Source: Phytopseudomonas daroniae (GTDB taxonomy: Bacteria > Pseudomonadota > Gammaproteobacteria > Pseudomonadales > Pseudomonadaceae). From it: a stretch of 64,000 nucleotides of DNA. This document shows, piece after piece, positions 1-64,000 of the stretch (position 1 is its first letter; the number at the start of each line of letters is the position of its first letter). The notes under the pieces are model-generated. The model saw only the letters and a program-made list of their open reading frames with translations, had not been told where the DNA came from and ran no database searches. The DNA lies in NCBI RefSeq assembly GCF_004327285.1, contig NZ_QJUI01000008.1, positions 124,001 through 188,000 on the forward strand, read 5' to 3'. The translations under genes and the position numbers were made by a program.

Positions 1-453
1 AACGCCAACCAGGCGCTGGATCGGATCATCAACTTCTTCCCGGCGGATCGGCAGAATCAGGTGTGGATGGATCTGTCGCTGAACCTCAAGGCCATCGTCG
101 CCCAGCAACTGATCCCCACGCCGGACGGCAAGGGTCGCCGCGCGGTAATCGAGGTACTGATCAATACCCCGCTGGCTGCCGACCTGATTCGCAAGGGCGA
201 GGTGCACGAGCTCAAGAGCCTGATGAAACGCTCCACCGAGCATGGCATGCAGACCTTCGACCAGGCGCTGTACAACCTCTACAGTCAGGGCGAGATCACC
301 TACGAAGACGCCTTGCTGTACGCCGACTCGGCGAACGACCTGCGCCTGATGATCAAGCTTGGCTCGGAAACCGATGGCGAGCATCTGACCAGCATGTCCC
401 AGGGCCTGGCTCTGGAAATCACCGACGAGGATCCGGGCCGGCGCTTACTCTGA
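1..453 (+). CDS. pilU: PilU, type IV pilus retraction ATPase (3' end only)
   Basis: This is the C-terminal 150 codons of a PilT/PilU-type secretion ATPase; the 5' part lies outside the window. The reading frame is open from base 1. PilU is a cytoplasmic hexameric ATPase that assists PilT in retracting type IV pili. The visible part has family-typical segments: the arginine-rich turn DGKGRRA followed by a hydrophobic strand, the N-T-P-L motif, and a helix with LKSLMKRSTEHGMQTFDQAL, where PilT/PilU carry the conserved retraction-motif region. A TYEDAL turn follows. The tail after it is longer than in PilT, which fits PilU. The last 35 bases overlap the 3' end of the convergent DUF4130 gene. Identity as PilU rather than PilT also rests on the P. 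aeruginosa order (pilT-pilU), which I infer. Confidence 0.88.
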   Translation, partial: NANQALDRIINFFPADRQNQVWMDLSLNLKAIVAQQLIPTPDGKGRRAVIEVLINTPLAADLIRKGEVHELKSLMKRSTEHGMQTFDQALYNLYSQGEITYEDALLYADSANDLRLMIKLGSETDGEHLTSMSQGLALEITDEDPGRRLL

Positions 454-1300
454 CCTCATCCTGGCGAAGCGGTGGGCGCTGAATGCGCTTGCCGCTTTTC
501 GCCGCCACCGCCTGGGCCTGCCCATCGGCCTGGGCACCTGCCCTGGCCTGGCTCATCAGCCTTGGAATCAACGGGCCTTCCGGCAGGTTGCGCCAGAAGC
601 GTACCGGCATATTGGTTTCCAGCACGCTGCGATTGAGCCGCGCCGGGTTGAAGGTGCTGCCGTAATACGCCAGCCACATCGCTTCGTTGCGATCATCGGT
701 GTCCTGCGCCAGTTGCTGCCATTCAGGCGGGCAGGGGTTGGCGTAATGCAGCTTGTCGCCATCCCAATATACGCCATCGTCGGGGGTCGCGATCATCCAG
801 GTCTGCCGGCCCAGGCGCTCGGCGAAGTGCATGCTGGCACTGGCCAGGATGTCGTGCGCCGGCTCGTGCCAGGCTACCAGCTGCGGGCCTCCGGCAGCCG
901 CATCCCGAGGTTTGAAGCGCAGGAACGCATGCAGGTGATGGGCTTCCCGGCGTACCGCCTTGAGGCGCATATGCAGCTCGCTGCCATCGATATCACCCGC
1001 CAGCATGGCGGCCTGATCGCCCTGGGCGACGCGCCAGAGAATACGGTACAGCAGCGCCCAGCGCTGAGCGCAGCGAAAGCGCGCGGCGCTTTCCAGCTGA
1101 TCGAGCAGGACACGGGGCACGCGTACCGGGCGATCGGCGGTCGCGGCCGGTTGAGGCGCATCCAGTTGAGCGAACAGATCCTGATTTTCCTGGCTGTCCT
1201 GCACCCAGCTCAGTTGGTGCGGTGCCAGGCCGCGCTGCAGTTGCGCACGGGCGGCGTCGCGCCAGCCAGCGAAGCTGCCATCGAAGCGAACCTGGTGCAT
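419..1300 (-). CDS. DUF4130 (TIGR03915-type) protein linked to a radical SAM enzyme
   Basis: The product is 293 aa. It is a member of the DUF4130 family, a putative DNA metabolism protein that usually sits next to the radical SAM gene found here just upstream; the reaction is unknown. Residues ~90-255 carry the domain, including FCAQRWALLYRILWRV-like and HHLHAFLRFKP segments and a C-terminal FNPARLNRSVLETNMP region. The first ~80 residues are the short lead domain seen in this subgroup. The ATG at 1300 is chosen because it overlaps the TGA of the upstream gene by one base (TGATG), indicating translational coupling; the frame is open further upstream but that stretch lies inside the radical SAM gene. 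The last ~40 residues (rich in A, Q, R) look low complexity and run 35 bp into convergent pilU. Family call is firm, function is not known. Confidence 0.8.
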   Translation of the reverse strand: MHQVRFDGSFAGWRDAARAQLQRGLAPHQLSWVQDSQENQDLFAQLDAPQPAATADRPVRVPRVLLDQLESAARFRCAQRWALLYRILWRVAQGDQAAMLAGDIDGSELHMRLKAVRREAHHLHAFLRFKPRDAAAGGPQLVAWHEPAHDILASASMHFAERLGRQTWMIATPDDGVYWDGDKLHYANPCPPEWQQLAQDTDDRNEAMWLAYYGSTFNPARLNRSVLETNMPVRFWRNLPEGPLIPRLMSQARAGAQADGQAQAVAAKSGKRIQRPPLRQDEVRVSAGPDPRR

Positions 1301-2511
1301 CACCACAGCCCCATCTGCCGGGGCGCATCGCTCAGTTGCTGGCGCAGCAGCAAGGATTCGCGAGTGGCCTGAAGTGGGCGGTAATCCTGGGTGACGATAA
1401 AAGGCTTGGCTTTCTCCAGGGCACAACGCAGGCGGCCGACATCCTCGAAACGGATGCGTTTCTGCCGACGCAAGGCGACCAGGCGCTGGGCGCTGAGCAC
1501 GCCGATGCCGGGGATGCGGGCGATCAGGGTCACGTCGGCGCGATTCAGGTCGACGGGAAAGTGCTGGCGGTTGTTCAGGGCCCAGGCCAGCTTGGGGTCG
1601 ATATCCAGGGCCAGGTTGCCGGGGCCATCGAGCAGTTCGGCGGCTTTGAAACCGTAACCGCGCATCAGGAAGTCCGCCTGGTACAAGCGGTGCTCGCGCA
1701 GCAGTGGCGGCGCCTCGAAGGGCACGCTCTTGGGGCTCTGTGGAATCGGACTGAACGCCGAGTAGTAGACGCGCTTGAGGCGGAAATCGCCATACAGCGA
1801 CTGGGCGGTGTGCAGGATGGTGCTGTCGTCGGTGGCGTCGGCGCCGACGATCATCTGCGTGCTTTGTCCGGCCGGGGCAAAGGCTGGCGCACGTTTTTCG
1901 CTGTCCGCCTCCTCGACGCCGTCACGAATGGTGCCCATGGCCTGTTTGATCGGCGCCACGCTTTTCTCCGGCGCGAGGCGGATCAGGCTGCTTTCGGTGG
2001 GCAGCTCGATATTGACGCTGAGACGGTCGGCGTAGCGGCCTGCCTCGGCGATCAGTTCCGGCGACGCATCAGGAATGGTCTTGAGGTGGATGTAGCCGCG
2101 AAACTCGTGTTCTTCGCGCAGCAGCTTGGCCACCCGTACCAGTTGCTCCATGGTGTAGTCGGCCGAGCGGATGATGCCGGAACTGAGAAACAGCCCGCTG
2201 ATGCAGTTGCGCCGGTAGAAATCCAGGGTCAGCGTGACCACTTCCTCGGGTGTGAAGCGCGCGCGGGGTACGTCGCTGGAGCGGCGATTGACGCAGTACT
2301 GGCAGTCGTACAGACAGAAGTTGGTCAGCAGCACCTTCAGCAGGGCGACACAGCGCCCGTCCGGCGTGAAGCTGTGACAGATGCCCATGCCGTCCGTGGC
2401 GCCCATGCCGCTCTGGCCTTTGGAGCTGCGCTTGGGCGCGCCGCTACTGGCGCAGGAAACATCATATTTGGCGGCGTCGGCGAGTACCGTAAGCTTGTCG
2501 ATCAGTTCCAT
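1300..2511 (-). CDS. Putative DNA modification/repair radical SAM protein (TIGR03916-type)
   Basis: The product is 403 aa, a radical SAM enzyme of the family often linked to DUF4130 or uracil-DNA-glycosylase genes. The cluster motif is CxxxCxxC at Cys66, Cys70 and Cys73 (CLYDCQYC). Three more cysteines precede it (Cys20, Cys45, Cys54). Near the C terminus, residues ~321-350 form a helix-hairpin-helix (IPGIG core), a non-specific DNA-binding fold. Together these suggest radical chemistry on DNA or a DNA-bound substrate, but the substrate is unknown. The ATG at 2511 gives the family's usual N terminus (MELIDKL); the open frame runs 53 codons further but that part covers the LexA box and promoter and looks non-coding. 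It is first in a two-gene operon with DUF4130, and a consensus LexA box sits 17 bp upstream, so SOS induction is expected. Confidence 0.88.
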   Translation of the reverse strand: MELIDKLTVLADAAKYDVSCASSGAPKRSSKGQSGMGATDGMGICHSFTPDGRCVALLKVLLTNFCLYDCQYCVNRRSSDVPRARFTPEEVVTLTLDFYRRNCISGLFLSSGIIRSADYTMEQLVRVAKLLREEHEFRGYIHLKTIPDASPELIAEAGRYADRLSVNIELPTESSLIRLAPEKSVAPIKQAMGTIRDGVEEADSEKRAPAFAPAGQSTQMIVGADATDDSTILHTAQSLYGDFRLKRVYYSAFSPIPQSPKSVPFEAPPLLREHRLYQADFLMRGYGFKAAELLDGPGNLALDIDPKLAWALNNRQHFPVDLNRADVTLIARIPGIGVLSAQRLVALRRQKRIRFEDVGRLRCALEKAKPFIVTQDYRPLQATRESLLLRQQLSDAPRQMGLW

Positions 2512-2527
2512 GGGCAGGATTCGATAA

Positions 2528-2543
2528 CTGTATTTATGTACAG
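2528..2543 (-). promoter_or_regulatory. LexA box of the radical SAM/DUF4130 operon
   Basis: The 16-mer CTGTATTTATGTACAG fits the gamma-proteobacterial LexA consensus CTG-N10-CAG with an AT-rich alternating centre. It lies 17 bp upstream of the radical SAM start codon and overlaps the predicted -10 of that gene. The divergent TM2 gene starts 107 bp away on the other side, so an effect there is less likely. Repression by LexA and induction by DNA damage are inferred from the site. Confidence 0.85.
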
Positions 2544-2570
2544 TATTCGACATGCTTGATTTGCATGCAA
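2542..2570 (-). promoter_or_regulatory. Predicted sigma70 promoter of the radical SAM operon
   Basis: On the minus strand TTGCAT (2570-2565) and AATACT (2547-2542) are separated by 17 bp. The -10 hexamer shares two bases with the LexA box, the usual geometry for an SOS promoter. Sequence prediction only. Confidence 0.5.
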
Positions 2571-2649
2571 GATCGTCTCGTCGCTGTTTTGGGAAACCTG
2601 TGGCGTCGTTATTGATCCAAGCACTTGGAGCATTTCTCTGGAGGCCTCG

Positions 2650-3048
2650 ATGCAGCGCCCTGACACTCACAGCAAGATCATCGGCTACCTGTTATGGATT
2701 TTCGGTTTTCTCGGCGCTCACCGTTTCTATTACGGTAAGCCGGTAACCGGCACCATCTGGTTTTTTACCCTGGGTCTGCTGTTCATTGGCTGGATCATCG
2801 ACCTGTTCCTGATCCCGGCCATGGATCGTGAAGCGGATCTGCGTTTCACCGCGGGCAAGACCGATTTCAATATCGCCTGGATCCTGCTGACCTTCCTCGG
2901 CATCTTCGGTGTGCACCGCATGTACCAGGGCAAGTGGATCACCGGCATCCTGTATCTGTTTACCGGCGGGCTGTTTCTGGTCGGCGTGCTTTACGATTTC
3001 TGGACGCTGAATAACCAGGTATCGATCAAGAATGCGCGGGAGGGCTAG
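2650..3048 (+). CDS. TM2 domain membrane protein with two TM2 units
   Basis: The product is 132 aa, a small inner-membrane protein made of two tandem TM2-type units. Each unit has the G-x-H-R-x-Y-x-G-K signature between two hydrophobic helices: GAHRFYYGK near residue 22 and GVHRMYQGK near residue 86. About four membrane helices are visible, with a charged linker (residues ~60-70) between the units. The function of bacterial TM2 proteins is not established. A GGAGG ribosome site lies 5 bases before the ATG. It is divergent from the LexA-controlled operon and followed by two hairpin repeats, so it is probably monocistronic. Confidence 0.85.
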   Translation: MQRPDTHSKIIGYLLWIFGFLGAHRFYYGKPVTGTIWFFTLGLLFIGWIIDLFLIPAMDREADLRFTAGKTDFNIAWILLTFLGIFGVHRMYQGKWITGILYLFTGGLFLVGVLYDFWTLNNQVSIKNAREG

Positions 3049-3081
3049 ATCAGGGGGCGCTACAAGGCAGTAGCGGACGGT

Positions 3082-3132
3082 CGTAGGATGGGTGAAACCC
3101 ATCGGAAATTGATGGGTTTCACCCATCCTACG
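3082..3132. repeat. Long perfect hairpin, GTAGGATGGGT family
   Basis: GTAGGATGGGTGAAACCCAT and its reverse complement are separated by a short spacer, giving a stem of about 21 bp. A degenerate relative lies at 52697-52729. It sits between convergent genes (TM2 and pyrC') and could act as a bidirectional terminator, or it may be a REP-like repeat. Confidence 0.75.
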
Positions 3133-3140
3133 GGCTGGTG

Positions 3141-3181
3141 GATGAAAAGAGCGTCAGCTACGCGCCCCGATCCACCCTATG
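3141..3181. repeat. Copy of the GATCCACCCTA repeat family
   Basis: The stretch beginning GGATGAAAA and ending CGCGCCCCGATCCACCCTA matches, in reverse orientation, the left half of the element at 48361-48443. It is one arm only here; no partner arm is adjacent. Confidence 0.6.
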
Positions 3182-3249
3182 TCCGCTAACGCCTTGCAGC
3201 CGTCGCTCGCGATCGCGACTCGGTAGGCTCAGGCGTCAGGCGTGGGGGC

Positions 3250-4521
3250 TCAGCCCTCGTAACTGATATGCCCATCGACCAGTGTGTAGCGCACCTGGCC
3301 TGGCAGGCAGTGACCGAGGAAGGGGCTGTTGCGGCCCTTGGAGTGCCAGGTTTCGCCGGCCATGGTGGAGGCCTGGGGATCGAAGAGCAGGATATCCGCA
3401 GCGCCGCCGACCTGCAGTTGGCCAACTGGCAGGCGCAGGGCCTGGGCCGGGCCGCTGCTGAGGCGAGCGAGCAGGGTGGGCAGGTCGAGCAGGCCGTCCT
3501 GCACCAGGGTCATGGCCAGCGGCAGTAGCAATTGCACGCCACTCATGCCGGGCTCGGTCTCGCCGAAAGGCGCCAGCTTGGCGTCGCGCTCGTGGGGCTG
3601 GTGATGGCTGGAGATGGCGCTGATCACCCCGCTCTTCACCGCTTCGCGCAGGCCGTCGCGATCAAAGCGGGTACGCAGCGGTGGTTGCACGTGGTAGAGG
3701 CTGGAGAAGTCGATCAGGGCTTCATCGGTGAGAATCAACTGATACAGCGCCACATCGGCAGTGACCGGCAAGCCACGCGCCTGCGCGTCGGCGATCAGTT
3801 GTGCGCCACGCGCGCTGGTGAGCTGGCTGAAGTGGGCGCGGACGCCGCTCTGCTCGACCAGCAGCAGATCACGGGCCAGGGCCACCGTCTCGGCGGTTTC
3901 CGGAATGCCCGACAGGCCAAGGAAGCTGGCCGTGGCGCCTTCGTGGGCCAGGCCGCCTTCGGCGAGGTCATGATCCTGGGAGTGAATGATTACCGTGAGG
4001 TCGAAGGTCGCCGCGTATTCAAGCGCGCGGCGCAGGGTGCGTGCGTTGCGGAAGTTGTTCAGGCCGTTGCCGAACGCCACGCAGCCGGCATCGCGCAGCG
4101 CGACCAGCTCTGCAAGCTGTTCGCCATCGAGCCCCTTGCTCAGAGCACCGATGGGAAACACCTTGGTATGGCCTGCCTCGCGGGCGCGGTCGAGGATCAA
4201 CTCGGCAACCGCCGAAGTATCCAGCACCGGTTTGGTGATCGGTGGGCAGCACAGGCTGGTGACACCGCCGGCAGCGGCCGCCAGGGTTTCACTGGCGATG
4301 CTGCCTTTGCGGCTGTAGCCGGGCTCGCGCAGGGCGACGGACAGGTCGACCAGGCCGGGCGCGGCGATCAGGCCCTGGGCATCCAGCGTCTGGTCGGCCT
4401 CGAAGCCCGCAGGCGCTTGGCCGATGGCGCTCAGCTTGCCGCCTTGCACATAGAGATCCGCGACCTGATCGAAACCGCTGTTCGGGTCGATGACGCGGGC
4501 GCCGAGGATACGGGTACGCAT
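3250..4521 (-). CDS. pyrC': PyrC', catalytically dead dihydroorotase homologue (PyrB partner)
   Basis: The product is 423 aa, the length of a type I dihydroorotase. Active enzymes carry an HxH zinc motif after the PG-hydrophobic-D strand; here it reads PGLVDLSVALREPG, with Ser61 and Ala63 in place of both histidines. The late catalytic D-H-A-P-H motif reads HHQPH, so the catalytic aspartate is also lost. In Pseudomonas this pseudo-enzyme (PyrC', also called PyrX) is known to be needed for assembly of active aspartate transcarbamoylase rather than for catalysis; a true PyrC is encoded elsewhere. The start codon overlaps the pyrB stop by one base (TGATG), making pyrR-pyrB-pyrC' one coupled operon. 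Confidence 0.93.
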   Translation of the reverse strand: MRTRILGARVIDPNSGFDQVADLYVQGGKLSAIGQAPAGFEADQTLDAQGLIAAPGLVDLSVALREPGYSRKGSIASETLAAAAGGVTSLCCPPITKPVLDTSAVAELILDRAREAGHTKVFPIGALSKGLDGEQLAELVALRDAGCVAFGNGLNNFRNARTLRRALEYAATFDLTVIIHSQDHDLAEGGLAHEGATASFLGLSGIPETAETVALARDLLLVEQSGVRAHFSQLTSARGAQLIADAQARGLPVTADVALYQLILTDEALIDFSSLYHVQPPLRTRFDRDGLREAVKSGVISAISSHHQPHERDAKLAPFGETEPGMSGVQLLLPLAMTLVQDGLLDLPTLLARLSSGPAQALRLPVGQLQVGGAADILLFDPQASTMAGETWHSKGRNSPFLGHCLPGQVRYTLVDGHISYEG

Positions 4522-5525
4522 CAGTTCTGCTCCTCGGAGTTGAGTTGTCGTTGCGCGTTCTGGCCGCTCATGGCCATGGACAGCACGGCCATGCGGATGG
4601 CGATGCCGTAGGTGACCTGATTGAGGATCACCGATTGCGGCCCGTCAGCGACGGCCGACTCGATCTCGACCCCGCGGTTGATCGGCCCCGGATGCATGAC
4701 CAGGGCATCCGGCTTGGCCAGCTTGAGGCGTTGCTCGGTCAGGCCGAACAGGCGATAGAACTCACCTTCGCTGGGCAGCAGGCCGCCCGTCATGCGTTCG
4801 CGCTGCAGACGCAGCATGATCACCACATCGACATCCTTGAGGCCTTCGCTCATGTCGCTGTAGACCTTCACGCCGTATTGCTCGATCCCCACGGGCAGCA
4901 GGGTTTTCGGTGCGATCACGCGGATGTCCGGGCAGCCGAGGGTCTTCAGCGCGAGCATGTTCGAGCGCGCCACTCGCGAATGCAGGATGTCGCCGACGAT
5001 GGCCACCGAGAGGTTCTCGAAGCCGCCCTTGTGGCGGCGGATGGTGAGCATGTCGAGCATGCCCTGGGTCGGATGTGCATGGCGGCCGTCGCCACCGTTG
5101 ATGATCGCCAGGTTGGGGCACACGTGCTCGGCGATGAAATGCGCGGCGCCGGAATCGGCGTGGCGCACCACGAAGATGTCGGCGGCCATGGCTTCCAGGT
5201 TGCGCAGGGTGTCGAACAGCGTCTCGCCCTTGCTGGTCGAGCTGGTCGACACGTTCAGGCTGATCACGTCGGCCGACAGGCGCTGGGCGGCCAGTTCGAA
5301 GGTGGTGCGGGTGCGCGTGGAGTTCTCGAAGAACACGTTGCACACCGTCTTGCCGCGCAGCAGCGGGACTTTCTTCACCGCCCGGGCGCCGACTTCGAGA
5401 AAGGAATCGGCGGTATCGAGGATTTCCGTCAGCAGCTCGCGGGGCAGGCCGTCGAGGGACAGGAAGTGGCGCAATTGGCCTTGGTCGTTCAGTTGCAGCG
5501 GGCGCTTGGCATCGATTGGGGTCAT
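4521..5525 (-). CDS. pyrB: Aspartate carbamoyltransferase catalytic subunit
   Basis: The product is 334 aa. It transfers the carbamoyl group from carbamoyl phosphate to L-aspartate, the first committed step of pyrimidine synthesis. The carbamoyl-phosphate motif STRTRTTFE is present near residue 65, followed by a typical STSKGET loop, the [11 protein letters not shown] segment and the C-terminal [10 protein letters not shown] motif. The open frame extends 134 codons upstream through pyrR, but the ATG at 5525 overlaps the pyrR stop (ATGA) and gives the standard Pseudomonas N terminus, about 20 residues longer than E. coli PyrB; that extension is known to take part in regulation in pseudomonads. 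It is followed directly by pyrC', whose product co-assembles with PyrB. Confidence 0.97.
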
Positions 5526-6043
5526 TGCGGACGGCCTTGGTCGGAAAGCGTCTGAAGTTCGAGGGTGAAGGGGGCGGGGCCGGACAATTTTACCCGCTGA
5601 TCGGCCGCCAGCGACAGGGTCGCGCCGACTACATCCGGGCGGATCGGCAGTTCGCGGGCATCCAGATCGAGCAGGCTGACCAGGGTCACGCTGGCCGGAC
5701 GGCCGTAGTCGAACAATTCGTTGAGGGCGGCGCGGATGGTGCGCCCGCTCATCAGCACGTCGTCGATCAGCACCAGGTGCTGGCCTTCGATCTCGAACGG
5801 CAGCTCGGAGGGCTGTACCTGCGGGTGCAGACCGTTCTGGGTGAAGTCGTCGCGATAGAAGGAAACGTCGAGGATGCCCAGTGGCTCGTCGCGGCCCAGT
5901 TGTTCCAGCAGTGCCTGGGCGACCCATACGCCGCCGGTGCGGATGCCGATGAAGCGCGGCGTGAGGATCTGCCGCCGGTTCAGGTGGCTGATCAGCGAGG
6001 ACGCCATCTGCGGCAGCAGCTCGGCGGGGTTGGGTAGGCTCAT
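5522..6043 (-). CDS. pyrR: PyrR, bifunctional pyr regulator / uracil phosphoribosyltransferase
   Basis: The product is 173 aa, a phosphoribosyltransferase-fold protein. The PRPP-binding signature is [13 protein letters not shown] near residue 95. In Bacillus PyrR is an RNA-binding attenuator and a weak UPRTase; in Pseudomonas its exact mode of control over pyrBC' is less clear, and I see no obvious PyrR-binding RNA leader here. It is the first gene of the coupled pyrR-pyrB-pyrC' group; its stop codon overlaps the pyrB start by 4 bp. It lies 27 bp downstream of ruvX on the same strand, so it may be co-transcribed with ruvX and algH. Confidence 0.93.
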
Positions 6044-6070
6044 CGAAAGCTCCTTGTGGCCGTGGCTGGG

Positions 6071-6514
6071 TCAGCCCGGGCTGTTTTCTTCCAGCCAGCC
6101 CTGCAACAGCAAGGCGGCGGCCAGGGCGTCTACCGGGCGCTGGCGATAACCGCCGGTCTGGCCCTGTTGCAGGCGTTCGCCCTTGGCGGCGTAGGTGGTC
6201 AGGCGTTCGTCGTGGGTGAAAACCGGCAGGTTGAAGCGGCCGTTCAGGCGGCGGGCGAACTTCTCCGCGCGCTCGCTCATGTCGCTGGGCGTACCGTCCA
6301 TGTTCAGCGGCAGGCCGACGACCAGGGCGTCAGGCTGCCACTCGCGGATCAGCGCTTCGACCTTCTGCCAGTCCGGCACGCCGTTCTGTGCCTTGAGGAT
6401 GCACAGCTCGCGGGCCGAACCGATGATGGGCTGGCCCACGGCGACGCCGATCTGTTTGGTGCCGTAATCGAAACCGAGCAGCAGGCGCAGCGGTTTGCTG
6501 CTCGCCTCGGCCAT
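6071..6514 (-). CDS. ruvX: RuvX/YqgF, putative Holliday junction resolvase (16S rRNA pre-processing nuclease)
   Basis: The product is 147 aa, an RNase H-like fold nuclease of the YqgF family. The first strand [15 protein letters not shown] carries the catalytic aspartate (Asp15-16 region). The middle [11 protein letters not shown] segment is the family signature, and DERLTT followed later by DALAAALLL carries the remaining acidic positions. Bacterial YqgF processes the 5' end of pre-16S rRNA and has been proposed as a Holliday junction resolvase. The start overlaps the algH stop by one base (TGATG); this algH-ruvX pair is widely conserved. Confidence 0.95.
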
Positions 6515-7083
6515 CAGGCGTGCCCCGCCTGGGCGGTGAGCAGGTTGAGGTTGACCCCGAGCAGCGCGGCGGCGGCGCCAAGGCGCTGGTCGTACGGCGT
6601 TTCGAAGAGGATCGCCTGATCCGCCGGGCAGGTCAGCCAGACGTTGTCGGCCAGTTCTTCTTCCAGTTGGCCGGCACCCCAGCCGGCATAACCGAGGGCG
6701 ATCAGGTGTCGGGCCGGGCCTTCGCCTTGCGAGATGGCGAACAGCACATCCTGAGAGGTTGACAGACCCAGGTCGCCCAGGTCGAGGGTCGCCTGGAACT
6801 GCGGGCCACTGGGGTGCAGCACGAAGCCGCGATCCGTCTGCACCGGGCCACCGCTGAAGATCGGCAGGCTCTGGCAGAGCACGGAAGGCTCGCTGTCGGG
6901 ACGCAACTGTTCGAGCACATCGGCCAGGTTCAAGCCGTTGGGACGGTTGATAACCAACCCCATGGCGCCCTGATCGTTATGCTCGATCAGATAGATTACG
7001 GTGTGCGCGAAGTTCGGATCGGCCATATGCGGCATGGCGATCAAAAAGTGATGCTTGAGGATGCTCGGGGTAGCGTCTTTCAT
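6514..7083 (-). CDS. algH: AlgH/YqgE family protein (DUF179)
   Basis: The product is 189 aa, matching the usual ~187 aa of the YqgE/AlgH family. The N-terminal HHFLIAMPHMADPNF segment, the GAMGLVINRP motif, the GGPV loop and the GYAGWGAGQLE motif are all typical. In P. aeruginosa algH was first described as an alginate regulator, but the molecular function remains unclear. It is coupled to ruvX by a one-base overlap. Upstream, between this gene and the tonB-like gene, lies an inverted heptamer array. Confidence 0.95.
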   Translation of the reverse strand: MKDATPSILKHHFLIAMPHMADPNFAHTVIYLIEHNDQGAMGLVINRPNGLNLADVLEQLRPDSEPSVLCQSLPIFSGGPVQTDRGFVLHPSGPQFQATLDLGDLGLSTSQDVLFAISQGEGPARHLIALGYAGWGAGQLEEELADNVWLTCPADQAILFETPYDQRLGAAAALLGVNLNLLTAQAGHA

Positions 7084-7090
7084 GGACGCT

Positions 7091-7210
7091 AGTTTGAAGC
7101 TGCAAGGCTCAAGCTACAAGCTGCAAGTGAGAGCGAAACGCGATTGATCGTCCGCTCGCCTCACCGGCCGAATTCTTGAGGCTTGAGGCTTGAGGCTTGA
7201 GGCTTGAGGC
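7091..7210. repeat. Inverted heptamer array, copy 1 (five perfect CTTGAGG units)
   Basis: The left arm (7091-7131) is built of degenerate 7-mers of the form GCTNCAA. The right arm (7175-7209) has five uninterrupted copies of CTTGAGG. The arms are in opposite orientation and can pair. Related arrays lie at 38679-38742 and 51338-51413. It fills the algH-tonB3 gap. Confidence 0.85.
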
Positions 7211-7213
7211 ACT

Positions 7214-8110
7214 TCAGTTGCTCGACAGGCGGTCGCCGCGCTCGAAGCGCCAGGTACGGATGATTTCCAGGCGGTCGATGTCCGCCAGGTCGCCGGCGAA
7301 TGGCGCGTAGGGCGCGGCCAGGCGGACGATGCGCATGGCGGCCTGGTCGAGCACCTGCTCGCCAGACGATTCCAGCACCAGTACTTCGTACAGGCTGCCG
7401 TCACGGTTGATCGATACCAGCAGCCTCAGGCTGCCGTAGATCTGTCGGCGTCGCGCATCGTCCGGGTAGTTGAGGTTGCCGATGCGTTCGACCTTCTTGC
7501 GCCACTCGTCCTTGTACCAGGCACCCTTGTCGCGCATGGTCGAGGCGGCGTTGAGGCGATGGATCTTCGGCCTTTTGGCGTACTGCTGCACCTCATTGGC
7601 CAGCTCCGCTTCCAGGCTGGCGATCTCGGCGGACAGCTGAGCGCTGTCGAAGGTGGGTGCTGCGGGGGCCGGTGGCGTGGGTTTGGTTTCCTCGGGCTTG
7701 GCCGGCGCCTTCTGGGCCTGGGGCGCTTTGCTGGTGACGACCGCCTTGGGCGCTTCCGGCTTGACCGCGGGCGGTGGCGGAGCGGCCGCTGGCGTCACCT
7801 TGCGCACTTCGGTGTCCTGGAACGGCGCCTGTTCGGTGGTGGTCGGCGCTGCCTTCTTTTCCAGGGTGCCGCTGCCCTGCTGGTTGTCCTGGGCAAGGAA
7901 GTCCGCCTCCTTGGGCTTTTCATCGCTCTTGAAGGTGGACAGGGTGATTTCCAGGGTTTTGCTGATCTGCCCGGGCTCGACGAACGTGAAGCCCAGGCCG
8001 AGGATCAGCGCGGCATGCAGCGCCGCCGCGAGGAACAGGGTAAACCCCAGGCGATCCGCCGGACGAACGCCGGAGGATGTGATATCGGGTGGGGTGGTTG
8101 CTGCGTTCAT
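7214..8110 (-). CDS. tonB3: TonB-like energy transducer (TonB3 type, twitching-associated locus)
   Basis: The product is 298 aa. Residues ~22-45 form one N-terminal membrane anchor. A Pro/Ala/Lys-rich periplasmic spacer (~95-155) and a short coiled coil (~155-180) follow, then a C-terminal TonB domain (~205-290) with NLNYPDDARRRQIYGSLRLLVSI, the usual Y-P-x-x-A-R start. TonB proteins couple the ExbBD proton-motive-force motor to outer-membrane receptors; no exbBD is nearby. In P. aeruginosa the homologue at this position (tonB3, between algH and gshB) has been reported to be needed for twitching motility, so its partner may differ from classical TonB. It lies just downstream of gshB on the same strand. 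Confidence 0.88.
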   Translation of the reverse strand: MNAATTPPDITSSGVRPADRLGFTLFLAAALHAALILGLGFTFVEPGQISKTLEITLSTFKSDEKPKEADFLAQDNQQGSGTLEKKAAPTTTEQAPFQDTEVRKVTPAAAPPPPAVKPEAPKAVVTSKAPQAQKAPAKPEETKPTPPAPAAPTFDSAQLSAEIASLEAELANEVQQYAKRPKIHRLNAASTMRDKGAWYKDEWRKKVERIGNLNYPDDARRRQIYGSLRLLVSINRDGSLYEVLVLESSGEQVLDQAAMRIVRLAAPYAPFAGDLADIDRLEIIRTWRFERGDRLSSN

Positions 8111-8166
8111 CGCGATTCTGTCGGTTCAGGATTGCCGCGCAGTCTGCCGAGGCGTCCGCGAAAAGT

Positions 8167-9129
8167 CTATGAAGCACTCCGCGCATTGAGCTTTTCGGCA
8201 ATCTTGTCCATCAACTGTTCGCCGATGCGCGTATCGAAGGCCGCATCGATCTCGCGGATGCAGGTAGGGCTGGTGACGTTGATCTCGGTGAGGTGGTCGC
8301 CGATCACGTCGAGGCCGACGAACAGCAGGCCGCGTTCGCGCAGGCTGGGGCCGACCGCTGCGGCGATCTCGCGATCCCGATCGGTGAGTGGACGGGCTTC
8401 GCCGCGGCCACCGGCGGCCAGGTTGCCACGGGTTTCGCCGATGGCGGGAATGCGCGCCAGGCAATACGGTACCGGCTCGCCGTCGATCATCAGGATGCGC
8501 TTGTCACCATCGAGGATGGCCGGCAGGTAGCGTTGCGCCATGATCTGTCGGCTGCCATGAATGGTCAGGGCTTCGAGAATCACCGAGAGATTCGGGTCGC
8601 CTTCACGGTGACGAAAGATCATCGAGCCGCCCATGCCATCGAGGGGTTTGAGAATGATGTCACGGTGCTGTCGCGCAAAATCACGCAGAATGTCAGGTCT
8701 TCGGCTGACAATCGTCTCCGGCGTAAGCGTCGGGAAGCGGGTGGCGAAGAGTTTCTCGTTGCAGTCGCGCAGGCTTTGCGGTCGGTTGACCACCAGTGTG
8801 CCGGCTTCTTCGGCCTGCTCGAGCAGGTAAGTTGAGTAGACGAATTCGTTATCGAAGGGCGGATCCTTGCGCATCAGGATCACATCCAGTTCGGCCAGTG
8901 GCAGATCCTGCTCCTCGCCGAGCTCGAACCAGCGCTGCGGATCGGCAAATACCTGAAGGGCGCGCGTGCGGCCCCGGGCAACACCAGCGGCTTGGTAGAG
9001 ATCCTTCTGTTCCATATAGAAGAGGCTCCAGCCGCGAGCCTGGGCAGCCAGCAGCATGGCCAGCGAGCTGTCCTTCTTGTAGGCGATCTGCGCGATGGGA
9101 TCCATGACGATGCCGAGCCGAACGCTCAT
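8167..9129 (-). CDS. gshB: Glutathione synthetase
   Basis: The product is 320 aa, close to E. coli GshB (316 aa). It ligates glycine to gamma-glutamylcysteine using ATP, the second step of glutathione synthesis. The N-terminal MDPIAQI segment, the ATP-grasp motif LKPLDGMGG near residue 160 and the late NVTSPTCIREID motif with its metal ligands are present. The ATG at 9129 is preceded by GGAGATA and gives the family N terminus; the frame is open 21 codons further without a ribosome site. It is divergent from pilG, with ~230 bp between holding both promoters. Confidence 0.97.
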   Translation of the reverse strand: MSVRLGIVMDPIAQIAYKKDSSLAMLLAAQARGWSLFYMEQKDLYQAAGVARGRTRALQVFADPQRWFELGEEQDLPLAELDVILMRKDPPFDNEFVYSTYLLEQAEEAGTLVVNRPQSLRDCNEKLFATRFPTLTPETIVSRRPDILRDFARQHRDIILKPLDGMGGSMIFRHREGDPNLSVILEALTIHGSRQIMAQRYLPAILDGDKRILMIDGEPVPYCLARIPAIGETRGNLAAGGRGEARPLTDRDREIAAAVGPSLRERGLLFVGLDVIGDHLTEINVTSPTCIREIDAAFDTRIGEQLMDKIAEKLNARSAS

Positions 9130-9264
9130 TGAGGTATCTCCGTGAAGGGCGGTAGAAAAAACCGCCGCAAAGGTAGCGGGGGTGGGCGCCAAGGTTGGCG
9201 CTGACAGGGCCGGTGGTCAAGGGGAACCGGGCCGATGGCTTGCATGAGGAGAGTGTGCTAAAAA

Positions 9265-9280
9265 GGCCCAGCGATGGGCC
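9265..9280. other. Small inverted repeat in the gshB-pilG intergenic region
   Basis: GGCCCA-GCGA-TGGGCC forms a 6-bp stem with a tetraloop about 80 bp upstream of pilG. It lacks a following T-run in either direction, so it is not a convincing terminator. It could be an operator or a leader hairpin; nothing more can be said. Confidence 0.4.
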
Positions 9281-9359
9281 GGGCCCATTGATCTTAGGGC
9301 TTCCGGCACACTGGAAATGGCGTAACACAACGACTCACCGAAGTGGTGGCAGGGCAGAC

Positions 9360-9767
9360 ATGGAACAACATTCCGAAGGTTTGAGGGTGATGGTGATCGA
9401 CGATTCGAAAACGATTCGTCGTACAGCGGAAACCTTGCTGAAAAAGGTGGGTTGCGAGGTGATCACTGCGGTGGACGGCTTCGATGCCCTGGCGAAGATC
9501 GCCGACACCCATCCGAACATCATTTTCGTCGACATCATGATGCCGCGTCTCGATGGCTATCAGACCTGCGCCCTGATCAAGAACAACAGTGCCTTCAAGT
9601 CCACGCCAGTTATCATGCTGTCGTCCAAGGATGGCCTGTTCGACAAGGCCAAGGGGCGCATCGTTGGTTCTGATCAATACCTGACCAAACCCTTCAGCAA
9701 GGAAGAGCTGCTCGGCGCGATCAAGGCCCACGTACCGGATTTCTCTCCGGTCGAGCAAGCATCCTGA
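9360..9767 (+). CDS. pilG: PilG, CheY-like response regulator of the Chp system
   Basis: The product is 135 aa, a stand-alone receiver domain. The acidic pocket (Asp14, Asp15), phospho-acceptor Asp58 (FVDIMMP), the Ser/Thr switch (SSK at 88-90) and Lys110 (TKP) are all in place. In P. aeruginosa PilG is phosphorylated by ChpA and promotes pilus extension and CyaB activity. It is first in pilG-pilH-pilI-pilJ-pilK-chpA-chpB-chpC. The ATG at 9360 is preferred over upstream starts because the receiver fold begins ten residues later and the upstream frame runs through the intergenic region. Confidence 0.96.
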   Translation: MEQHSEGLRVMVIDDSKTIRRTAETLLKKVGCEVITAVDGFDALAKIADTHPNIIFVDIMMPRLDGYQTCALIKNNSAFKSTPVIMLSSKDGLFDKAKGRIVGSDQYLTKPFSKEELLGAIKAHVPDFSPVEQAS

Positions 9768-9816
9768 CGTCCGGCTGACGCCACTAACGCCTCTTCTTTA
9801 TGTATTGGGAAACATC

Positions 9817-10182
9817 ATGGCTCGAATTCTGATTGTTGATGACTCGCCGACCGAAATGTACAAACTGACCGCAATGCTGGAAAAGCACGGGCATCAGGTA
9901 CTCAAGGCCGAAAACGGTGCTGATGGTGTTGCCCTGGCGCGCCAGGAAAAGCCCGATGCGGTATTGATGGACATCGTCATGCCTGGCCTCAACGGCTTCC
10001 AGGCAACCCGGCAACTGACCAAGGATGCCGAGACCAACCACATTCCGGTGATCATCGTCACCACCAAGGATCAGGAAACCGACAAGGTCTGGGGCAAACG
10101 CCAGGGCGCGAAGGATTACCTGACCAAACCGGTGGACGAAGCCACTCTGCTGAAAACCCTGAACGCGGTGCTGGCCGGCTGA
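9817..10182 (+). CDS. pilH: PilH, CheY-like response regulator of the Chp system
   Basis: The product is 121 aa, a single receiver domain with Asp8-Asp9, phospho-acceptor Asp52 (LMDIVMP), the TTK switch and Lys104 (TKP). In P. aeruginosa PilH acts as the second output of ChpA, promoting retraction and serving as a phosphate sink opposed to PilG. The ATG at 9817 gives the family start MARILIVDDS; an in-frame TTG four codons earlier is less likely. It lies 49 bp after pilG in the same operon. Confidence 0.96.
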   Translation: MARILIVDDSPTEMYKLTAMLEKHGHQVLKAENGADGVALARQEKPDAVLMDIVMPGLNGFQATRQLTKDAETNHIPVIIVTTKDQETDKVWGKRQGAKDYLTKPVDEATLLKTLNAVLAG

Positions 10183-10224
10183 ACCCGGACAGCGCGCGAC
10201 ATACAGAAGAAGGTCACGGCAGGC

Positions 10225-10761
10225 ATGTCTGAGACACGCACTCCTTTTCAGATTCTTCTCGGCATCGAGCAACGTTGTCGTGCGGTGGCGGCTGGCCTGC
10301 CATCGCAGCAGGTGGCGGTGCAGACCTGGAGCGGTATTGGTTTTCGCATGGGCGAACGGCTGTTCGTCGCACCGATGGGAGAGGTCGGTGAAGTACTGCA
10401 CGAACCACGGCACACCTTGCTGCCCGGCGTGAAGAGCTGGGTAAAGGGCGTGGCCAACGTGCGCGGGCGATTGCTGCCGGTGATGGATCTGTGCGGCTTC
10501 TTCGGTAGCGAGCTGTCGCCGCTGCGCAAGCAACGGCGCGTGCTGGTAGTCGACCATCAGGATGTCTTCGCCGGCCTCACGGTCGACGAGGTGTTCGGTA
10601 TGCAGCACTTCGCGGTGGATACCTTCTCCGAGCAGTTGCCACCGCTCGAAGCGTCCATCCAGCCGTTCATTCATGGTGTGTTCCAGCGCGAGCAGCCCTG
10701 GTTGGTGTTCAGCCCACACGCGCTGGCACAGGCTCCTGGGTTTATCGACGTTGCGTATTGA
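10225..10761 (+). CDS. pilI: PilI, CheW-like adaptor
   Basis: The product is 178 aa, a single CheW domain (~residues 30-165) with WVKGVANVRGRLLPVMDL as the conserved core around the beta-barrel glycines. It should couple the receptor PilJ to the kinase ChpA at the cell poles. It lies between pilH and pilJ. A second CheW-like protein, ChpC, is encoded at the end of the cluster. Confidence 0.95.
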   Translation: MSETRTPFQILLGIEQRCRAVAAGLPSQQVAVQTWSGIGFRMGERLFVAPMGEVGEVLHEPRHTLLPGVKSWVKGVANVRGRLLPVMDLCGFFGSELSPLRKQRRVLVVDHQDVFAGLTVDEVFGMQHFAVDTFSEQLPPLEASIQPFIHGVFQREQPWLVFSPHALAQAPGFIDVAY

Positions 10762-10846
10762 GAGCTTTTCGGTGGAGGCGGCGTAGCCAGCCTTCTGACG
10801 TTATATGGAATTCGAAGTGCGGTAGGGTCCAGGCGGGGGCCAGATA

Positions 10847-12895
10847 ATGAAAAAAGTAACCTCAAACAATGTGCTGGCGGGGACACGTATTGGCGCCCTC
10901 GTAGCAGGGCTGTTCGTTGTCCTGATCATCTCGATCGTGATGCTGTTCGCCAACTTTGCGTACGTTAATACGCAAAGTAACTACGACACCGAGTACATCG
11001 GTCACGCGGGCGAGCTGCGCGTACTGTCCCAGCGTATCGCCAAGGATGCCACTGAAGCCGCCACGGGCACGCCCGCCGCCTTCGCCCTGCTGCGCGACGC
11101 GCGTAACGACTTCCAGGAGCGCTGGGCCTACCTGACCGATGGTAACGAGCAAAGCGGCCTGCCCGCAGCGCCTGCAGCGGTTCAGGCACAGATTGCTGCC
11201 GTGCAGCAAGACTGGGACGGCCTGCGGCAGAACGCCGATGCGATCCTGGCCGCCGAGCAGACCGTTCTGTCGCTGCACCAGGTTGCTGCCACGCTGGCGG
11301 AAACCATCCCGCAGCTGCAGGTCGAGTACGAAGAAGTGGTCGACATTCTGCTGGAAAGCGGTGCGCCGGCAGCCCAGGTTTCGGTTGCCCAGCGGCAGTC
11401 GCTGCTTGCCGAGCGGATTCTCGGTTCGGTGAACAAGGTTCTGGCCGGTGACCAGGATTCGGTACAGGCCGCCGACATGTTCGGTCGTGACGCCAGCCTG
11501 TTCGGTCGCGTACTGAGCGCCATGCAGGAAGGTAATGCGGCGATGGAAATCGCCAGGGTAAGCGACCCGGAAGCGCTCGAGCGTCTGGCGGAAATTTCCG
11601 AACTGTTCGAATTCGTTTCCGGTTCCGTGGACGAAATCCTCGAAACCTCGCCGGAACTGTTCCAGGTTCGTGAATCGGCCAACACCATCTTCACCCTGTC
11701 GCAAACCCTGCTGGACAAAGCCTCCGCCCTGTCCGAGGGTTTCGAAGACCTGGCTGCCGGTCGTGCGTTGAACACCATCGCCGGTTACGTGCTGGGTGCG
11801 TTGGCGCTGGGTTCGATTCTGATCATCGGCCTGGTGATGGTGCGCGAGACCAACCGCCGTCTCGCCGAAACCGCCGAGAAGAACGAACGTAACCAGACCG
11901 CGATTCTGCGTCTGCTCGATGAGATCGCCGACCTCGCCGACGGTGACTTGACCGTGGCCGCGACGGTAACCGAGGACTTCACCGGTGCCATCGCCGACTC
12001 CATCAACTACTCCATCGACCAGCTGCGTGACCTGGTAGCCACGATCAACCTGACCGCCGTTCAGGTAGCGGGCGCGGCCCAGGAAACCCAGGCCACGGCG
12101 ATGCACCTGGCCGAGGCTTCCGAGCACCAGGCCCAGGAAATCGCCGGCGCCTCCGCGGCGATCAACGAAATGGCCGTGTCGATCGATCAGGTATCGGCGA
12201 ACGCCTCGGAGTCCTCCGCGGTAGCGGAACGTTCCGTAGCCATCGCCAACAAGGGCAACGAAGTCGTACACAACACCATCACCGGCATGGATAACATCCG
12301 TGAGCAGATCCAGGACACCTCGAAGCGGATCAAACGCCTCGGTGAATCGTCCCAGGAGATCGGTGACATCGTAAGCCTCATCAACGACATCGCCGACCAG
12401 ACCAACATCCTCGCACTGAACGCCGCGATCCAGGCCTCCATGGCCGGTGACGCAGGCCGAGGCTTCGCCGTGGTAGCGGACGAGGTACAGCGCCTCGCGG
12501 AACGTTCCTCGGGCGCGACCAAGCAGATCGAGGCACTGGTAAAAACCATTCAGACCGACACCAACGAAGCCGTTATCTCCATGGAACAGACCACCTCCGA
12601 GGTGGTACGTGGTGCTCGACTGGCCCAGGATGCGGGGGTGGCACTGGAAGAGATCGAGAAGGTATCGAAGACCCTCGCGGCGCTCATCCAGAACATTTCC
12701 AACGCTGCACGTCAGCAGGCGTCGTCCGCGGGTCACATCTCCAACACCATGAACGTGATTCAGGAGATCACCTCGCAGACCTCGTCCGGTACCACGGCCA
12801 CCGCCAAGAGCATTGGTACCCTGGCCAAGATGGCCAGTGAAATGCGTCATTCGGTATCCGGTTTTACCCTGCCACAAGACGGCGAGCAGGCCTGA
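10847..12895 (+). CDS. pilJ: PilJ, methyl-accepting chemotaxis receptor for twitching
   Basis: The product is 682 aa, the same length as I recall for P. aeruginosa PilJ. TM1 is at ~17-39, a large periplasmic region with paired PilJ helical domains at ~40-310, TM2 at ~312-332, a HAMP region follows, and a signalling hairpin has the tip [20 protein letters not shown] near residue 545. It senses pilus retraction or surface contact and controls ChpA through PilI and ChpC. The C-terminal pentapeptide tether of high-abundance MCPs is absent. It is in the middle of the chp operon; an 85 bp gap precedes it. Confidence 0.97.
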
Positions 12896-12963
12896 CCGGC
12901 TGCCGGGCGGCGCATTGAACGATGTGCTGCGTGGCAGACGCAGGCGTGAGCGAGGTGCACGAC

Positions 12964-13812
12964 ATGCAGTCAGGCGTCTGGGCCCTGCAACCGCTGGCGG
13001 ACATGTCCGCCACGGAGTTCCGCGACTGGCAGCAGTTGCTGGAGTCGCGGCTCGGCATGGTGCTCAACGAGCAGCGCCGGATTTTCCTGCAGACCAACCT
13101 CAGCGCCCGCATGCGCGAATTGGGTGTCGGTGATTACGCCAGTTATTACCGGCAGGTCACCGACGGCCCGCGCGGGGCGGTGGAGTGGGCGAATCTGCTG
13201 GATCGACTGACGGTACAGGAAACTCGCTTTTACCGGCATCCGCCATCGTTCGAGGTTTATCAGGCCTATGTCGCCCGTCGTGGCGAACAGGGACTGGACG
13301 AGCCTCTGGCGATATGGAGCGTGGGTTGCTCCAGCGGCGAGGAACCCTACTCGCTGGCCATTGGTGCCAGTGAAGTGCTGGGCTCTGAAGGGCTGTTCGG
13401 CGTCACCGGCACCGATATCAGCCGCAGTGCCCTGAGCAAGGCGCGTGACGGTCTGTATGACGTGCGCCGGTTGCAACAGATGGATGAAAGCCTGCGCGAA
13501 CGTTACTTCCTGCAGCAGGCCGATGGACGGTTCAAGGTGGTACCAGGGCTTGCCGCGCGAGTGTGTTGCGCCAAGCTCAATGTGCTGGAGTTGGACAAAG
13601 CGCCAATGACCGGCATGGACGTTATTTTTTGCCAGAACTTGCTGATTTATTTTCGCCGCTGGCGGCGCCGCGAGATCCTCAACCGCCTGGCCGAGTGCCT
13701 GGCGCCTGGTGGCTTGCTGGTGGTCGGAGTGGGCGAGGTGGTCGGTTGGCAGCACCCGGATATGCTTCCGGTGGCCGATGAGCGAGTGCTGGCGTATACC
13801 CGCAAGGGCTAA
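12964..13812 (+). CDS. pilK: PilK, CheR-type methyltransferase
   Basis: The product is 282 aa from this start. It methylates receptor glutamates (PilJ) using SAM. An N-terminal CheR helical domain (~10-75) is followed by the substrate-binding TVQETRFYRHP segment, SAM motif I SVGCSSGEEPYS (~119-130) and the late QNLLIYF motif. The ATG at 12964 follows a GCGAGG-like ribosome site at good spacing; an in-frame ATG at 12922 would add 14 residues but has no ribosome site and begins MCCVADAG, so I rank it second. It lies between pilJ and chpA. Confidence 0.92.
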   Translation: MQSGVWALQPLADMSATEFRDWQQLLESRLGMVLNEQRRIFLQTNLSARMRELGVGDYASYYRQVTDGPRGAVEWANLLDRLTVQETRFYRHPPSFEVYQAYVARRGEQGLDEPLAIWSVGCSSGEEPYSLAIGASEVLGSEGLFGVTGTDISRSALSKARDGLYDVRRLQQMDESLRERYFLQQADGRFKVVPGLAARVCCAKLNVLELDKAPMTGMDVIFCQNLLIYFRRWRRREILNRLAECLAPGGLLVVGVGEVVGWQHPDMLPVADERVLAYTRKG

Positions 13813-13826
13813 GAGACGGAGTGTGT

Positions 13827-21226
<7,400 letters not shown>

Positions 21227-21230
<4 letters not shown>

Positions 21231-22246
21231 GCGAGCGCGGCGCGGCGCGTATCGCGGTGATCGCCGACACCTCGCTGCAGCGCCATGTGCTGCAGCAGGC
21301 GCTGAGCAGCAATGGTTATCAGGTGGTGCTCAACAGTGATCCGGCGCGGCTCGACGATGCGGCGCTGCAGGCCTGCGAGGCCGAGCTGTGGCTGGTCGAC
21401 CTGGTGCAGTCCGATGATTTGCCGTTGATCGATGCGCTGATGGAGGATTCCAGGGTGCCGGTGCTGTTTGGCGAGGGGCATGCGCCCGAGCGCAGTTCCG
21501 AGAACTACCCGCGCTGGGAGCGACGCCTGGTCGGCAAACTGAAAAAACTGGTGGGTGATCCCGCTTTGGCAGTGGGTGCCGGCCTGGATGGTCTGCTCGC
21601 CGAAGTTCAGCGCCCTGGGCGCGTCGAGTTGCCTGCGGTGCTGGCCAATACGCCACTGCAAGCGGGCGAGCCGGCGAGGCAGATCTGGCTGCTGGCGGCG
21701 TCCCTTGGCGGTCCGGCGGCGGTGAAGGCCTTTCTCGATGCCTTGCCCGGCGGCCTGCCGGTAGGTTTCATTTACGCGCAGCATATCGACCCCAGCTTCG
21801 AGACGACGTTGCCCCAGGCAGTCGGCCGTCACAGTCAGTGGCGTGTTGGCACGGTGCGCGATGGCGACAGCGTGCGCTGCGGTGAGGTGGTCGTGGTGCC
21901 GGTCAGCAACGAGCTGGCCTTCAGCGATGACGGTGCCATGCAGGTCACTGCCCGACCCTGGCCAGAACCCTACAGCCCATCGATCGACCAGATGATGCTC
22001 AATCTGGCGCAGCGCTTTGCGGAGGGTAGTGGCGTTATCGCCTTCAGCGGCATGGGCAGCGATGGCAGCGCGGCAGCCGCCTATGTGAAGCGCCAGGGCG
22101 GCATGATCTGGACACAGCGCGCTGACAGCTGCGTCTGCTCGAGCATGCCCGACAGCCTGCGCGAGGGCGGCTACAGCAGCTTCAGTGCCGACCCGCGAGA
22201 GCTGGCTGCTGCACTGGTCGACCATCTTGCCGAGCAGTGCCGATAG
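21227..22246 (+). CDS. chpB: ChpB, CheB-type receptor methylesterase
   Basis: The product is 339 aa. It removes methyl groups from PilJ, opposing PilK. The C-terminal esterase domain carries a Ser159 (AASLGG), His186 (YAQHID), Asp279 (GMGSDG) triad. The N-terminal ~110 residues look like a degenerate receiver: a possible acidic site exists at Asp58 (LVDLV), but the paired N-terminal acids and the lysine are not evident. The start overlaps the chpA stop by 4 bp (ATGA), so translation is coupled; the five-codon upstream extension is rejected. Confidence 0.94.
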
Positions 22247-22292
22247 GCCGCGGCTTCCCTTCATTGATTTCGCTGCATAACAGGACTTTTTC

Positions 22293-22763
22293 ATGAGCCA
22301 AGCCGTCGTTACCCAGAACAGCGTCAGCAGCCTGACCGGTCTGGTCGTGCCGCTGGCCGATCGCACGTTGCTGCTGCCCAACGTGGCCGTGGCCGAGCTG
22401 ATTCCCTATCGCGCCCCGCCAGCAATGCCTGGCCTGCCCGACTGGTTTCTCGGTCAGGTGGCCTGGCGTGACCTGAGCCTGCCCCTGCTGTCGTTCGAGG
22501 CCGCGTCCGGTGGCCAGGCGGTAGCTGGTGATGGCGCCCGTATCGCCATTCTCAATGCCCTAGGCGGGCGCCCGAACGTCAAGTTCATTGCCTTGCTGGT
22601 ACAGGGCATTCCGCGTTCTCTGCGGGTCGCCGAGGATCTGCCGCGAGCCGATGTGCCGTTGGCGTCTTTGGAGCTGGCCGCGGTGAAGGTGGATGACACA
22701 GTGCTGCGCATCCCTGATCTGGAAGGGCTGGAGCAACTGCTTGCCGATGCCGAGCTGATCTGA
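22293..22763 (+). CDS. chpC: ChpC, CheW-like adaptor
   Basis: The product is 156 aa, one CheW-like domain with a PDWFLGQVAWRDLSLPLLSF core. In P. aeruginosa ChpC is an accessory adaptor that modulates Chp signalling. It is the last recognisable gene of the cluster here; chpD (AraC type) and chpE (LysE type), which follow in P. aeruginosa, are absent and replaced by a broken ferritin-like gene. Confidence 0.92.
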   Translation: MSQAVVTQNSVSSLTGLVVPLADRTLLLPNVAVAELIPYRAPPAMPGLPDWFLGQVAWRDLSLPLLSFEAASGGQAVAGDGARIAILNALGGRPNVKFIALLVQGIPRSLRVAEDLPRADVPLASLELAAVKVDDTVLRIPDLEGLEQLLADAELI

Positions 22764-22901
22764 ACCTGCTCGCCTTCGGGCGGGCCTGGCCTGGTAGCAT
22801 CTTGTAACAGGCCAAGCTTTTCTCTTTCGCCATGACTCCCAACTGAGTGTCGCCGGTCGCTAGAACCAGCGCATTCAACCGTTAGCCGATGGAGAAAAGA
22901 C

Positions 22902-23307
22902 ATGGCCACCCCGCTCACCGATATCAGCATTCTGCGTCAACGTGCCCTGGCATATGGCGAACGGGCTCAAGGCGAGCGTCGCGTCCGCTGAGTTTCTCGA
23001 ACACGCTCAGCAGGAGTTGTAGCATTCGGATCAACTGGCCGAGCGCATCACCCAGCTCGGTGGCGAACCCGATTTCGACCCGTCCACGCTGACAGCGCGC
23101 TCCCACGCCGAATACGTCACCGGTGCGTCACTCAAGGAAATGGTCACCGAGAATCTGGTGGCCGAGCGCATCGCCATCGACAGCTACCGCGAGATCATCG
23201 CCTTTATCGGCAACGACGATCCCACTACTCGGCGAATCTTCGAAGAGATCCTCGCCCAGGAAGAAGAACACGCCAACGATATGGCCGATATTCGCGAAGA
23301 CCTTTAG
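22902..23307 (+). pseudogene. Broken ferritin-like (bacterioferritin/DPS-type) gene
   Basis: A GGAGAAAAG ribosome site and ATG open a frame (MATPLTDISILRQRAL) that stops after 29 codons. In another frame, from about 22952, the sequence reads HMANGLKASVASAEFLEHAQ, is interrupted by an amber codon (TAG at 23020-23022, where a CAG is expected), and continues with HSDQLAERITQLGGEPDF and a good ferritin-like C-terminal half to the TAG at 23305. In intact relatives about 40 residues, including the first diiron-ligand helix, separate the two parts, so there is a frameshifting internal deletion plus a nonsense mutation. No functional protein is expected. Confidence 0.82.
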
Positions 23308-23388
23308 GTGCTCGGCTGGGCTAGGTTGTCGAAGAAGCAGCCGGCTTTCGATGGATTTCTGAAGTGAACGCGTTTACTGAGTCAGTGC

Positions 23389-24108
23389 TCAGAAATCGCC
23401 CCAGAGGTGCTGCGCGATCGCCAGCCCTGCCACGGGTGCCGTTTCCGTACGCAGCACCCGCGGCCCGAGACGCGCAGCATGGAAGCCGGCGGCTTGAGCC
23501 TGTTCGACTTCAGCATCGCTGAGGCCGCCTTCCGGGCCGATCAGAAAGGCCAGCGATTGCGGTTTGGCGTGGCTGGTCAGCGGTTCGGCAACCGGGTGCA
23601 GCACCAGCTTCAGCTCGGCTTCGCTCTGTTGCAGCCAGTCGTCCAGGGTGATGGGCGCGTGGATCATCGGGATCACCGAGCGCCCGCATTGTTCGCAGGC
23701 GCTGATCGCTACCTGGCGCCAGTGTGCCATGCGCTTGTCGGCGCGTTCATCCTTCAGGCGTACCTCGCAGCGAGCGCTGACGATCGGGCTGATGACCTGG
23801 GCTCCGAGCTCGGTGGCTTTCTGGATCGCCCAATCCATGCGTTCGCCGCGGGAAAGCCCCTGGCCAAGGTGAATGTGCAGGGGCGATTCGGCCTGACCGT
23901 CGAACTGCTCGCGCAACTCGACGCGCACCGCTTTCTTGCCGACTTCGATCAACTCGCCGCGAAATTCCTGCCCGCTGCCATCGAACAGCTGCACCACGTC
24001 GCCCGCGGCATGCCGCAGCACACGGCCGATGTAATGGGCCTGGGCTTCCGGCAACTGGTGCTGGCCGAGGGACAGAGGGGCGTCGATAAAGAAACGGGAG
24101 AGGCGCAT
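23389..24108 (-). CDS. rsmE: RsmE, 16S rRNA m3U1498 methyltransferase
   Basis: The product is 239 aa, a SPOUT-class methyltransferase that modifies U1498 of 16S rRNA. An N-terminal PUA-like domain (~1-70) begins MRLSRFFID and includes HYIGRVLR. The SPOUT domain follows, with KATELGAQVISPI, the RWRQVAISACEQCGR-type helix and the knot motif FLIGPEGGLSDAEV, then LGPRVLRTETA near the end, where SAM binds. Length matches the family (~240). It sits between the ferritin-like remnant and the porin gene. Confidence 0.97.
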   Translation of the reverse strand: MRLSRFFIDAPLSLGQHQLPEAQAHYIGRVLRHAAGDVVQLFDGSGQEFRGELIEVGKKAVRVELREQFDGQAESPLHIHLGQGLSRGERMDWAIQKATELGAQVISPIVSARCEVRLKDERADKRMAHWRQVAISACEQCGRSVIPMIHAPITLDDWLQQSEAELKLVLHPVAEPLTSHAKPQSLAFLIGPEGGLSDAEVEQAQAAGFHAARLGPRVLRTETAPVAGLAIAQHLWGDF

Positions 24109-24237
24109 GGCGGTAACGGGTATGACTTAGGACTTAGGGTTGGCAAGCATAACCGCGTGGTGTTTTTTCTGCAGGGCTGCCGCCGTTTACAGTGCTGTTG
24201 CCGTGTGGCTGGCCGGGATGCCCCCGGCCAGGTCGTA

Positions 24238-25542
24238 TCAGAAGATATTCAGTGGGTATTCGACGATCAGGCGAACCTGGTCGGAGGAAACGTCCGACTT
24301 GCCATTGCCGATGCGGTGAGTGGCCTGGCGCAGACGCACCGACAGATCCTTGACCGAACCGCTCTGCACGACATAGCCAACGGCGAGGTCGCGCTCCCAG
24401 TGGTCTTCGCCGTCGGCGTAATAGGCATAGGGGCTGTTCTGATCCATCTTGCTGCCATCGACGTCGGTACCGCGGATATAGCGTGCGTGGAAGCTCAGGC
24501 CGGGTACCCCGTAGCTGGTGAAATCGAGGTCGTAGAACAGACCCCAGGACTTCTCGTTCGGGCCGTTGAAATCGACCAGTTGCGAGGAGTTGGCCAGGTA
24601 GATGGAGTCATGGTAGGTGCCCGGGCCCATTCCCAGGTAGTCGAACGGCTGGTCGCCGTCGATTTGCTGGTGAGTCAGTTTGAAGGTGTGCGCGCCGATG
24701 GTATAGGCCGCGGCGAACGACCAGGCCGTGACATCGATTTCACCAGCCAACTTGCGGCCTTCGTCATCCGAGCGATAGATGTTGAAGTCGAAGTTCAGGC
24801 TCTGCTCGTCGGTCAGTGCGTAGGTGTAGTTGGCGTTGGCATAGTACTGGCGCCAGATGTCCTTGTACTCGGCGCCGTAGAGGCTGACGCTGAGGTTGTC
24901 GTTGATCGTGTAATTGCCGCCGACGAAGTCCACCGTGTCGGTACTCACGCCCGCGTAAGCCGCGTAGAAGTCGTCGTCGTTGTTGGTGCTGTTAAAGTCC
25001 TTGGCTGCGGTGAAGTGGCCCGCTTCCAGAGCTAGGCCTTCCAGTTCGCTGCTCGTCAGCCAGAAGCCGGTGGCGGTACTGGGTACCAGGCGGGCGTCGG
25101 CCGGCGCGAATACCGGGTTGTAGGGACGCAGGTTGTTGCCATATTTCAATTCGGTGTTGGATAGGCGCATCTTCACCGCCGCCCCCGCCGAGCTGGCCTC
25201 GTCACGGCTACCCTCGCCGTCCGGCACCAGTACCCCGGCTCTGCCCGAGTAGCCTCGGCCGCCATCCAGCTTGATCAGCGCATAGGTACTCAGATCCACG
25301 CCAAAACCCACGGTGCCCTGGGTGTAGCCGGATGTGTAATCGAGGCGAAAGCCCTGGCCCCACTCTCGGTTGTCGGCACCGCCACCATGGCCGTCATGGT
25401 GCCAGTACAGGTTGCGGGTCAGGAAGTCCAGATGGCTGTCTTCGATAAAGCCCTGGCTTTCGGCCTGACTGGCCATGACCATAGGGGAGCCCGTAGTCGC
25501 AGCTATGGCTAGTGCCAGAAATGATTTTTTGCTGAATGACAT
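24238..25542 (-). CDS. OprD-family outer-membrane porin
   Basis: The product is 434 aa with a signal peptide cleaved around residues 25-28 (ASQA region) and a C-terminal Phe (YPLNIF), as expected for a BAM-inserted barrel. The N-terminal DFLTRNLYW, the NREWGQGFRLDYTSGYT segment and the repeated aromatic strands match the OprD/OccD-OccK family of substrate-specific 18-stranded porins, which take up basic amino acids, carboxylates or similar small anions. The substrate cannot be told from sequence. It does not belong to an obvious catabolic operon; the neighbours are rsmE and bioA. Confidence 0.92.
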   Translation of the reverse strand: MSFSKKSFLALAIAATTGSPMVMASQAESQGFIEDSHLDFLTRNLYWHHDGHGGGADNREWGQGFRLDYTSGYTQGTVGFGVDLSTYALIKLDGGRGYSGRAGVLVPDGEGSRDEASSAGAAVKMRLSNTELKYGNNLRPYNPVFAPADARLVPSTATGFWLTSSELEGLALEAGHFTAAKDFNSTNNDDDFYAAYAGVSTDTVDFVGGNYTINDNLSVSLYGAEYKDIWRQYYANANYTYALTDEQSLNFDFNIYRSDDEGRKLAGEIDVTAWSFAAAYTIGAHTFKLTHQQIDGDQPFDYLGMGPGTYHDSIYLANSSQLVDFNGPNEKSWGLFYDLDFTSYGVPGLSFHARYIRGTDVDGSKMDQNSPYAYYADGEDHWERDLAVGYVVQSGSVKDLSVRLRQATHRIGNGKSDVSSDQVRLIVEYPLNIF

Positions 25543-25842
25543 TGCTTGCTCTCCATTTGCTTTTAGCTATCGTTGGCGGCAGAAAAAGAGTGTCGTTCCT
25601 TATTTAATGATTCAGGCGGGCTTGTCCGCTGGTTAAAAGTTGCGAGCCCTGGCCCAGCGAGACCATGCCTCAGCCTATGGTAAGGGCGCGTGGATATGGA
25701 TGATAAGTGAGAGCGACAATCAGGCGTCTGAATCCGACCGATTCAGTGAGCAAACACGATCAGCAGCAACATGCTGACGTTGTTCCGGCTTGATGGATAT
25801 CTGTTGTGCACCGGCGTGTTGGGCATCCTTGCCGCCACGCAC
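25543..25842. other. 300 bp intergenic region upstream of the porin gene
   Basis: The stretch between the porin start (minus strand) and the bioA stop must hold the porin promoter and ribosome site (GGAGAG-like, just upstream of 25542). I see no convincing terminator for bioA and no gene. The long plus-strand frame beginning at 25771 is the antisense shadow of bioA. Confidence 0.6.
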
Positions 25843-27249
25843 TCAGCCCGGATCGCGAAAGCCTGGGTAGCGGTTATCACCGGTGGCCACGCTGATCGAT
25901 GTACGGGTGGCCAGATCGATGCCCTCGCTGGCGACTTCGGCGAGAAAATCGATCTGTTCCTCGGTGATCACGTAGGGCGGCAGGAAATACACCACGCTGC
26001 CCAGCGGGCGCAGCAACGCGCCGCGAGTCAGGGCGTGCTGGTACACCTGCAGGCCGCGTCGCTCCTGCCAGGGGTAGGCGACCTTGCCGGCCTTGTCCTG
26101 CACCATCTCGATGGCCAGGGCCATGCCGGTCTGGCGCACCTCGGCCACGTGCGGATGATCCGTCAAGTGTGCGGTGGCGCTGGCCATGCGGCTGGCGAGT
26201 GCCTTGTTGGCCTCGATCACGCCGTCTTCCTCGAAGATATCCAGGGTCGCCAGGGCCGCCGCGCAGGCCAGCGGGTTGCCGGTGTAGGTATGCGAGTGAA
26301 GGAAGGCGCGCAGGGTGGCGTAATCGTCGTAGAAGGCGCTGTAGACATCGTCGGTGGTCAGTACCGCGGCCATCGGCAAGTAGCCTCCGGTGAGTGCCTT
26401 CGACAGCACCAGAAAATCCGGCGTGATGCCGGCCTGCTCACAGGCGAACATCGTTCCGGTGCGGCCAAAGCCAACGGCGATCTCGTCATGGATCAGGTGC
26501 ACGCCATAGCGATCGCAGGCTTCGCGCAGCAGGGTCAGGTAGATCGGGTGGTACATGCGCATGCCGCCAGCGCCCTGGATCAGTGGTTCGACGATCACGG
26601 CTGCGACTTCGTGATGGTGTTCGGCCAGGGTCTGTTCCATCAGGGCGAACAGGGTGCGCGAGTGGTCTTCCCAGGTCACGCCGTCCGGGCGCAGGTAGCA
26701 ATCCGGGCTGGGTACCTTGAGGGTGTCGAGCAGCAATGCCTTGTAGGTGTCGGTGAACAGCGCCACGTCGCCTACCGACATCGCTGCCACGGTTTCGCCG
26801 TGGTAGCTGTTGCTCAGGGTGATGAAGCGCTTTTTCGCCGCTTTTCCGCTATTGAGCCAGTAGTGGAAGCTCATCTTCAGCGCCACCTCGATGCCCGAGG
26901 AGCCGTTGTCGGCGTAGAACACCCGGTTCAGCCCTGGCGGGGTGATACGCACCAGGCGCTCGGACAGCTCGACCACCGGCTGATGGCTGAAGCCGGCCAG
27001 CATCACGTGTTCGAGCGTATCGACCTGCTCCTTGATGCGCTCGCCGATACGCGGGTTGGCATGGCCGAAGACGTTGACCCACCAGGAGCTGACCGCATCG
27101 AGGTAGCGCTTGCCTTCGAAGTCTTCCAGCCAGACGCCTTCGCCGCGGCGGATTGGAATCAGCGGCAGGCGCTCGTGATCCTTCATCTGTGTACAAGGGT
27201 GCCAGAGGACTTCCAGGTCACGCTGCATCCAGTGGTGGTTCAGGCTCAT
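25843..27249 (-). CDS. bioA: Adenosylmethionine-8-amino-7-oxononanoate aminotransferase
   Basis: The product is 468 aa. This PLP enzyme converts KAPA to DAPA in biotin synthesis using SAM as amino donor. Early family motifs are WHPCTQMKDHE and DAVSSWWVNVFGHANP; the PLP region includes SYHGETVAAMSVG, the DEIAVGFGRTG segment and the Schiff-base lysine in LSKALTGGYLP. SHTYTGNPLACAAA follows. The ATG at 27249 is preceded by GGGAGAAC and gives MSLNHHWMQRDL; the longer open frame has no such site. The other bio genes are not in the window. It is divergent from the cytochrome b561 gene. Confidence 0.96.
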   Translation of the reverse strand: MSLNHHWMQRDLEVLWHPCTQMKDHERLPLIPIRRGEGVWLEDFEGKRYLDAVSSWWVNVFGHANPRIGERIKEQVDTLEHVMLAGFSHQPVVELSERLVRITPPGLNRVFYADNGSSGIEVALKMSFHYWLNSGKAAKKRFITLSNSYHGETVAAMSVGDVALFTDTYKALLLDTLKVPSPDCYLRPDGVTWEDHSRTLFALMEQTLAEHHHEVAAVIVEPLIQGAGGMRMYHPIYLTLLREACDRYGVHLIHDEIAVGFGRTGTMFACEQAGITPDFLVLSKALTGGYLPMAAVLTTDDVYSAFYDDYATLRAFLHSHTYTGNPLACAAALATLDIFEEDGVIEANKALASRMASATAHLTDHPHVAEVRQTGMALAIEMVQDKAGKVAYPWQERRGLQVYQHALTRGALLRPLGSVVYFLPPYVITEEQIDFLAEVASEGIDLATRTSISVATGDNRYPGFRDPG

Positions 27250-27418
27250 CAAGGTGTTCTCCCAATCATCAGCGGGCAAGCCTATCAGATGAACCGGGTC
27301 TTCGTTTTGTGATCGCGCCTTCCGCTGATCCATTGAAATCGACCGCTTACGACGAGCCGTTGAACTCTGTGATGGCAGATTTCACTAATGCGATTTGGCT
27401 GCAATATGCCATTCGAGA

Positions 27419-27458
27419 TATCGTTTTTCTCGATATTTCAAAGCAGTAATTTCTGCTT
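27419..27458. promoter_or_regulatory. Inverted repeats in the cytochrome b561 promoter region
   Basis: ATATCG-TTTTTCT-CGATAT type symmetry (27419-27437) is followed by AGCAG-N5-CTGCT-like symmetry (27443-27458), 55-95 bp upstream of the cytochrome b561 start. This resembles LysR-type or repressor operators but no regulator gene is adjacent. Sequence observation only. Confidence 0.35.
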
Positions 27459-27512
27459 TTAGTCGATAGGTTTGTTGCTAATCTCTCTCCACTCACTTTC
27501 CGGGATCAGGCC

Positions 27513-28058
27513 ATGCAGTGGCGTAATTCGGCGTTTCGTTACGGTTTTGTCAGCATTTCCCTGCATTGGCTGGTCGCCATTGCCGTATTCGGTCTGTTCG
27601 GCCTCGGCTACTGGATGGTCGGGTTGAGCTACTACAGCGGCTGGTACCAGACCGCGCCGAACATCCACAAAAGCATCGGCATCCTGCTGTTCATTGTCAT
27701 GGCAGCCCGTTTGCTGTGGCGCTGGATCAGCCCGCCGCCGCCAGCGCTGCCTGAGCATGGCCGGCTGACGCGGATCGCCAGCAAGCTGGGCCACGGCTTT
27801 CTCTACCTCGGCCTGTTCGTGCTGATGATCTCCGGTTACCTGATCTCCACGGCCGATGGCCGGGCCATCAGCGTTTTCGGTCTGTTCGACGTGCCGGCAA
27901 GCGTGACCAGTATTCCCAACCAGAGCGATGTCGCCGGCTTGATCCATGAGTACCTGGCCTGGGCTATCGTGATTTTTGCCGTCCTGCATGGTCTGGCTGC
28001 ACTGAAGCACCATTTCATCGACCGTGATCGTACTCTGGTGCGTATCTTCGGGCGTTGA
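27513..28058 (+). CDS. Cytochrome b561 family di-heme membrane protein
   Basis: The product is 181 aa with four hydrophobic helices. Histidines suitable for heme ligation lie in helix 1 (His18), before helix 2 (His52), in helix 3 (GHGFLYL) and in helix 4 (HEYLAW...[10 protein letters not shown]), as in bacterial b561/YodB proteins that oxidise ubiquinol in the inner membrane. It is followed 61 bp later by a YceI-family gene; b561-YceI pairing is common and suggests a joint role with isoprenoid quinones or stress response. Confidence 0.93.
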
Positions 28059-28119
28059 TCCTCCAGCTGTTTCGGCGTTGCACCGCTACGCCGTCCATTT
28101 CATCTCACAAGGAGTTCCC

Positions 28120-28698
28120 ATGTTGAAGAAGACTTTCGCTGCACTGGCGCTGGGTACCGCACTGCTGAGTGCAGGCAATGCAATGGCTGCCGATTACGCT
28201 ATCGACAAGCAAGGCCAGCACGCCTTCGTCAATTTCAAGATCAGCCATCTGGGCTATAGCTGGCTGTACGGTACGTTCAAGGATTTCGACGGCAGCTTCA
28301 GCTTCGATGAGAAGAACCCGGAGGCCAGCAAGGTCAACGTTACCCTGAAGACCGAAAGCGTCGATACCAACCACGCCGAGCGCGACAAACACATCCGTAG
28401 CGCCGACTTCCTCAACGTCAGCAAGAACCCGACCGCGACCTTCGAGTCGACCGCGGTCAAGTCCACCGGTGAAGGCGCAGCAGACATCACCGGCAACCTG
28501 ACCCTCAATGGCGTGACCAATCCGGTGGTGATCGCTGCCAAGTTCATTGGTCAGGGCGACGACCCGTGGGGCGGTTATCGCGCTGGTTTCGAAGGCAGCA
28601 CCAAGCTGAAGCTGAAAGACTTCGGCATCGAGAAGGATCTGGGCCCTGCTGCGCAGGAAGTCGAGCTGATCATCTCCGTGGAAGGTGTGCGCAAGTAA
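28120..28698 (+). CDS. YceI-family periplasmic protein
   Basis: The product is 192 aa with a clear signal peptide (MLKKTF... cleaved after AMA, mature ADYAIDK). The YceI lipocalin-like barrel follows, with [19 protein letters not shown] and the [10 protein letters not shown] region. YceI proteins bind long polyisoprenoids such as ubiquinone precursors; in P. aeruginosa the homologue at this locus was reported as the small protease PasP, which I recall but cannot confirm from sequence. The ATG at 28120 follows AAGGAG; the upstream frame overlaps the b561 gene and is rejected. Confidence 0.93.
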
Positions 28699-28713
28699 GC
28701 CTGACGCGAGTTA

Positions 28714-28747
28714 CGACAACGCCGGCTCCCAGCCGGCGTTGTCGTTT
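28714..28747 (+). terminator. Rho-independent-like terminator after the YceI gene
   Basis: CGACAACGCCGGCT and its complement form a 14-bp GC-rich stem with a 3-nt loop, followed by a short T-run (GTTT). It lies 15 bp after the stop codon. Confidence 0.7.
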
Positions 28748-28761
28748 CCGGGCTTCGCACA

Positions 28762-29018
28762 TGAAAACGCCGGCACTTGGCCTAATGCCAGTCAGTTAAG
28801 CGTTTGGCCCGCAAAACGGCGGTTTGTCCTGGCCCTGTAGGAGCCGCGACCCCGCGGCGAATAGTGAGCACGCCGCGGATTTTGCAGGATGGCCACCATC
28901 GTATCGCGCCGAGGACGACGCTCCTACACGGGCGGCGGTTTGCCGCTCATCTGTAGGTGCCCCCGGCTCCATACAAAACCTTATCTGATCGGCATCAGGC
29001 ACTTGGCCGGCGTTTTCA
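28762..29018. mobile_element. MITE-like 257 bp element with ~45 bp imperfect terminal inverted repeats
   Basis: Both ends begin TGAAAACGCCGGC and remain similar for about 45 bp inward (shared TGCC, ATCAG/GTCAG, TAAG and GTTT blocks in order). Inside, a REP-type pair is present: TGTAGGAGC at 28836-28844 and GCTCCTACA at 28920-28928. There is no coding sequence. No clear target duplication is visible. It separates the YceI gene from the RNA helicase gene. Confidence 0.55.
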
Positions 29019-29030
29019 ATGAGCCAATGC

Positions 29031-30875
29031 TCAGCTGTCGCGGTTGCGCGTCAGCAGGGCTGGCTTCTCGCCGCGTGGGCGGCTGCTTTGTAGCTGATCG
29101 AGCTGCTCAGGCGTCGGCAGGCGGTCGCTGCGCGAAGTCTTGTGCACGATGACCGGCTGCTTGTCGCGGTTGCTGCGTACGGCAGGTTCCTGACGCGGCA
29201 GTTCATCACGGTTGAGCGAGGTAGTGGTATCGCGCTGCTGGCCGCGACCACGGCTGCCCGCACCGCCACGACCCTTGCCAGCGCCCTGGCCTTGGCCCTG
29301 ACGTTTGCCCGCACCTGCACCGCCGCTACGCGGGCCTTTACCCTGACCACGAGGGCCCTGGCCAACACCGTTGCTGGCGCTTGGGCCGCTACCGGCGGTA
29401 CCGGGACGACGACCACGGCCCTGACCATTGTTCTGGTTCGGGCTTACGTAGTCGACACGGTTACCGAAATTGTCGATCTCGTCATCGCGGAACTCGTCCG
29501 GCGCGCGATCCGGAGGCAACGTAGGCACGGTTGGCGCGTTGGCACTGGCCGAACCACGCGGTTGTTGTTCACGAGCGGGCCTGGCTTTGCTCTGGGTCTT
29601 GGCTTTGCCGCCATCCTTGCCCTTGTCCTTGCGGCCGCCGCCGTGGCGTTCGCCATCCGGCTTGGCGCCGCGTGGCGGGCGTGGTTTCTGCGGCTCGCGC
29701 ACTTCAGGGCGCTCGGCCTCGACCTTGCTGGCATCGAAGCCCAGCAGATCGCCGTCCTGGATCTTCTGCTTGGTCATCCGCTCGATGCCCTTGAGCAGCT
29801 TCTCCTCGTCCGGCGCGACCAGGGAAATCGCCTCACCGCTGCGCCCGGCACGGCCGGTACGGCCGATACGGTGCACGTAGTCTTCCTCGATGTTGGGCAA
29901 CTCGAAGTTGACCACGTGTGGCAACTGGTCGATGTCCAGGCCGCGGGCGGCGATATCGGTGGCGACCAGGATGCGCACCTTGTTCGCCTTGAAGTCGGCC
30001 AGGGCCTTGGTACGGGCGTTCTGGCTCTTGTTGCCATGAATCGCCACGGCCGGCAGGCCATGCTTGTCCAGGTACTCGGCCAGGCGGTTGGCGCCGTGCT
30101 TGGTACGGGTGAACACCAATACCTGTTCCCAGGCGCCGGCGGTGATCAGGTGTGCGAGCAGGGCGCGCTTGTGACTGGCCTGCAGGCGGAATACGCGCTG
30201 CTCGATGCGCTCGACCGTGGTGTTCGGCGGCGTGACTTCGATGCGTTCCGGATTGTGCAACAGCTTGCCGGCCAGATCGGTGATGTCTTTCGAGAAGGTT
30301 GCCGAGAACAGCAGGTTCTGCCGTTTGGAGGGCAGTTTGGCGAGCACCTTCTTCACGTCATGGATAAAGCCCATGTCGAGCATGCGGTCGGCTTCGTCGA
30401 GCACGAGGATTTCCACGTGCGAGAGGTCGATGGCGCGCTGGTTGGCCAGGTCGAGCAGGCGGCCCGGGCATGCCACCAGCACGTCGACACCCTTGGCCAG
30501 GGCTTGTATCTGCGGGTTCATGCCAACGCCGCCGAAGATGCAGGCGCTGACGAATTTCAAATCGCGGGCATACAGCTTGAAGCTGTCGTGCACCTGGGCG
30601 GCGAGTTCGCGGGTGGGCGTAAGCACCAGCACGCGTGGCTGTTTCGGGCCGTGGCGCTGTTCGCGATCCGGGTGACCGTTGGGGAACAGTCGCTCGAGAA
30701 TCGGCAGGGCGAAACCGCCTGTCTTACCTGTACCCGTCTGGGCCGCCACCATCAGGTCGCGACCTTGCAACGCGGCGGGGATGGCCCGCTGTTGCACCGG
30801 AGTGGGCTGGGTGTAGCCGGCGGCTTCGACCGCGCGGACCAAAGCCTCGGAGAGACCGAGGGAGGCAAAGGACAT
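29031..30875 (-). CDS. rhlE: RhlE-type DEAD-box RNA helicase with long basic C-terminal tail
   Basis: The product is 614 aa. The helicase core covers ~1-380: Q motif ([11 protein letters not shown]), motif I AQTGTGKT (45-52), PTREL, DEAD (near 150), SAT, then ARGLDID and [10 protein letters not shown] in the second RecA lobe. Residues ~390-614 form a disordered tail rich in Arg, Gly, Lys and Gln ([12 protein letters not shown]-like runs), expected to bind RNA. It acts in ribosome assembly or mRNA turnover. By position it matches the P. aeruginosa helicase described as RhlE2. The ATG at 30875 gives [12 protein letters not shown]; the 55-codon upstream extension is rejected as Pro/Arg-rich shadow sequence. 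Confidence 0.94.
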
Positions 30876-31127
30876 GTGCAATCCTGTCTGGTGAGGGCGT
30901 GGCCCTATAGGTGTAGTGCCTGGCTTGAATCGCACGTGGGGCGCGCAATCCCGTCCGGTACTGCTGGCCTCTGGGGGCAGCATCCGGGCGCAAGCCTGGC
31001 GGGAAGGCCCGAGTGTAACAGGATTGCGGGCAATGGGCACAACTTGCCGCCGACCGGCTTCCGTACGCCTCGGCCACCTGCCTGGATACGGGTATCCGCC
31101 GGTATCCAGAGTGAGTGGCGATATGGG

Positions 31128-31874
31128 TCATTCGCCCAGGGCGTCGGCATCCTCGCGTTTGGCCAGTTTGTGCTGATCTTCGCTGCTGCCGAGCTTCCAG
31201 TAGCTGGAGATATACAGGCTCTTGCGCTCGACCTGGCGCTCCTCCCTGAAATGCTGACGCAGGGCACGCATGGCAGTGAACTCGCAGGCGGCCCAGATGC
31301 TTGGCTGGCCCGGTAGCCAGTCCAGTTGGCGTACCTGGTTGACCAGTAACTGGCTGTCTTCGCCGGGGTGCGGGTTGACCAGCCAGTGCAGGCGGACTCC
31401 ATCCGGGTGGCGTAGCGGCTGGATGTCGTGTTCGTCGATCACCTCGATCACGGCATGGCCGCGGGCGTCGGCCGGCAATTGTTCGAGGTTGACGCTGATT
31501 GCCGGCAGTGCGGTCATGTCGCCGACGACGAGGAACCAGTCGGCACTGTTGTCCACCAGCTTCTTCGGGCCGGGGCCGCCAACCACGATGCTGTCGCCCG
31601 GCCTGGCGTTCTTCGCCCATTCGGCAGCGGGGCCAGCGTCATGGTGCAGCACGAAGTCGACGTCGAACTGGTCAGAGCGTTGGTGGCGCACGGTGTAGGT
31701 GCGCATCAGTGTCCTGTCGCTGTCCGGGGCGGGGAAGATCAGTTTGATGTAGGCGCTTTCCTGATCGGCGGGGAAACTGTCTATTTCCGTGCCGCCCAGG
31801 GTGATGCGCAGCATGTGCGGGGTGACTGGAGCGGATGAAATGACCCGCAGGGTGCGGGGAGCAGGGCGTGGCAT
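31128..31874 (-). CDS. Siderophore-interacting protein (ferric-siderophore reductase, SIP family)
   Basis: The product is 248 aa. An N-terminal FAD-binding domain has the RTYTVRHQ motif (R-x-Y-T/S) near residue 60, followed by the GPGPKK and VVGDMTALPAI segments and a C-terminal SIP domain with WAACEFTAMRALR and SSYWKLG, all standard for ViuB/YqjH-type flavin reductases that release iron from siderophores in the cytoplasm. The ATG at 31874 follows AGGAG; the long upstream frame runs antisense through the sigma-factor gene and is rejected. It is divergent from the ECF sigma gene and shares the Fur box between them. Confidence 0.94.
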   Translation of the reverse strand: MPRPAPRTLRVISSAPVTPHMLRITLGGTEIDSFPADQESAYIKLIFPAPDSDRTLMRTYTVRHQRSDQFDVDFVLHHDAGPAAEWAKNARPGDSIVVGGPGPKKLVDNSADWFLVVGDMTALPAISVNLEQLPADARGHAVIEVIDEHDIQPLRHPDGVRLHWLVNPHPGEDSQLLVNQVRQLDWLPGQPSIWAACEFTAMRALRQHFREERQVERKSLYISSYWKLGSSEDQHKLAKREDADALGE

Positions 31875-31918
31875 TGAATTCTCCTGTTGCGACGGCAGTG
31901 ATCGCTGCCGATTGATGT

Positions 31919-31937
31919 GAGAATTATTATCACTTAA
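31919..31937. promoter_or_regulatory. Fur box between SIP and ECF sigma genes
   Basis: GAGAATTATTATCACTTAA matches the 19-bp Fur consensus (GATAATGATAATCATTATC) at 12 positions, with the strongly conserved GAGAAT and TTATCA cores. It lies 45 bp upstream of the SIP start and 31 bp upstream of the sigma-factor start, so Fe-Fur probably represses both directions. Confidence 0.75.
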
Positions 31938-31967
31938 TGTCTTCGCCTTCCAGCATGGGGGTAACGG

Positions 31968-32468
31968 ATGAGCGACGACATCGTGGGCGGGTTGTACCGC
32001 GAGCACAGTTCCTGGCTGCAGGGCTGGCTGTACCGGCGAGTCGGCAATTCCAGCCAGGCTGCCGATTTTGCCCAGGACGTGTTCGTGCGCCTGCTCAGCG
32101 TCCAGCACAAGGCTGGTGCACTGCCGGATTTGCAGCGCCCGCGCGCTTATCTGGCGACCATCGGTCGCCATCTGGTACATGATCATTTTCGCCGCCAGTC
32201 GCTGGAGCGCGCCTACCTGGAGGCCCTGGCCGCCTGGCCTGAAGAGGTGGCGCTGTCCGCCGAGGAGCTGGTGCTGATTCAGGAAACCCTGGAGCAGGTC
32301 GACCGACTGCTCGCCCGTTTGCGCCCGCTGGTGCGCCAGGTGTTCCTGCTGTCCCAGCTCGAAGGCCTGAACTACGCGCAGATCGCCCGGCGCCTGGACA
32401 TTGGCGAGCGCTCGGTCAAGCGCTACATGGCCCAGGCCTTCGAGGCCTGTGTGCTGTACGTGGAGTGA
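31968..32468 (+). CDS. FecI-type ECF sigma factor for iron uptake
   Basis: The product is 166 aa. Sigma region 2 (~15-80) has the QDVFVRLL helix and the promoter-melting RPRAYLATIGRHLVHDHFRR segment; region 4 (~110-160) has LEGLNYAQIARRLDIGERSVKRYMAQA. It should direct RNA polymerase to the receptor gene downstream when the FecR-like partner relays a siderophore signal. It is followed by and overlaps or nearly abuts the fecR-like gene, and a Fur box lies upstream. Confidence 0.95.
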   Translation: MSDDIVGGLYREHSSWLQGWLYRRVGNSSQAADFAQDVFVRLLSVQHKAGALPDLQRPRAYLATIGRHLVHDHFRRQSLERAYLEALAAWPEEVALSAEELVLIQETLEQVDRLLARLRPLVRQVFLLSQLEGLNYAQIARRLDIGERSVKRYMAQAFEACVLYVE

Positions 32469-32470
32469 GC

Positions 32471-33418
32471 ATGGACGCCGGAATCGATCGCGAGGTCGCT
32501 CGCCAGGCCGCACACTGGTTGATGCTTCTGCACAGTGGCGAAGCGGCCGAGCAGCAACTGCGCGACTGTGAGCGCTGGCGCCAGGCCAACCCCGAGCATG
32601 AGCGGGCCTGGCAGCGCGTGCGCCAGGTCCAGAACCGGCTCGGCCTGCTGCCACCCGCGCTGGCGATGAACACCCTGGGTCGTGAACGGCGTCGGGCGCT
32701 GAAGAGCCTGCTGTTGCTGGCGGCGGCTGCGCCGCTCGGCTATGCCTCCTATCGGTTGAGTGATCGCCAGCCATGGCTCGCCGACCAGCGTACCGGCGTC
32801 GGCGAGCGTCGCCGTCTGGTGCTGGAGGACGGCAGTCAGGTTCACCTCAACAGCGGCAGCGCCATCGATGTACGTTTCGACCGGGAGCAGCGACTGATCG
32901 TATTGCGCCAGGGTGAGGTTCTCGTCGACAGCGGTGCCGATGCGCAGCATGTCAGCTTTCGACCGCTGCGCGTCGAAACCGACCAGGGGATGATGCAGGC
33001 GCTCGGCACACGTTTCTCCGTTCGGCGCCTGGAGGAGCAGGGTCTGACCCGGCTCGCGGTGTTCGACGGTGTGGTACGCATCGACCAGCAGCGAGGAGGC
33101 AGCCTGACGCTCACTGCCGGGCAGCAGGTGAGCTTCGGTGGGCAAGGCCCTGGCCTGATCAGCGCAGTCAACGAAGATGCCGTCGGCTGGACGCGTGGGC
33201 AATTGATCGCCGATGACATGCCACTGGAGGATTTTCTCGGCGAACTGAATCGCCACCGCTCCGGCTGGCTGCGTCATGCGCCCGAGGTGGCGAATCTGCG
33301 CATCAGCGGCACTTTCCAGCTGAGCAATATCGACGCCATTCTCGCTGCCTTGCCGCACACGTTGCCGGTGCGGGTCGAGCAGCGCACGCGTTACTGGGTA
33401 ACGGTAAGCGCCCGCTGA
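32471..33418 (+). CDS. FecR-type anti-sigma / transmembrane signal protein
   Basis: The product is 315 aa. A cytoplasmic N-terminal DUF4880-type domain has the WRQANPEHERAWQRV motif (~40-55). One membrane segment follows (~78-97), then a periplasmic FecR domain (~105-205; RRLVLEDGSQVHLNSGSAIDV) and a C-terminal STN-like tail. FecR-type proteins receive the signal from the N-terminal domain of the TonB receptor and activate the cognate sigma factor, often after regulated proteolysis. An in-frame GTG at 32465 overlaps the sigma-factor stop (GTGA); I prefer the ATG at 32471 two codons on, at good distance from GGAG. Confidence 0.93.
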   Translation: MDAGIDREVARQAAHWLMLLHSGEAAEQQLRDCERWRQANPEHERAWQRVRQVQNRLGLLPPALAMNTLGRERRRALKSLLLLAAAAPLGYASYRLSDRQPWLADQRTGVGERRRLVLEDGSQVHLNSGSAIDVRFDREQRLIVLRQGEVLVDSGADAQHVSFRPLRVETDQGMMQALGTRFSVRRLEEQGLTRLAVFDGVVRIDQQRGGSLTLTAGQQVSFGGQGPGLISAVNEDAVGWTRGQLIADDMPLEDFLGELNRHRSGWLRHAPEVANLRISGTFQLSNIDAILAALPHTLPVRVEQRTRYWVTVSAR

Positions 33419-33513
33419 GCATCTCGATGCGAATACGAAACATTGTTGGCCCCTTTTTTCGTCTCGTCAGTCCTGAACAGATAAATCTGCTCACAACACA
33501 GGATGTCGATGCG

Positions 33514-35910
33514 ATGAAACACACCAAAGGAGCCCGGCAGTTGCTGGCGCTTTCCCTGCTGGCCGCCGCCCTGGGCGCTCACTCATCGAGTGCGCTCTCC
33601 CAGCAGCCAGCTCATTATCAGATCGAGGCAGGCAGCCTGACCCAGGCGCTCAACCGTTTCGCTGCCGAAGCCGGTGTGACCCTGCAGTTCGCGCCCGAAC
33701 TGACCCGAGGCCTGAGTGCCCCAGGGTTACATGGCCAGTTCAGCATCGAGGAAGGGCTTGCCGCCTTGCTGGCCGGTTCCGGTCTGCAGGCGCTGCGACA
33801 TGGTGATGGCATCTACGTGCTGAGCCCTCGGGCAGAGAGCGGTGCACTGGAGCTGGGGGCGACGAATGTCAGCAGCACCTCGATCCATGATTCCTCGACC
33901 GAAGGCACCGGCAGCTACACCCAGGTAGGCCCGAGTAGCACCGCCACCGGCCTGAACCTCAGCCTGCGCGAAACACCGCAGTCGGTCACCGTGATGACGC
34001 GCCAACGGATGGACGACTTCAAGCTGGAGACCCTGGCCGACGTGATGGCGCAAACGCCAGGTGTGACGGTGGAGCGCCAGGCCGAGATGACCAACTTCAC
34101 TGTGCGTGGCTCCAGCGTCAACCTGCAGACCGACGGCAATCGTCAGCTCACCAGCGGCTGGGGCTGGAACAGCCACATCATGTATTCCCTGGACGACATG
34201 GCGGAAATCGACCGTATCGAGGTGCTCAAGGGCTCGTCCGGGCTGATCAATGGTGACGGTGCCTATGGCGCCACGATCAACCTGATCCGCAAGCGACCGA
34301 CCGCTGATTTCCAGGCCAACGTGCGGGCTGGCGCTGGCAGCTGGGATACCTATCGCAGCGACGCCGATGTGTCCGGCCCGCTGAGTGCCGATGGTAGCCT
34401 GCGTGGACGCATGGTCGCCGCTTACAAGGATGGCAACAGCTTCCTCGACCACCGTACGAACCGCAATTCGCTGTTCTACGGTACGCTGGAGTACGATCTC
34501 ACGCCCGATACTCTGCTCGGCGTAAGCGTCACCTACAAACAGCGCGAGCTGCGCGGCGCGGCCGGCACCACGCCAATCCAGGCCTTCGACGGCAACGGTA
34601 ACGCGGTGCCACGTATGTCGCGATCCTTCAACATCGGGGCGCCCTGGGCCGGTTACGAACAGGATTCGCTGAACCTGTTCGCGCGCCTGGAGCACAGTTT
34701 CGCCAATGGCTGGACGGCCAAGCTGCAGGTCGCTCAAGAGCGCATCGAGACGCCCGAGATGCTCATCGGCTCGCTGCGCTTCGCCTTGCCCGGCCAGGTT
34801 CAGTACGGCGCCTACAAGGACATCGAGGATCGCAACGAGAGCGTCAGCCTCGATCTGCAGGGGCCGTTCCAGCTGTTCGGCCGTGAGCATGACCTGCTGG
34901 TGGGTGCTGGCCTGTCGAAGAACCGCACGACCCTGCTGCGCGGTGCGGGCAGCAACGTGTCGCTCGGTGCGCTTGGCATCGAATATGCCCAGGGCGGCGG
35001 CGCCATTCCGCAGATCGACTGGGGCAGCCTGACCTATTCGGATGACCGGTTCAGCCGCAAACGCCGCTATGCCTACAGTGCCGCCCGTTTCAGCCTGGCC
35101 GACCCGGTCAAGCTGATCGTCGGTGTGCGCACCACCGACTACCAGCAGAAGGATGTCACCGATATCAGCTGGTACAACTACGACATGCGTGAAACCGGCG
35201 TGGTGACACCCTACGCCGGTCTGGTCGTGGATGTCAGCCCCCATGTTTCCCTCTATGCCAGCTACGCCAGCATCTTCGAGGCGCAAAGCAGCAAGGACAT
35301 GAACGAAAGCTCGTTGCCGCCCAAGGAGGGGCTGACCTACGAGGTCGGCGCCAAGGGCGAGTTCTTCGACAGGCGTTTGAATGCCAGTATCGCCCACTTC
35401 TGGATGCGGGTGGACAACGAAGCCGAAGTGGTGGGTCTGACGCCCTCTGGCGAAACCGCCTACCGCGCCGTGGCCGGCGCCATAACGCGCGGCTACGAGG
35501 TGGAGTTGTCCGGGGAGCTGGCACCCGGCTGGCAGGCGCAGGGCAGCTACGTGATGAACAGCAGCACGCTGGATAGCGCCAGCAGCAATCCACAGCACCA
35601 GTTCAAGCTGGGTAACACCTATGCCTTCGAAGATGGTGCCCTGCAGGGGCTGACCGTCGGCGCCGCGACTCGCTGGCAGAGCGGCATTTCCACCAGCCGA
35701 GACCAGGCCAGGCTGCAGCAGGAGGCCTACTGGTTGTTCGATCTGATGAGTCGTTACCAGGTCAGCGAGCAACTGAGTGTCAGCGCCAACGTCAACAACC
35801 TCTTCGACAAGCAGTACTTCTCCGGCGTGACCAACTTCAACGCTCAGGGGCTGTTCTATACCTGGGGTGAGCCGCGCAATTTCAACCTGAGTGCGCGCTA
35901 CGACTTCTGA
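33514..35910 (+). CDS. TonB-dependent siderophore receptor with signalling (STN) domain
   Basis: The product is 798 aa. A signal peptide (~1-28) is followed by a secretin/TonB N-terminal signalling domain (~33-85; YQIEAGSLTQALNRFAAEAGV), the TonB box region, a plug (~145-270; LRETPQSVTVMTRQRM, VRGSSVNLQTDG) and a 22-stranded barrel ending in ...LSARYDF with a C-terminal Phe. The domain order matches FpvA/FoxA-type receptors that both import a ferric hydroxamate or pyoverdine-like siderophore and signal to FecR. The ligand is unknown. The ATG at 33514 begins a normal signal peptide; an upstream 29-codon extension is rejected. No siderophore biosynthesis gene is in the window, so a xenosiderophore is possible. 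Confidence 0.95.
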   Translation: MKHTKGARQLLALSLLAAALGAHSSSALSQQPAHYQIEAGSLTQALNRFAAEAGVTLQFAPELTRGLSAPGLHGQFSIEEGLAALLAGSGLQALRHGDGIYVLSPRAESGALELGATNVSSTSIHDSSTEGTGSYTQVGPSSTATGLNLSLRETPQSVTVMTRQRMDDFKLETLADVMAQTPGVTVERQAEMTNFTVRGSSVNLQTDGNRQLTSGWGWNSHIMYSLDDMAEIDRIEVLKGSSGLINGDGAYGATINLIRKRPTADFQANVRAGAGSWDTYRSDADVSGPLSADGSLRGRMVAAYKDGNSFLDHRTNRNSLFYGTLEYDLTPDTLLGVSVTYKQRELRGAAGTTPIQAFDGNGNAVPRMSRSFNIGAPWAGYEQDSLNLFARLEHSFANGWTAKLQVAQERIETPEMLIGSLRFALPGQVQYGAYKDIEDRNESVSLDLQGPFQLFGREHDLLVGAGLSKNRTTLLRGAGSNVSLGALGIEYAQGGGAIPQIDWGSLTYSDDRFSRKRRYAYSAARFSLADPVKLIVGVRTTDYQQKDVTDISWYNYDMRETGVVTPYAGLVVDVSPHVSLYASYASIFEAQSSKDMNESSLPPKEGLTYEVGAKGEFFDRRLNASIAHFWMRVDNEAEVVGLTPSGETAYRAVAGAITRGYEVELSGELAPGWQAQGSYVMNSSTLDSASSNPQHQFKLGNTYAFEDGALQGLTVGAATRWQSGISTSRDQARLQQEAYWLFDLMSRYQVSEQLSVSANVNNLFDKQYFSGVTNFNAQGLFYTWGEPRNFNLSARYDF

Positions 35911-35984
35911 GCTCGATCGCGCGCGGTTTTCGGCTTGGAGTAACGTTTCGTTCATCCAGGTTACGGGCTGGCTGACCGCTCAGC

Positions 35985-36014
35985 GGTGGACAAGCTTCGC
36001 GTTGTCCACCCTAC
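35985..36014. terminator. Hairpin between the receptor gene and ppnN
   Basis: GGTGGACAA and TTGTCCACC flank an 8-nt loop and are followed by CTACGG. It lies between two convergent genes and belongs to the family of GTGGAT/GTAGGGTGG hairpins also seen at 3141-3181 and 48361-48443. Role as terminator or repeat is undecided. Confidence 0.6.
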
Positions 36015-36029
36015 GGTCTTATGCCGCTG

Positions 36030-37403
36030 TCAGCTGACTACCCGATAGCACGGCTCGTAGGCAGTGCCGCCGGGCAGTTTCATGCGGTGCTGCTCGACGA
36101 AGGACTGCAGCAGGCGATCCAGAGGCTGCATGATGCTTTTTTCACCGCGCAGTTCGTAGGGTCCATGCTCCTCGATCAGGCGGATGCCCTTGTCCTTGAC
36201 GTTGCCCGCGACGATGCCGGAGAAGGCGCGGCGCAGGTTGGCGGCCAGCTCGTGTACCGGCTGCTCGCGGGTCAGGTTGAGGCTGGCCATGGCTTCGTGG
36301 GTCGGCTCGAAGGGGTGCTGGAAGCTCTCATCGATCTTCAGCAGCCAGTTGAAGTGGAAGGCATCGTTACGCTCGCGGCGGAACTGCTCCACCGCCTTGA
36401 TGCCAGCCGCCATATGGCGGGCCACTTCAGTTGGGTCGTTGGGGATCAGCACGTAGCGGTTCTGCGCCTCGACACCGAGGGTCTCGCCAATGAAGGCATG
36501 CAGCTGCTGCAGGTAGGGCTCGGCGCTCTTCGGCCCGGTCAGCACGAGCGGGAAGGGCAGCTCGGCGTTGTCCGGATGCATGAGGATGCCGAGCAGGTAA
36601 AGAAACTCTTCGGCCGTGCCCGCGCCACCGGGGAAGATGATGATGCCGTGGCCGACGCGGACGAAGGCCTCCAGGCGCTTTTCGATATCCGGCAGAATCA
36701 CCAGTTCGTTGACGATCGGGTTCGGTGCTTCGGCGGCGATAATGCCCGGCTCGGTCAGGCCCAGGTAGCGGGCGCCGATGATGCGCTGTTTGGCGTGAGA
36801 AATAGTGGCGCCTTTCATCGGCCCTTTCATTACGCCCGGGCCGCAGCCGGTGCACACGTCCAGGGCGCGCAGGCCCAGCTCGTGGCCGACCTTCTTGGTG
36901 TACTTGTATTCTTCGGTGCTGATCGAGTGGCCGCCCCAGCACACCACCATCTTCGGCTCGGCGCCGGCACGCAGGGTGCGAGCATTGCGCAGCAGGTGGA
37001 AGACGTAGTCGGTCAGGCCGCTGGAGCTGTCCACGTCGACACGTTTGTTTTCCAGCTCGCTCTGGGTGTAGACGATGTCGCGCAGGGCGCTGAACAGCAT
37101 CTCGCGGGTACTGGCGATCATCTCCCCGTCGACGAAAGCATCGGCCGGAGCGTTGATCAGCTCCAGGCGAATGCCGCGATCCTGCTGGTGGATCTTCACT
37201 TCGAAGTCCGGGTAGGCCTCGAGGATGGTCTTGGCGTTGTCGCTGTGCGAGCCGGTGTTGAGAATCGCCAGGGCGCACTGGCGGAACAAGGCGTAGACGC
37301 TACCGGATCCGGTTTCGCGAAGTTGCTGGACTTCACGCTGGGAGAGGGTTTCCAGGCTGCCTTTGGGCGAGACCGAGGCGTTGATTTTCTGGCGAGTGAG
37401 CAT
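36030..37403 (-). CDS. ppnN: PpnN, pyrimidine/purine-5'-nucleotide nucleosidase (LOG family)
   Basis: The product is 457 aa, the length of E. coli PpnN/YgdH. It cleaves nucleoside 5'-monophosphates to base and ribose-5-phosphate and is allosterically controlled by (p)ppGpp in E. coli. The LOG-fold core has the CTGCGPGVMKG glycine motif and the catalytic PGGAGTAEE motif (near residue 230). N- and C-terminal flanking domains, typical of PpnN and absent from short LOG proteins, are both present. It is convergent with the receptor gene. The stretch upstream holds two inverted-repeat elements rather than genes. Confidence 0.93.
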   Translation of the reverse strand: MLTRQKINASVSPKGSLETLSQREVQQLRETGSGSVYALFRQCALAILNTGSHSDNAKTILEAYPDFEVKIHQQDRGIRLELINAPADAFVDGEMIASTREMLFSALRDIVYTQSELENKRVDVDSSSGLTDYVFHLLRNARTLRAGAEPKMVVCWGGHSISTEEYKYTKKVGHELGLRALDVCTGCGPGVMKGPMKGATISHAKQRIIGARYLGLTEPGIIAAEAPNPIVNELVILPDIEKRLEAFVRVGHGIIIFPGGAGTAEEFLYLLGILMHPDNAELPFPLVLTGPKSAEPYLQQLHAFIGETLGVEAQNRYVLIPNDPTEVARHMAAGIKAVEQFRRERNDAFHFNWLLKIDESFQHPFEPTHEAMASLNLTREQPVHELAANLRRAFSGIVAGNVKDKGIRLIEEHGPYELRGEKSIMQPLDRLLQSFVEQHRMKLPGGTAYEPCYRVVS

Positions 37404-37558
37404 GCAGGCATCCCGTGGTAGCGCGACAACTCGAGCCGATCCTGGCTGATCGCGCGGTAAAGAATTCAGTCCCGGTAATAGTGACCCATTATGGGGCGTC
37501 CGGATAATGGCGCTGTACTGTCGACCAGCGGAGGACTCCGGGTCAACGGGTACCGAGT

Positions 37559-37620
37559 TAACAGGCTGTTGAAAGCGATGGCGTTGCCGCTGCCTCGCCC
37601 GAGTTTTCAGCAGACTGTTA
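37559..37620. repeat. 62 bp inverted-repeat mini-element
   Basis: TAACAGGCTGTTGAAA (37559-37574) and TTTTCAGCAGACTGTTA (37604-37620) are imperfect inverted repeats. The ends resemble the termini of the 147 bp element at 57678-57824. It directly abuts the element at 37621. Confidence 0.6.
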
Positions 37621-37759
37621 GAACCTGTTTACGATCTAGCGAGCTAGAGTCATGCAAGGCAAAAACAGGCGAGGAAGCGGAGTTTACTGATGTAAATGAG
37701 CATTCCGAGCCTGTTTTTAACGCAGCAGGGCCGACGCGCAGCAGATTGTGAACAGGTTC
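37621..37759. mobile_element. 139 bp inverted-repeat element with internal hairpin (copy 1)
   Basis: The terminal repeats GAACCTGTTTACGATCT and AGATTGTGAACAGGTTC match at 15 of 17 positions. Inside, AAAAACAGGC and GCCTGTTTTT face each other around a ~40 bp centre containing GTTTACTGATGTAAATGAGC. The inner ~70 bp is shared, reverse-complemented, with 57678-57824, while the termini differ. No coding capacity. It looks like a non-autonomous mobile repeat or a structured-RNA element. Confidence 0.7.
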
Positions 37760-37808
37760 TTGGGAAAGACGCGGGCCGCGAAAGTTCTAACATTCGCGGC
37801 CCTGGCAA

Positions 37809-38651
37809 TCAGCCTTGCAGGTTCTTCCACACCGCCAGGCTGGGGGCGGCCTGGTTGAGGGTATAGAAGTGCAGGCCCGGTGCGCCGCCTTCGAGCAGGC
37901 GTTCGCACATGCCGGTGATCATCTCTTCACCGAAGCGCTGGATGCTGTCGGTGTCGTCACCATAAGCCTCCAGTTGCTTGCGTACCCAGCGTGGCAGCTC
38001 GGCGCCGCAGGCGTCGGAGAAGCGCGCCAGTTTGCTGTAGTTGGTGATCGGCATGATGCCCGGTATCACCGGGATGTCGACGCCCAGTTTGCGCACACGT
38101 TCGACGAAGTAGAAGTAGCAGTCGGCGTTGAAGAAATACTGAGTGATCGCACTGCTGGCGCCGGCCTTGGCCTTGCGCACGAAGTTGGCGATATCGTCTT
38201 CGAAGTTGCGTGCCTGTGGGTGCATCTCCGGGTAGGCAGCCACTTCGATATGGAAGTGATCACCGGTTTCGTGACGGATCAGCTCGACCAGGTCATTGGC
38301 ATGGCGCAGTTCGCCGCTGGACATGCCCATGCCCGAAGGCAGGTCGCCACGCAGGGCGACGATACGGGTGATGCCCTTGCTCTTGTACAGATTGAGCAGC
38401 TCGATCAGCTCGGCCTTGCTGTCGCCGACACAGGACAGGTGCGGTGCGGTCGGCACCTTCACTTCGCCGTCGAGTTGCAGCACGGTATTCAGCGTTCGGT
38501 CGCGGGTGGAGCCGCCTGCGCCGTAGGTGCAGGAGAAGAAGTCCGGGTTGTAGCCGGCCAGCTCCCGAGCGGTATTCAGCAGTTTTTCGTGTCCGGCATC
38601 GGTCTTCGTCGGGAAGAACTCGAAACTGACATTGGTTTTTTTCTGGGTCAT
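37809..38651 (-). CDS. metF: 5,10-methylenetetrahydrofolate reductase
   Basis: The product is 280 aa. This FAD-dependent TIM-barrel enzyme reduces methylene-THF to methyl-THF for methionine synthesis. The N-terminal SFEFFPTK motif, DFFSCTYGAGGSTRDRT, ALRGD, the EVAAYPE segment and the ITQYFFNADCY motif are typical. The ATG at 38651 gives MTQKKTNVSFEFFP; the 11-codon upstream extension lacks a ribosome site. It lies downstream of ahcY on the same strand, separated by an inverted heptamer array, so the SAH riboswitch ahead of ahcY may also affect it. Confidence 0.97.
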   Translation of the reverse strand: MTQKKTNVSFEFFPTKTDAGHEKLLNTARELAGYNPDFFSCTYGAGGSTRDRTLNTVLQLDGEVKVPTAPHLSCVGDSKAELIELLNLYKSKGITRIVALRGDLPSGMGMSSGELRHANDLVELIRHETGDHFHIEVAAYPEMHPQARNFEDDIANFVRKAKAGASSAITQYFFNADCYFYFVERVRKLGVDIPVIPGIMPITNYSKLARFSDACGAELPRWVRKQLEAYGDDTDSIQRFGEEMITGMCERLLEGGAPGLHFYTLNQAAPSLAVWKNLQG

Positions 38652-38678
38652 GGAGAAGGTTCCCTTCTCAGCGGCAAG

Positions 38679-38742
38679 CCTCAAGCCTCAAGCTGCAAGT
38701 GGAGTCGGCTCCCTCTTGCAGCTTGTAGCTTGTGGCTTGTAG
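38679..38742. repeat. Inverted heptamer array, copy 2, between ahcY and metF
   Basis: Left arm: GCCTCAA units and GCTGCAA (38679-38699). Right arm: CTTGCAG, CTTGTAG, CTTGTGG, CTTGTAG (38715-38742). The innermost arms CAAGCTGCAAG and CTTGCAGCTTG pair perfectly over 11 bp, and GGAG-tcgg-CTCC pairs inside the loop, giving a long hairpin. Confidence 0.8.
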
Positions 38743-38748
38743 CTGTGG

Positions 38749-40143
<1,395 letters not shown>

Positions 40144-40171
40144 ACAAAGCTCTCCATTCGTTGTCTGCGAA

Positions 40172-40246
40172 TGGGCGCCGTTGATGCGTTTGGTTAACGC
40201 CCCATCCGAGCCTGACAGGTCAACCCTGCTGCAGCGCCCCTCGGAC
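40172..40246 (-). ncRNA. SAH riboswitch upstream of ahcY
   Basis: On the minus strand the conserved core elements occur in order: CCGAGG, GCGCTGC, CAGGCTCGG and AACGGCGCC, matching the SAH riboswitch, an aptamer known mainly in front of ahcY in Pseudomonas and relatives. The first and third elements pair (CCGAG with CTCGG). Just after the core, CATTCG-N7-CGAATG can form a hairpin that abuts the GGAGAG ribosome site (40150-40155), a plausible translational switch. SAH binding is expected to turn ahcY on. Confidence 0.88.
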
Positions 40247-40405
40247 AGGTGGCGGGCACGACCGGGCTGTGCCGGGCGCGTGAAACCCGGCGATTATAGC
40301 GGCGCCGGCACGCGAGCCCAAGGTTTTCCGTCGAGATGTAGCGGGTATTCGTGCACGGGTTACCGGCAGGCTACAGTCTCCTTTCATCTCTGTTGGAAAG
40401 TTGCC

Positions 40406-40792
40406 ATGACACTGGCCTATTGGTGCGTCCTGATCGCCATCTTCCTGCCCTATCTCGGCACTGTCGCGGCCAAGGCTCTGGGAGGCGGTTTCACGCCGAG
40501 AAACAACCATCATCCACGGGCATTCCTCGGTACGCTGAAAGGCCGCGCGGCCCGCGCCAACAGCGCTCAGCTCAATGGCTTCGAAACCACGCCGGCCTTC
40601 GCCGCGGCGGTGATCATCGCTCACCTGGCCGGCGGCGCGGCGCAAGCGACCCTGGATACGCTCGCAGTCGTCTTCATCGTCAGCCGAGTGCTGTATCTGA
40701 TCTGCTACCTGGCTGACTGGGCGTCGCTGCGTTCGCTGATCTGGTTCGTCGGCATGGGCATCATCGTCAGCCTGTTCGTGGTGGCGGCCTGA
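40406..40792 (+). CDS. MAPEG-family small membrane protein
   Basis: The product is 128 aa with about four hydrophobic helices, in the MAPEG fold. The NNHHPRAF segment and RANSAQLNGFE (R-A-x-N-x-x-E-like motif near residue 50) are the conserved positions of this bacterial subgroup. Eukaryotic members act on glutathione and eicosanoids; bacterial substrates are mostly unknown. The ATG at 40406 follows GGAAAG; the longer upstream frame overlaps the ahcY riboswitch on the other strand and is rejected. It is divergent from ahcY. Confidence 0.88.
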   Translation: MTLAYWCVLIAIFLPYLGTVAAKALGGGFTPRNNHHPRAFLGTLKGRAARANSAQLNGFETTPAFAAAVIIAHLAGGAAQATLDTLAVVFIVSRVLYLICYLADWASLRSLIWFVGMGIIVSLFVVAA

Positions 40793-40911
40793 GTGTTTGA
40801 TCGTGGGCATGGTCTTTCTTTATCGAGCCGATTGAAGCACCTGCCGCGACAAGGGGGGCCGCCCTTTGCGATCATGACTCGCGAACCGATAGCGATGTAC
40901 AAGGAGTACGT

Positions 40912-41301
40912 ATGAACTTCCACACACGCAAGTGGGTAAAGCCCGAAGACCTCAACCCCAATGGCACCCTGTTCGGTGGCAGCCTGTTGAAATGGATCGA
41001 TGAAGAGGCGGCGATCTACGCCATCATCCAGCTTGGCAGCCAGCGCGTGGTGACCAAGCTGATCTCGGAGATCAACTTCGCCAGCTCGGCGCGGCAGAGC
41101 GACATCATCGAGCTGGGTATCACCGCGACCGACTTTGGCCGCACCTCGCTCACCATGCGCTGCGAAGTGCGCAACAAGATCACCCGCAAGAGCATCCTTA
41201 CCATCGACAAGATGGTCTTCGTCAATGTCGACGAAAGCGGTCAGCCAGCACCCCATGGCAAAACCGAAATCACCTACATCAGGGATCAGTTCAAGGAGTG
41301 A
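40912..41301 (+). CDS. Acyl-CoA thioesterase, hotdog fold (YciA/BFIT type)
   Basis: The product is 129 aa. The hotdog core includes NPNGTLFGGSLLKWIDEEAA, where the asparagine and aspartate/glutamate of the helix form the usual catalytic set, and a VVTKLISEINFASSARQSDIIE strand pair. It should hydrolyse acyl-CoA to free acid and CoA; chain-length preference is not predictable. AAGGAG lies before the ATG. It follows the MAPEG gene by ~120 bp and is probably independent. Confidence 0.9.
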   Translation: MNFHTRKWVKPEDLNPNGTLFGGSLLKWIDEEAAIYAIIQLGSQRVVTKLISEINFASSARQSDIIELGITATDFGRTSLTMRCEVRNKITRKSILTIDKMVFVNVDESGQPAPHGKTEITYIRDQFKE

Positions 41302-41368
41302 GCCTTGCGACAACGACAGGTCTTGGCCGCTGGTGCAGCACTGGTGATACAGGATTTTCCCGAAACCG

Positions 41369-41476
41369 ATGACGTACGCTTTCCTTCCTGTTGTTGACGT
41401 GCCTGCTACTCAGCGCCTGCGCAGATGTCGATCCCGAATCGCCGGAAGCTCGGCGTCAGGTACTTGCTTACCGGTA
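41369..41476 (+). pseudogene. Possible remnant of a small lipoprotein gene
   Basis: After ATG 41369 the zero frame gives an unremarkable 46-residue peptide. In the neighbouring frame a lipoprotein-like leader appears (TLSFLLLTCLLLSAC, lipobox LSAC) followed by ADVDPESPEARRQVLAYR and a stop, but without an initiation codon except TTG or CTG. A one-base deletion right after the ATG would explain both. It may be a decayed gene or chance. Confidence 0.3.
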
Positions 41477-41530
41477 GTGAAGAGATGGACGGCAGGCAGT
41501 GTGGGCGACTGACCTTCAATGCTTACTGAT

Positions 41531-43363
<1,833 letters not shown>

Positions 43364-43429
43364 TCAAATGGACTTGCCCGGCGGCGGGAACGGCATAGCC
43401 GGGCCTCATTTCTGAAGGTCTAGAGTCTC

Positions 43430-43762
43430 ATGCGTCTTTCTATCCTGTTCTGCTCTGCTGCCCTGGCCCTCGCCAGCACCTTCGCTCACGCCGCTGAAGA
43501 TGCTCAGCTCAAGTGCCAGCAGAAGCTTTCGGCCAATGCCGAGAAGATCGCTCAGGTCAAACAGCTGGCCGGCCTGCTGGGTAACCAATCCGTCAACGAC
43601 ACCGTTGCCCAGGTCGACGGTAGCTGTGACCAGTTGGGTGCCAATGCCACCGCTTCCGCGCAAGCCGCGCCGCAAACCCAGGGTGATTCGACTGCTGACG
43701 GTATTACCGCCGCTGCCGAAACCCTGAAAGGGCTGGGCTCGCTGTTCGGTAAGCAGCAATAA
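43430..43762 (+). CDS. Small secreted protein of unknown function
   Basis: The product is 110 aa with a clear signal peptide (MRLSILFCSAALALASTFAHA, mature AEDAQLK). The mature part is ~90 residues with two cysteines (around 29 and 66) that could form a disulfide, a helical first half and a low-complexity Ala/Thr/Gln second half ending GLGSLFGKQQ. I do not recognise a domain. It is followed by a strong terminator shared with convergent metK. Confidence 0.72.
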   Translation: MRLSILFCSAALALASTFAHAAEDAQLKCQQKLSANAEKIAQVKQLAGLLGNQSVNDTVAQVDGSCDQLGANATASAQAAPQTQGDSTADGITAAAETLKGLGSLFGKQQ

Positions 43763-43783
43763 GAAAACCTGCCTTGCAGGTGT

Positions 43784-43823
43784 GAAAAAGCCTCCGTGGA
43801 CATCGCGCCCACGGAGGCTTTTT
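43784..43823. terminator. Bidirectional terminator between the small secreted protein gene and metK
   Basis: AAAAAGCCTCCGTGG pairs with CCACGGAGGCTTTTTT around a 9-nt loop. A-run and T-run flank the stem on both sides, so it can serve both convergent genes. Confidence 0.9.
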
Positions 43824-43861
43824 TGTGCCCATTGCCCGGCTCTCGCCGGGCATCTCGGGTT

Positions 43862-45052
43862 TCAGAGGCCGGCAGCGGCGCGCAGCTCGGCGGCCTTGTC
43901 GGTTCTTTCCCAGGTGAAGCTGGTGAAGCTGTCGTCACCCACGGTCAATTGCTGCGGCTCGCGGCCAAAGTGGCCGTAAGCGGCGGTCGGCTGATACATC
44001 GGGTGCAGCAGGTCGAGCATCTTGGTGATGGCGTAAGGACGCAGGTCGAACACGTCACGCACCAGTTTGATGATGGTCTCGTCCGCCACCTTGTTGGTGC
44101 CGAAGGTATTGATCGAGATGGAGGTCGGCTGGGCTACGCCGATGGCATAGGACACCTGGATCTCACAGCGCTCGGCCAGGCCGGCGGCAACGATGTTCTT
44201 GGCCACGTAGCGACCGGCATAAGCGGCGCTGCGGTCGACCTTGGAAGGATCCTTGCCGGAGAAGGCGCCACCACCGTGGCGGGCCATGCCGCCGTAGCTG
44301 TCGACGATGATCTTGCGGCCAGTCAGGCCGCAGTCGCCCACTGGGCCGCCGATCACGAAGTTACCGGTCGGGTTGATGTGAAACTGGGTGTCCTTGTGCA
44401 GTAGCTCGGCTGGCAGGGAGTGCTTGATGACCAGCTCCATCACCGCTTCACGCAGATCGCTCAGGCTGACGTCCGGGTTGTGCTGGGTGGACAGCACCAC
44501 TGCATCGATGCCGACTACCTTGCCGTTCTCGTAACGGCAGGTGACCTGGCTCTTGGCGTCCGGGCGCAGCCACGGCAGCAGGCCGGATTTGCGGGCCTCG
44601 GCCTGGCGCTCCACCAGAGCGTGGGAGAAGCGGATCGGCGCAGGCATCAGCACGTCGGTTTCGTTGCTGGCGTAACCGAACATCAGGCCCTGGTCGCCAG
44701 CACCCTGGTCTTCCGGCTTGGCGCGGTCAACGCCCTGATTGATGTCCGGGGACTGTTTGCCAATGATGTTCATCACGCCGCAGGTAGCGCCGTCGAAGCC
44801 GACGTCGGAGCTGGTATAGCCGATGTTGCAGATCACGTCGCGAACGATCTGCTCCAGGTCGACCCAGGCGCTGGTGGTGACTTCGCCGGCGATGATCGCC
44901 ACGCCGGTCTTGACCAGCGTTTCGACGGCCACGCGGGCGTGTTTGTCCTGGGTGATGATGGCGTCGAGAACGGCATCGGAAATCTGGTCGGCGATCTTGT
45001 CCGGATGACCTTCGGACACGGACTCGGAGGTAAACAGGGAGTATTCGCTCAT
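43862..45052 (-). CDS. metK: S-adenosylmethionine synthetase
   Basis: The product is 396 aa. It makes SAM from methionine and ATP. Family motifs include [19 protein letters not shown] at the N terminus, [12 protein letters not shown] in the middle and the [19 protein letters not shown] phosphate-binding segment. The start overlaps the stop of the ArsR-methyltransferase regulator upstream by 4 bp (ATGA), so it is translationally coupled to that gene and probably transcribed from its promoter, which carries a palindromic operator. Confidence 0.98.
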
Positions 45053-46077
45053 CTATCGGTTGTCCTGGCGAGTGAGGGCCTGTCGGCCACGTGCGTGAGT
45101 GGATGAGTGCGCTGGAAGTGCCGCACCTGAATTTGAAAGCCATTGCGCAGGCCGACGTACAGGCTTTCGCCTGGGGTCAGTCCGGCGGAGACGGCCCAGT
45201 GGGCCAAGTCGTCCTGTTCGAAGCCTAGCCAGAGATCGCCGCAGGTATCGCGGGCCCAGCCCTGGTTGTGACTGCACAGTTCGGTGATCAGCAGGCTGCC
45301 GCCACTGTTGACCTGGCTGGCGAGTTTGCGCAGTGCCTGGGCCGGCGCAGCAAAATGATGCAACACCATGTTCAGTACTACGCAGTCGGCGCTGGGGTAA
45401 TCGTCGAGCAAGGCGTCGGCCAACTGCAGCTGGACGTTGCCCAGACCGTCCTTCTCGCAGCGCTGGCGCGCCAGTTCGAGCATGGCCGGGCTGTTGTCCA
45501 GGGCGGTGACCTGTTCGAAGCGGCTCGCCAGCTCGGGCAGGAAACCACCATCGCCGGGGCCGATTTCCAGCGCGTGGGCGGTCGTGGCGAAATCCAGTGA
45601 GTCGAGCAGTGCCAGCACGCTGTCGCGGTATTGCGGCAGCCCGGCGATCAGATCCTGCTGGGCCTGGAAGCGTTCGGCGCTGCGCGCGAAGAAGTCCTGG
45701 CTGGCAGTGGCTCGCTGCTGATGCACCTGGGCGATGCGTTCGCGCACCTGTACCGGCAGGGTCAACCGGTCGACTTCCTGGAGCAGGGCGCCATGCAGTG
45801 TGCCGCCAACGGTTTCTGCGTGAGCCAGGGCGCGACGATAGAAGATCGCATTGCCTTCCCGGCGTGTCGCCACGAGCCCTGCCTGGGCCAGCACCTTGAG
45901 ATGATGGCTGATGCCCGACTGGCCGATCGCGAATATCTGCGCCAATTCCAGCACGCCGAACGAGTCATTGGCCAGGGCGCGCAGGACGTTCAGGCGCAGG
46001 GGATCGCCCGCGGCCTTGCACAGGGCGGAAAGAGCGTCGGCGGGCTCGAAATCGAGCTGGGAGGCACGCAGAGTCAT
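45049..46077 (-). CDS. ArsR-type regulator fused to a SAM-dependent methyltransferase (SahR-like)
   Basis: The product is 342 aa. The N-terminal ~95 residues are an ArsR winged helix ([40 protein letters not shown]), without the cysteine metal-site motif. Residues ~150-320 form a class I methyltransferase fold with motif [10 protein letters not shown] and the [13 protein letters not shown] segment. SahR regulators with this same architecture sense SAH and repress SAM-cycle genes in several Proteobacteria. Here it is coupled to metK (4 bp overlap) and preceded by a perfect 26 bp palindrome. SAH as ligand and repression of metK are inference from that family. Confidence 0.88.
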
Positions 46078-46117
46078 AGGTTGCGCAGTCTAGTCGGTCA
46101 TTTTTAGTGCAGCAAGG

Positions 46118-46143
46118 CCAATATCAAAAAGTTTTGATATTGG
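46118..46143. promoter_or_regulatory. Perfect 26 bp palindrome, likely operator of the SahR-like regulator
   Basis: Arms CCAATATCAAAA and TTTTGATATTGG flank a central AG with no mismatch. It lies 41 bp upstream of the ArsR-methyltransferase start and ~205 bp upstream of divergent tktA. Length and symmetry fit a dimeric ArsR-type regulator. It may control its own operon (with metK) by autoregulation. Confidence 0.75.
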
Positions 46144-46347
46144 TATCTGCCGAGGTTGTTTTTGAATCGCTGCCGAACGGTCTTGATCAGGCCCCATTCG
46201 CCTGGCAGGACGGTTTTCTCCCGGAAATCCGCCGGAATCGTTCGACTAACGACCATCTGTGATTGCCCCGCGGGGGGTGGCTGGGCGAAAATGGCCGCCT
46301 TTTTCCGACCTAGCTGCCCCGGCAGCCACCCCGCAGGAGATTCAGCG

Positions 46348-48345
46348 ATGCCCAGCCGTCGTGAGCGTGCCAATGCCATTCGTGCCCTGAGCATGGATGC
46401 CGTGCAAAAAGCCAACAGCGGCCACCCCGGTGCCCCGATGGGCATGGCGGATATCGCCGAAGTGCTGTGGCGTGACTACCTGAAACACAACCCGGCCAAC
46501 CCGAAATTCGCCGACCGTGACCGCTTCGTGCTGTCCAACGGCCACGGCTCGATGCTGATCTATTCGCTGTTGCACCTGACCGGCTACGACCTGTCCATCG
46601 ATGACCTGAAGAACTTCCGTCAATTGCACAGCCGCACGCCGGGTCACCCGGAATACGGCTATGCGCCGGGCGTCGAGACCACCACCGGTCCGCTCGGTCA
46701 GGGCATCGCCAATGCCGTGGGCTTCGCCCTGGCGGAAAAAATCATGGCGGCGCAGTTCAACCGCGACGGCCACAACATCGTCGATCACTACACCTACGCC
46801 TTCCTGGGCGACGGCTGCATGATGGAAGGCATCAGCCACGAAGTCTGCTCGCTGGCCGGCACCCTGGGCCTGGGCAAGCTGATTGCTTTCTATGATGACA
46901 ACGGCATCTCCATCGATGGCGAAGTGCACGGCTGGTTCACCGACGATACTCCGGCACGCTTCGAAGCCTACGGCTGGCAGGTGATCCGCAACGTCGACGG
47001 CCACGATGCCGATGAAATCAAGATGGCCATCGATACCGCGCGCAAGAGCGAGCAGCCGACCCTGATCTGCTGCAAGACCATCATCGGTTTCGGCTCGCCC
47101 AACAAGCAGGGCAAAGAAGAATCTCACGGCGCCGCGCTGGGTCATGACGAAATCGCCCTGACTCGCGCTGCCCTGAACTGGAACCACGCGCCGTTCGAAA
47201 TCCCGGCCGACATCTATGCCGAGTGGGATGCCAAGGAAGCCGGTCTGGCCGCCGAAGCCGAGTGGGATCAGCGCTTCGCTGCCTATTCCGCTGTCTACCC
47301 GGAACTGGCCAACGAGTTCGTCCGCCGTATGGCCGGTGATCTGCCTGCCGATTTCTCTGCCAAGGCCAGCGAGTTCATCCGCGCCGTGGCCGAGAAGGGT
47401 GAAACCATTGCCAGCCGCAAGGCCAGCCAGAACTGCCTGAATGCCTTCGGCCCGCTGCTGCCGGAACTGCTCGGCGGCTCCGCCGACCTGGCCGGTTCCA
47501 ACCTGACCCTGTGGAAGGGCTGCAAGCCGGTGGTCGCCGAGGATGCCTCGGGCAACTACATGTACTACGGCGTGCGCGAATTCGGCATGAGCGCGATCAT
47601 GAACGGCGTCGCCCTGCATGGCGGCCTGGTGCCTTACGGCGCAACTTTCCTGATGTTCATGGAATACGCCCGCAATGCCGTGCGCATGTCCGCGCTGATG
47701 AAGCTGCGCGTGCTCTACGTGTTCACCCACGACTCCATCGGCCTGGGCGAAGACGGCCCGACTCACCAGCCGGTCGAGCAACTGACCAGCCTGCGCACCA
47801 CGCCGAACCTGGATACCTGGCGCCCGGCGGATACCGTCGAAGCCGCGGTGGCCTGGAAGCATGCGGTCGAGCGCAAGGATGGCCCGAGCGCGCTGATCTT
47901 CTCGCGCCAGAACCTGCCACATAACCTGCGTGACCACGAAACCGAGAGCGCCATCAGCCGCGGCGGTTACGTGCTCAAGGACTGCGCCGGCGAGCCGGAG
48001 CTGATCCTGATCGCCACCGGTTCGGAAGTCGGCCTGGCCATCCAGGCTGCCGACAAACTGAGCGAGCAGGGCCGCAAGGTACGTGTGGTGTCGATGCCGT
48101 CGACCAACGTCTTCGACCAGCAGGACGCCGGCTACAAGCAGTCGGTGCTGCCACTGCAGGTCACGTCGCGGATCGCCATCGAGGCGGCCCATGCGGACTT
48201 CTGGTACAAGTACGTCGGCCTCGAAGGTCGTGTTATCGGCATGGAAACCTACGGTGAGTCGGCCCCGGCCGGCGAGCTGTTCGAGCACTTCGGTTTCACC
48301 GTCGAGAACATCATCGGCACCGCCGAAGAACTGTTCGACGCCTAA
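46348..48345 (+). CDS. tktA: Transketolase
   Basis: The product is 665 aa. This thiamine-diphosphate enzyme moves two-carbon units in the pentose-phosphate pathway. N-terminal [16 protein letters not shown], the TPP-binding [12 protein letters not shown] with downstream YDDN, and the pyrimidine-domain [18 protein letters not shown] motif are standard. The ATG at 46348 follows GCAGGAGATT and gives [14 protein letters not shown]; the long open upstream frame is non-coding leader. It begins the tktA-epd-pgk-fba series, with repeat or lipoprotein genes between. Confidence 0.98.
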
Positions 48346-48360
48346 GTGAGAACGACGCCG

Positions 48361-48443
48361 TAGGGTGGATCGGGGCGCGCAGCCGATGCGTTTTCATCCA
48401 CCGTTACAGCGCCCGGTGGATCGATAAAACGCGATCCACCCTA
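48361..48443. repeat. 83 bp inverted-repeat element of the GTAGGGTGGAT family
   Basis: TAGGGTGGATCG at the left end and CGATCCACCCTA at the right end are exact inverses; a second pair (CATCCACC, GGTGGATCG) lies within. Its left half recurs at 3141-3181. It sits between tktA and epd and could reduce or process the shared transcript. Confidence 0.75.
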
Positions 48444-48464
48444 CGGGTTCATCCGAGATCTCCG

Positions 48465-49529
48465 ATGTCCTATCGCCCTTACCGCGTCGCTCTGAACGGC
48501 TACGGCCGCATCGGTCGTTGTGTGTTGCGTGCCCTGCACGAACGTGCCGGCGAGGCGCGCCTGGAAATCGTCGCACTCAACGATCTGGCCGACCAGGCCA
48601 GCATCGAATACCTGACCCGCTTCGACTCCACCCACGGGCGTTTTCCCGGTGAGGTGAAGGTAGTTGGCGATTGCCTGCACATCAACGGCGAGCGCGTGCG
48701 TGTCTTACGCCAGCGCGAGCCGGAGGGTGTCGACTGGGCGGCGCTGGATATCGACCTGCTGCTCGAATGCTCGGGGCAATACACCACGCGCGAGCAGGCC
48801 GAGCGTTTTCTGCAGGCGGGCGCGCGGCGGGTATTGCTGTCGCAGCCGATGGCCAGCGAGAGCGATGTCGATGCCACCGTGGTTTACGGCGTCAACCAGC
48901 AGCGCCTGAGTGGCGCCGAACGCCTGGTGTCGAATGCGTCCTGCACCACCAACTGCGGGGTGCCGCTGCTCAAAGTGCTCAACGAGGCGATCGGGCTGGA
49001 GTACATCTCGATCACCACCATCCACTCGGCGATGAACGACCAACCGGTAATCGACGCCTATCACGACGAAGATCTGCGCCGTACGCGCTCGGCCTTTCAG
49101 TCGGTGATTCCGGTTTCCACGGGCCTGGCCCGAGGCATCGAACGGCTGCTTCCGGAACTTGCCGGGCGAATTCAGGCCAAAGCCATTCGGGTGCCGACGG
49201 TCAACGTGTCCTGCCTGGATATCACCTTGCAGACCGCCCGCGATACCAGTGCCGAAGAGATCAATCGGATCTTGCGTCAGGCCGCCGAACAGGGGCCGCT
49301 GCAAGGTCTGCTGGCGTACACCGAGTTACCGCACGCCAGTTGCGACTTCAATCATGATCCCCATTCGGCCATCGTCGACGGCAGTCAGACGCGGGTTTCC
49401 GGGCCGCGCCTGGTCAATCTGCTGGCCTGGTTCGATAACGAGTGGGGCTTCGCCAACCGTATGCTCGACATGGCCGTGCATTTTCTCGATGCCGCCGCTT
49501 CCCTTTCAACAGCCCCTGTTAAGGACTGA
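48465..49529 (+). CDS. epd: D-erythrose-4-phosphate dehydrogenase
   Basis: The product is 354 aa, GAPDH-fold. It oxidises erythrose-4-phosphate to 4-phosphoerythronate for pyridoxal phosphate synthesis. N-terminal [14 protein letters not shown] binds NAD; the catalytic cysteine is Cys160 in SNASCTTNC; a histidine partner follows in [10 protein letters not shown]. The HSAMNDQ segment and tolerance around the NAD site favour Epd over GapA, as does the tktA-epd-pgk-fba context shared by gamma-proteobacteria. The stop is 5 bp before the pgk start. Confidence 0.94.
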
Positions 49530-49533
49530 CTCA

Positions 49534-50712
49534 ATGACCGCAGCTTCCGTAAACATCACGAAAATGGCCGACCTCGACCTGCAAGGTAAACGCGTGCTGA
49601 TCCGCGAAGACCTCAATGTGCCGGTCAAGGATGGCGTGGTGAAGAGCGATGCGCGCATCCTCGCGGCGCTGCCGACCATCAAACTGGCCCTGGAGAAGGG
49701 CGCCGCGGTGATGATCTGCTCGCACCTGGGACGTCCTACCGAGGGCGAATTCAGCGAAGAGAACAGCCTGGCGCCTGTGGCCGACTACCTGAGCAAGGCC
49801 CTTGGCCGTGAGGTGCCGCTGATCAAGGATTACCTGAATGGCGTCGAGCTGAAAGCCGGTGATCTGGTGCTGTTCGAGAACGTACGCTTCAACAAGGGCG
49901 AAAAGAACAACGCCGACGAGCTGGCCCAGCAATACGCCGCCCTGTGCGACGTGTTCGTCATGGATGCCTTCGGTACCGCCCACCGCGCCGAGGGCTCGAC
50001 CCATGGCGTGGCCAAGTTCGCCAGGGTCGCTGCCGCCGGCCCGCTGCTGGCTGCCGAACTGGATGCATTGGGCAAGGCCCTGGGCGCACCGGCTCAGCCG
50101 ATGGCGGCGATCGTCGCCGGCTCCAAGGTATCGACCAAGCTGGACGTCCTGAACAGCCTGAGCAGCATCTGCGATCAACTGATCGTTGGCGGCGGCATTG
50201 CCAACACCTTCCTCGCCGCAGCCGGTTACCCGGTGGGCAAGTCGCTGTACGAAGCCGACCTGGTCGATACCGCCAAGGCCATCGCCGCCAAGGTCAGCGT
50301 GCCGCTGCCAGTGGATGTGGTGGTCGCCAAGGAGTTTTCCGAAGCCGCGACCGCTACCGTCAAGGCGGTGGCCGATGTGGCCGACGACGACATGATCCTC
50401 GACATCGGCCCACAGACCGCAGCGCAGTTCGCCGATCTGCTCAAGGCCTCGAAGACCATCCTGTGGAACGGCCCGGTCGGCGTATTCGAATTCGATCAGT
50501 TCGGTGAAGGCACCAAGGCCCTGGCCCTGGCCATCGCCGAAAGCCCGGCGTTCTCCATCGCCGGTGGTGGTGACACCCTGGCGGCCATCGACAAATACGA
50601 TGTGGCTTCGCGCATTTCCTATATTTCCACCGGTGGCGGCGCTTTCCTCGAGTTCGTCGAAGGCAAGGTGCTGCCGGCAGTGGAAGTGCTGCAGCAACGC
50701 GCAGCCAAATAA
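49534..50712 (+). CDS. pgk: Phosphoglycerate kinase
   Basis: The product is 392 aa. It transfers phosphate between 1,3-bisphosphoglycerate and ADP in glycolysis and gluconeogenesis. [15 protein letters not shown] near the start, the SHLGRPTEG loop, [11 protein letters not shown] and the C-terminal [12 protein letters not shown] motif are all conserved. ATG 49534 follows AAGGACTGACTCA; a second in-frame ATG at 49564 (MADLDLQ) would match the start used for many Pgk proteins, so the first ten residues are uncertain. The upstream open frame is the epd shadow. Confidence 0.96.
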
Positions 50713-50787
50713 GGCAATTCGGCTAAACCTTGGCTGCTGCAGGCGGTCACTACCCTTGTATGGAAATCAGCCTGCAAGGAGTGACCG

Positions 50788-50982
50788 ATGCGTAACGTAG
50801 CCGTGGTATTGACCTTATGTGCCGTCCTGGGTGGTTGTGCTGGTGGCGGATCGCCGCGTGATGAAGCGTGCAGAGTGTTGAGTCCGGCAGAAATCGATCT
50901 GCCGACCACGCGTGACGAGCCGCGCATCGAAGGACAAAGTACCGGTGATCCGACGCCGCCCGTGGGCGAGCAGAACTGCTAA
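50788..50982 (+). CDS. Small lipoprotein, unknown function
   Basis: The product is 64 aa with a lipoprotein signal (MRNVAVVLTLCAVLGGC; lipobox LGGC, Cys17). The mature ~48 residues are Asp/Glu/Pro rich with two more cysteines (Cys28 and terminal Cys64). AAGGAG precedes the ATG. No domain recognised. It is followed 17 bp later by a second lipoprotein gene and is likely co-transcribed with it. Confidence 0.75.
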   Translation: MRNVAVVLTLCAVLGGCAGGGSPRDEACRVLSPAEIDLPTTRDEPRIEGQSTGDPTPPVGEQNC

Positions 50983-50999
50983 GTGACAAGGAGAGTGCG

Positions 51000-51329
51000 A
51001 TGAATCGTTATAAAGGCGCCGCCGCGTTGCTCGGTCTGTTCATGCTCGCCGGTTGTGCCGGCAAGGACTACGCCGACAGTCAGGAGTGGAACCGCTGGGT
51101 GTGCGACAGTCAGGCCGAAGTGTTCTGGCGTTATGCCGACAGTACCCACGAGAAAGTCGATGTGCGTATGGGCGGCAGCGATATCGTTCATCGTTTGAGC
51201 CAGGAGCCTGCCGGTTCCGGCGTGTTGTACAGCGACGGTACGCTGTCCCTCCATACCAAGGGGGAGGAAGGCCTGATCTATCGTACCGCCAATGATGATT
51301 TGCTCGGGCGTGGCTGCAAGGCGCCCTGA
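51000..51329 (+). CDS. mliC: MliC-family lipoprotein (putative lysozyme inhibitor)
   Basis: The product is 109 aa with a lipobox at LAGC (Cys19). The mature part has the MliC-type beta-barrel pattern: WVCDSQAEVFWRYAD, VDVRMGGSDIVHRLSQ, PAGSGVLYSDGTLSLHTKGEEG and a closing cysteine near the C terminus that pairs with the first. MliC proteins inhibit c-type lysozyme at the outer membrane. Family call is from this pattern; inhibition has not been shown here. The pgk-fba position is similar to small-lipoprotein genes at that site in other pseudomonads. Confidence 0.8.
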   Translation: MNRYKGAAALLGLFMLAGCAGKDYADSQEWNRWVCDSQAEVFWRYADSTHEKVDVRMGGSDIVHRLSQEPAGSGVLYSDGTLSLHTKGEEGLIYRTANDDLLGRGCKAP

Positions 51330-51337
51330 AGGCAGTG

Positions 51338-51413
51338 ACAAGCTGCAAGCCACAAGCTGCAAGTGGGGGTTGGATACTTCGGCTCTTCCTTGCGGCTTGA
51401 AGCTTGTAGCTTA
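51338..51413. repeat. Inverted heptamer array, copy 3, upstream of fba
   Basis: Left arm: ACAAGCTGCAAG twice-repeated pattern (51338-51363). Right arm: CTTGCGG, CTTGAAG, CTTGTAG (51389-51409). The arms are inverted and the loop is GC-moderate. Same unit type as at 7091-7210 and 38679-38742. Confidence 0.8.
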
Positions 51414-51494
51414 GCGCTGTAGCAGTACTTGAATAGCGCCTGCCACTGCGGCAGGCTTGCACGATTAACGAGCCCTATCGGGAGATAGCAAAAC

Positions 51495-52559
51495 ATGGCA
51501 CTTATCAGCATGCGCCAGATGCTCGACCACGCCGCCGAATTCGGCTACGGCGTGCCGGCTTTCAACGTCAACAACCTGGAGCAGATGCGCGCCATCATGG
51601 AAGCTGCCGACAAGACCGATTCGCCGGTCATCGTCCAGGCTTCCGCAGGTGCCCGCAAGTACGCCGGTGCGCCTTTCCTGCGTCATCTGATCCTCGCCGC
51701 CATCGAAGAATTCCCGCATATCCCGGTGTGCATGCACCAGGATCACGGCACCAGCCCGGACATCTGCCAGCGCTCGATCCAGCTGGGCTTCAGCTCGGTG
51801 ATGATGGACGGATCGCTGAAGGAAGACGGCAAGACGCCGTCCGACTACGACTACAACGTCCGCGTGACTCAGCAGACCGTGGCTTTCGCCCACGCCTGCG
51901 GAGTGTCGGTAGAAGGTGAGCTGGGCTGCCTGGGCAGCCTGGAAACCGGCCAGGCTGGTGAAGAAGACGGTGTCGGCGCCGAAGGCGTGCTGGATCACAG
52001 CCAACTGCTGACCGACCCGGAAGAAGCCGCCGACTTCGTCAAGAAGACCCAGGTCGACGCCTTGGCCATCGCCATCGGCACCAGCCACGGCGCCTACAAG
52101 TTCACCAAGCCACCAACCGGCGACGTGCTGTCGATCGAGCGCATCAAGGAAATCCACAAGCGCATCCCCAACACCCACCTGGTGATGCATGGTTCCAGCT
52201 CGGTGCCGCAGGATTGGCTGGCGATCATCAACGAGCACGGTGGCGAGATCAAGGAAACCTACGGCGTGCCGGTCGAGGAAATCGTCGAAGGCATCAAGTA
52301 TGGCGTGCGCAAGGTCAACATCGACACCGACCTGCGTCTGGCCTCCACCGGCGCCATCCGCCGCTTCCTGGCCGAGCACCCGAGCGAGTTCGACCCGCGC
52401 AAGTACTTTGCCCATACCATCACCGCCATGCGTGATATCTGTATCGATCGTTACGAAGCCTTCGGCACCGCCGGCAACGCCTCGAAGATAAAACCGATCT
52501 CCCTGGAAGGCATGTTCCAGCGCTACGCCAAGGGTGAGCTGGCCGCCAAGGTCAACTGA
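51495..52559 (+). CDS. fba: Fructose-bisphosphate aldolase, class II
   Basis: The product is 354 aa. This zinc aldolase cleaves fructose-1,6-bisphosphate. The segment HQDHG has catalytic Asp83 and zinc ligand His84; further zinc ligands appear in [10 protein letters not shown] and MHGSSSVP. The [14 protein letters not shown] phosphate-binding strand is present. It belongs to the Calvin-cycle-type (354 aa) subgroup normal for Pseudomonas. GGGAGATAGC precedes the ATG. It ends at a strong terminator. Confidence 0.97.
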
Positions 52560-52586
52560 TCGGTCATCGCGATCATCGGTATAACG

Positions 52587-52622
52587 AAGCCGTTTACTCT
52601 TTGCAGGGTAAGCGGCTTTTTT
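52587..52622 (+). terminator. Rho-independent terminator of fba
   Basis: AAGCCGTTTAC pairs with GTAAGCGGCTT around a 10-nt loop and is followed by TTTT. It lies 27 bp after the stop. Confidence 0.88.
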
Positions 52623-52696
52623 GTGCCTGGATGTTCGCCAGGGGCAGACGACTGAAAGGCGAGAACGGCCATTCTTAGAATGGGTCGATCCGCGCA

Positions 52697-52729
52697 GGTG
52701 AAACCCATCAGCGATTGATGGGGTTCACC
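52697..52729. repeat. Hairpin of the GATGGGTTTCACC family (copy 2)
   Basis: GGTGAAACCCATCA and TGATGGGGTTCACC pair around a 5-nt loop with one mismatch. Same family as 3082-3132. Located between convergent fba and the SPOR gene; the rest of that gap holds nothing else I can recognise. Confidence 0.7.
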
Positions 52730-52858
52730 CATCCTGCTGTAGCGGTATTGCAAGCGGTGGGCTGAGGCGGATCGCCGCCTGGCCCACCCTTGTCTCTCGA
52801 CTACAAGCTTCTCAAGAGGCGATAGTTCCCGACTGATCATCGGGGAGCCATGCGGGTC

Positions 52859-53554
52859 TTAGCGGCTCTGGCGCTGTTGCAACAGGAGATTGCTGAAGCC
52901 GTTGGCGGCCAGGGCTTTCTGCGACCGGGCCAACTGTTCGCGGTTGGCGAACGGGCCGACGAGCACGCGGTGCCAGGTTTCGTCGCGCACCGTGCCGGAC
53001 TCCACGCGTACGTTCTGGCCGAGCAGGGTGATTTGCGCACGCACGCTCTCGGCGTCGTCCTTGCGGCGGAACGAGCCGGCCTGCAGGAAGAACTGCGTGC
53101 TCAGCGGCGCCTGCACGGCGGGAGGCGCCGTCGCCACTGGCGGGGCTGGCGGTGGTGTTTCGCCATTCAGTGCAGCCAGGGCGCGGGCGGCGTCGATCTT
53201 CGCCGCTTCCTCGGGTGTTACGGCAGGCGGTGTCCGCGTGGGCGGCGGAGGTACGGCGTCCGGCGGCACGATGACTTCCGACTCCGGCAGCAGCGTGTAG
53301 AAGTCGTACTTGGGCTTGCCCGGCTCCTGGCTGGTGGCCGACGGCGTCGGTTTGGGCGAGGTGCTGGCGCGCTCCGGCTGGGGCTTGTCACGCTTGATTG
53401 CATCGCTGCCTGGCTGCAGGTTGAACAGCAGCATGGCGAACACGCCAACCACCAGCCCGCAGGCCAGCCAGATCCAGCCCGGTACCGGGCGTTTGCTCGG
53501 GGCCTTGTAACGGCTGGCGCCGCGTTTGGGTGCGGGCTTCTTGCGGGTTGCCAC
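52859..53554 (-). CDS. SPOR-domain cell-division-type protein (FtsN-like)
   Basis: The product is 231 aa. A basic cytoplasmic start (~1-23), one membrane helix (~25-45), a long Pro-rich periplasmic linker (~50-150) and a C-terminal SPOR domain (~150-228; FFLQAGSFRRKDDAESVRAQI ... WHRVLVGPF) that binds glycan strands denuded of peptides at the septum. This is FtsN-like architecture, though the short division-activating motif of FtsN is not obvious. The start codon is GTG at 53554, immediately after the argS stop (zero gap) with GGAG 9 bases upstream. The argS-SPOR pair is conserved in pseudomonads. Confidence 0.9.
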   Translation of the reverse strand: MATRKKPAPKRGASRYKAPSKRPVPGWIWLACGLVVGVFAMLLFNLQPGSDAIKRDKPQPERASTSPKPTPSATSQEPGKPKYDFYTLLPESEVIVPPDAVPPPPTRTPPAVTPEEAAKIDAARALAALNGETPPPAPPVATAPPAVQAPLSTQFFLQAGSFRRKDDAESVRAQITLLGQNVRVESGTVRDETWHRVLVGPFANREQLARSQKALAANGFSNLLLQQRQSR

Positions 53555-55294
53555 TTACATGCGCTCCAGAGTTTCCAGGCCGAGCAGTTGCAGGCCTTGC
53601 TTGAGGGTACGACCGGTCAGTGCGGCGAGGCGCAGGCGGCTCTGGCGAGTGGCCTCGTCCTCGGCGCTCAGTACCGGGCAATGCTCGTAAAAACTGGAGA
53701 ACAGCCCGGCGACGTCATACAGGTAGGCACACAGTAGGTGCGGCGTGCCCTTGTCGGCGACGTTGGTCAGCACTTCTCCGAACTGTGCCAGTTTGCCGGC
53801 CAGTTCGATTTCCTGGGGCGCTTGAAGTTCGATGCGGCCATCGACTTGTTCGAAGCCTTTGCCCAGCTTGCGGAAGATGCTCGCTACCCGGGTGTAGGCG
53901 TAGAGCAGGTATGGTGCGGTATTGCCCTCGAAGCTGAGCATCAACTCGAAGTTGAAGCTGTAGTCGCTGGTACGGTGCTTGGACAGGTCGGCGTACTTCA
54001 CCGCACCGATGCCCACGGCGCGGGCGATCTGGCGCAGCTCGTCTTCGCCCAGTTCGGCGTTCTTCGCCTTGACCAGCTCGTAGGCGCGCGCCTCGGCCTC
54101 GTCGAGCAGATCGATGAGCTTTACCGTACCGCCGTCGCGGGTCTTGAACGGGCGGCCATCGGCGCCGTTCATGGTGCCGAAGCCCATGTGTTCGAGCTGC
54201 ATGCCGTCGTGCACGAAGCCGGCGCGGCGCGCCACTTCGAAGGCCATCTGGAAATGCAGGGCCTGGCGCTGATCGACGAAGTACAGGGCGCGGTCGGCCT
54301 TGAGCACCTGGCTGCGGTAACGCATGGCGGCCAGGTCGGTGGTCGAGTAGAGGTAGCCGCCGCCGGCCTTCTGCACGATCACCGGCAGCGGGTTGCCTTC
54401 GGCGTTCTTGTAGTCGTCGAGGAAGACGCACTGGGCGCCGTTGTCCTCGGTCAGCAGGCCTTTCTCGCGTAGTGCCTCGATCACGCCTGGCAGCTCGGCG
54501 TTGTAGGCGCTTTCGCCCTTGACGTCGGCCGGGGTCAGTTTGACGCCCAGGCGGTCGTAGGCCTTCTGGCAATGGCTCAGGGAAATGCTGTTGAAACGGT
54601 GCCACAGGCGCATGCATTCCGGCTCGCCAGCTTGCAGCTGGACGACCAGGGCGCGGGCGCGTTCGGCGAATTCGGCGGAGTCATCGAAGCGCTTCTTGGC
54701 GGCGCGATAGAAGCCTTCGAGGTCGGCCAGCTCGCTTTCCGCAGCAGCCGGGTTTTCCTCCATGAAGGCCAGCAGCATGCCGAACTGGGTGCCCCAGTCG
54801 CCGACGTGGTTCTGGCGGATCACTTCGTCGCCGAGGAACTCCAGCACTCGCGCCACGGCATCGCCGATGATGGTCGAGCGCAGGTGGCCGACGTGCATTT
54901 CCTTGGCCAGGTTCGGCGAGGACAGATCGACGACCACGCGCTCGGCGGCACCGCTCTTGCGCACGCCAAGGTGATCGTCGGCCAGCGCGGTTTCCAGGCG
55001 CTCGGCCAGGGAGTCGTTGTTCTGGAAGAAGTTGAGGAAACCCGGGCCAGCGATCTCGACCTTGGTGATCTGCGTATCGGCGGGCAGGGCATCGATCAGC
55101 TTCTGCGCCAGGTCGCGCGGCTTCATCGCCGCCGGTTTGGCCAGCATCATGGCGATGTTGCTGGCGAAGTCGCCGTGGGTCTTGTCCCTGGTGTTCTCCA
55201 CCTGGATCGTCGGGCTCAGGCCTTCGGGCAGCACGCCTTCGGCGGTCAGGCGGGTCAGGGCTTGCTGGATCAGGTGGCGAATACTGTCTTTCAT
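53555..55294 (-). CDS. argS: Arginyl-tRNA synthetase
   Basis: The product is 579 aa, class I synthetase. It charges tRNA-Arg. N-terminal ArgRS additional domain (~1-95), signature HVGH (HIGH equivalent, near residue 130) in [15 protein letters not shown], a KMSKS region replaced by the weak FKTRDGG as usual in many ArgRS, and C-terminal anticodon-binding domain with DALRY-like segments. The ATG at 55294 gives [13 protein letters not shown]; the 30-codon upstream frame is rejected. It is directly followed by the SPOR gene. Confidence 0.97.
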
Positions 55295-55426
55295 GGTCTG
55301 CTCATTCGGCCGCGAGATGCGGCGCCGCTCGAAAGCGTGGGTTGAAAACCCCGCATTATCGACGGGGCAAGGGCGCAGCTTCAAGCCATAACGGCTGCGG
55401 GGTGTTTCGGCAGCGAGCGCTGCTGC

Positions 55427-57646
55427 TCAGAATAGATCGATCGGATCGACATCCAGCGACCAGCGCACGGCACGCCCACTGGGCAGACTCTCCAGCACCA
55501 GCAGCCAGTGGGCGAGCAGTTTGTGCAGGGGCGCGCGGGCGTTGCCTTGCAGCAGCAACTGGGCGCGGTAGCGACCGGCGCGACGCTCCATCGGTGCGGG
55601 CACCGGGCCGAGCAGTTCGATGCCGCTCAGGCCCAGCTCTCCCAGCAATTGCTCGGCCTCGTTGCAGGCTTCATCGAGAAAACCTTCGGCTTGCCCGGGT
55701 TTGTGCGCTTCGGCGCGCAGCAGGGCCAGGTGGCAGAACGGCGGTAAACCGGCGGCGCGGCGCTCGCTGAGGGCCTGATCGGCAAAGGCGAAGTAGCCCT
55801 GCTCGGTCAGTTGCACCAGCAGCGGGTGGTCGGCCAGATGACTCTGGATGATCACCTTGCCCGGCTCTTCGGCGCGCCCGGCACGACCAGCCACCTGGAC
55901 GATCAACTGAGCCATGCGCTCGCTGGCGCGGAAGTCCGCCGAAAACAGGCCGCCGTCGGCGTCGAGGATGGCCACCAGGGTCACCCGTGGGAAGTGGTGA
56001 CCCTTGGCGAGCATCTGGGTGCCGACCAGGATGCACGGCTCACCACGCTGCACGGTGTTGAACAGGGTGGTCATGGCTTCCTTGCGCGAGGTGCTGTCGC
56101 GATCTACCCGTAGCACCGGTACCTCGGGGAAGAGGATCTCCAGGCGTTCTTCGGCCCTCTCGGTGCCGGCTCCGACCGGGCGCAGGTCGACGTTGTTGCA
56201 GCTCGGGCAGTTGCTTGGCTGGCGTTCGGCATGGCCGCAATGGTGGCAGCGCAGCTCGCGGCTGCGCTGATGCACGGTCATGCGCGCGTCGCAACGTGGG
56301 CATTGCGACAGCCAGCCGCATTCGTGGCACAGCAGGGTCGGTGCGAAGCCGCGGCGATTGAGAAACACCAGTACCTGCTGGCCGGCGGCCAGGGTCTGGG
56401 CGATGGCCTGCTGCAGTGGCGGCGACATGCCGGCGTCGAGCGGGCGACTCTTGATGTCCAGGCGCAGAAAGCGTGGCGGATGGGCGCCACCGGCACGCTG
56501 ATTCATGCGCAGCAGGGCGTAGCGGCCGCTGTGGGCGTTGTGCAGGCTCTCCAGCGAGGGGGTGGCCGAGCCGAGAACGATCGGTACGTTTTCCTGATGG
56601 GCGCGCACCACGGCCAGATCGCGGGCGTGGTAGCGCAGGCCTTCCTGCTGTTTATAGGACGCGTCGTGTTCTTCGTCGATGATGATCAGGCCCGGCCGCT
56701 TCATTGGCGTGAACAGTGCCGAGCGTGTGCCGATGATGATGTCGGCCTCGCCATCGCGAGCGGCCAGCCAGGCATCCAGGCGCTCGCGGTCGTTGACCGC
56801 TGAGTGCAGCAGGGCGATACGCGCGTTGAAGCGGCGCTCGAAGCGCGCCAGGGTCTGCGGGCCCAGGTTGATCTCGGGAATCAGCACCAGCGCCTGCTTG
56901 CCGGCCTCCAGGGTTTCGCGGATCAGTTGCAGGTAGACCTCGGTCTTGCCGCTGCCGGTGACACCAGCGAGCAGGAACGCATTGAAGCTGTCGAAGCCGG
57001 CGCGCACCGCCTCGGCCGCGGCGCGTTGCTCGGCATTGAGTGGCAGCTCGGGCTGGGCCAACCAGTTGGCGTGGCGCTCGGGGCTGCTCAGGCGGCGGAC
57101 TTCGACGCGCACCAGGCCTTTTTCCTGCAGCAGTTGCAGGCTGTCGCGGTTGATCTGCAACTGACTGAGCAACTGATGGGCGACGCCGTGGGGGTGTTGG
57201 GCGATGGTCTTCAGCGCATCGCGCTGACGGGGCGCGCGAGCCAGACGTGGGTCATCCAGATGGGCGTCCTTGGCGATCAGCCAGAAACGCTCCTGGCGCG
57301 CCTCGGCCGGCTCGCCCTGGCGCAGCAGCACTGGCAATGCCCAACTGAGGGTGTCGCCGAGGCTGTGCTGGTAATACTGCGCCGTCCACTGGCACAGGCG
57401 CAGCAGTGCTGGCGGCATGGGCGCCTGCAGGTCGAGCAGTTGCAGGGCGGGCTTGAGTTTGTCGGCCGGTACCTCGCTGTGCTCGCTGACTTCCACCAGA
57501 ATGCCGATCATCTCGCGACGGCCGAACGGTACGCGCAGCCGCGCGCCAGGACGCAGGTCACGAGTCGACACGCCAGGCGGGGCGAGGTAGTCGAACAGGC
57601 GGCGCAGCGGCGAGGGCAGGGCGAGTCGCAGGATGGCGTCGGGCAC
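55427..57646 (-). CDS. priA: Primosomal protein N' (replication restart helicase PriA)
   Basis: The product is 739 aa. PriA recognises stalled forks and reloads DnaB. The N-terminal 3'-DNA-binding domain (~1-105), Walker A GVTGSGKTEVYL (near residue 230), DEEHD box and the two zinc-binding clusters CHECGWLSQCPRC and CHHCG...CPSC (~435-480) are in place, then the second helicase lobe (VGTQMLAKGHHFP) and C-terminal domain. Length matches E. coli (732). It is upstream of argS on the same strand with ~130 bp between. Confidence 0.98.
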   Translation of the reverse strand: MPDAILRLALPSPLRRLFDYLAPPGVSTRDLRPGARLRVPFGRREMIGILVEVSEHSEVPADKLKPALQLLDLQAPMPPALLRLCQWTAQYYQHSLGDTLSWALPVLLRQGEPAEARQERFWLIAKDAHLDDPRLARAPRQRDALKTIAQHPHGVAHQLLSQLQINRDSLQLLQEKGLVRVEVRRLSSPERHANWLAQPELPLNAEQRAAAEAVRAGFDSFNAFLLAGVTGSGKTEVYLQLIRETLEAGKQALVLIPEINLGPQTLARFERRFNARIALLHSAVNDRERLDAWLAARDGEADIIIGTRSALFTPMKRPGLIIIDEEHDASYKQQEGLRYHARDLAVVRAHQENVPIVLGSATPSLESLHNAHSGRYALLRMNQRAGGAHPPRFLRLDIKSRPLDAGMSPPLQQAIAQTLAAGQQVLVFLNRRGFAPTLLCHECGWLSQCPRCDARMTVHQRSRELRCHHCGHAERQPSNCPSCNNVDLRPVGAGTERAEERLEILFPEVPVLRVDRDSTSRKEAMTTLFNTVQRGEPCILVGTQMLAKGHHFPRVTLVAILDADGGLFSADFRASERMAQLIVQVAGRAGRAEEPGKVIIQSHLADHPLLVQLTEQGYFAFADQALSERRAAGLPPFCHLALLRAEAHKPGQAEGFLDEACNEAEQLLGELGLSGIELLGPVPAPMERRAGRYRAQLLLQGNARAPLHKLLAHWLLVLESLPSGRAVRWSLDVDPIDLF

Positions 57647-57677
57647 GCGGAGGGCTCCAGGCAGGCGAGGCGCGATA

Positions 57678-57824
57678 TTAGCAGGCCATTGAAAAACTAC
57701 CTACGTTGCCATCGCTGCGTTAAAAACAGGCTCAAAATGCTCATTTACAGCCAGTAAACTGCGCTTTTTCGCCTGTTTTTGTCTTGCGCTGGCTGCCTCG
57801 CAAACGTTTTTCAACGGCCTGCTA
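57678..57824. mobile_element. 147 bp inverted-repeat element with internal hairpin (copy 2)
   Basis: Ends read TAGCAGGCCATTGAAAAAC and GTTTTTCAACGGCCTGCTA, inverted with one mismatch. The interior contains AAAAACAGGC ... GCCTGTTTTT around a centre with GTAAA/TTTAC symmetry, and its inner ~70 bp matches 37621-37759 in reverse orientation. It lies between divergent priA and rpmE. Confidence 0.72.
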
Positions 57825-57860
57825 GCATGCCCCCTGGCGACGACCGGCAGAGCCTGTGGC

Positions 57861-57888
57861 TTGCATCGCAGGTTTGCTCTGGTATGAT
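57861..57888 (+). promoter_or_regulatory. Predicted sigma70 promoter of rpmE
   Basis: TTGCAT and TATGAT are 16 bp apart, ending ~70 bp before the rpmE start. Strong -10 agreement; sequence prediction only. Confidence 0.6.
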
Positions 57889-57956
57889 CCGCGGCCAACC
57901 TACGTGCGGTACCCGACATCCAGTCTGGTGGCGGCACAAGACCTGAGGAAGAATTC

Positions 57957-58169
57957 ATGAAAGCCGATATCCATCCGGAATACGTTGCCATCGACGCTAC
58001 CTGCAGCTGCGGCAACGTCATCAAGACTCGCTCCACGCTGGCCAAGCCGCTGAGCCTAGACGTGTGCTCCGAGTGCCACCCGTTCTACACCGGCAAGCAG
58101 AAAGTGCTGGACGCTGGCGGCCGTATCGATCGCTTCAAGCAGCGTTTCGGTGTGTTCGGCGCCAAGTAA
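57957..58169 (+). CDS. rpmE: 50S ribosomal protein L31 (zinc-binding, C+ type)
   Basis: The product is 70 aa. Zinc ligands are Cys16, Cys18, Cys37 and Cys40 (CSC ... CSEC), marking the C+ paralogue used when zinc is available; the zinc-free YkgM form is not here. The [20 protein letters not shown] segment is standard. GAGGAAG lies before the ATG. It is followed by the nuclease gene, with a terminator-like hairpin just inside that frame. Confidence 0.98.
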
Positions 58170-58195
58170 GCGACCGAGCAGCGAAGAAAGCCCCC

Positions 58196-58993
58196 ATGGC
58201 TGTTTTCGCACTATTGAAGAAGGCGTCCCTCGTGGGCGCCTTTTTCGTTTCTGTCGTTTGCCTGCCGGCGCAAGCCTTCTGCCCGTCACCAGGCAAGCTG
58301 GCGCAGATCAAGGTGCAGCGCGTGGTGGATGGTGACACCCTGCGCCTGACGGATGGTCGCAGTGTTCGGTTGATCGGCCTCAACAGCCCGGAGCTGGCGC
58401 GCAAGGGACGGCCAGCAGAACCTTTCGCCGAGGCCGCACGGGATCGCCTTAGCCAACTGGTCGTCGCCAATGGCGGACGAGTAGGGGTGCAGGTGGGCGA
58501 GCAGAGACGGGATCGTTACGGCCGAACCCTGGCCCATCTCTACGGCAGCAGCGGCGATAATCTGGAAGCGCAGATGCTGGCCGAGGGTTTCGGCCAGGTG
58601 GTGGCCGTCGCGCCCAATGTAGCGCTTGTCGCTTGCCATCGTGAGGCCGAGCGCCAGGCGCGTGGCGCACGGGCAGGGCTTTGGGCGCAACTGCAACCTT
58701 TGCCAGCACGGGCCGTGCGCAGCGCTGGGTTTGCCTTGCTCGAAGGCCAGGTGCAGCGGGTCGAACGCAACCGGGGTGGTGTATGGATCGAGCTGGGCCA
58801 TTCCGTGGTGTTGCGTATCGCCCCGCAGGTGCTGGATACATTCGATCCGTCGCTGCTGCGTGACCTGCAAGGCAAGCGCATCGAGGCACGGGGCTGGATG
58901 ATCGATCGTTCTCGAAGTGGCGGCCTCAAGGCTGGCCAGGCACGCTGGATGTTACCGTTGACCCACGGCGCCATGCTGGAGGTATTGCGATGA
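58196..58993 (+). CDS. Secreted thermonuclease-family (SNc) nuclease with C-terminal extension
   Basis: The product is 265 aa. A signal peptide (~1-27, cleaved after AQA) is followed by an SNase domain (~32-165): VVDGDTLRLTDGRSVRLIGLNSPE carries the calcium-binding aspartate and catalytic Arg positions, then RDRYGRTLAHLY, QMLAEGFGQV and ARGARAGLWA. The last ~90 residues form a second, OB-like domain of unknown role. It should cleave DNA or RNA in the periplasm or outside. Start uncertainty: a hairpin with T-run lies 24 bp inside the frame, so initiation could be elsewhere. The stop overlaps the next gene by 4 bp (ATGA). Confidence 0.85.
   Translation: MAVFALLKKASLVGAFFVSVVCLPAQAFCPSPGKLAQIKVQRVVDGDTLRLTDGRSVRLIGLNSPELARKGRPAEPFAEAARDRLSQLVVANGGRVGVQVGEQRRDRYGRTLAHLYGSSGDNLEAQMLAEGFGQVVAVAPNVALVACHREAERQARGARAGLWAQLQPLPARAVRSAGFALLEGQVQRVERNRGGVWIELGHSVVLRIAPQVLDTFDPSLLRDLQGKRIEARGWMIDRSRSGGLKAGQARWMLPLTHGAMLEVLR
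58220..58245 (+). terminator. Terminator-like hairpin inside the 5' end of the nuclease frame
   Basis: AAGGCG-T-CCC pairs with GGG-CGCCTT around TCGT, with one bulged T, and is followed by five T residues. It would fit as the rpmE terminator, in which case nuclease expression depends on read-through. Confidence 0.6.
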
Positions 58994-60429
58994 TGCTTCG
59001 TCTGTTTTTCATGCTGTCGATTCTGGCGCCACTTGTAGGCTGTGCGGTGAACCCCGCCACCGGGCGCAACGATTTCGTGATGATGAGCGAGGCCCAGGAG
59101 CTGGCGCTCGGGCGCGATGCCCATCAGCAGATTCTTCAGCAATACCCGCGCTACGCCGACGAGGCGCTGCAGGCTTACGTGCAAAGTGTGGGCGAGCGGG
59201 TGGCACGGTACAGCCATCGTGGTCAGCTGGACTACCGTTTCACGGTGATCGACAGCCCGGACATCAACGCCTTCGCCCTGCCGGGCGGCTACATCTATAT
59301 CCACCGTGGCCTGCTCGCCTATCTCGGTTCGGAAGCTGAGCTGGCGGCCGTGCTAGGGCATGAGGTCGGGCACGTGACGGCGCGCCATGGTGTACGCCAG
59401 CAGAGCCAGTCGACGGCCTGGAGCATTCTCGGTCAGGCCGTGGCGATGGGTACCGGCGTCGGAGCGGCAGGGGATGTGACTGGTGCCCTGGGCACGGCGT
59501 TCGTACGCGGTTATGGTCGCGATATGGAGCTGGAAGCCGATGGCCTGGGAGCACAATACCTGGCGCGTGGCGGCTATGACCCGCAGGCGATGATCGAAGT
59601 GGTCAAGGTGCTCAAGTTGCAGGAGGATTTTGCCCGCGATCAGGCTGCCAGGCGCGGCGAGGAGCAGCCGGTCAGTGGCTACCACGGCCTGTTCGATACC
59701 CATCCGGATAACGACCGGCGTCTGCAGCAAGTGATCGGCCCAGCGCAGGCGTTGGTTTCCGGGCAGCAGGAGGTCAACCGCGAGGCTTTTCTGCAGCGCC
59801 TGCAGAACCTGCCCTTCGGCGATTCGGCCGAGAGCGGCATCCGTCGTGGTGAGCGCTTCTATCACCGTGACCTCGACTTCACGCTGGCCTTCGCCGCGGG
59901 CTGGAGCATCATCAACCAGCCACAGGCATTGATCGGCCATTCGGCGGACGAGCAGGTCTTCGTCGCCATGACCCTGGAAGACAATCCCCGTCAGTTCGAT
60001 GCCGCGACCCTGCTGCGTCAGCGTATCGGCGGTAATCGTCTGCGTGACGAAACGCCGCTGCAGCAGGCAGGCTTGCAGGGGCACATGGGCTTGATCGACG
60101 GCAGTGCGCCGCGCCGGGTAGCGGCTATTCTCAAGGGTGGCAAGGCGTATCTGTTCGTCGGTGCGGTCAAAGGTCGCGCATTGCGAGCGGAGGACGATGC
60201 GCAGTTCGTCGCTGCGATCAAGAGTTTCCGACCCTTGCAGGCCGCCGAGCGTAAACTGGCCGAGCCGTTGCGGCTGCAACTGGTACGCGTGGAGAAGGGC
60301 CAGACACTCAAGGCCCTGGCGACGGAAAGCGGCCTTTCCGGCGATGCCGAAGGCAGCCTACGCCTGCTCAACAATCTTTATCCACAGGGCGAGCCCCGTC
60401 CTGGTGATTGGTTGAAGACGGTTCGCTGA
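58990..60429 (+). CDS. M48-family metallopeptidase lipoprotein
   Basis: The product is 479 aa. The N-terminal lipobox is LVGC (Cys18), so the protein is probably anchored in the outer membrane. The zinc site is HEVGH (near residue 123), with the downstream E-x-E-A-D helix (MELEADGLG). The C-terminal ~200 residues include a domain unlike plain BepA and finish with a LysM-like segment (VEKGQTLKALA ... NNLYPQGEPRPGDWLKTV). M48 lipoproteins such as BepA and LoiP act in outer-membrane quality control. It is translationally coupled to the nuclease gene upstream (4 bp overlap). Confidence 0.92.
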   Translation: MMLRLFFMLSILAPLVGCAVNPATGRNDFVMMSEAQELALGRDAHQQILQQYPRYADEALQAYVQSVGERVARYSHRGQLDYRFTVIDSPDINAFALPGGYIYIHRGLLAYLGSEAELAAVLGHEVGHVTARHGVRQQSQSTAWSILGQAVAMGTGVGAAGDVTGALGTAFVRGYGRDMELEADGLGAQYLARGGYDPQAMIEVVKVLKLQEDFARDQAARRGEEQPVSGYHGLFDTHPDNDRRLQQVIGPAQALVSGQQEVNREAFLQRLQNLPFGDSAESGIRRGERFYHRDLDFTLAFAAGWSIINQPQALIGHSADEQVFVAMTLEDNPRQFDAATLLRQRIGGNRLRDETPLQQAGLQGHMGLIDGSAPRRVAAILKGGKAYLFVGAVKGRALRAEDDAQFVAAIKSFRPLQAAERKLAEPLRLQLVRVEKGQTLKALATESGLSGDAEGSLRLLNNLYPQGEPRPGDWLKTVR

Positions 60430-60531
60430 GACACGTTTGCAGGCTGACTGCATAGTCTTGTGCAGGCCCCTGCAACTTGCGTATCCTCGGCCGCCTGCCA
60501 GTCAATAGCCCAAAAAAGCGGAAATGCCACT

Positions 60532-61800
60532 ATGTCTGATCTGAAAACTGCCGCTCTCGAATACCATGAGAAGCCCCGTCCAGGTAAGTTGAGCGTCGAG
60601 CTCACCAAGCCTACCGCCACTGCCCGTGATCTCTCTCTGGCCTACAGCCCGGGTGTGGCCGAGCCGGTGCGTGAGATCGCTCGCGATCCGGAGCTTGCCT
60701 ACCGTTACACCGGTAAAGGCAACCTGGTAGCAGTCATTTCCGACGGCACCGCGATCCTCGGCCTGGGCGATCTCGGCCCGCTGGCCTCCAAGCCGGTCAT
60801 GGAAGGCAAGGGTGTCCTGTTCAAGCGTTTCGCCGGTGTCGACGTGTTCGATATCGAAGTCGATGCCGAGAGCCCGCAGGCCTTCATCGACACCGTCAAG
60901 CGTATCTCCATCACCTTCGGCGGCATCAACTTGGAAGATATCAAGGCACCCGAGTGCTTTGAGATCGAGCGCGCCCTGATCGAACAGTGCGACATCCCGG
61001 TTTTCCACGATGACCAGCACGGTACCGCGATCGTGACCGCGGCCGGCATGCTCAACGCCCTGGAAATCGCTGGCAAGACCCTGCCGGAAGCCAAGATCGT
61101 CTGCCTGGGTGCCGGCGCTGCGGCCATCTCCTGCATGAAGCTGCTGGTGAGCATGGGGGCCAAGGTCGAGAACATCTTCATGATCGACCGCAAGGGTGTG
61201 ATCCACGCGGGCCGTGATGATCTCAACCAGTACAAGGCGGTATTCGCCACCGAGACCAGCAAGCGCACTCTGGATGACGCCCTGACCGGTGCTGACGTAT
61301 TCGTCGGCCTGTCCGGTCCGGATCTGCTGAGCGCCGAAGGCCTCAAGCTGATGGCGCCCAACCCGATCGTGTTCGCCTGCTCCAACCCCGATCCGGAGAT
61401 CGCTCCGGAGCTGGCGCATGCCACCCGTAACGACGTGATCATGGCTACCGGTCGCTCCGATTACCCGAACCAGGTCAACAACGTTCTGGGTTTCCCGTTC
61501 ATCTTCCGTGGCGCACTGGACGTTCGTGCCAGCCGTATCAACGAAGAGATGAAGATCGCCGCCGCCAACGCCCTGCGCGAACTGGCCAAGCTGCCGGTAC
61601 CGCAGGAAGTCTGCGACGCCTACGGCGGCATCGCTCTGGAATTCGGTCGTGAGTACATCATTCCGAAGCCGATGGATGCCCGTCTGATCACCGTGGTCTG
61701 CGATGCAGTGGCCAAGGCTGCCATCGAAAGCGGTGTGGCGACTCTGCCGTATCCGAAGCACTACCCGCTGCAGTCGGTCAACGACGTGTTCAACGGTTGA
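60532..61800 (+). CDS. Malic enzyme (NAD(P)-dependent, oxaloacetate-decarboxylating)
   Basis: The product is 422 aa. It converts malate to pyruvate and CO2 with reduction of NAD(P). Catalytic segments SLAYSPGVAEPVREI, KGNLVAVISDGTAILGLG, FHDDQHGTAIV (metal-binding DDQHG) and the cofactor loop CLGAGAAAISC are conserved. The C-terminal phosphotransacetylase domain of E. coli MaeB is absent; a 422-residue form is normal in Pseudomonas, so this is not a truncation. ATG 60532 is chosen because MSDLKTAALEYH matches the family. Ends at a strong terminator. Confidence 0.95.
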   Translation: MSDLKTAALEYHEKPRPGKLSVELTKPTATARDLSLAYSPGVAEPVREIARDPELAYRYTGKGNLVAVISDGTAILGLGDLGPLASKPVMEGKGVLFKRFAGVDVFDIEVDAESPQAFIDTVKRISITFGGINLEDIKAPECFEIERALIEQCDIPVFHDDQHGTAIVTAAGMLNALEIAGKTLPEAKIVCLGAGAAAISCMKLLVSMGAKVENIFMIDRKGVIHAGRDDLNQYKAVFATETSKRTLDDALTGADVFVGLSGPDLLSAEGLKLMAPNPIVFACSNPDPEIAPELAHATRNDVIMATGRSDYPNQVNNVLGFPFIFRGALDVRASRINEEMKIAAANALRELAKLPVPQEVCDAYGGIALEFGREYIIPKPMDARLITVVCDAVAKAAIESGVATLPYPKHYPLQSVNDVFNG

Positions 61801-61820
61801 TCGATCAGTTGGTGACATAA

Positions 61821-61847
61821 AAAAACCCGCTTCGGCGGGTTTTTTTA
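61821..61847 (+). terminator. Rho-independent terminator of malic enzyme gene
   Basis: AAAAACCCGC-TTCG-GCGGGTTTTTTT: 5-bp GC stem extended by A-T pairs, UUCG loop and T-run, 20 bp after the stop; symmetric enough to act in both directions. Confidence 0.92.
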
Positions 61848-62049
61848 TGGGCCGGATTCGTTCGGCGCGGGTGGGTGTGCGACGTTGCTGCCTGTGCGTC
61901 GCCCGACTCATCAGCCGATAGTCAGCGTCATGACAATGGAGGCAGCGAAAGCAGCTGTCGGCTGTTGGGCGGTGACCAGCGCCGAAAGCACCCTGCGGCT
62001 GCAAGCTCACAATGAAGCACGCTTCTGAGTGTGGCTTGCAGCGGGTGCT

Positions 62050-64000
62050 CTAGAACAGATCGATCGGCGCGGTCTCGTCGGCAGGCAGCGGGCTTCCTGG
62101 CGCGCCCATGCCCGGGTCGAACTCGTTCATCGGCGGTGGCGAGTCTTCGCTCTTGAACAGCTCGAAGTAGGCATCAGGCGTACCTGGCGCCGCAGCACGC
62201 CCACTGTGCGGATCGACGCGCAGGGTGAGGATGCCGTCCGGCTCGCTCGGTGCGTGGCTGGGCTTATCCTTGAGTGCGGCGGCCATGTAACTCATCCAGA
62301 TCGGCAGGGCCACGGTGCCGCCGTACTCGTTGCGACCGAGGCTTTCCGGCTGATCGAAACCCGCCCACACGGTCGTCACGTAATCGGCGTTGTAACCGGA
62401 GAACCAGCTGTCCTTGGATTCGTTGGTGGTACCGGTCTTGCCTGCCAGGTCGGTTCGTCCCAATGCCATGGCCCTGCGTCCGGTACCGCGCTTGATCACA
62501 TCCTGCAGCATGCTGTTCATGATGTAAGCGGTGCGCTCGTCGAGAACGCGCTCGGCTGCCGCTGGCTCTGGTGGCTCCGGCAACTGTTCCGGAGTCGCCT
62601 GCGCCGTACTCATCACACCTTCCTCGCTGACCGGTGGCGGCACTTCGGGTTGCACACTGTTGGGCACGGTCGGCGGGTTGGCGATGAACAGCGGATCACC
62701 GTGGCGATTGTCGATGCGCTGGATCAGATACGGCTGAACCTTGTGCCCGCCGTTGGCGAACGTCGTCCAGCCGACGGCGATCTCCATCGGTGTGAGGTTG
62801 GCAGTGCCGAGCGCCAGGGACAGGTTGCGTGGCAGATCCTGGCGGTTGAAGCCAAAGCGCTCGATATAGCGCAGTGTTGGCTCTATGCCCATGGCCTGCA
62901 GCAGACGAATCGATACCAGGTTGCGCGACTTGTACAGCGCCTCGCGCAAACGGATGGGGCCGAGGAAGGTGTTGTTGTCATTCTTCGGGCGCCAGACCTG
63001 ATCCATGTAATCGTCGACGAAAACGATGGGGGCGTCGTTGACCAGGCTGGAGGCGGTGTAGCCATTGTCCAGCGCAGCGCTATAGATGAACGGCTTGAAG
63101 CTCGAACCCGGCTGGCGTTTGGCCTGGACGGCGCGGTTGTAGTTGCTCTGCTCGAAGGAGAAGCCGCCGACCAGCGCACGAATCGCACCGTTCTGTGGGT
63201 CGAGCGAAACCAGAGCGCTTTGTGCGCTGGGTAGCTGCGCGAAGCGCAGGGTCTCGTCGTCCTGGCGCTGCACGCGAATCAGATCGCCGATCTGCACCAC
63301 GTCGGCCGGTTGCTGTGGCCGTGGCCCCAGGCTGTTGGTGTTGAGGAAAGGCCGAGCCCATTTCATGCTGTCCCAGGACACGGCTTCTTCGGTGCCACGA
63401 CGGGTCAGCACCAGAATGCCGCTTTTCTCGACCTGGGTAACGATGGCGGGATCCAGCCCGCCACGTGTGCCCTGTTTGTTCAGCTCAGTCTGCCAGGTTT
63501 CCCGGGTCATGCCGGGCAGCCGACTTTCCGGGCCGCGATAGCCGTGGCGCTGGTCGTACTCGATCAGGCCGTCACGCAGGGCTTTGTTGGCCATCTGCTG
63601 GAGATCGCTGGGCACCGTGGTGGTGACGTTGAAGCCCTGGGTGTAAGCATCGCTGCCATAGCGGCCGACCATCTCGGCACGTGCCATTTCGGCCACGTAG
63701 GGCGCCGGTACTTCCGGTGTCGGCACGTGGTAGCTGGCGTCCATCGGCTCGGCGAGCGCAGTTTCGTAGCGGGCCTGATCGATGCGACCCAGCCGATGCA
63801 TGCGGCCGAGGATCCAGTCACGACGTTCTTTGGCGCGAGTTGGATTGGTCAGCGGGTTGAAGGCCGAAGGCGCCTTGGGAAGACCGGCTATCGTCGCAAG
63901 CTGGGACAGGCTCAAGTCTCGGATGGATTTGCCGTAATAGACTTGGGCAGCGGCTTCGATGCCATAAGCTCGATGGCCCAGGTAGATCTTGTTGACGTAC
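62050..64000 (-). CDS. ponA: Penicillin-binding protein 1A (C-terminal ~650 residues; 5' end outside window)
   Basis: The frame is open to base 64000, so the start is missing. At the window edge it shows the end of the glycosyltransferase domain (NKIYLGHRAYGIEAAAQVYYGKS, then LSLSQLATIAGLPKAPSAFNP), followed by the OB-like insert, and the transpeptidase domain with the nucleophile motif SSFKP, KSRNLV (SxN equivalent) and LAGKTGT. The C-terminal ~90 residues are Pro/Glu rich. PBP1A polymerises and cross-links peptidoglycan. In pseudomonads ponA lies next to the malic enzyme gene and divergent from pilMNOPQ, which should lie just beyond the window. Confidence 0.97.
   Translation of the reverse strand, partial: YVNKIYLGHRAYGIEAAAQVYYGKSIRDLSLSQLATIAGLPKAPSAFNPLTNPTRAKERRDWILGRMHRLGRIDQARYETALAEPMDASYHVPTPEVPAPYVAEMARAEMVGRYGSDAYTQGFNVTTTVPSDLQQMANKALRDGLIEYDQRHGYRGPESRLPGMTRETWQTELNKQGTRGGLDPAIVTQVEKSGILVLTRRGTEEAVSWDSMKWARPFLNTNSLGPRPQQPADVVQIGDLIRVQRQDDETLRFAQLPSAQSALVSLDPQNGAIRALVGGFSFEQSNYNRAVQAKRQPGSSFKPFIYSAALDNGYTASSLVNDAPIVFVDDYMDQVWRPKNDNNTFLGPIRLREALYKSRNLVSIRLLQAMGIEPTLRYIERFGFNRQDLPRNLSLALGTANLTPMEIAVGWTTFANGGHKVQPYLIQRIDNRHGDPLFIANPPTVPNSVQPEVPPPVSEEGVMSTAQATPEQLPEPPEPAAAERVLDERTAYIMNSMLQDVIKRGTGRRAMALGRTDLAGKTGTTNESKDSWFSGYNADYVTTVWAGFDQPESLGRNEYGGTVALPIWMSYMAAALKDKPSHAPSEPDGILTLRVDPHSGRAAAPGTPDAYFELFKSEDSPPPMNEFDPGMGAPGSPLPADETAPIDLF

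Follow-up and report, generated by a model that had tools for sequence, protein, structure and literature searches.

Short inverted-repeat elements of Phytopseudomonas daroniae carry different IS5-type ends around a common folded core and are apparently related to ERIC

The stretch of DNA analysed here (the window) comprises 64,000 nucleotides of a Phytopseudomonas daroniae contig and contains two short elements, A and B, of 139 and 140 bp, which as read in the sequence possess terminal inverted repeats and no transposase gene. Element A lies between metF and ppnN and element B adjoins priA on the upstream side of that gene, the three genes being assigned by Pfam; the gene on the far side of B from priA is presumably rpmE, from reading only. 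The features are listed below by window coordinates; E-values of covariance-model searches, here and throughout, are rough.

36030-37403, minus strand: ppnN
37562-37617: core-less palindrome with T2-like ends (CAGGCTGTTGAAA ... TTTTCAGCAGACTG), adjoining A upstream, flanks TTAA/TTAG, identified by reading
37618-37620 and 37760-37762: target flanks of A, TTA on the left (TNA) and TTG on the right, not an exact duplication
37621-37759, plus strand as sense (better-folding) strand: element A, T1 ends (GAACCTGTTTACGATC / GATTGTGAACAGGTTC)
37657-37731, plus strand: core of A, 92.0 bits with covariance model R2 (E=3.6e-22); ERIC model R3 gives 20.4 bits over 37631-37750
37809-38684, minus strand: metF
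55427-57646, minus strand: priA
57678-57681 and 57822-57825: target flanks of B, TTAG on the left and CTAG on the right, NTAN type, not an exact duplication
57682-57821, minus strand as sense strand: element B, T2 ends (CAGGCCATTGAAAAAC / GTTTTTCAACGGCCTG)
57709-57784, minus strand: core of B, 91.0 bits with R2 (E=6.8e-22), missed by R3

The original prediction held that A and B share inner sequence within different terminal repeats, and this is borne out by a single BLASTN match between them (74 bp, 89% identity, inverted, E=2.5e-22) and by ends that are unrelated and belong to types T1 and T2, respectively. The bounds proposed for A (37621-37759) stand, whereas those proposed for B (57678-57824) are now 57682-57821, because the TTAG and CTAG beside its CAGGCC ends are the target site. 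Model R2, whose training sequences include neither window copy, scores no more than 14.9 bits elsewhere in the window. Rfam returned no match for A or B at the gathering score, the only match in the window being an SAH riboswitch at 40166-40248 on the minus strand (RF01057, 65.8 bits), and for five element loci it gave weak matches up to E=5 that indicate no single family.

The element is one long imperfect palindrome, in which concentric stems are separated by asymmetric, purine-rich internal loops. The core of A has the layout AGGC-stem-GA-GGAAGC-GGA-GTTTAC-loop-GTAAAT-GA-GCATTCC-GA-stem-AACGC, and the sense-strand consensus is AGGC-stem-GA-RRAAGC-GSA-GTTTAC-loop-GTAAAT-GA-GCATTYY-GA-stem-AACGC. 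On one strand the internal loops AGGC/AACGC, GA/GA and GSA/GA hardly vary; across the class, 18 of 19 loop columns are identical in 37-38 of 38 sequences, the exception being one G/C column. Among 75 mostly Pseudomonas sequences (A and B included) double changes occur in 12 of 22 pairs with 98.7% of cells paired, and among the 38 class-wide sequences in 15 of 22 pairs with 98.4% paired. Fitting to the model biases the pair counts of one alignment (A3) towards structure, and another (A2) was made by plain MAFFT, its structure being read from the same sequences. For each of five measures, all 500 shuffles fell short of the observed value, and sliding the pairings out of register lowered the paired cells to 29-51%. 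Lack of covariation had been named as grounds for giving up the original prediction; the core stems instead covary strongly.

Imperfect inverted repeats are known to undergo correction, which counts for another reading of the stems that covary along the core, namely that the core is functionless, its covariation coming from quasipalindrome correction by template switching and its loops being shared through recent common descent. We regard this as unlikely, since correction should erase asymmetric loops, yet nearly all of the loop columns are identical across the class. The G.U pair closing the apical helix is likewise kept, in 71/75, 36/38 and 7/10 sequences of three alignments, and the other mispairs of the sense strand include 26 G.U against 6 A.C, with 15 further non-standard cells.

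The elements are numerous. BLAST matches in the P. daroniae genome number 42 with A and 44 with B as the query, and the fetched loci of this genome hold at least 44 distinct full-length cores, with interrupted cores at four further places, which disposes of the objection that only these two copies exist. The interrupted copies inspected carry small insertions, and no core-bearing autonomous parent was seen among them. Model R1 matches 127 of 149 genomes of the genus, 145 of 369 genomes across the class (117 of 272 genera) and 84 of 299 genomes in a phylum sample, some of these belonging to the phylum but to other classes; a member of the genus assembled as a single contig has at least 76 matches at E<=1e-10, copies per genome from model searches being lower bounds. 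The exact core pattern yielded at least 118 named loci, of which 104 are titled Pseudomonas, 4 Stutzerimonas, 1 Halopseudomonas, 2 Pseudomonadaceae, 6 unclassified Gammaproteobacteria and 1 a Nitrosomonas MAG; contig loci were collected by an exact left-half core pattern, which suppresses variation there. Core copies are also present in one Halomonas and one Candidatus Fukatsuia record. The Halomonas copy (L225 2010-2101) has an internal insertion like those in L048 and L057 of P. daroniae, and the plasmid of Candidatus Fukatsuia symbiotica (Enterobacterales; L358 314-354) has part of a core, of the non-ERIC type, scoring 33 bits. A tRNA gene array of P. daroniae (L030 1228-1590; G000:C22, ~240 kb) holds two element copies.

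The ends fall into at least five types, which were defined visually and given to each copy on the basis of mismatch thresholds, and the 241 of 242 elements scored for ends and duplications comprise 51 T1, 73 T2, 20 T3, 18 T4 and 29 T5 copies together with 50 untyped ones. An exact 3-bp target duplication flanks 23 of 51 T1 copies compared with 8.9 after shuffling, and a 4-bp one flanks 0 of 51. Exact 4-bp duplications are found at 34 of 73 T2 copies (9.9 shuffled), 6 of 20 T3 copies (0.2 shuffled) and 6 of 18 T4 copies (0.7 shuffled); the 2-bp match at 21 of 29 T5 copies (17.6 shuffled) says little. Only 69 of the 162 T1-T4 copies have an exact duplication, and neither A nor B does. Target duplications are statistically present for T1-T4, their length varying with end type (3 bp for T1, 4 bp for T2-T4), and the flanks are of the form TNA for T1 and mostly NTAN for T2.

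Several of these ends match those of insertion sequences. The T1 ends match an IS5-family IS on a Moraxella osloensis plasmid, with TAA on both sides, a partner found in Moraxella only. The T2 ends match ISPst12, flanked by CTAG/CTAG in L293 and TTAG/CTAG in L294, and also ISDisp1, flanked by TTAG/TTAG; Pfam places a DDE_Tnp_1 domain in both transposases. For T5 the partner is in P. daroniae itself, a two-frame IS of 910 bp (G000:C44, L221) whose ends each differ from the T5 consensus at one position and beside which stand CTA/TAG as at many T5 copies. This is the one of four DDE_Tnp_1 genes of the genome checked for the five ends that fits, and none of the 48 copies typed at L001-L070 of the same genome has T5 ends. 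No IS among those analysed has terminal repeats matching T3 or T4. Similarity between element and IS stops at the terminal repeat, after ~15-17 bp, the flank type also being common to both, and model R2 detects no core inside the partner IS loci at E<=1. A fuzzy 10-mer match to the core inside the 910-bp IS (L221) was unconfirmed by R2. Flanking dyads, as expected for insertion into terminator loops, show little or no excess at T1 (18/50 against 30.8%), T2 (28/73 against 30.7%) and T5 (4/28 against 30.5%), and a weak excess at T3 (9/20 against 35.5%) and T4 (12/18 against 40%), with clear single cases among the T4 copies. Some T4 copies (L079, L155, L142 and L061) lie inside terminator-like hairpin loops, often 20-31 nt past a called stop.

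Like interiors recur under unlike ends. In P. daroniae, L015 and the T2 copy L052 have matching insertions at two internal positions, the ends of L015 being T1-like by reading and untyped by the thresholds. In other genomes a GTCG..CGAC hairpin module was read under T1 (L101), T2 (L156) and T5 ends (L115, L180), and a GACCAGCC-NNN-GGCTGTTACT module was found under T1, T2 and T4 ends by regular expressions whose matches were partly checked by eye and carry no chance control. By reading, L186 combines T4-like arms with T1 ends and L184 combines T2-like arms with T3 ends. Variants of the core (GG/AA with TTTA/TGTA) occur across the end types in uneven proportions, T1 being mostly GG and T2 and T3 mostly AA, a distribution that homoplasy by itself could explain. 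Core-less palindromes with T2-like ends occur in P. daroniae at L215, L209 and L210 besides the one beside A, so such ends do not need the core. At the locus of B in the sister genome G001 the element is absent and the flanks, 87-90% identical, are nearly adjacent, an empty site of the kind whose absence would have weighed against mobility. The junction is several bases off a perfect pre-insertion site, which leaves insertion likelier than loss of B. Element A is also absent from G001, where the intergenic region is not alignable. The suggestion that these are modular mobile elements thus gains support from the IS5-type end matches, the duplication length typical of each end type, the shared insertions and the absence of B.

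The two strands of the elements are not equivalent. The sense strand is the better folder in 43 of 51 T1, 58 of 71 T2, 19 of 20 T3, 16 of 18 T4 and 26 of 27 T5 elements, and for whole elements in 162 of 187 with RNA and 168 of 187 with DNA folding parameters, the folding set being 187 of the 191 typed elements after exclusion of four that exceed 260 bases. Because the asymmetry is the same with both sets of parameters, folding cannot separate RNA from single-stranded DNA.

Neighbouring genes were taken from heuristic calls, which Pfam bears out at A and, next to B, at priA. Among 240 copies, 181 have two neighbours, 19 overlap a called ORF and 40 have no called neighbour within 700 bp. Between tandem genes the T1 sense strand runs opposite to the genes in 28 cases and with them in 6, and the T2 sense strand is opposite in 17 and with in 9, whereas T3 (11 with, 2 opposite) and T4 (9 with, 2 opposite) show the reverse preference; the copies counted are not independent, their genomes being related. 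T1 copies often start right at a stop codon, TAA or TGA being at the same time the TNA target, and their orientation bias is strong. With the origin set at dnaA and the terminus opposite, orientation to the replication fork is weakly and heterogeneously biased (91 against and 59 with, among the 150 of 311 matches listed, from 8 of 10 genomes).

These positions could be taken to indicate a host-selected RNA element, acting as a bidirectional terminator or mRNA-stability hairpin, with mobility incidental. Most copies do lie outside called ORFs, T1 copies often sit at a stop codon in one orientation (28/34 tandem-gene cases), T3 (11/13) and T4 (9/11) are biased too, and in Yersinia, according to the available part of the source, ERIC alters mRNA stability depending on its orientation (PMC2229807). 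The preferred orientation of T1 is, however, opposite to that of T3 and T4, although the same strand folds better in all five types, a pattern that speaks against a single constant function in host mRNA. In addition, a terminator's U run is interrupted by stem changes such as GATTTC and GCTTTC, and B stands between the divergent genes priA and rpmE. We therefore consider a host RNA element improbable. The proposal that the core is selected as a structured RNA keeps its structured core and its strand asymmetry, but selection on RNA specifically is unsupported, because orientation differs by end type and DNA parameters give the same asymmetry. A role of the core in the element's own spread, as RNA or single-stranded DNA, is favoured.

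ERIC is an E. coli repeat of long-standing use in typing, and the present elements are apparently related to it, a kinship visible with structure models only. ERIC (also IRU or RU-1) is a palindrome of ~127 bp with the loop order AAGGC / GGAG-YTTAC / GTAAR-TGA / AACGC, a G.U-closed apical helix and, in one ERIC copy folded, the same strand as the better folder, whereas its stems and terminal repeats are unlike those of the elements. On E. coli ERIC, R1 gives 10.5 bits in register and R2 gives 9.8 bits, both weak. In 8 of 10 Enterobacterales ERIC loci the best R2 match is a sense-strand one within the core of ERIC; 3 of 10 reach E<0.05 (the best, in Pantoea, at 19.7 bits and E=5.7e-4), 2 of 10 have no match at E<=10, and the alignment of L364 has its apical part shifted out of register. 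The reciprocal model R3, built from the same 10 ERICs, gave nine matches up to E=10 over 52 loci (161.5 kb), one in each of 9 loci, with none in the other 43 and none antisense. All nine fall on elements, on the sense strand and over the full model (best E=1.9e-5, five at E<0.05), in a search where element sense strands make up ~2.3% of the sequence, and in the 64-kb window A is the sole match (E=0.0092), B being missed.

The low scores of single ERICs, such as the E. coli copy at ~10 bits, the few significant R2 matches with the shifted one at L364, and the R3 matches in as few as 9 of 52 loci would suit a different account, in which the elements are separate MITE families with convergent cores and their resemblance to ERIC reflects chance or generic palindrome scoring. 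This seems very unlikely, given that every R3 match falls on an element, sense strand and full model, that A alone is matched in the 64 kb, and that the ERIC consensus loops AAGGC, GGAG, TGA and AACGC follow the same order as in the elements. A palindrome of any origin may score with a model of this kind; the absent antisense matches and matching loop letters speak against generic scoring. As the core loops and strand match and the ends differ, the elements are related to ERIC and are not an ERIC. According to the part of the source available, ERIC ends carry TA (PMC2229807), whereas the Pseudomonas elements have IS5-type ends with 3- or 4-bp duplications; TA-containing ends or a TA duplication as in ERIC were not found among them, the flanks being TNA (T1) and mostly NTAN (T2). 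Pseudomonas is absent from the ten organisms listed by name in a BLAST of ERIC against plasmid records (6 more lie beyond these). A 2011 study by Zo, cited in PMC10969869, reportedly dealt with ERIC in Gammaproteobacteria. No published link between ERIC and Pseudomonas repeats was recognised by title or abstract in the open-access literature, and our claim of novelty is limited accordingly; among the matches listed for core fragments in print, the papers look unrelated by title.

MITEs of IS5-family IS, here those of ISPst12, ISDisp1, the Moraxella IS and the 910-bp IS, have terminal repeats and flank type in common with the elements, but in the latter one interior is common to several end types and the partner IS loci are without the core. 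REP and REPIN sequences, associated with RAYT, are short palindromic non-autonomous repeats, from which the present elements differ by terminal inverted repeats and the duplications expected for DDE transposases. YPAL (RU-2) of Yersinia is a palindromic repeat as well; as far as the accessible portion of the source goes, it targets sites at or near dyad symmetry and has duplications of 3-26 bp (PMC2229807), and some T4 copies likewise occupy dyad-symmetric targets. The R0-R200 repeats of P. fluorescens are intergenic, several with inverted repeats and some proposed as MITEs, in the sections of the source available (PMC2718517), and R6, R30 or R178 may be identical with the elements.

Taken together, A and B are probably non-autonomous, MITE-like members of a Pseudomonadota-wide superfamily that includes ERIC, in which IS5-type ends have been exchanged around a conserved single-strand fold. 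We infer from the sequence that copies would be moved in trans by an IS5-family transposase recognising their current ends. The ends may be exchanged by recombination or template switching between palindromes, after which fold-back copying probably makes both arms match again. The core would be kept because the sense-strand fold helps the element itself rather than one host gene, and this fold may belong to a replication or transposition intermediate or to a transcript. With somewhat less than even confidence we propose, more broadly, that ERIC and the elements form one ancient superfamily with a strand-specific fold containing tandem G.A loops, whose nested stem layers are replaceable independently, whose core has been carried by several IS5-type transposases, and whose core functions as single-stranded DNA or RNA in its spread.

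As far as the available parts of the literature found say, the way in which ERIC moves is unproven, and a related family with IS5-type ends would make its mobility testable. If true, MITEs that keep a constant single-strand fold while the ends recognised by the transposase change would be following a distinct evolutionary route. The annotation of non-coding RNAs and terminators in many genomes is affected by a structured repeat that is widespread and has no Rfam match.
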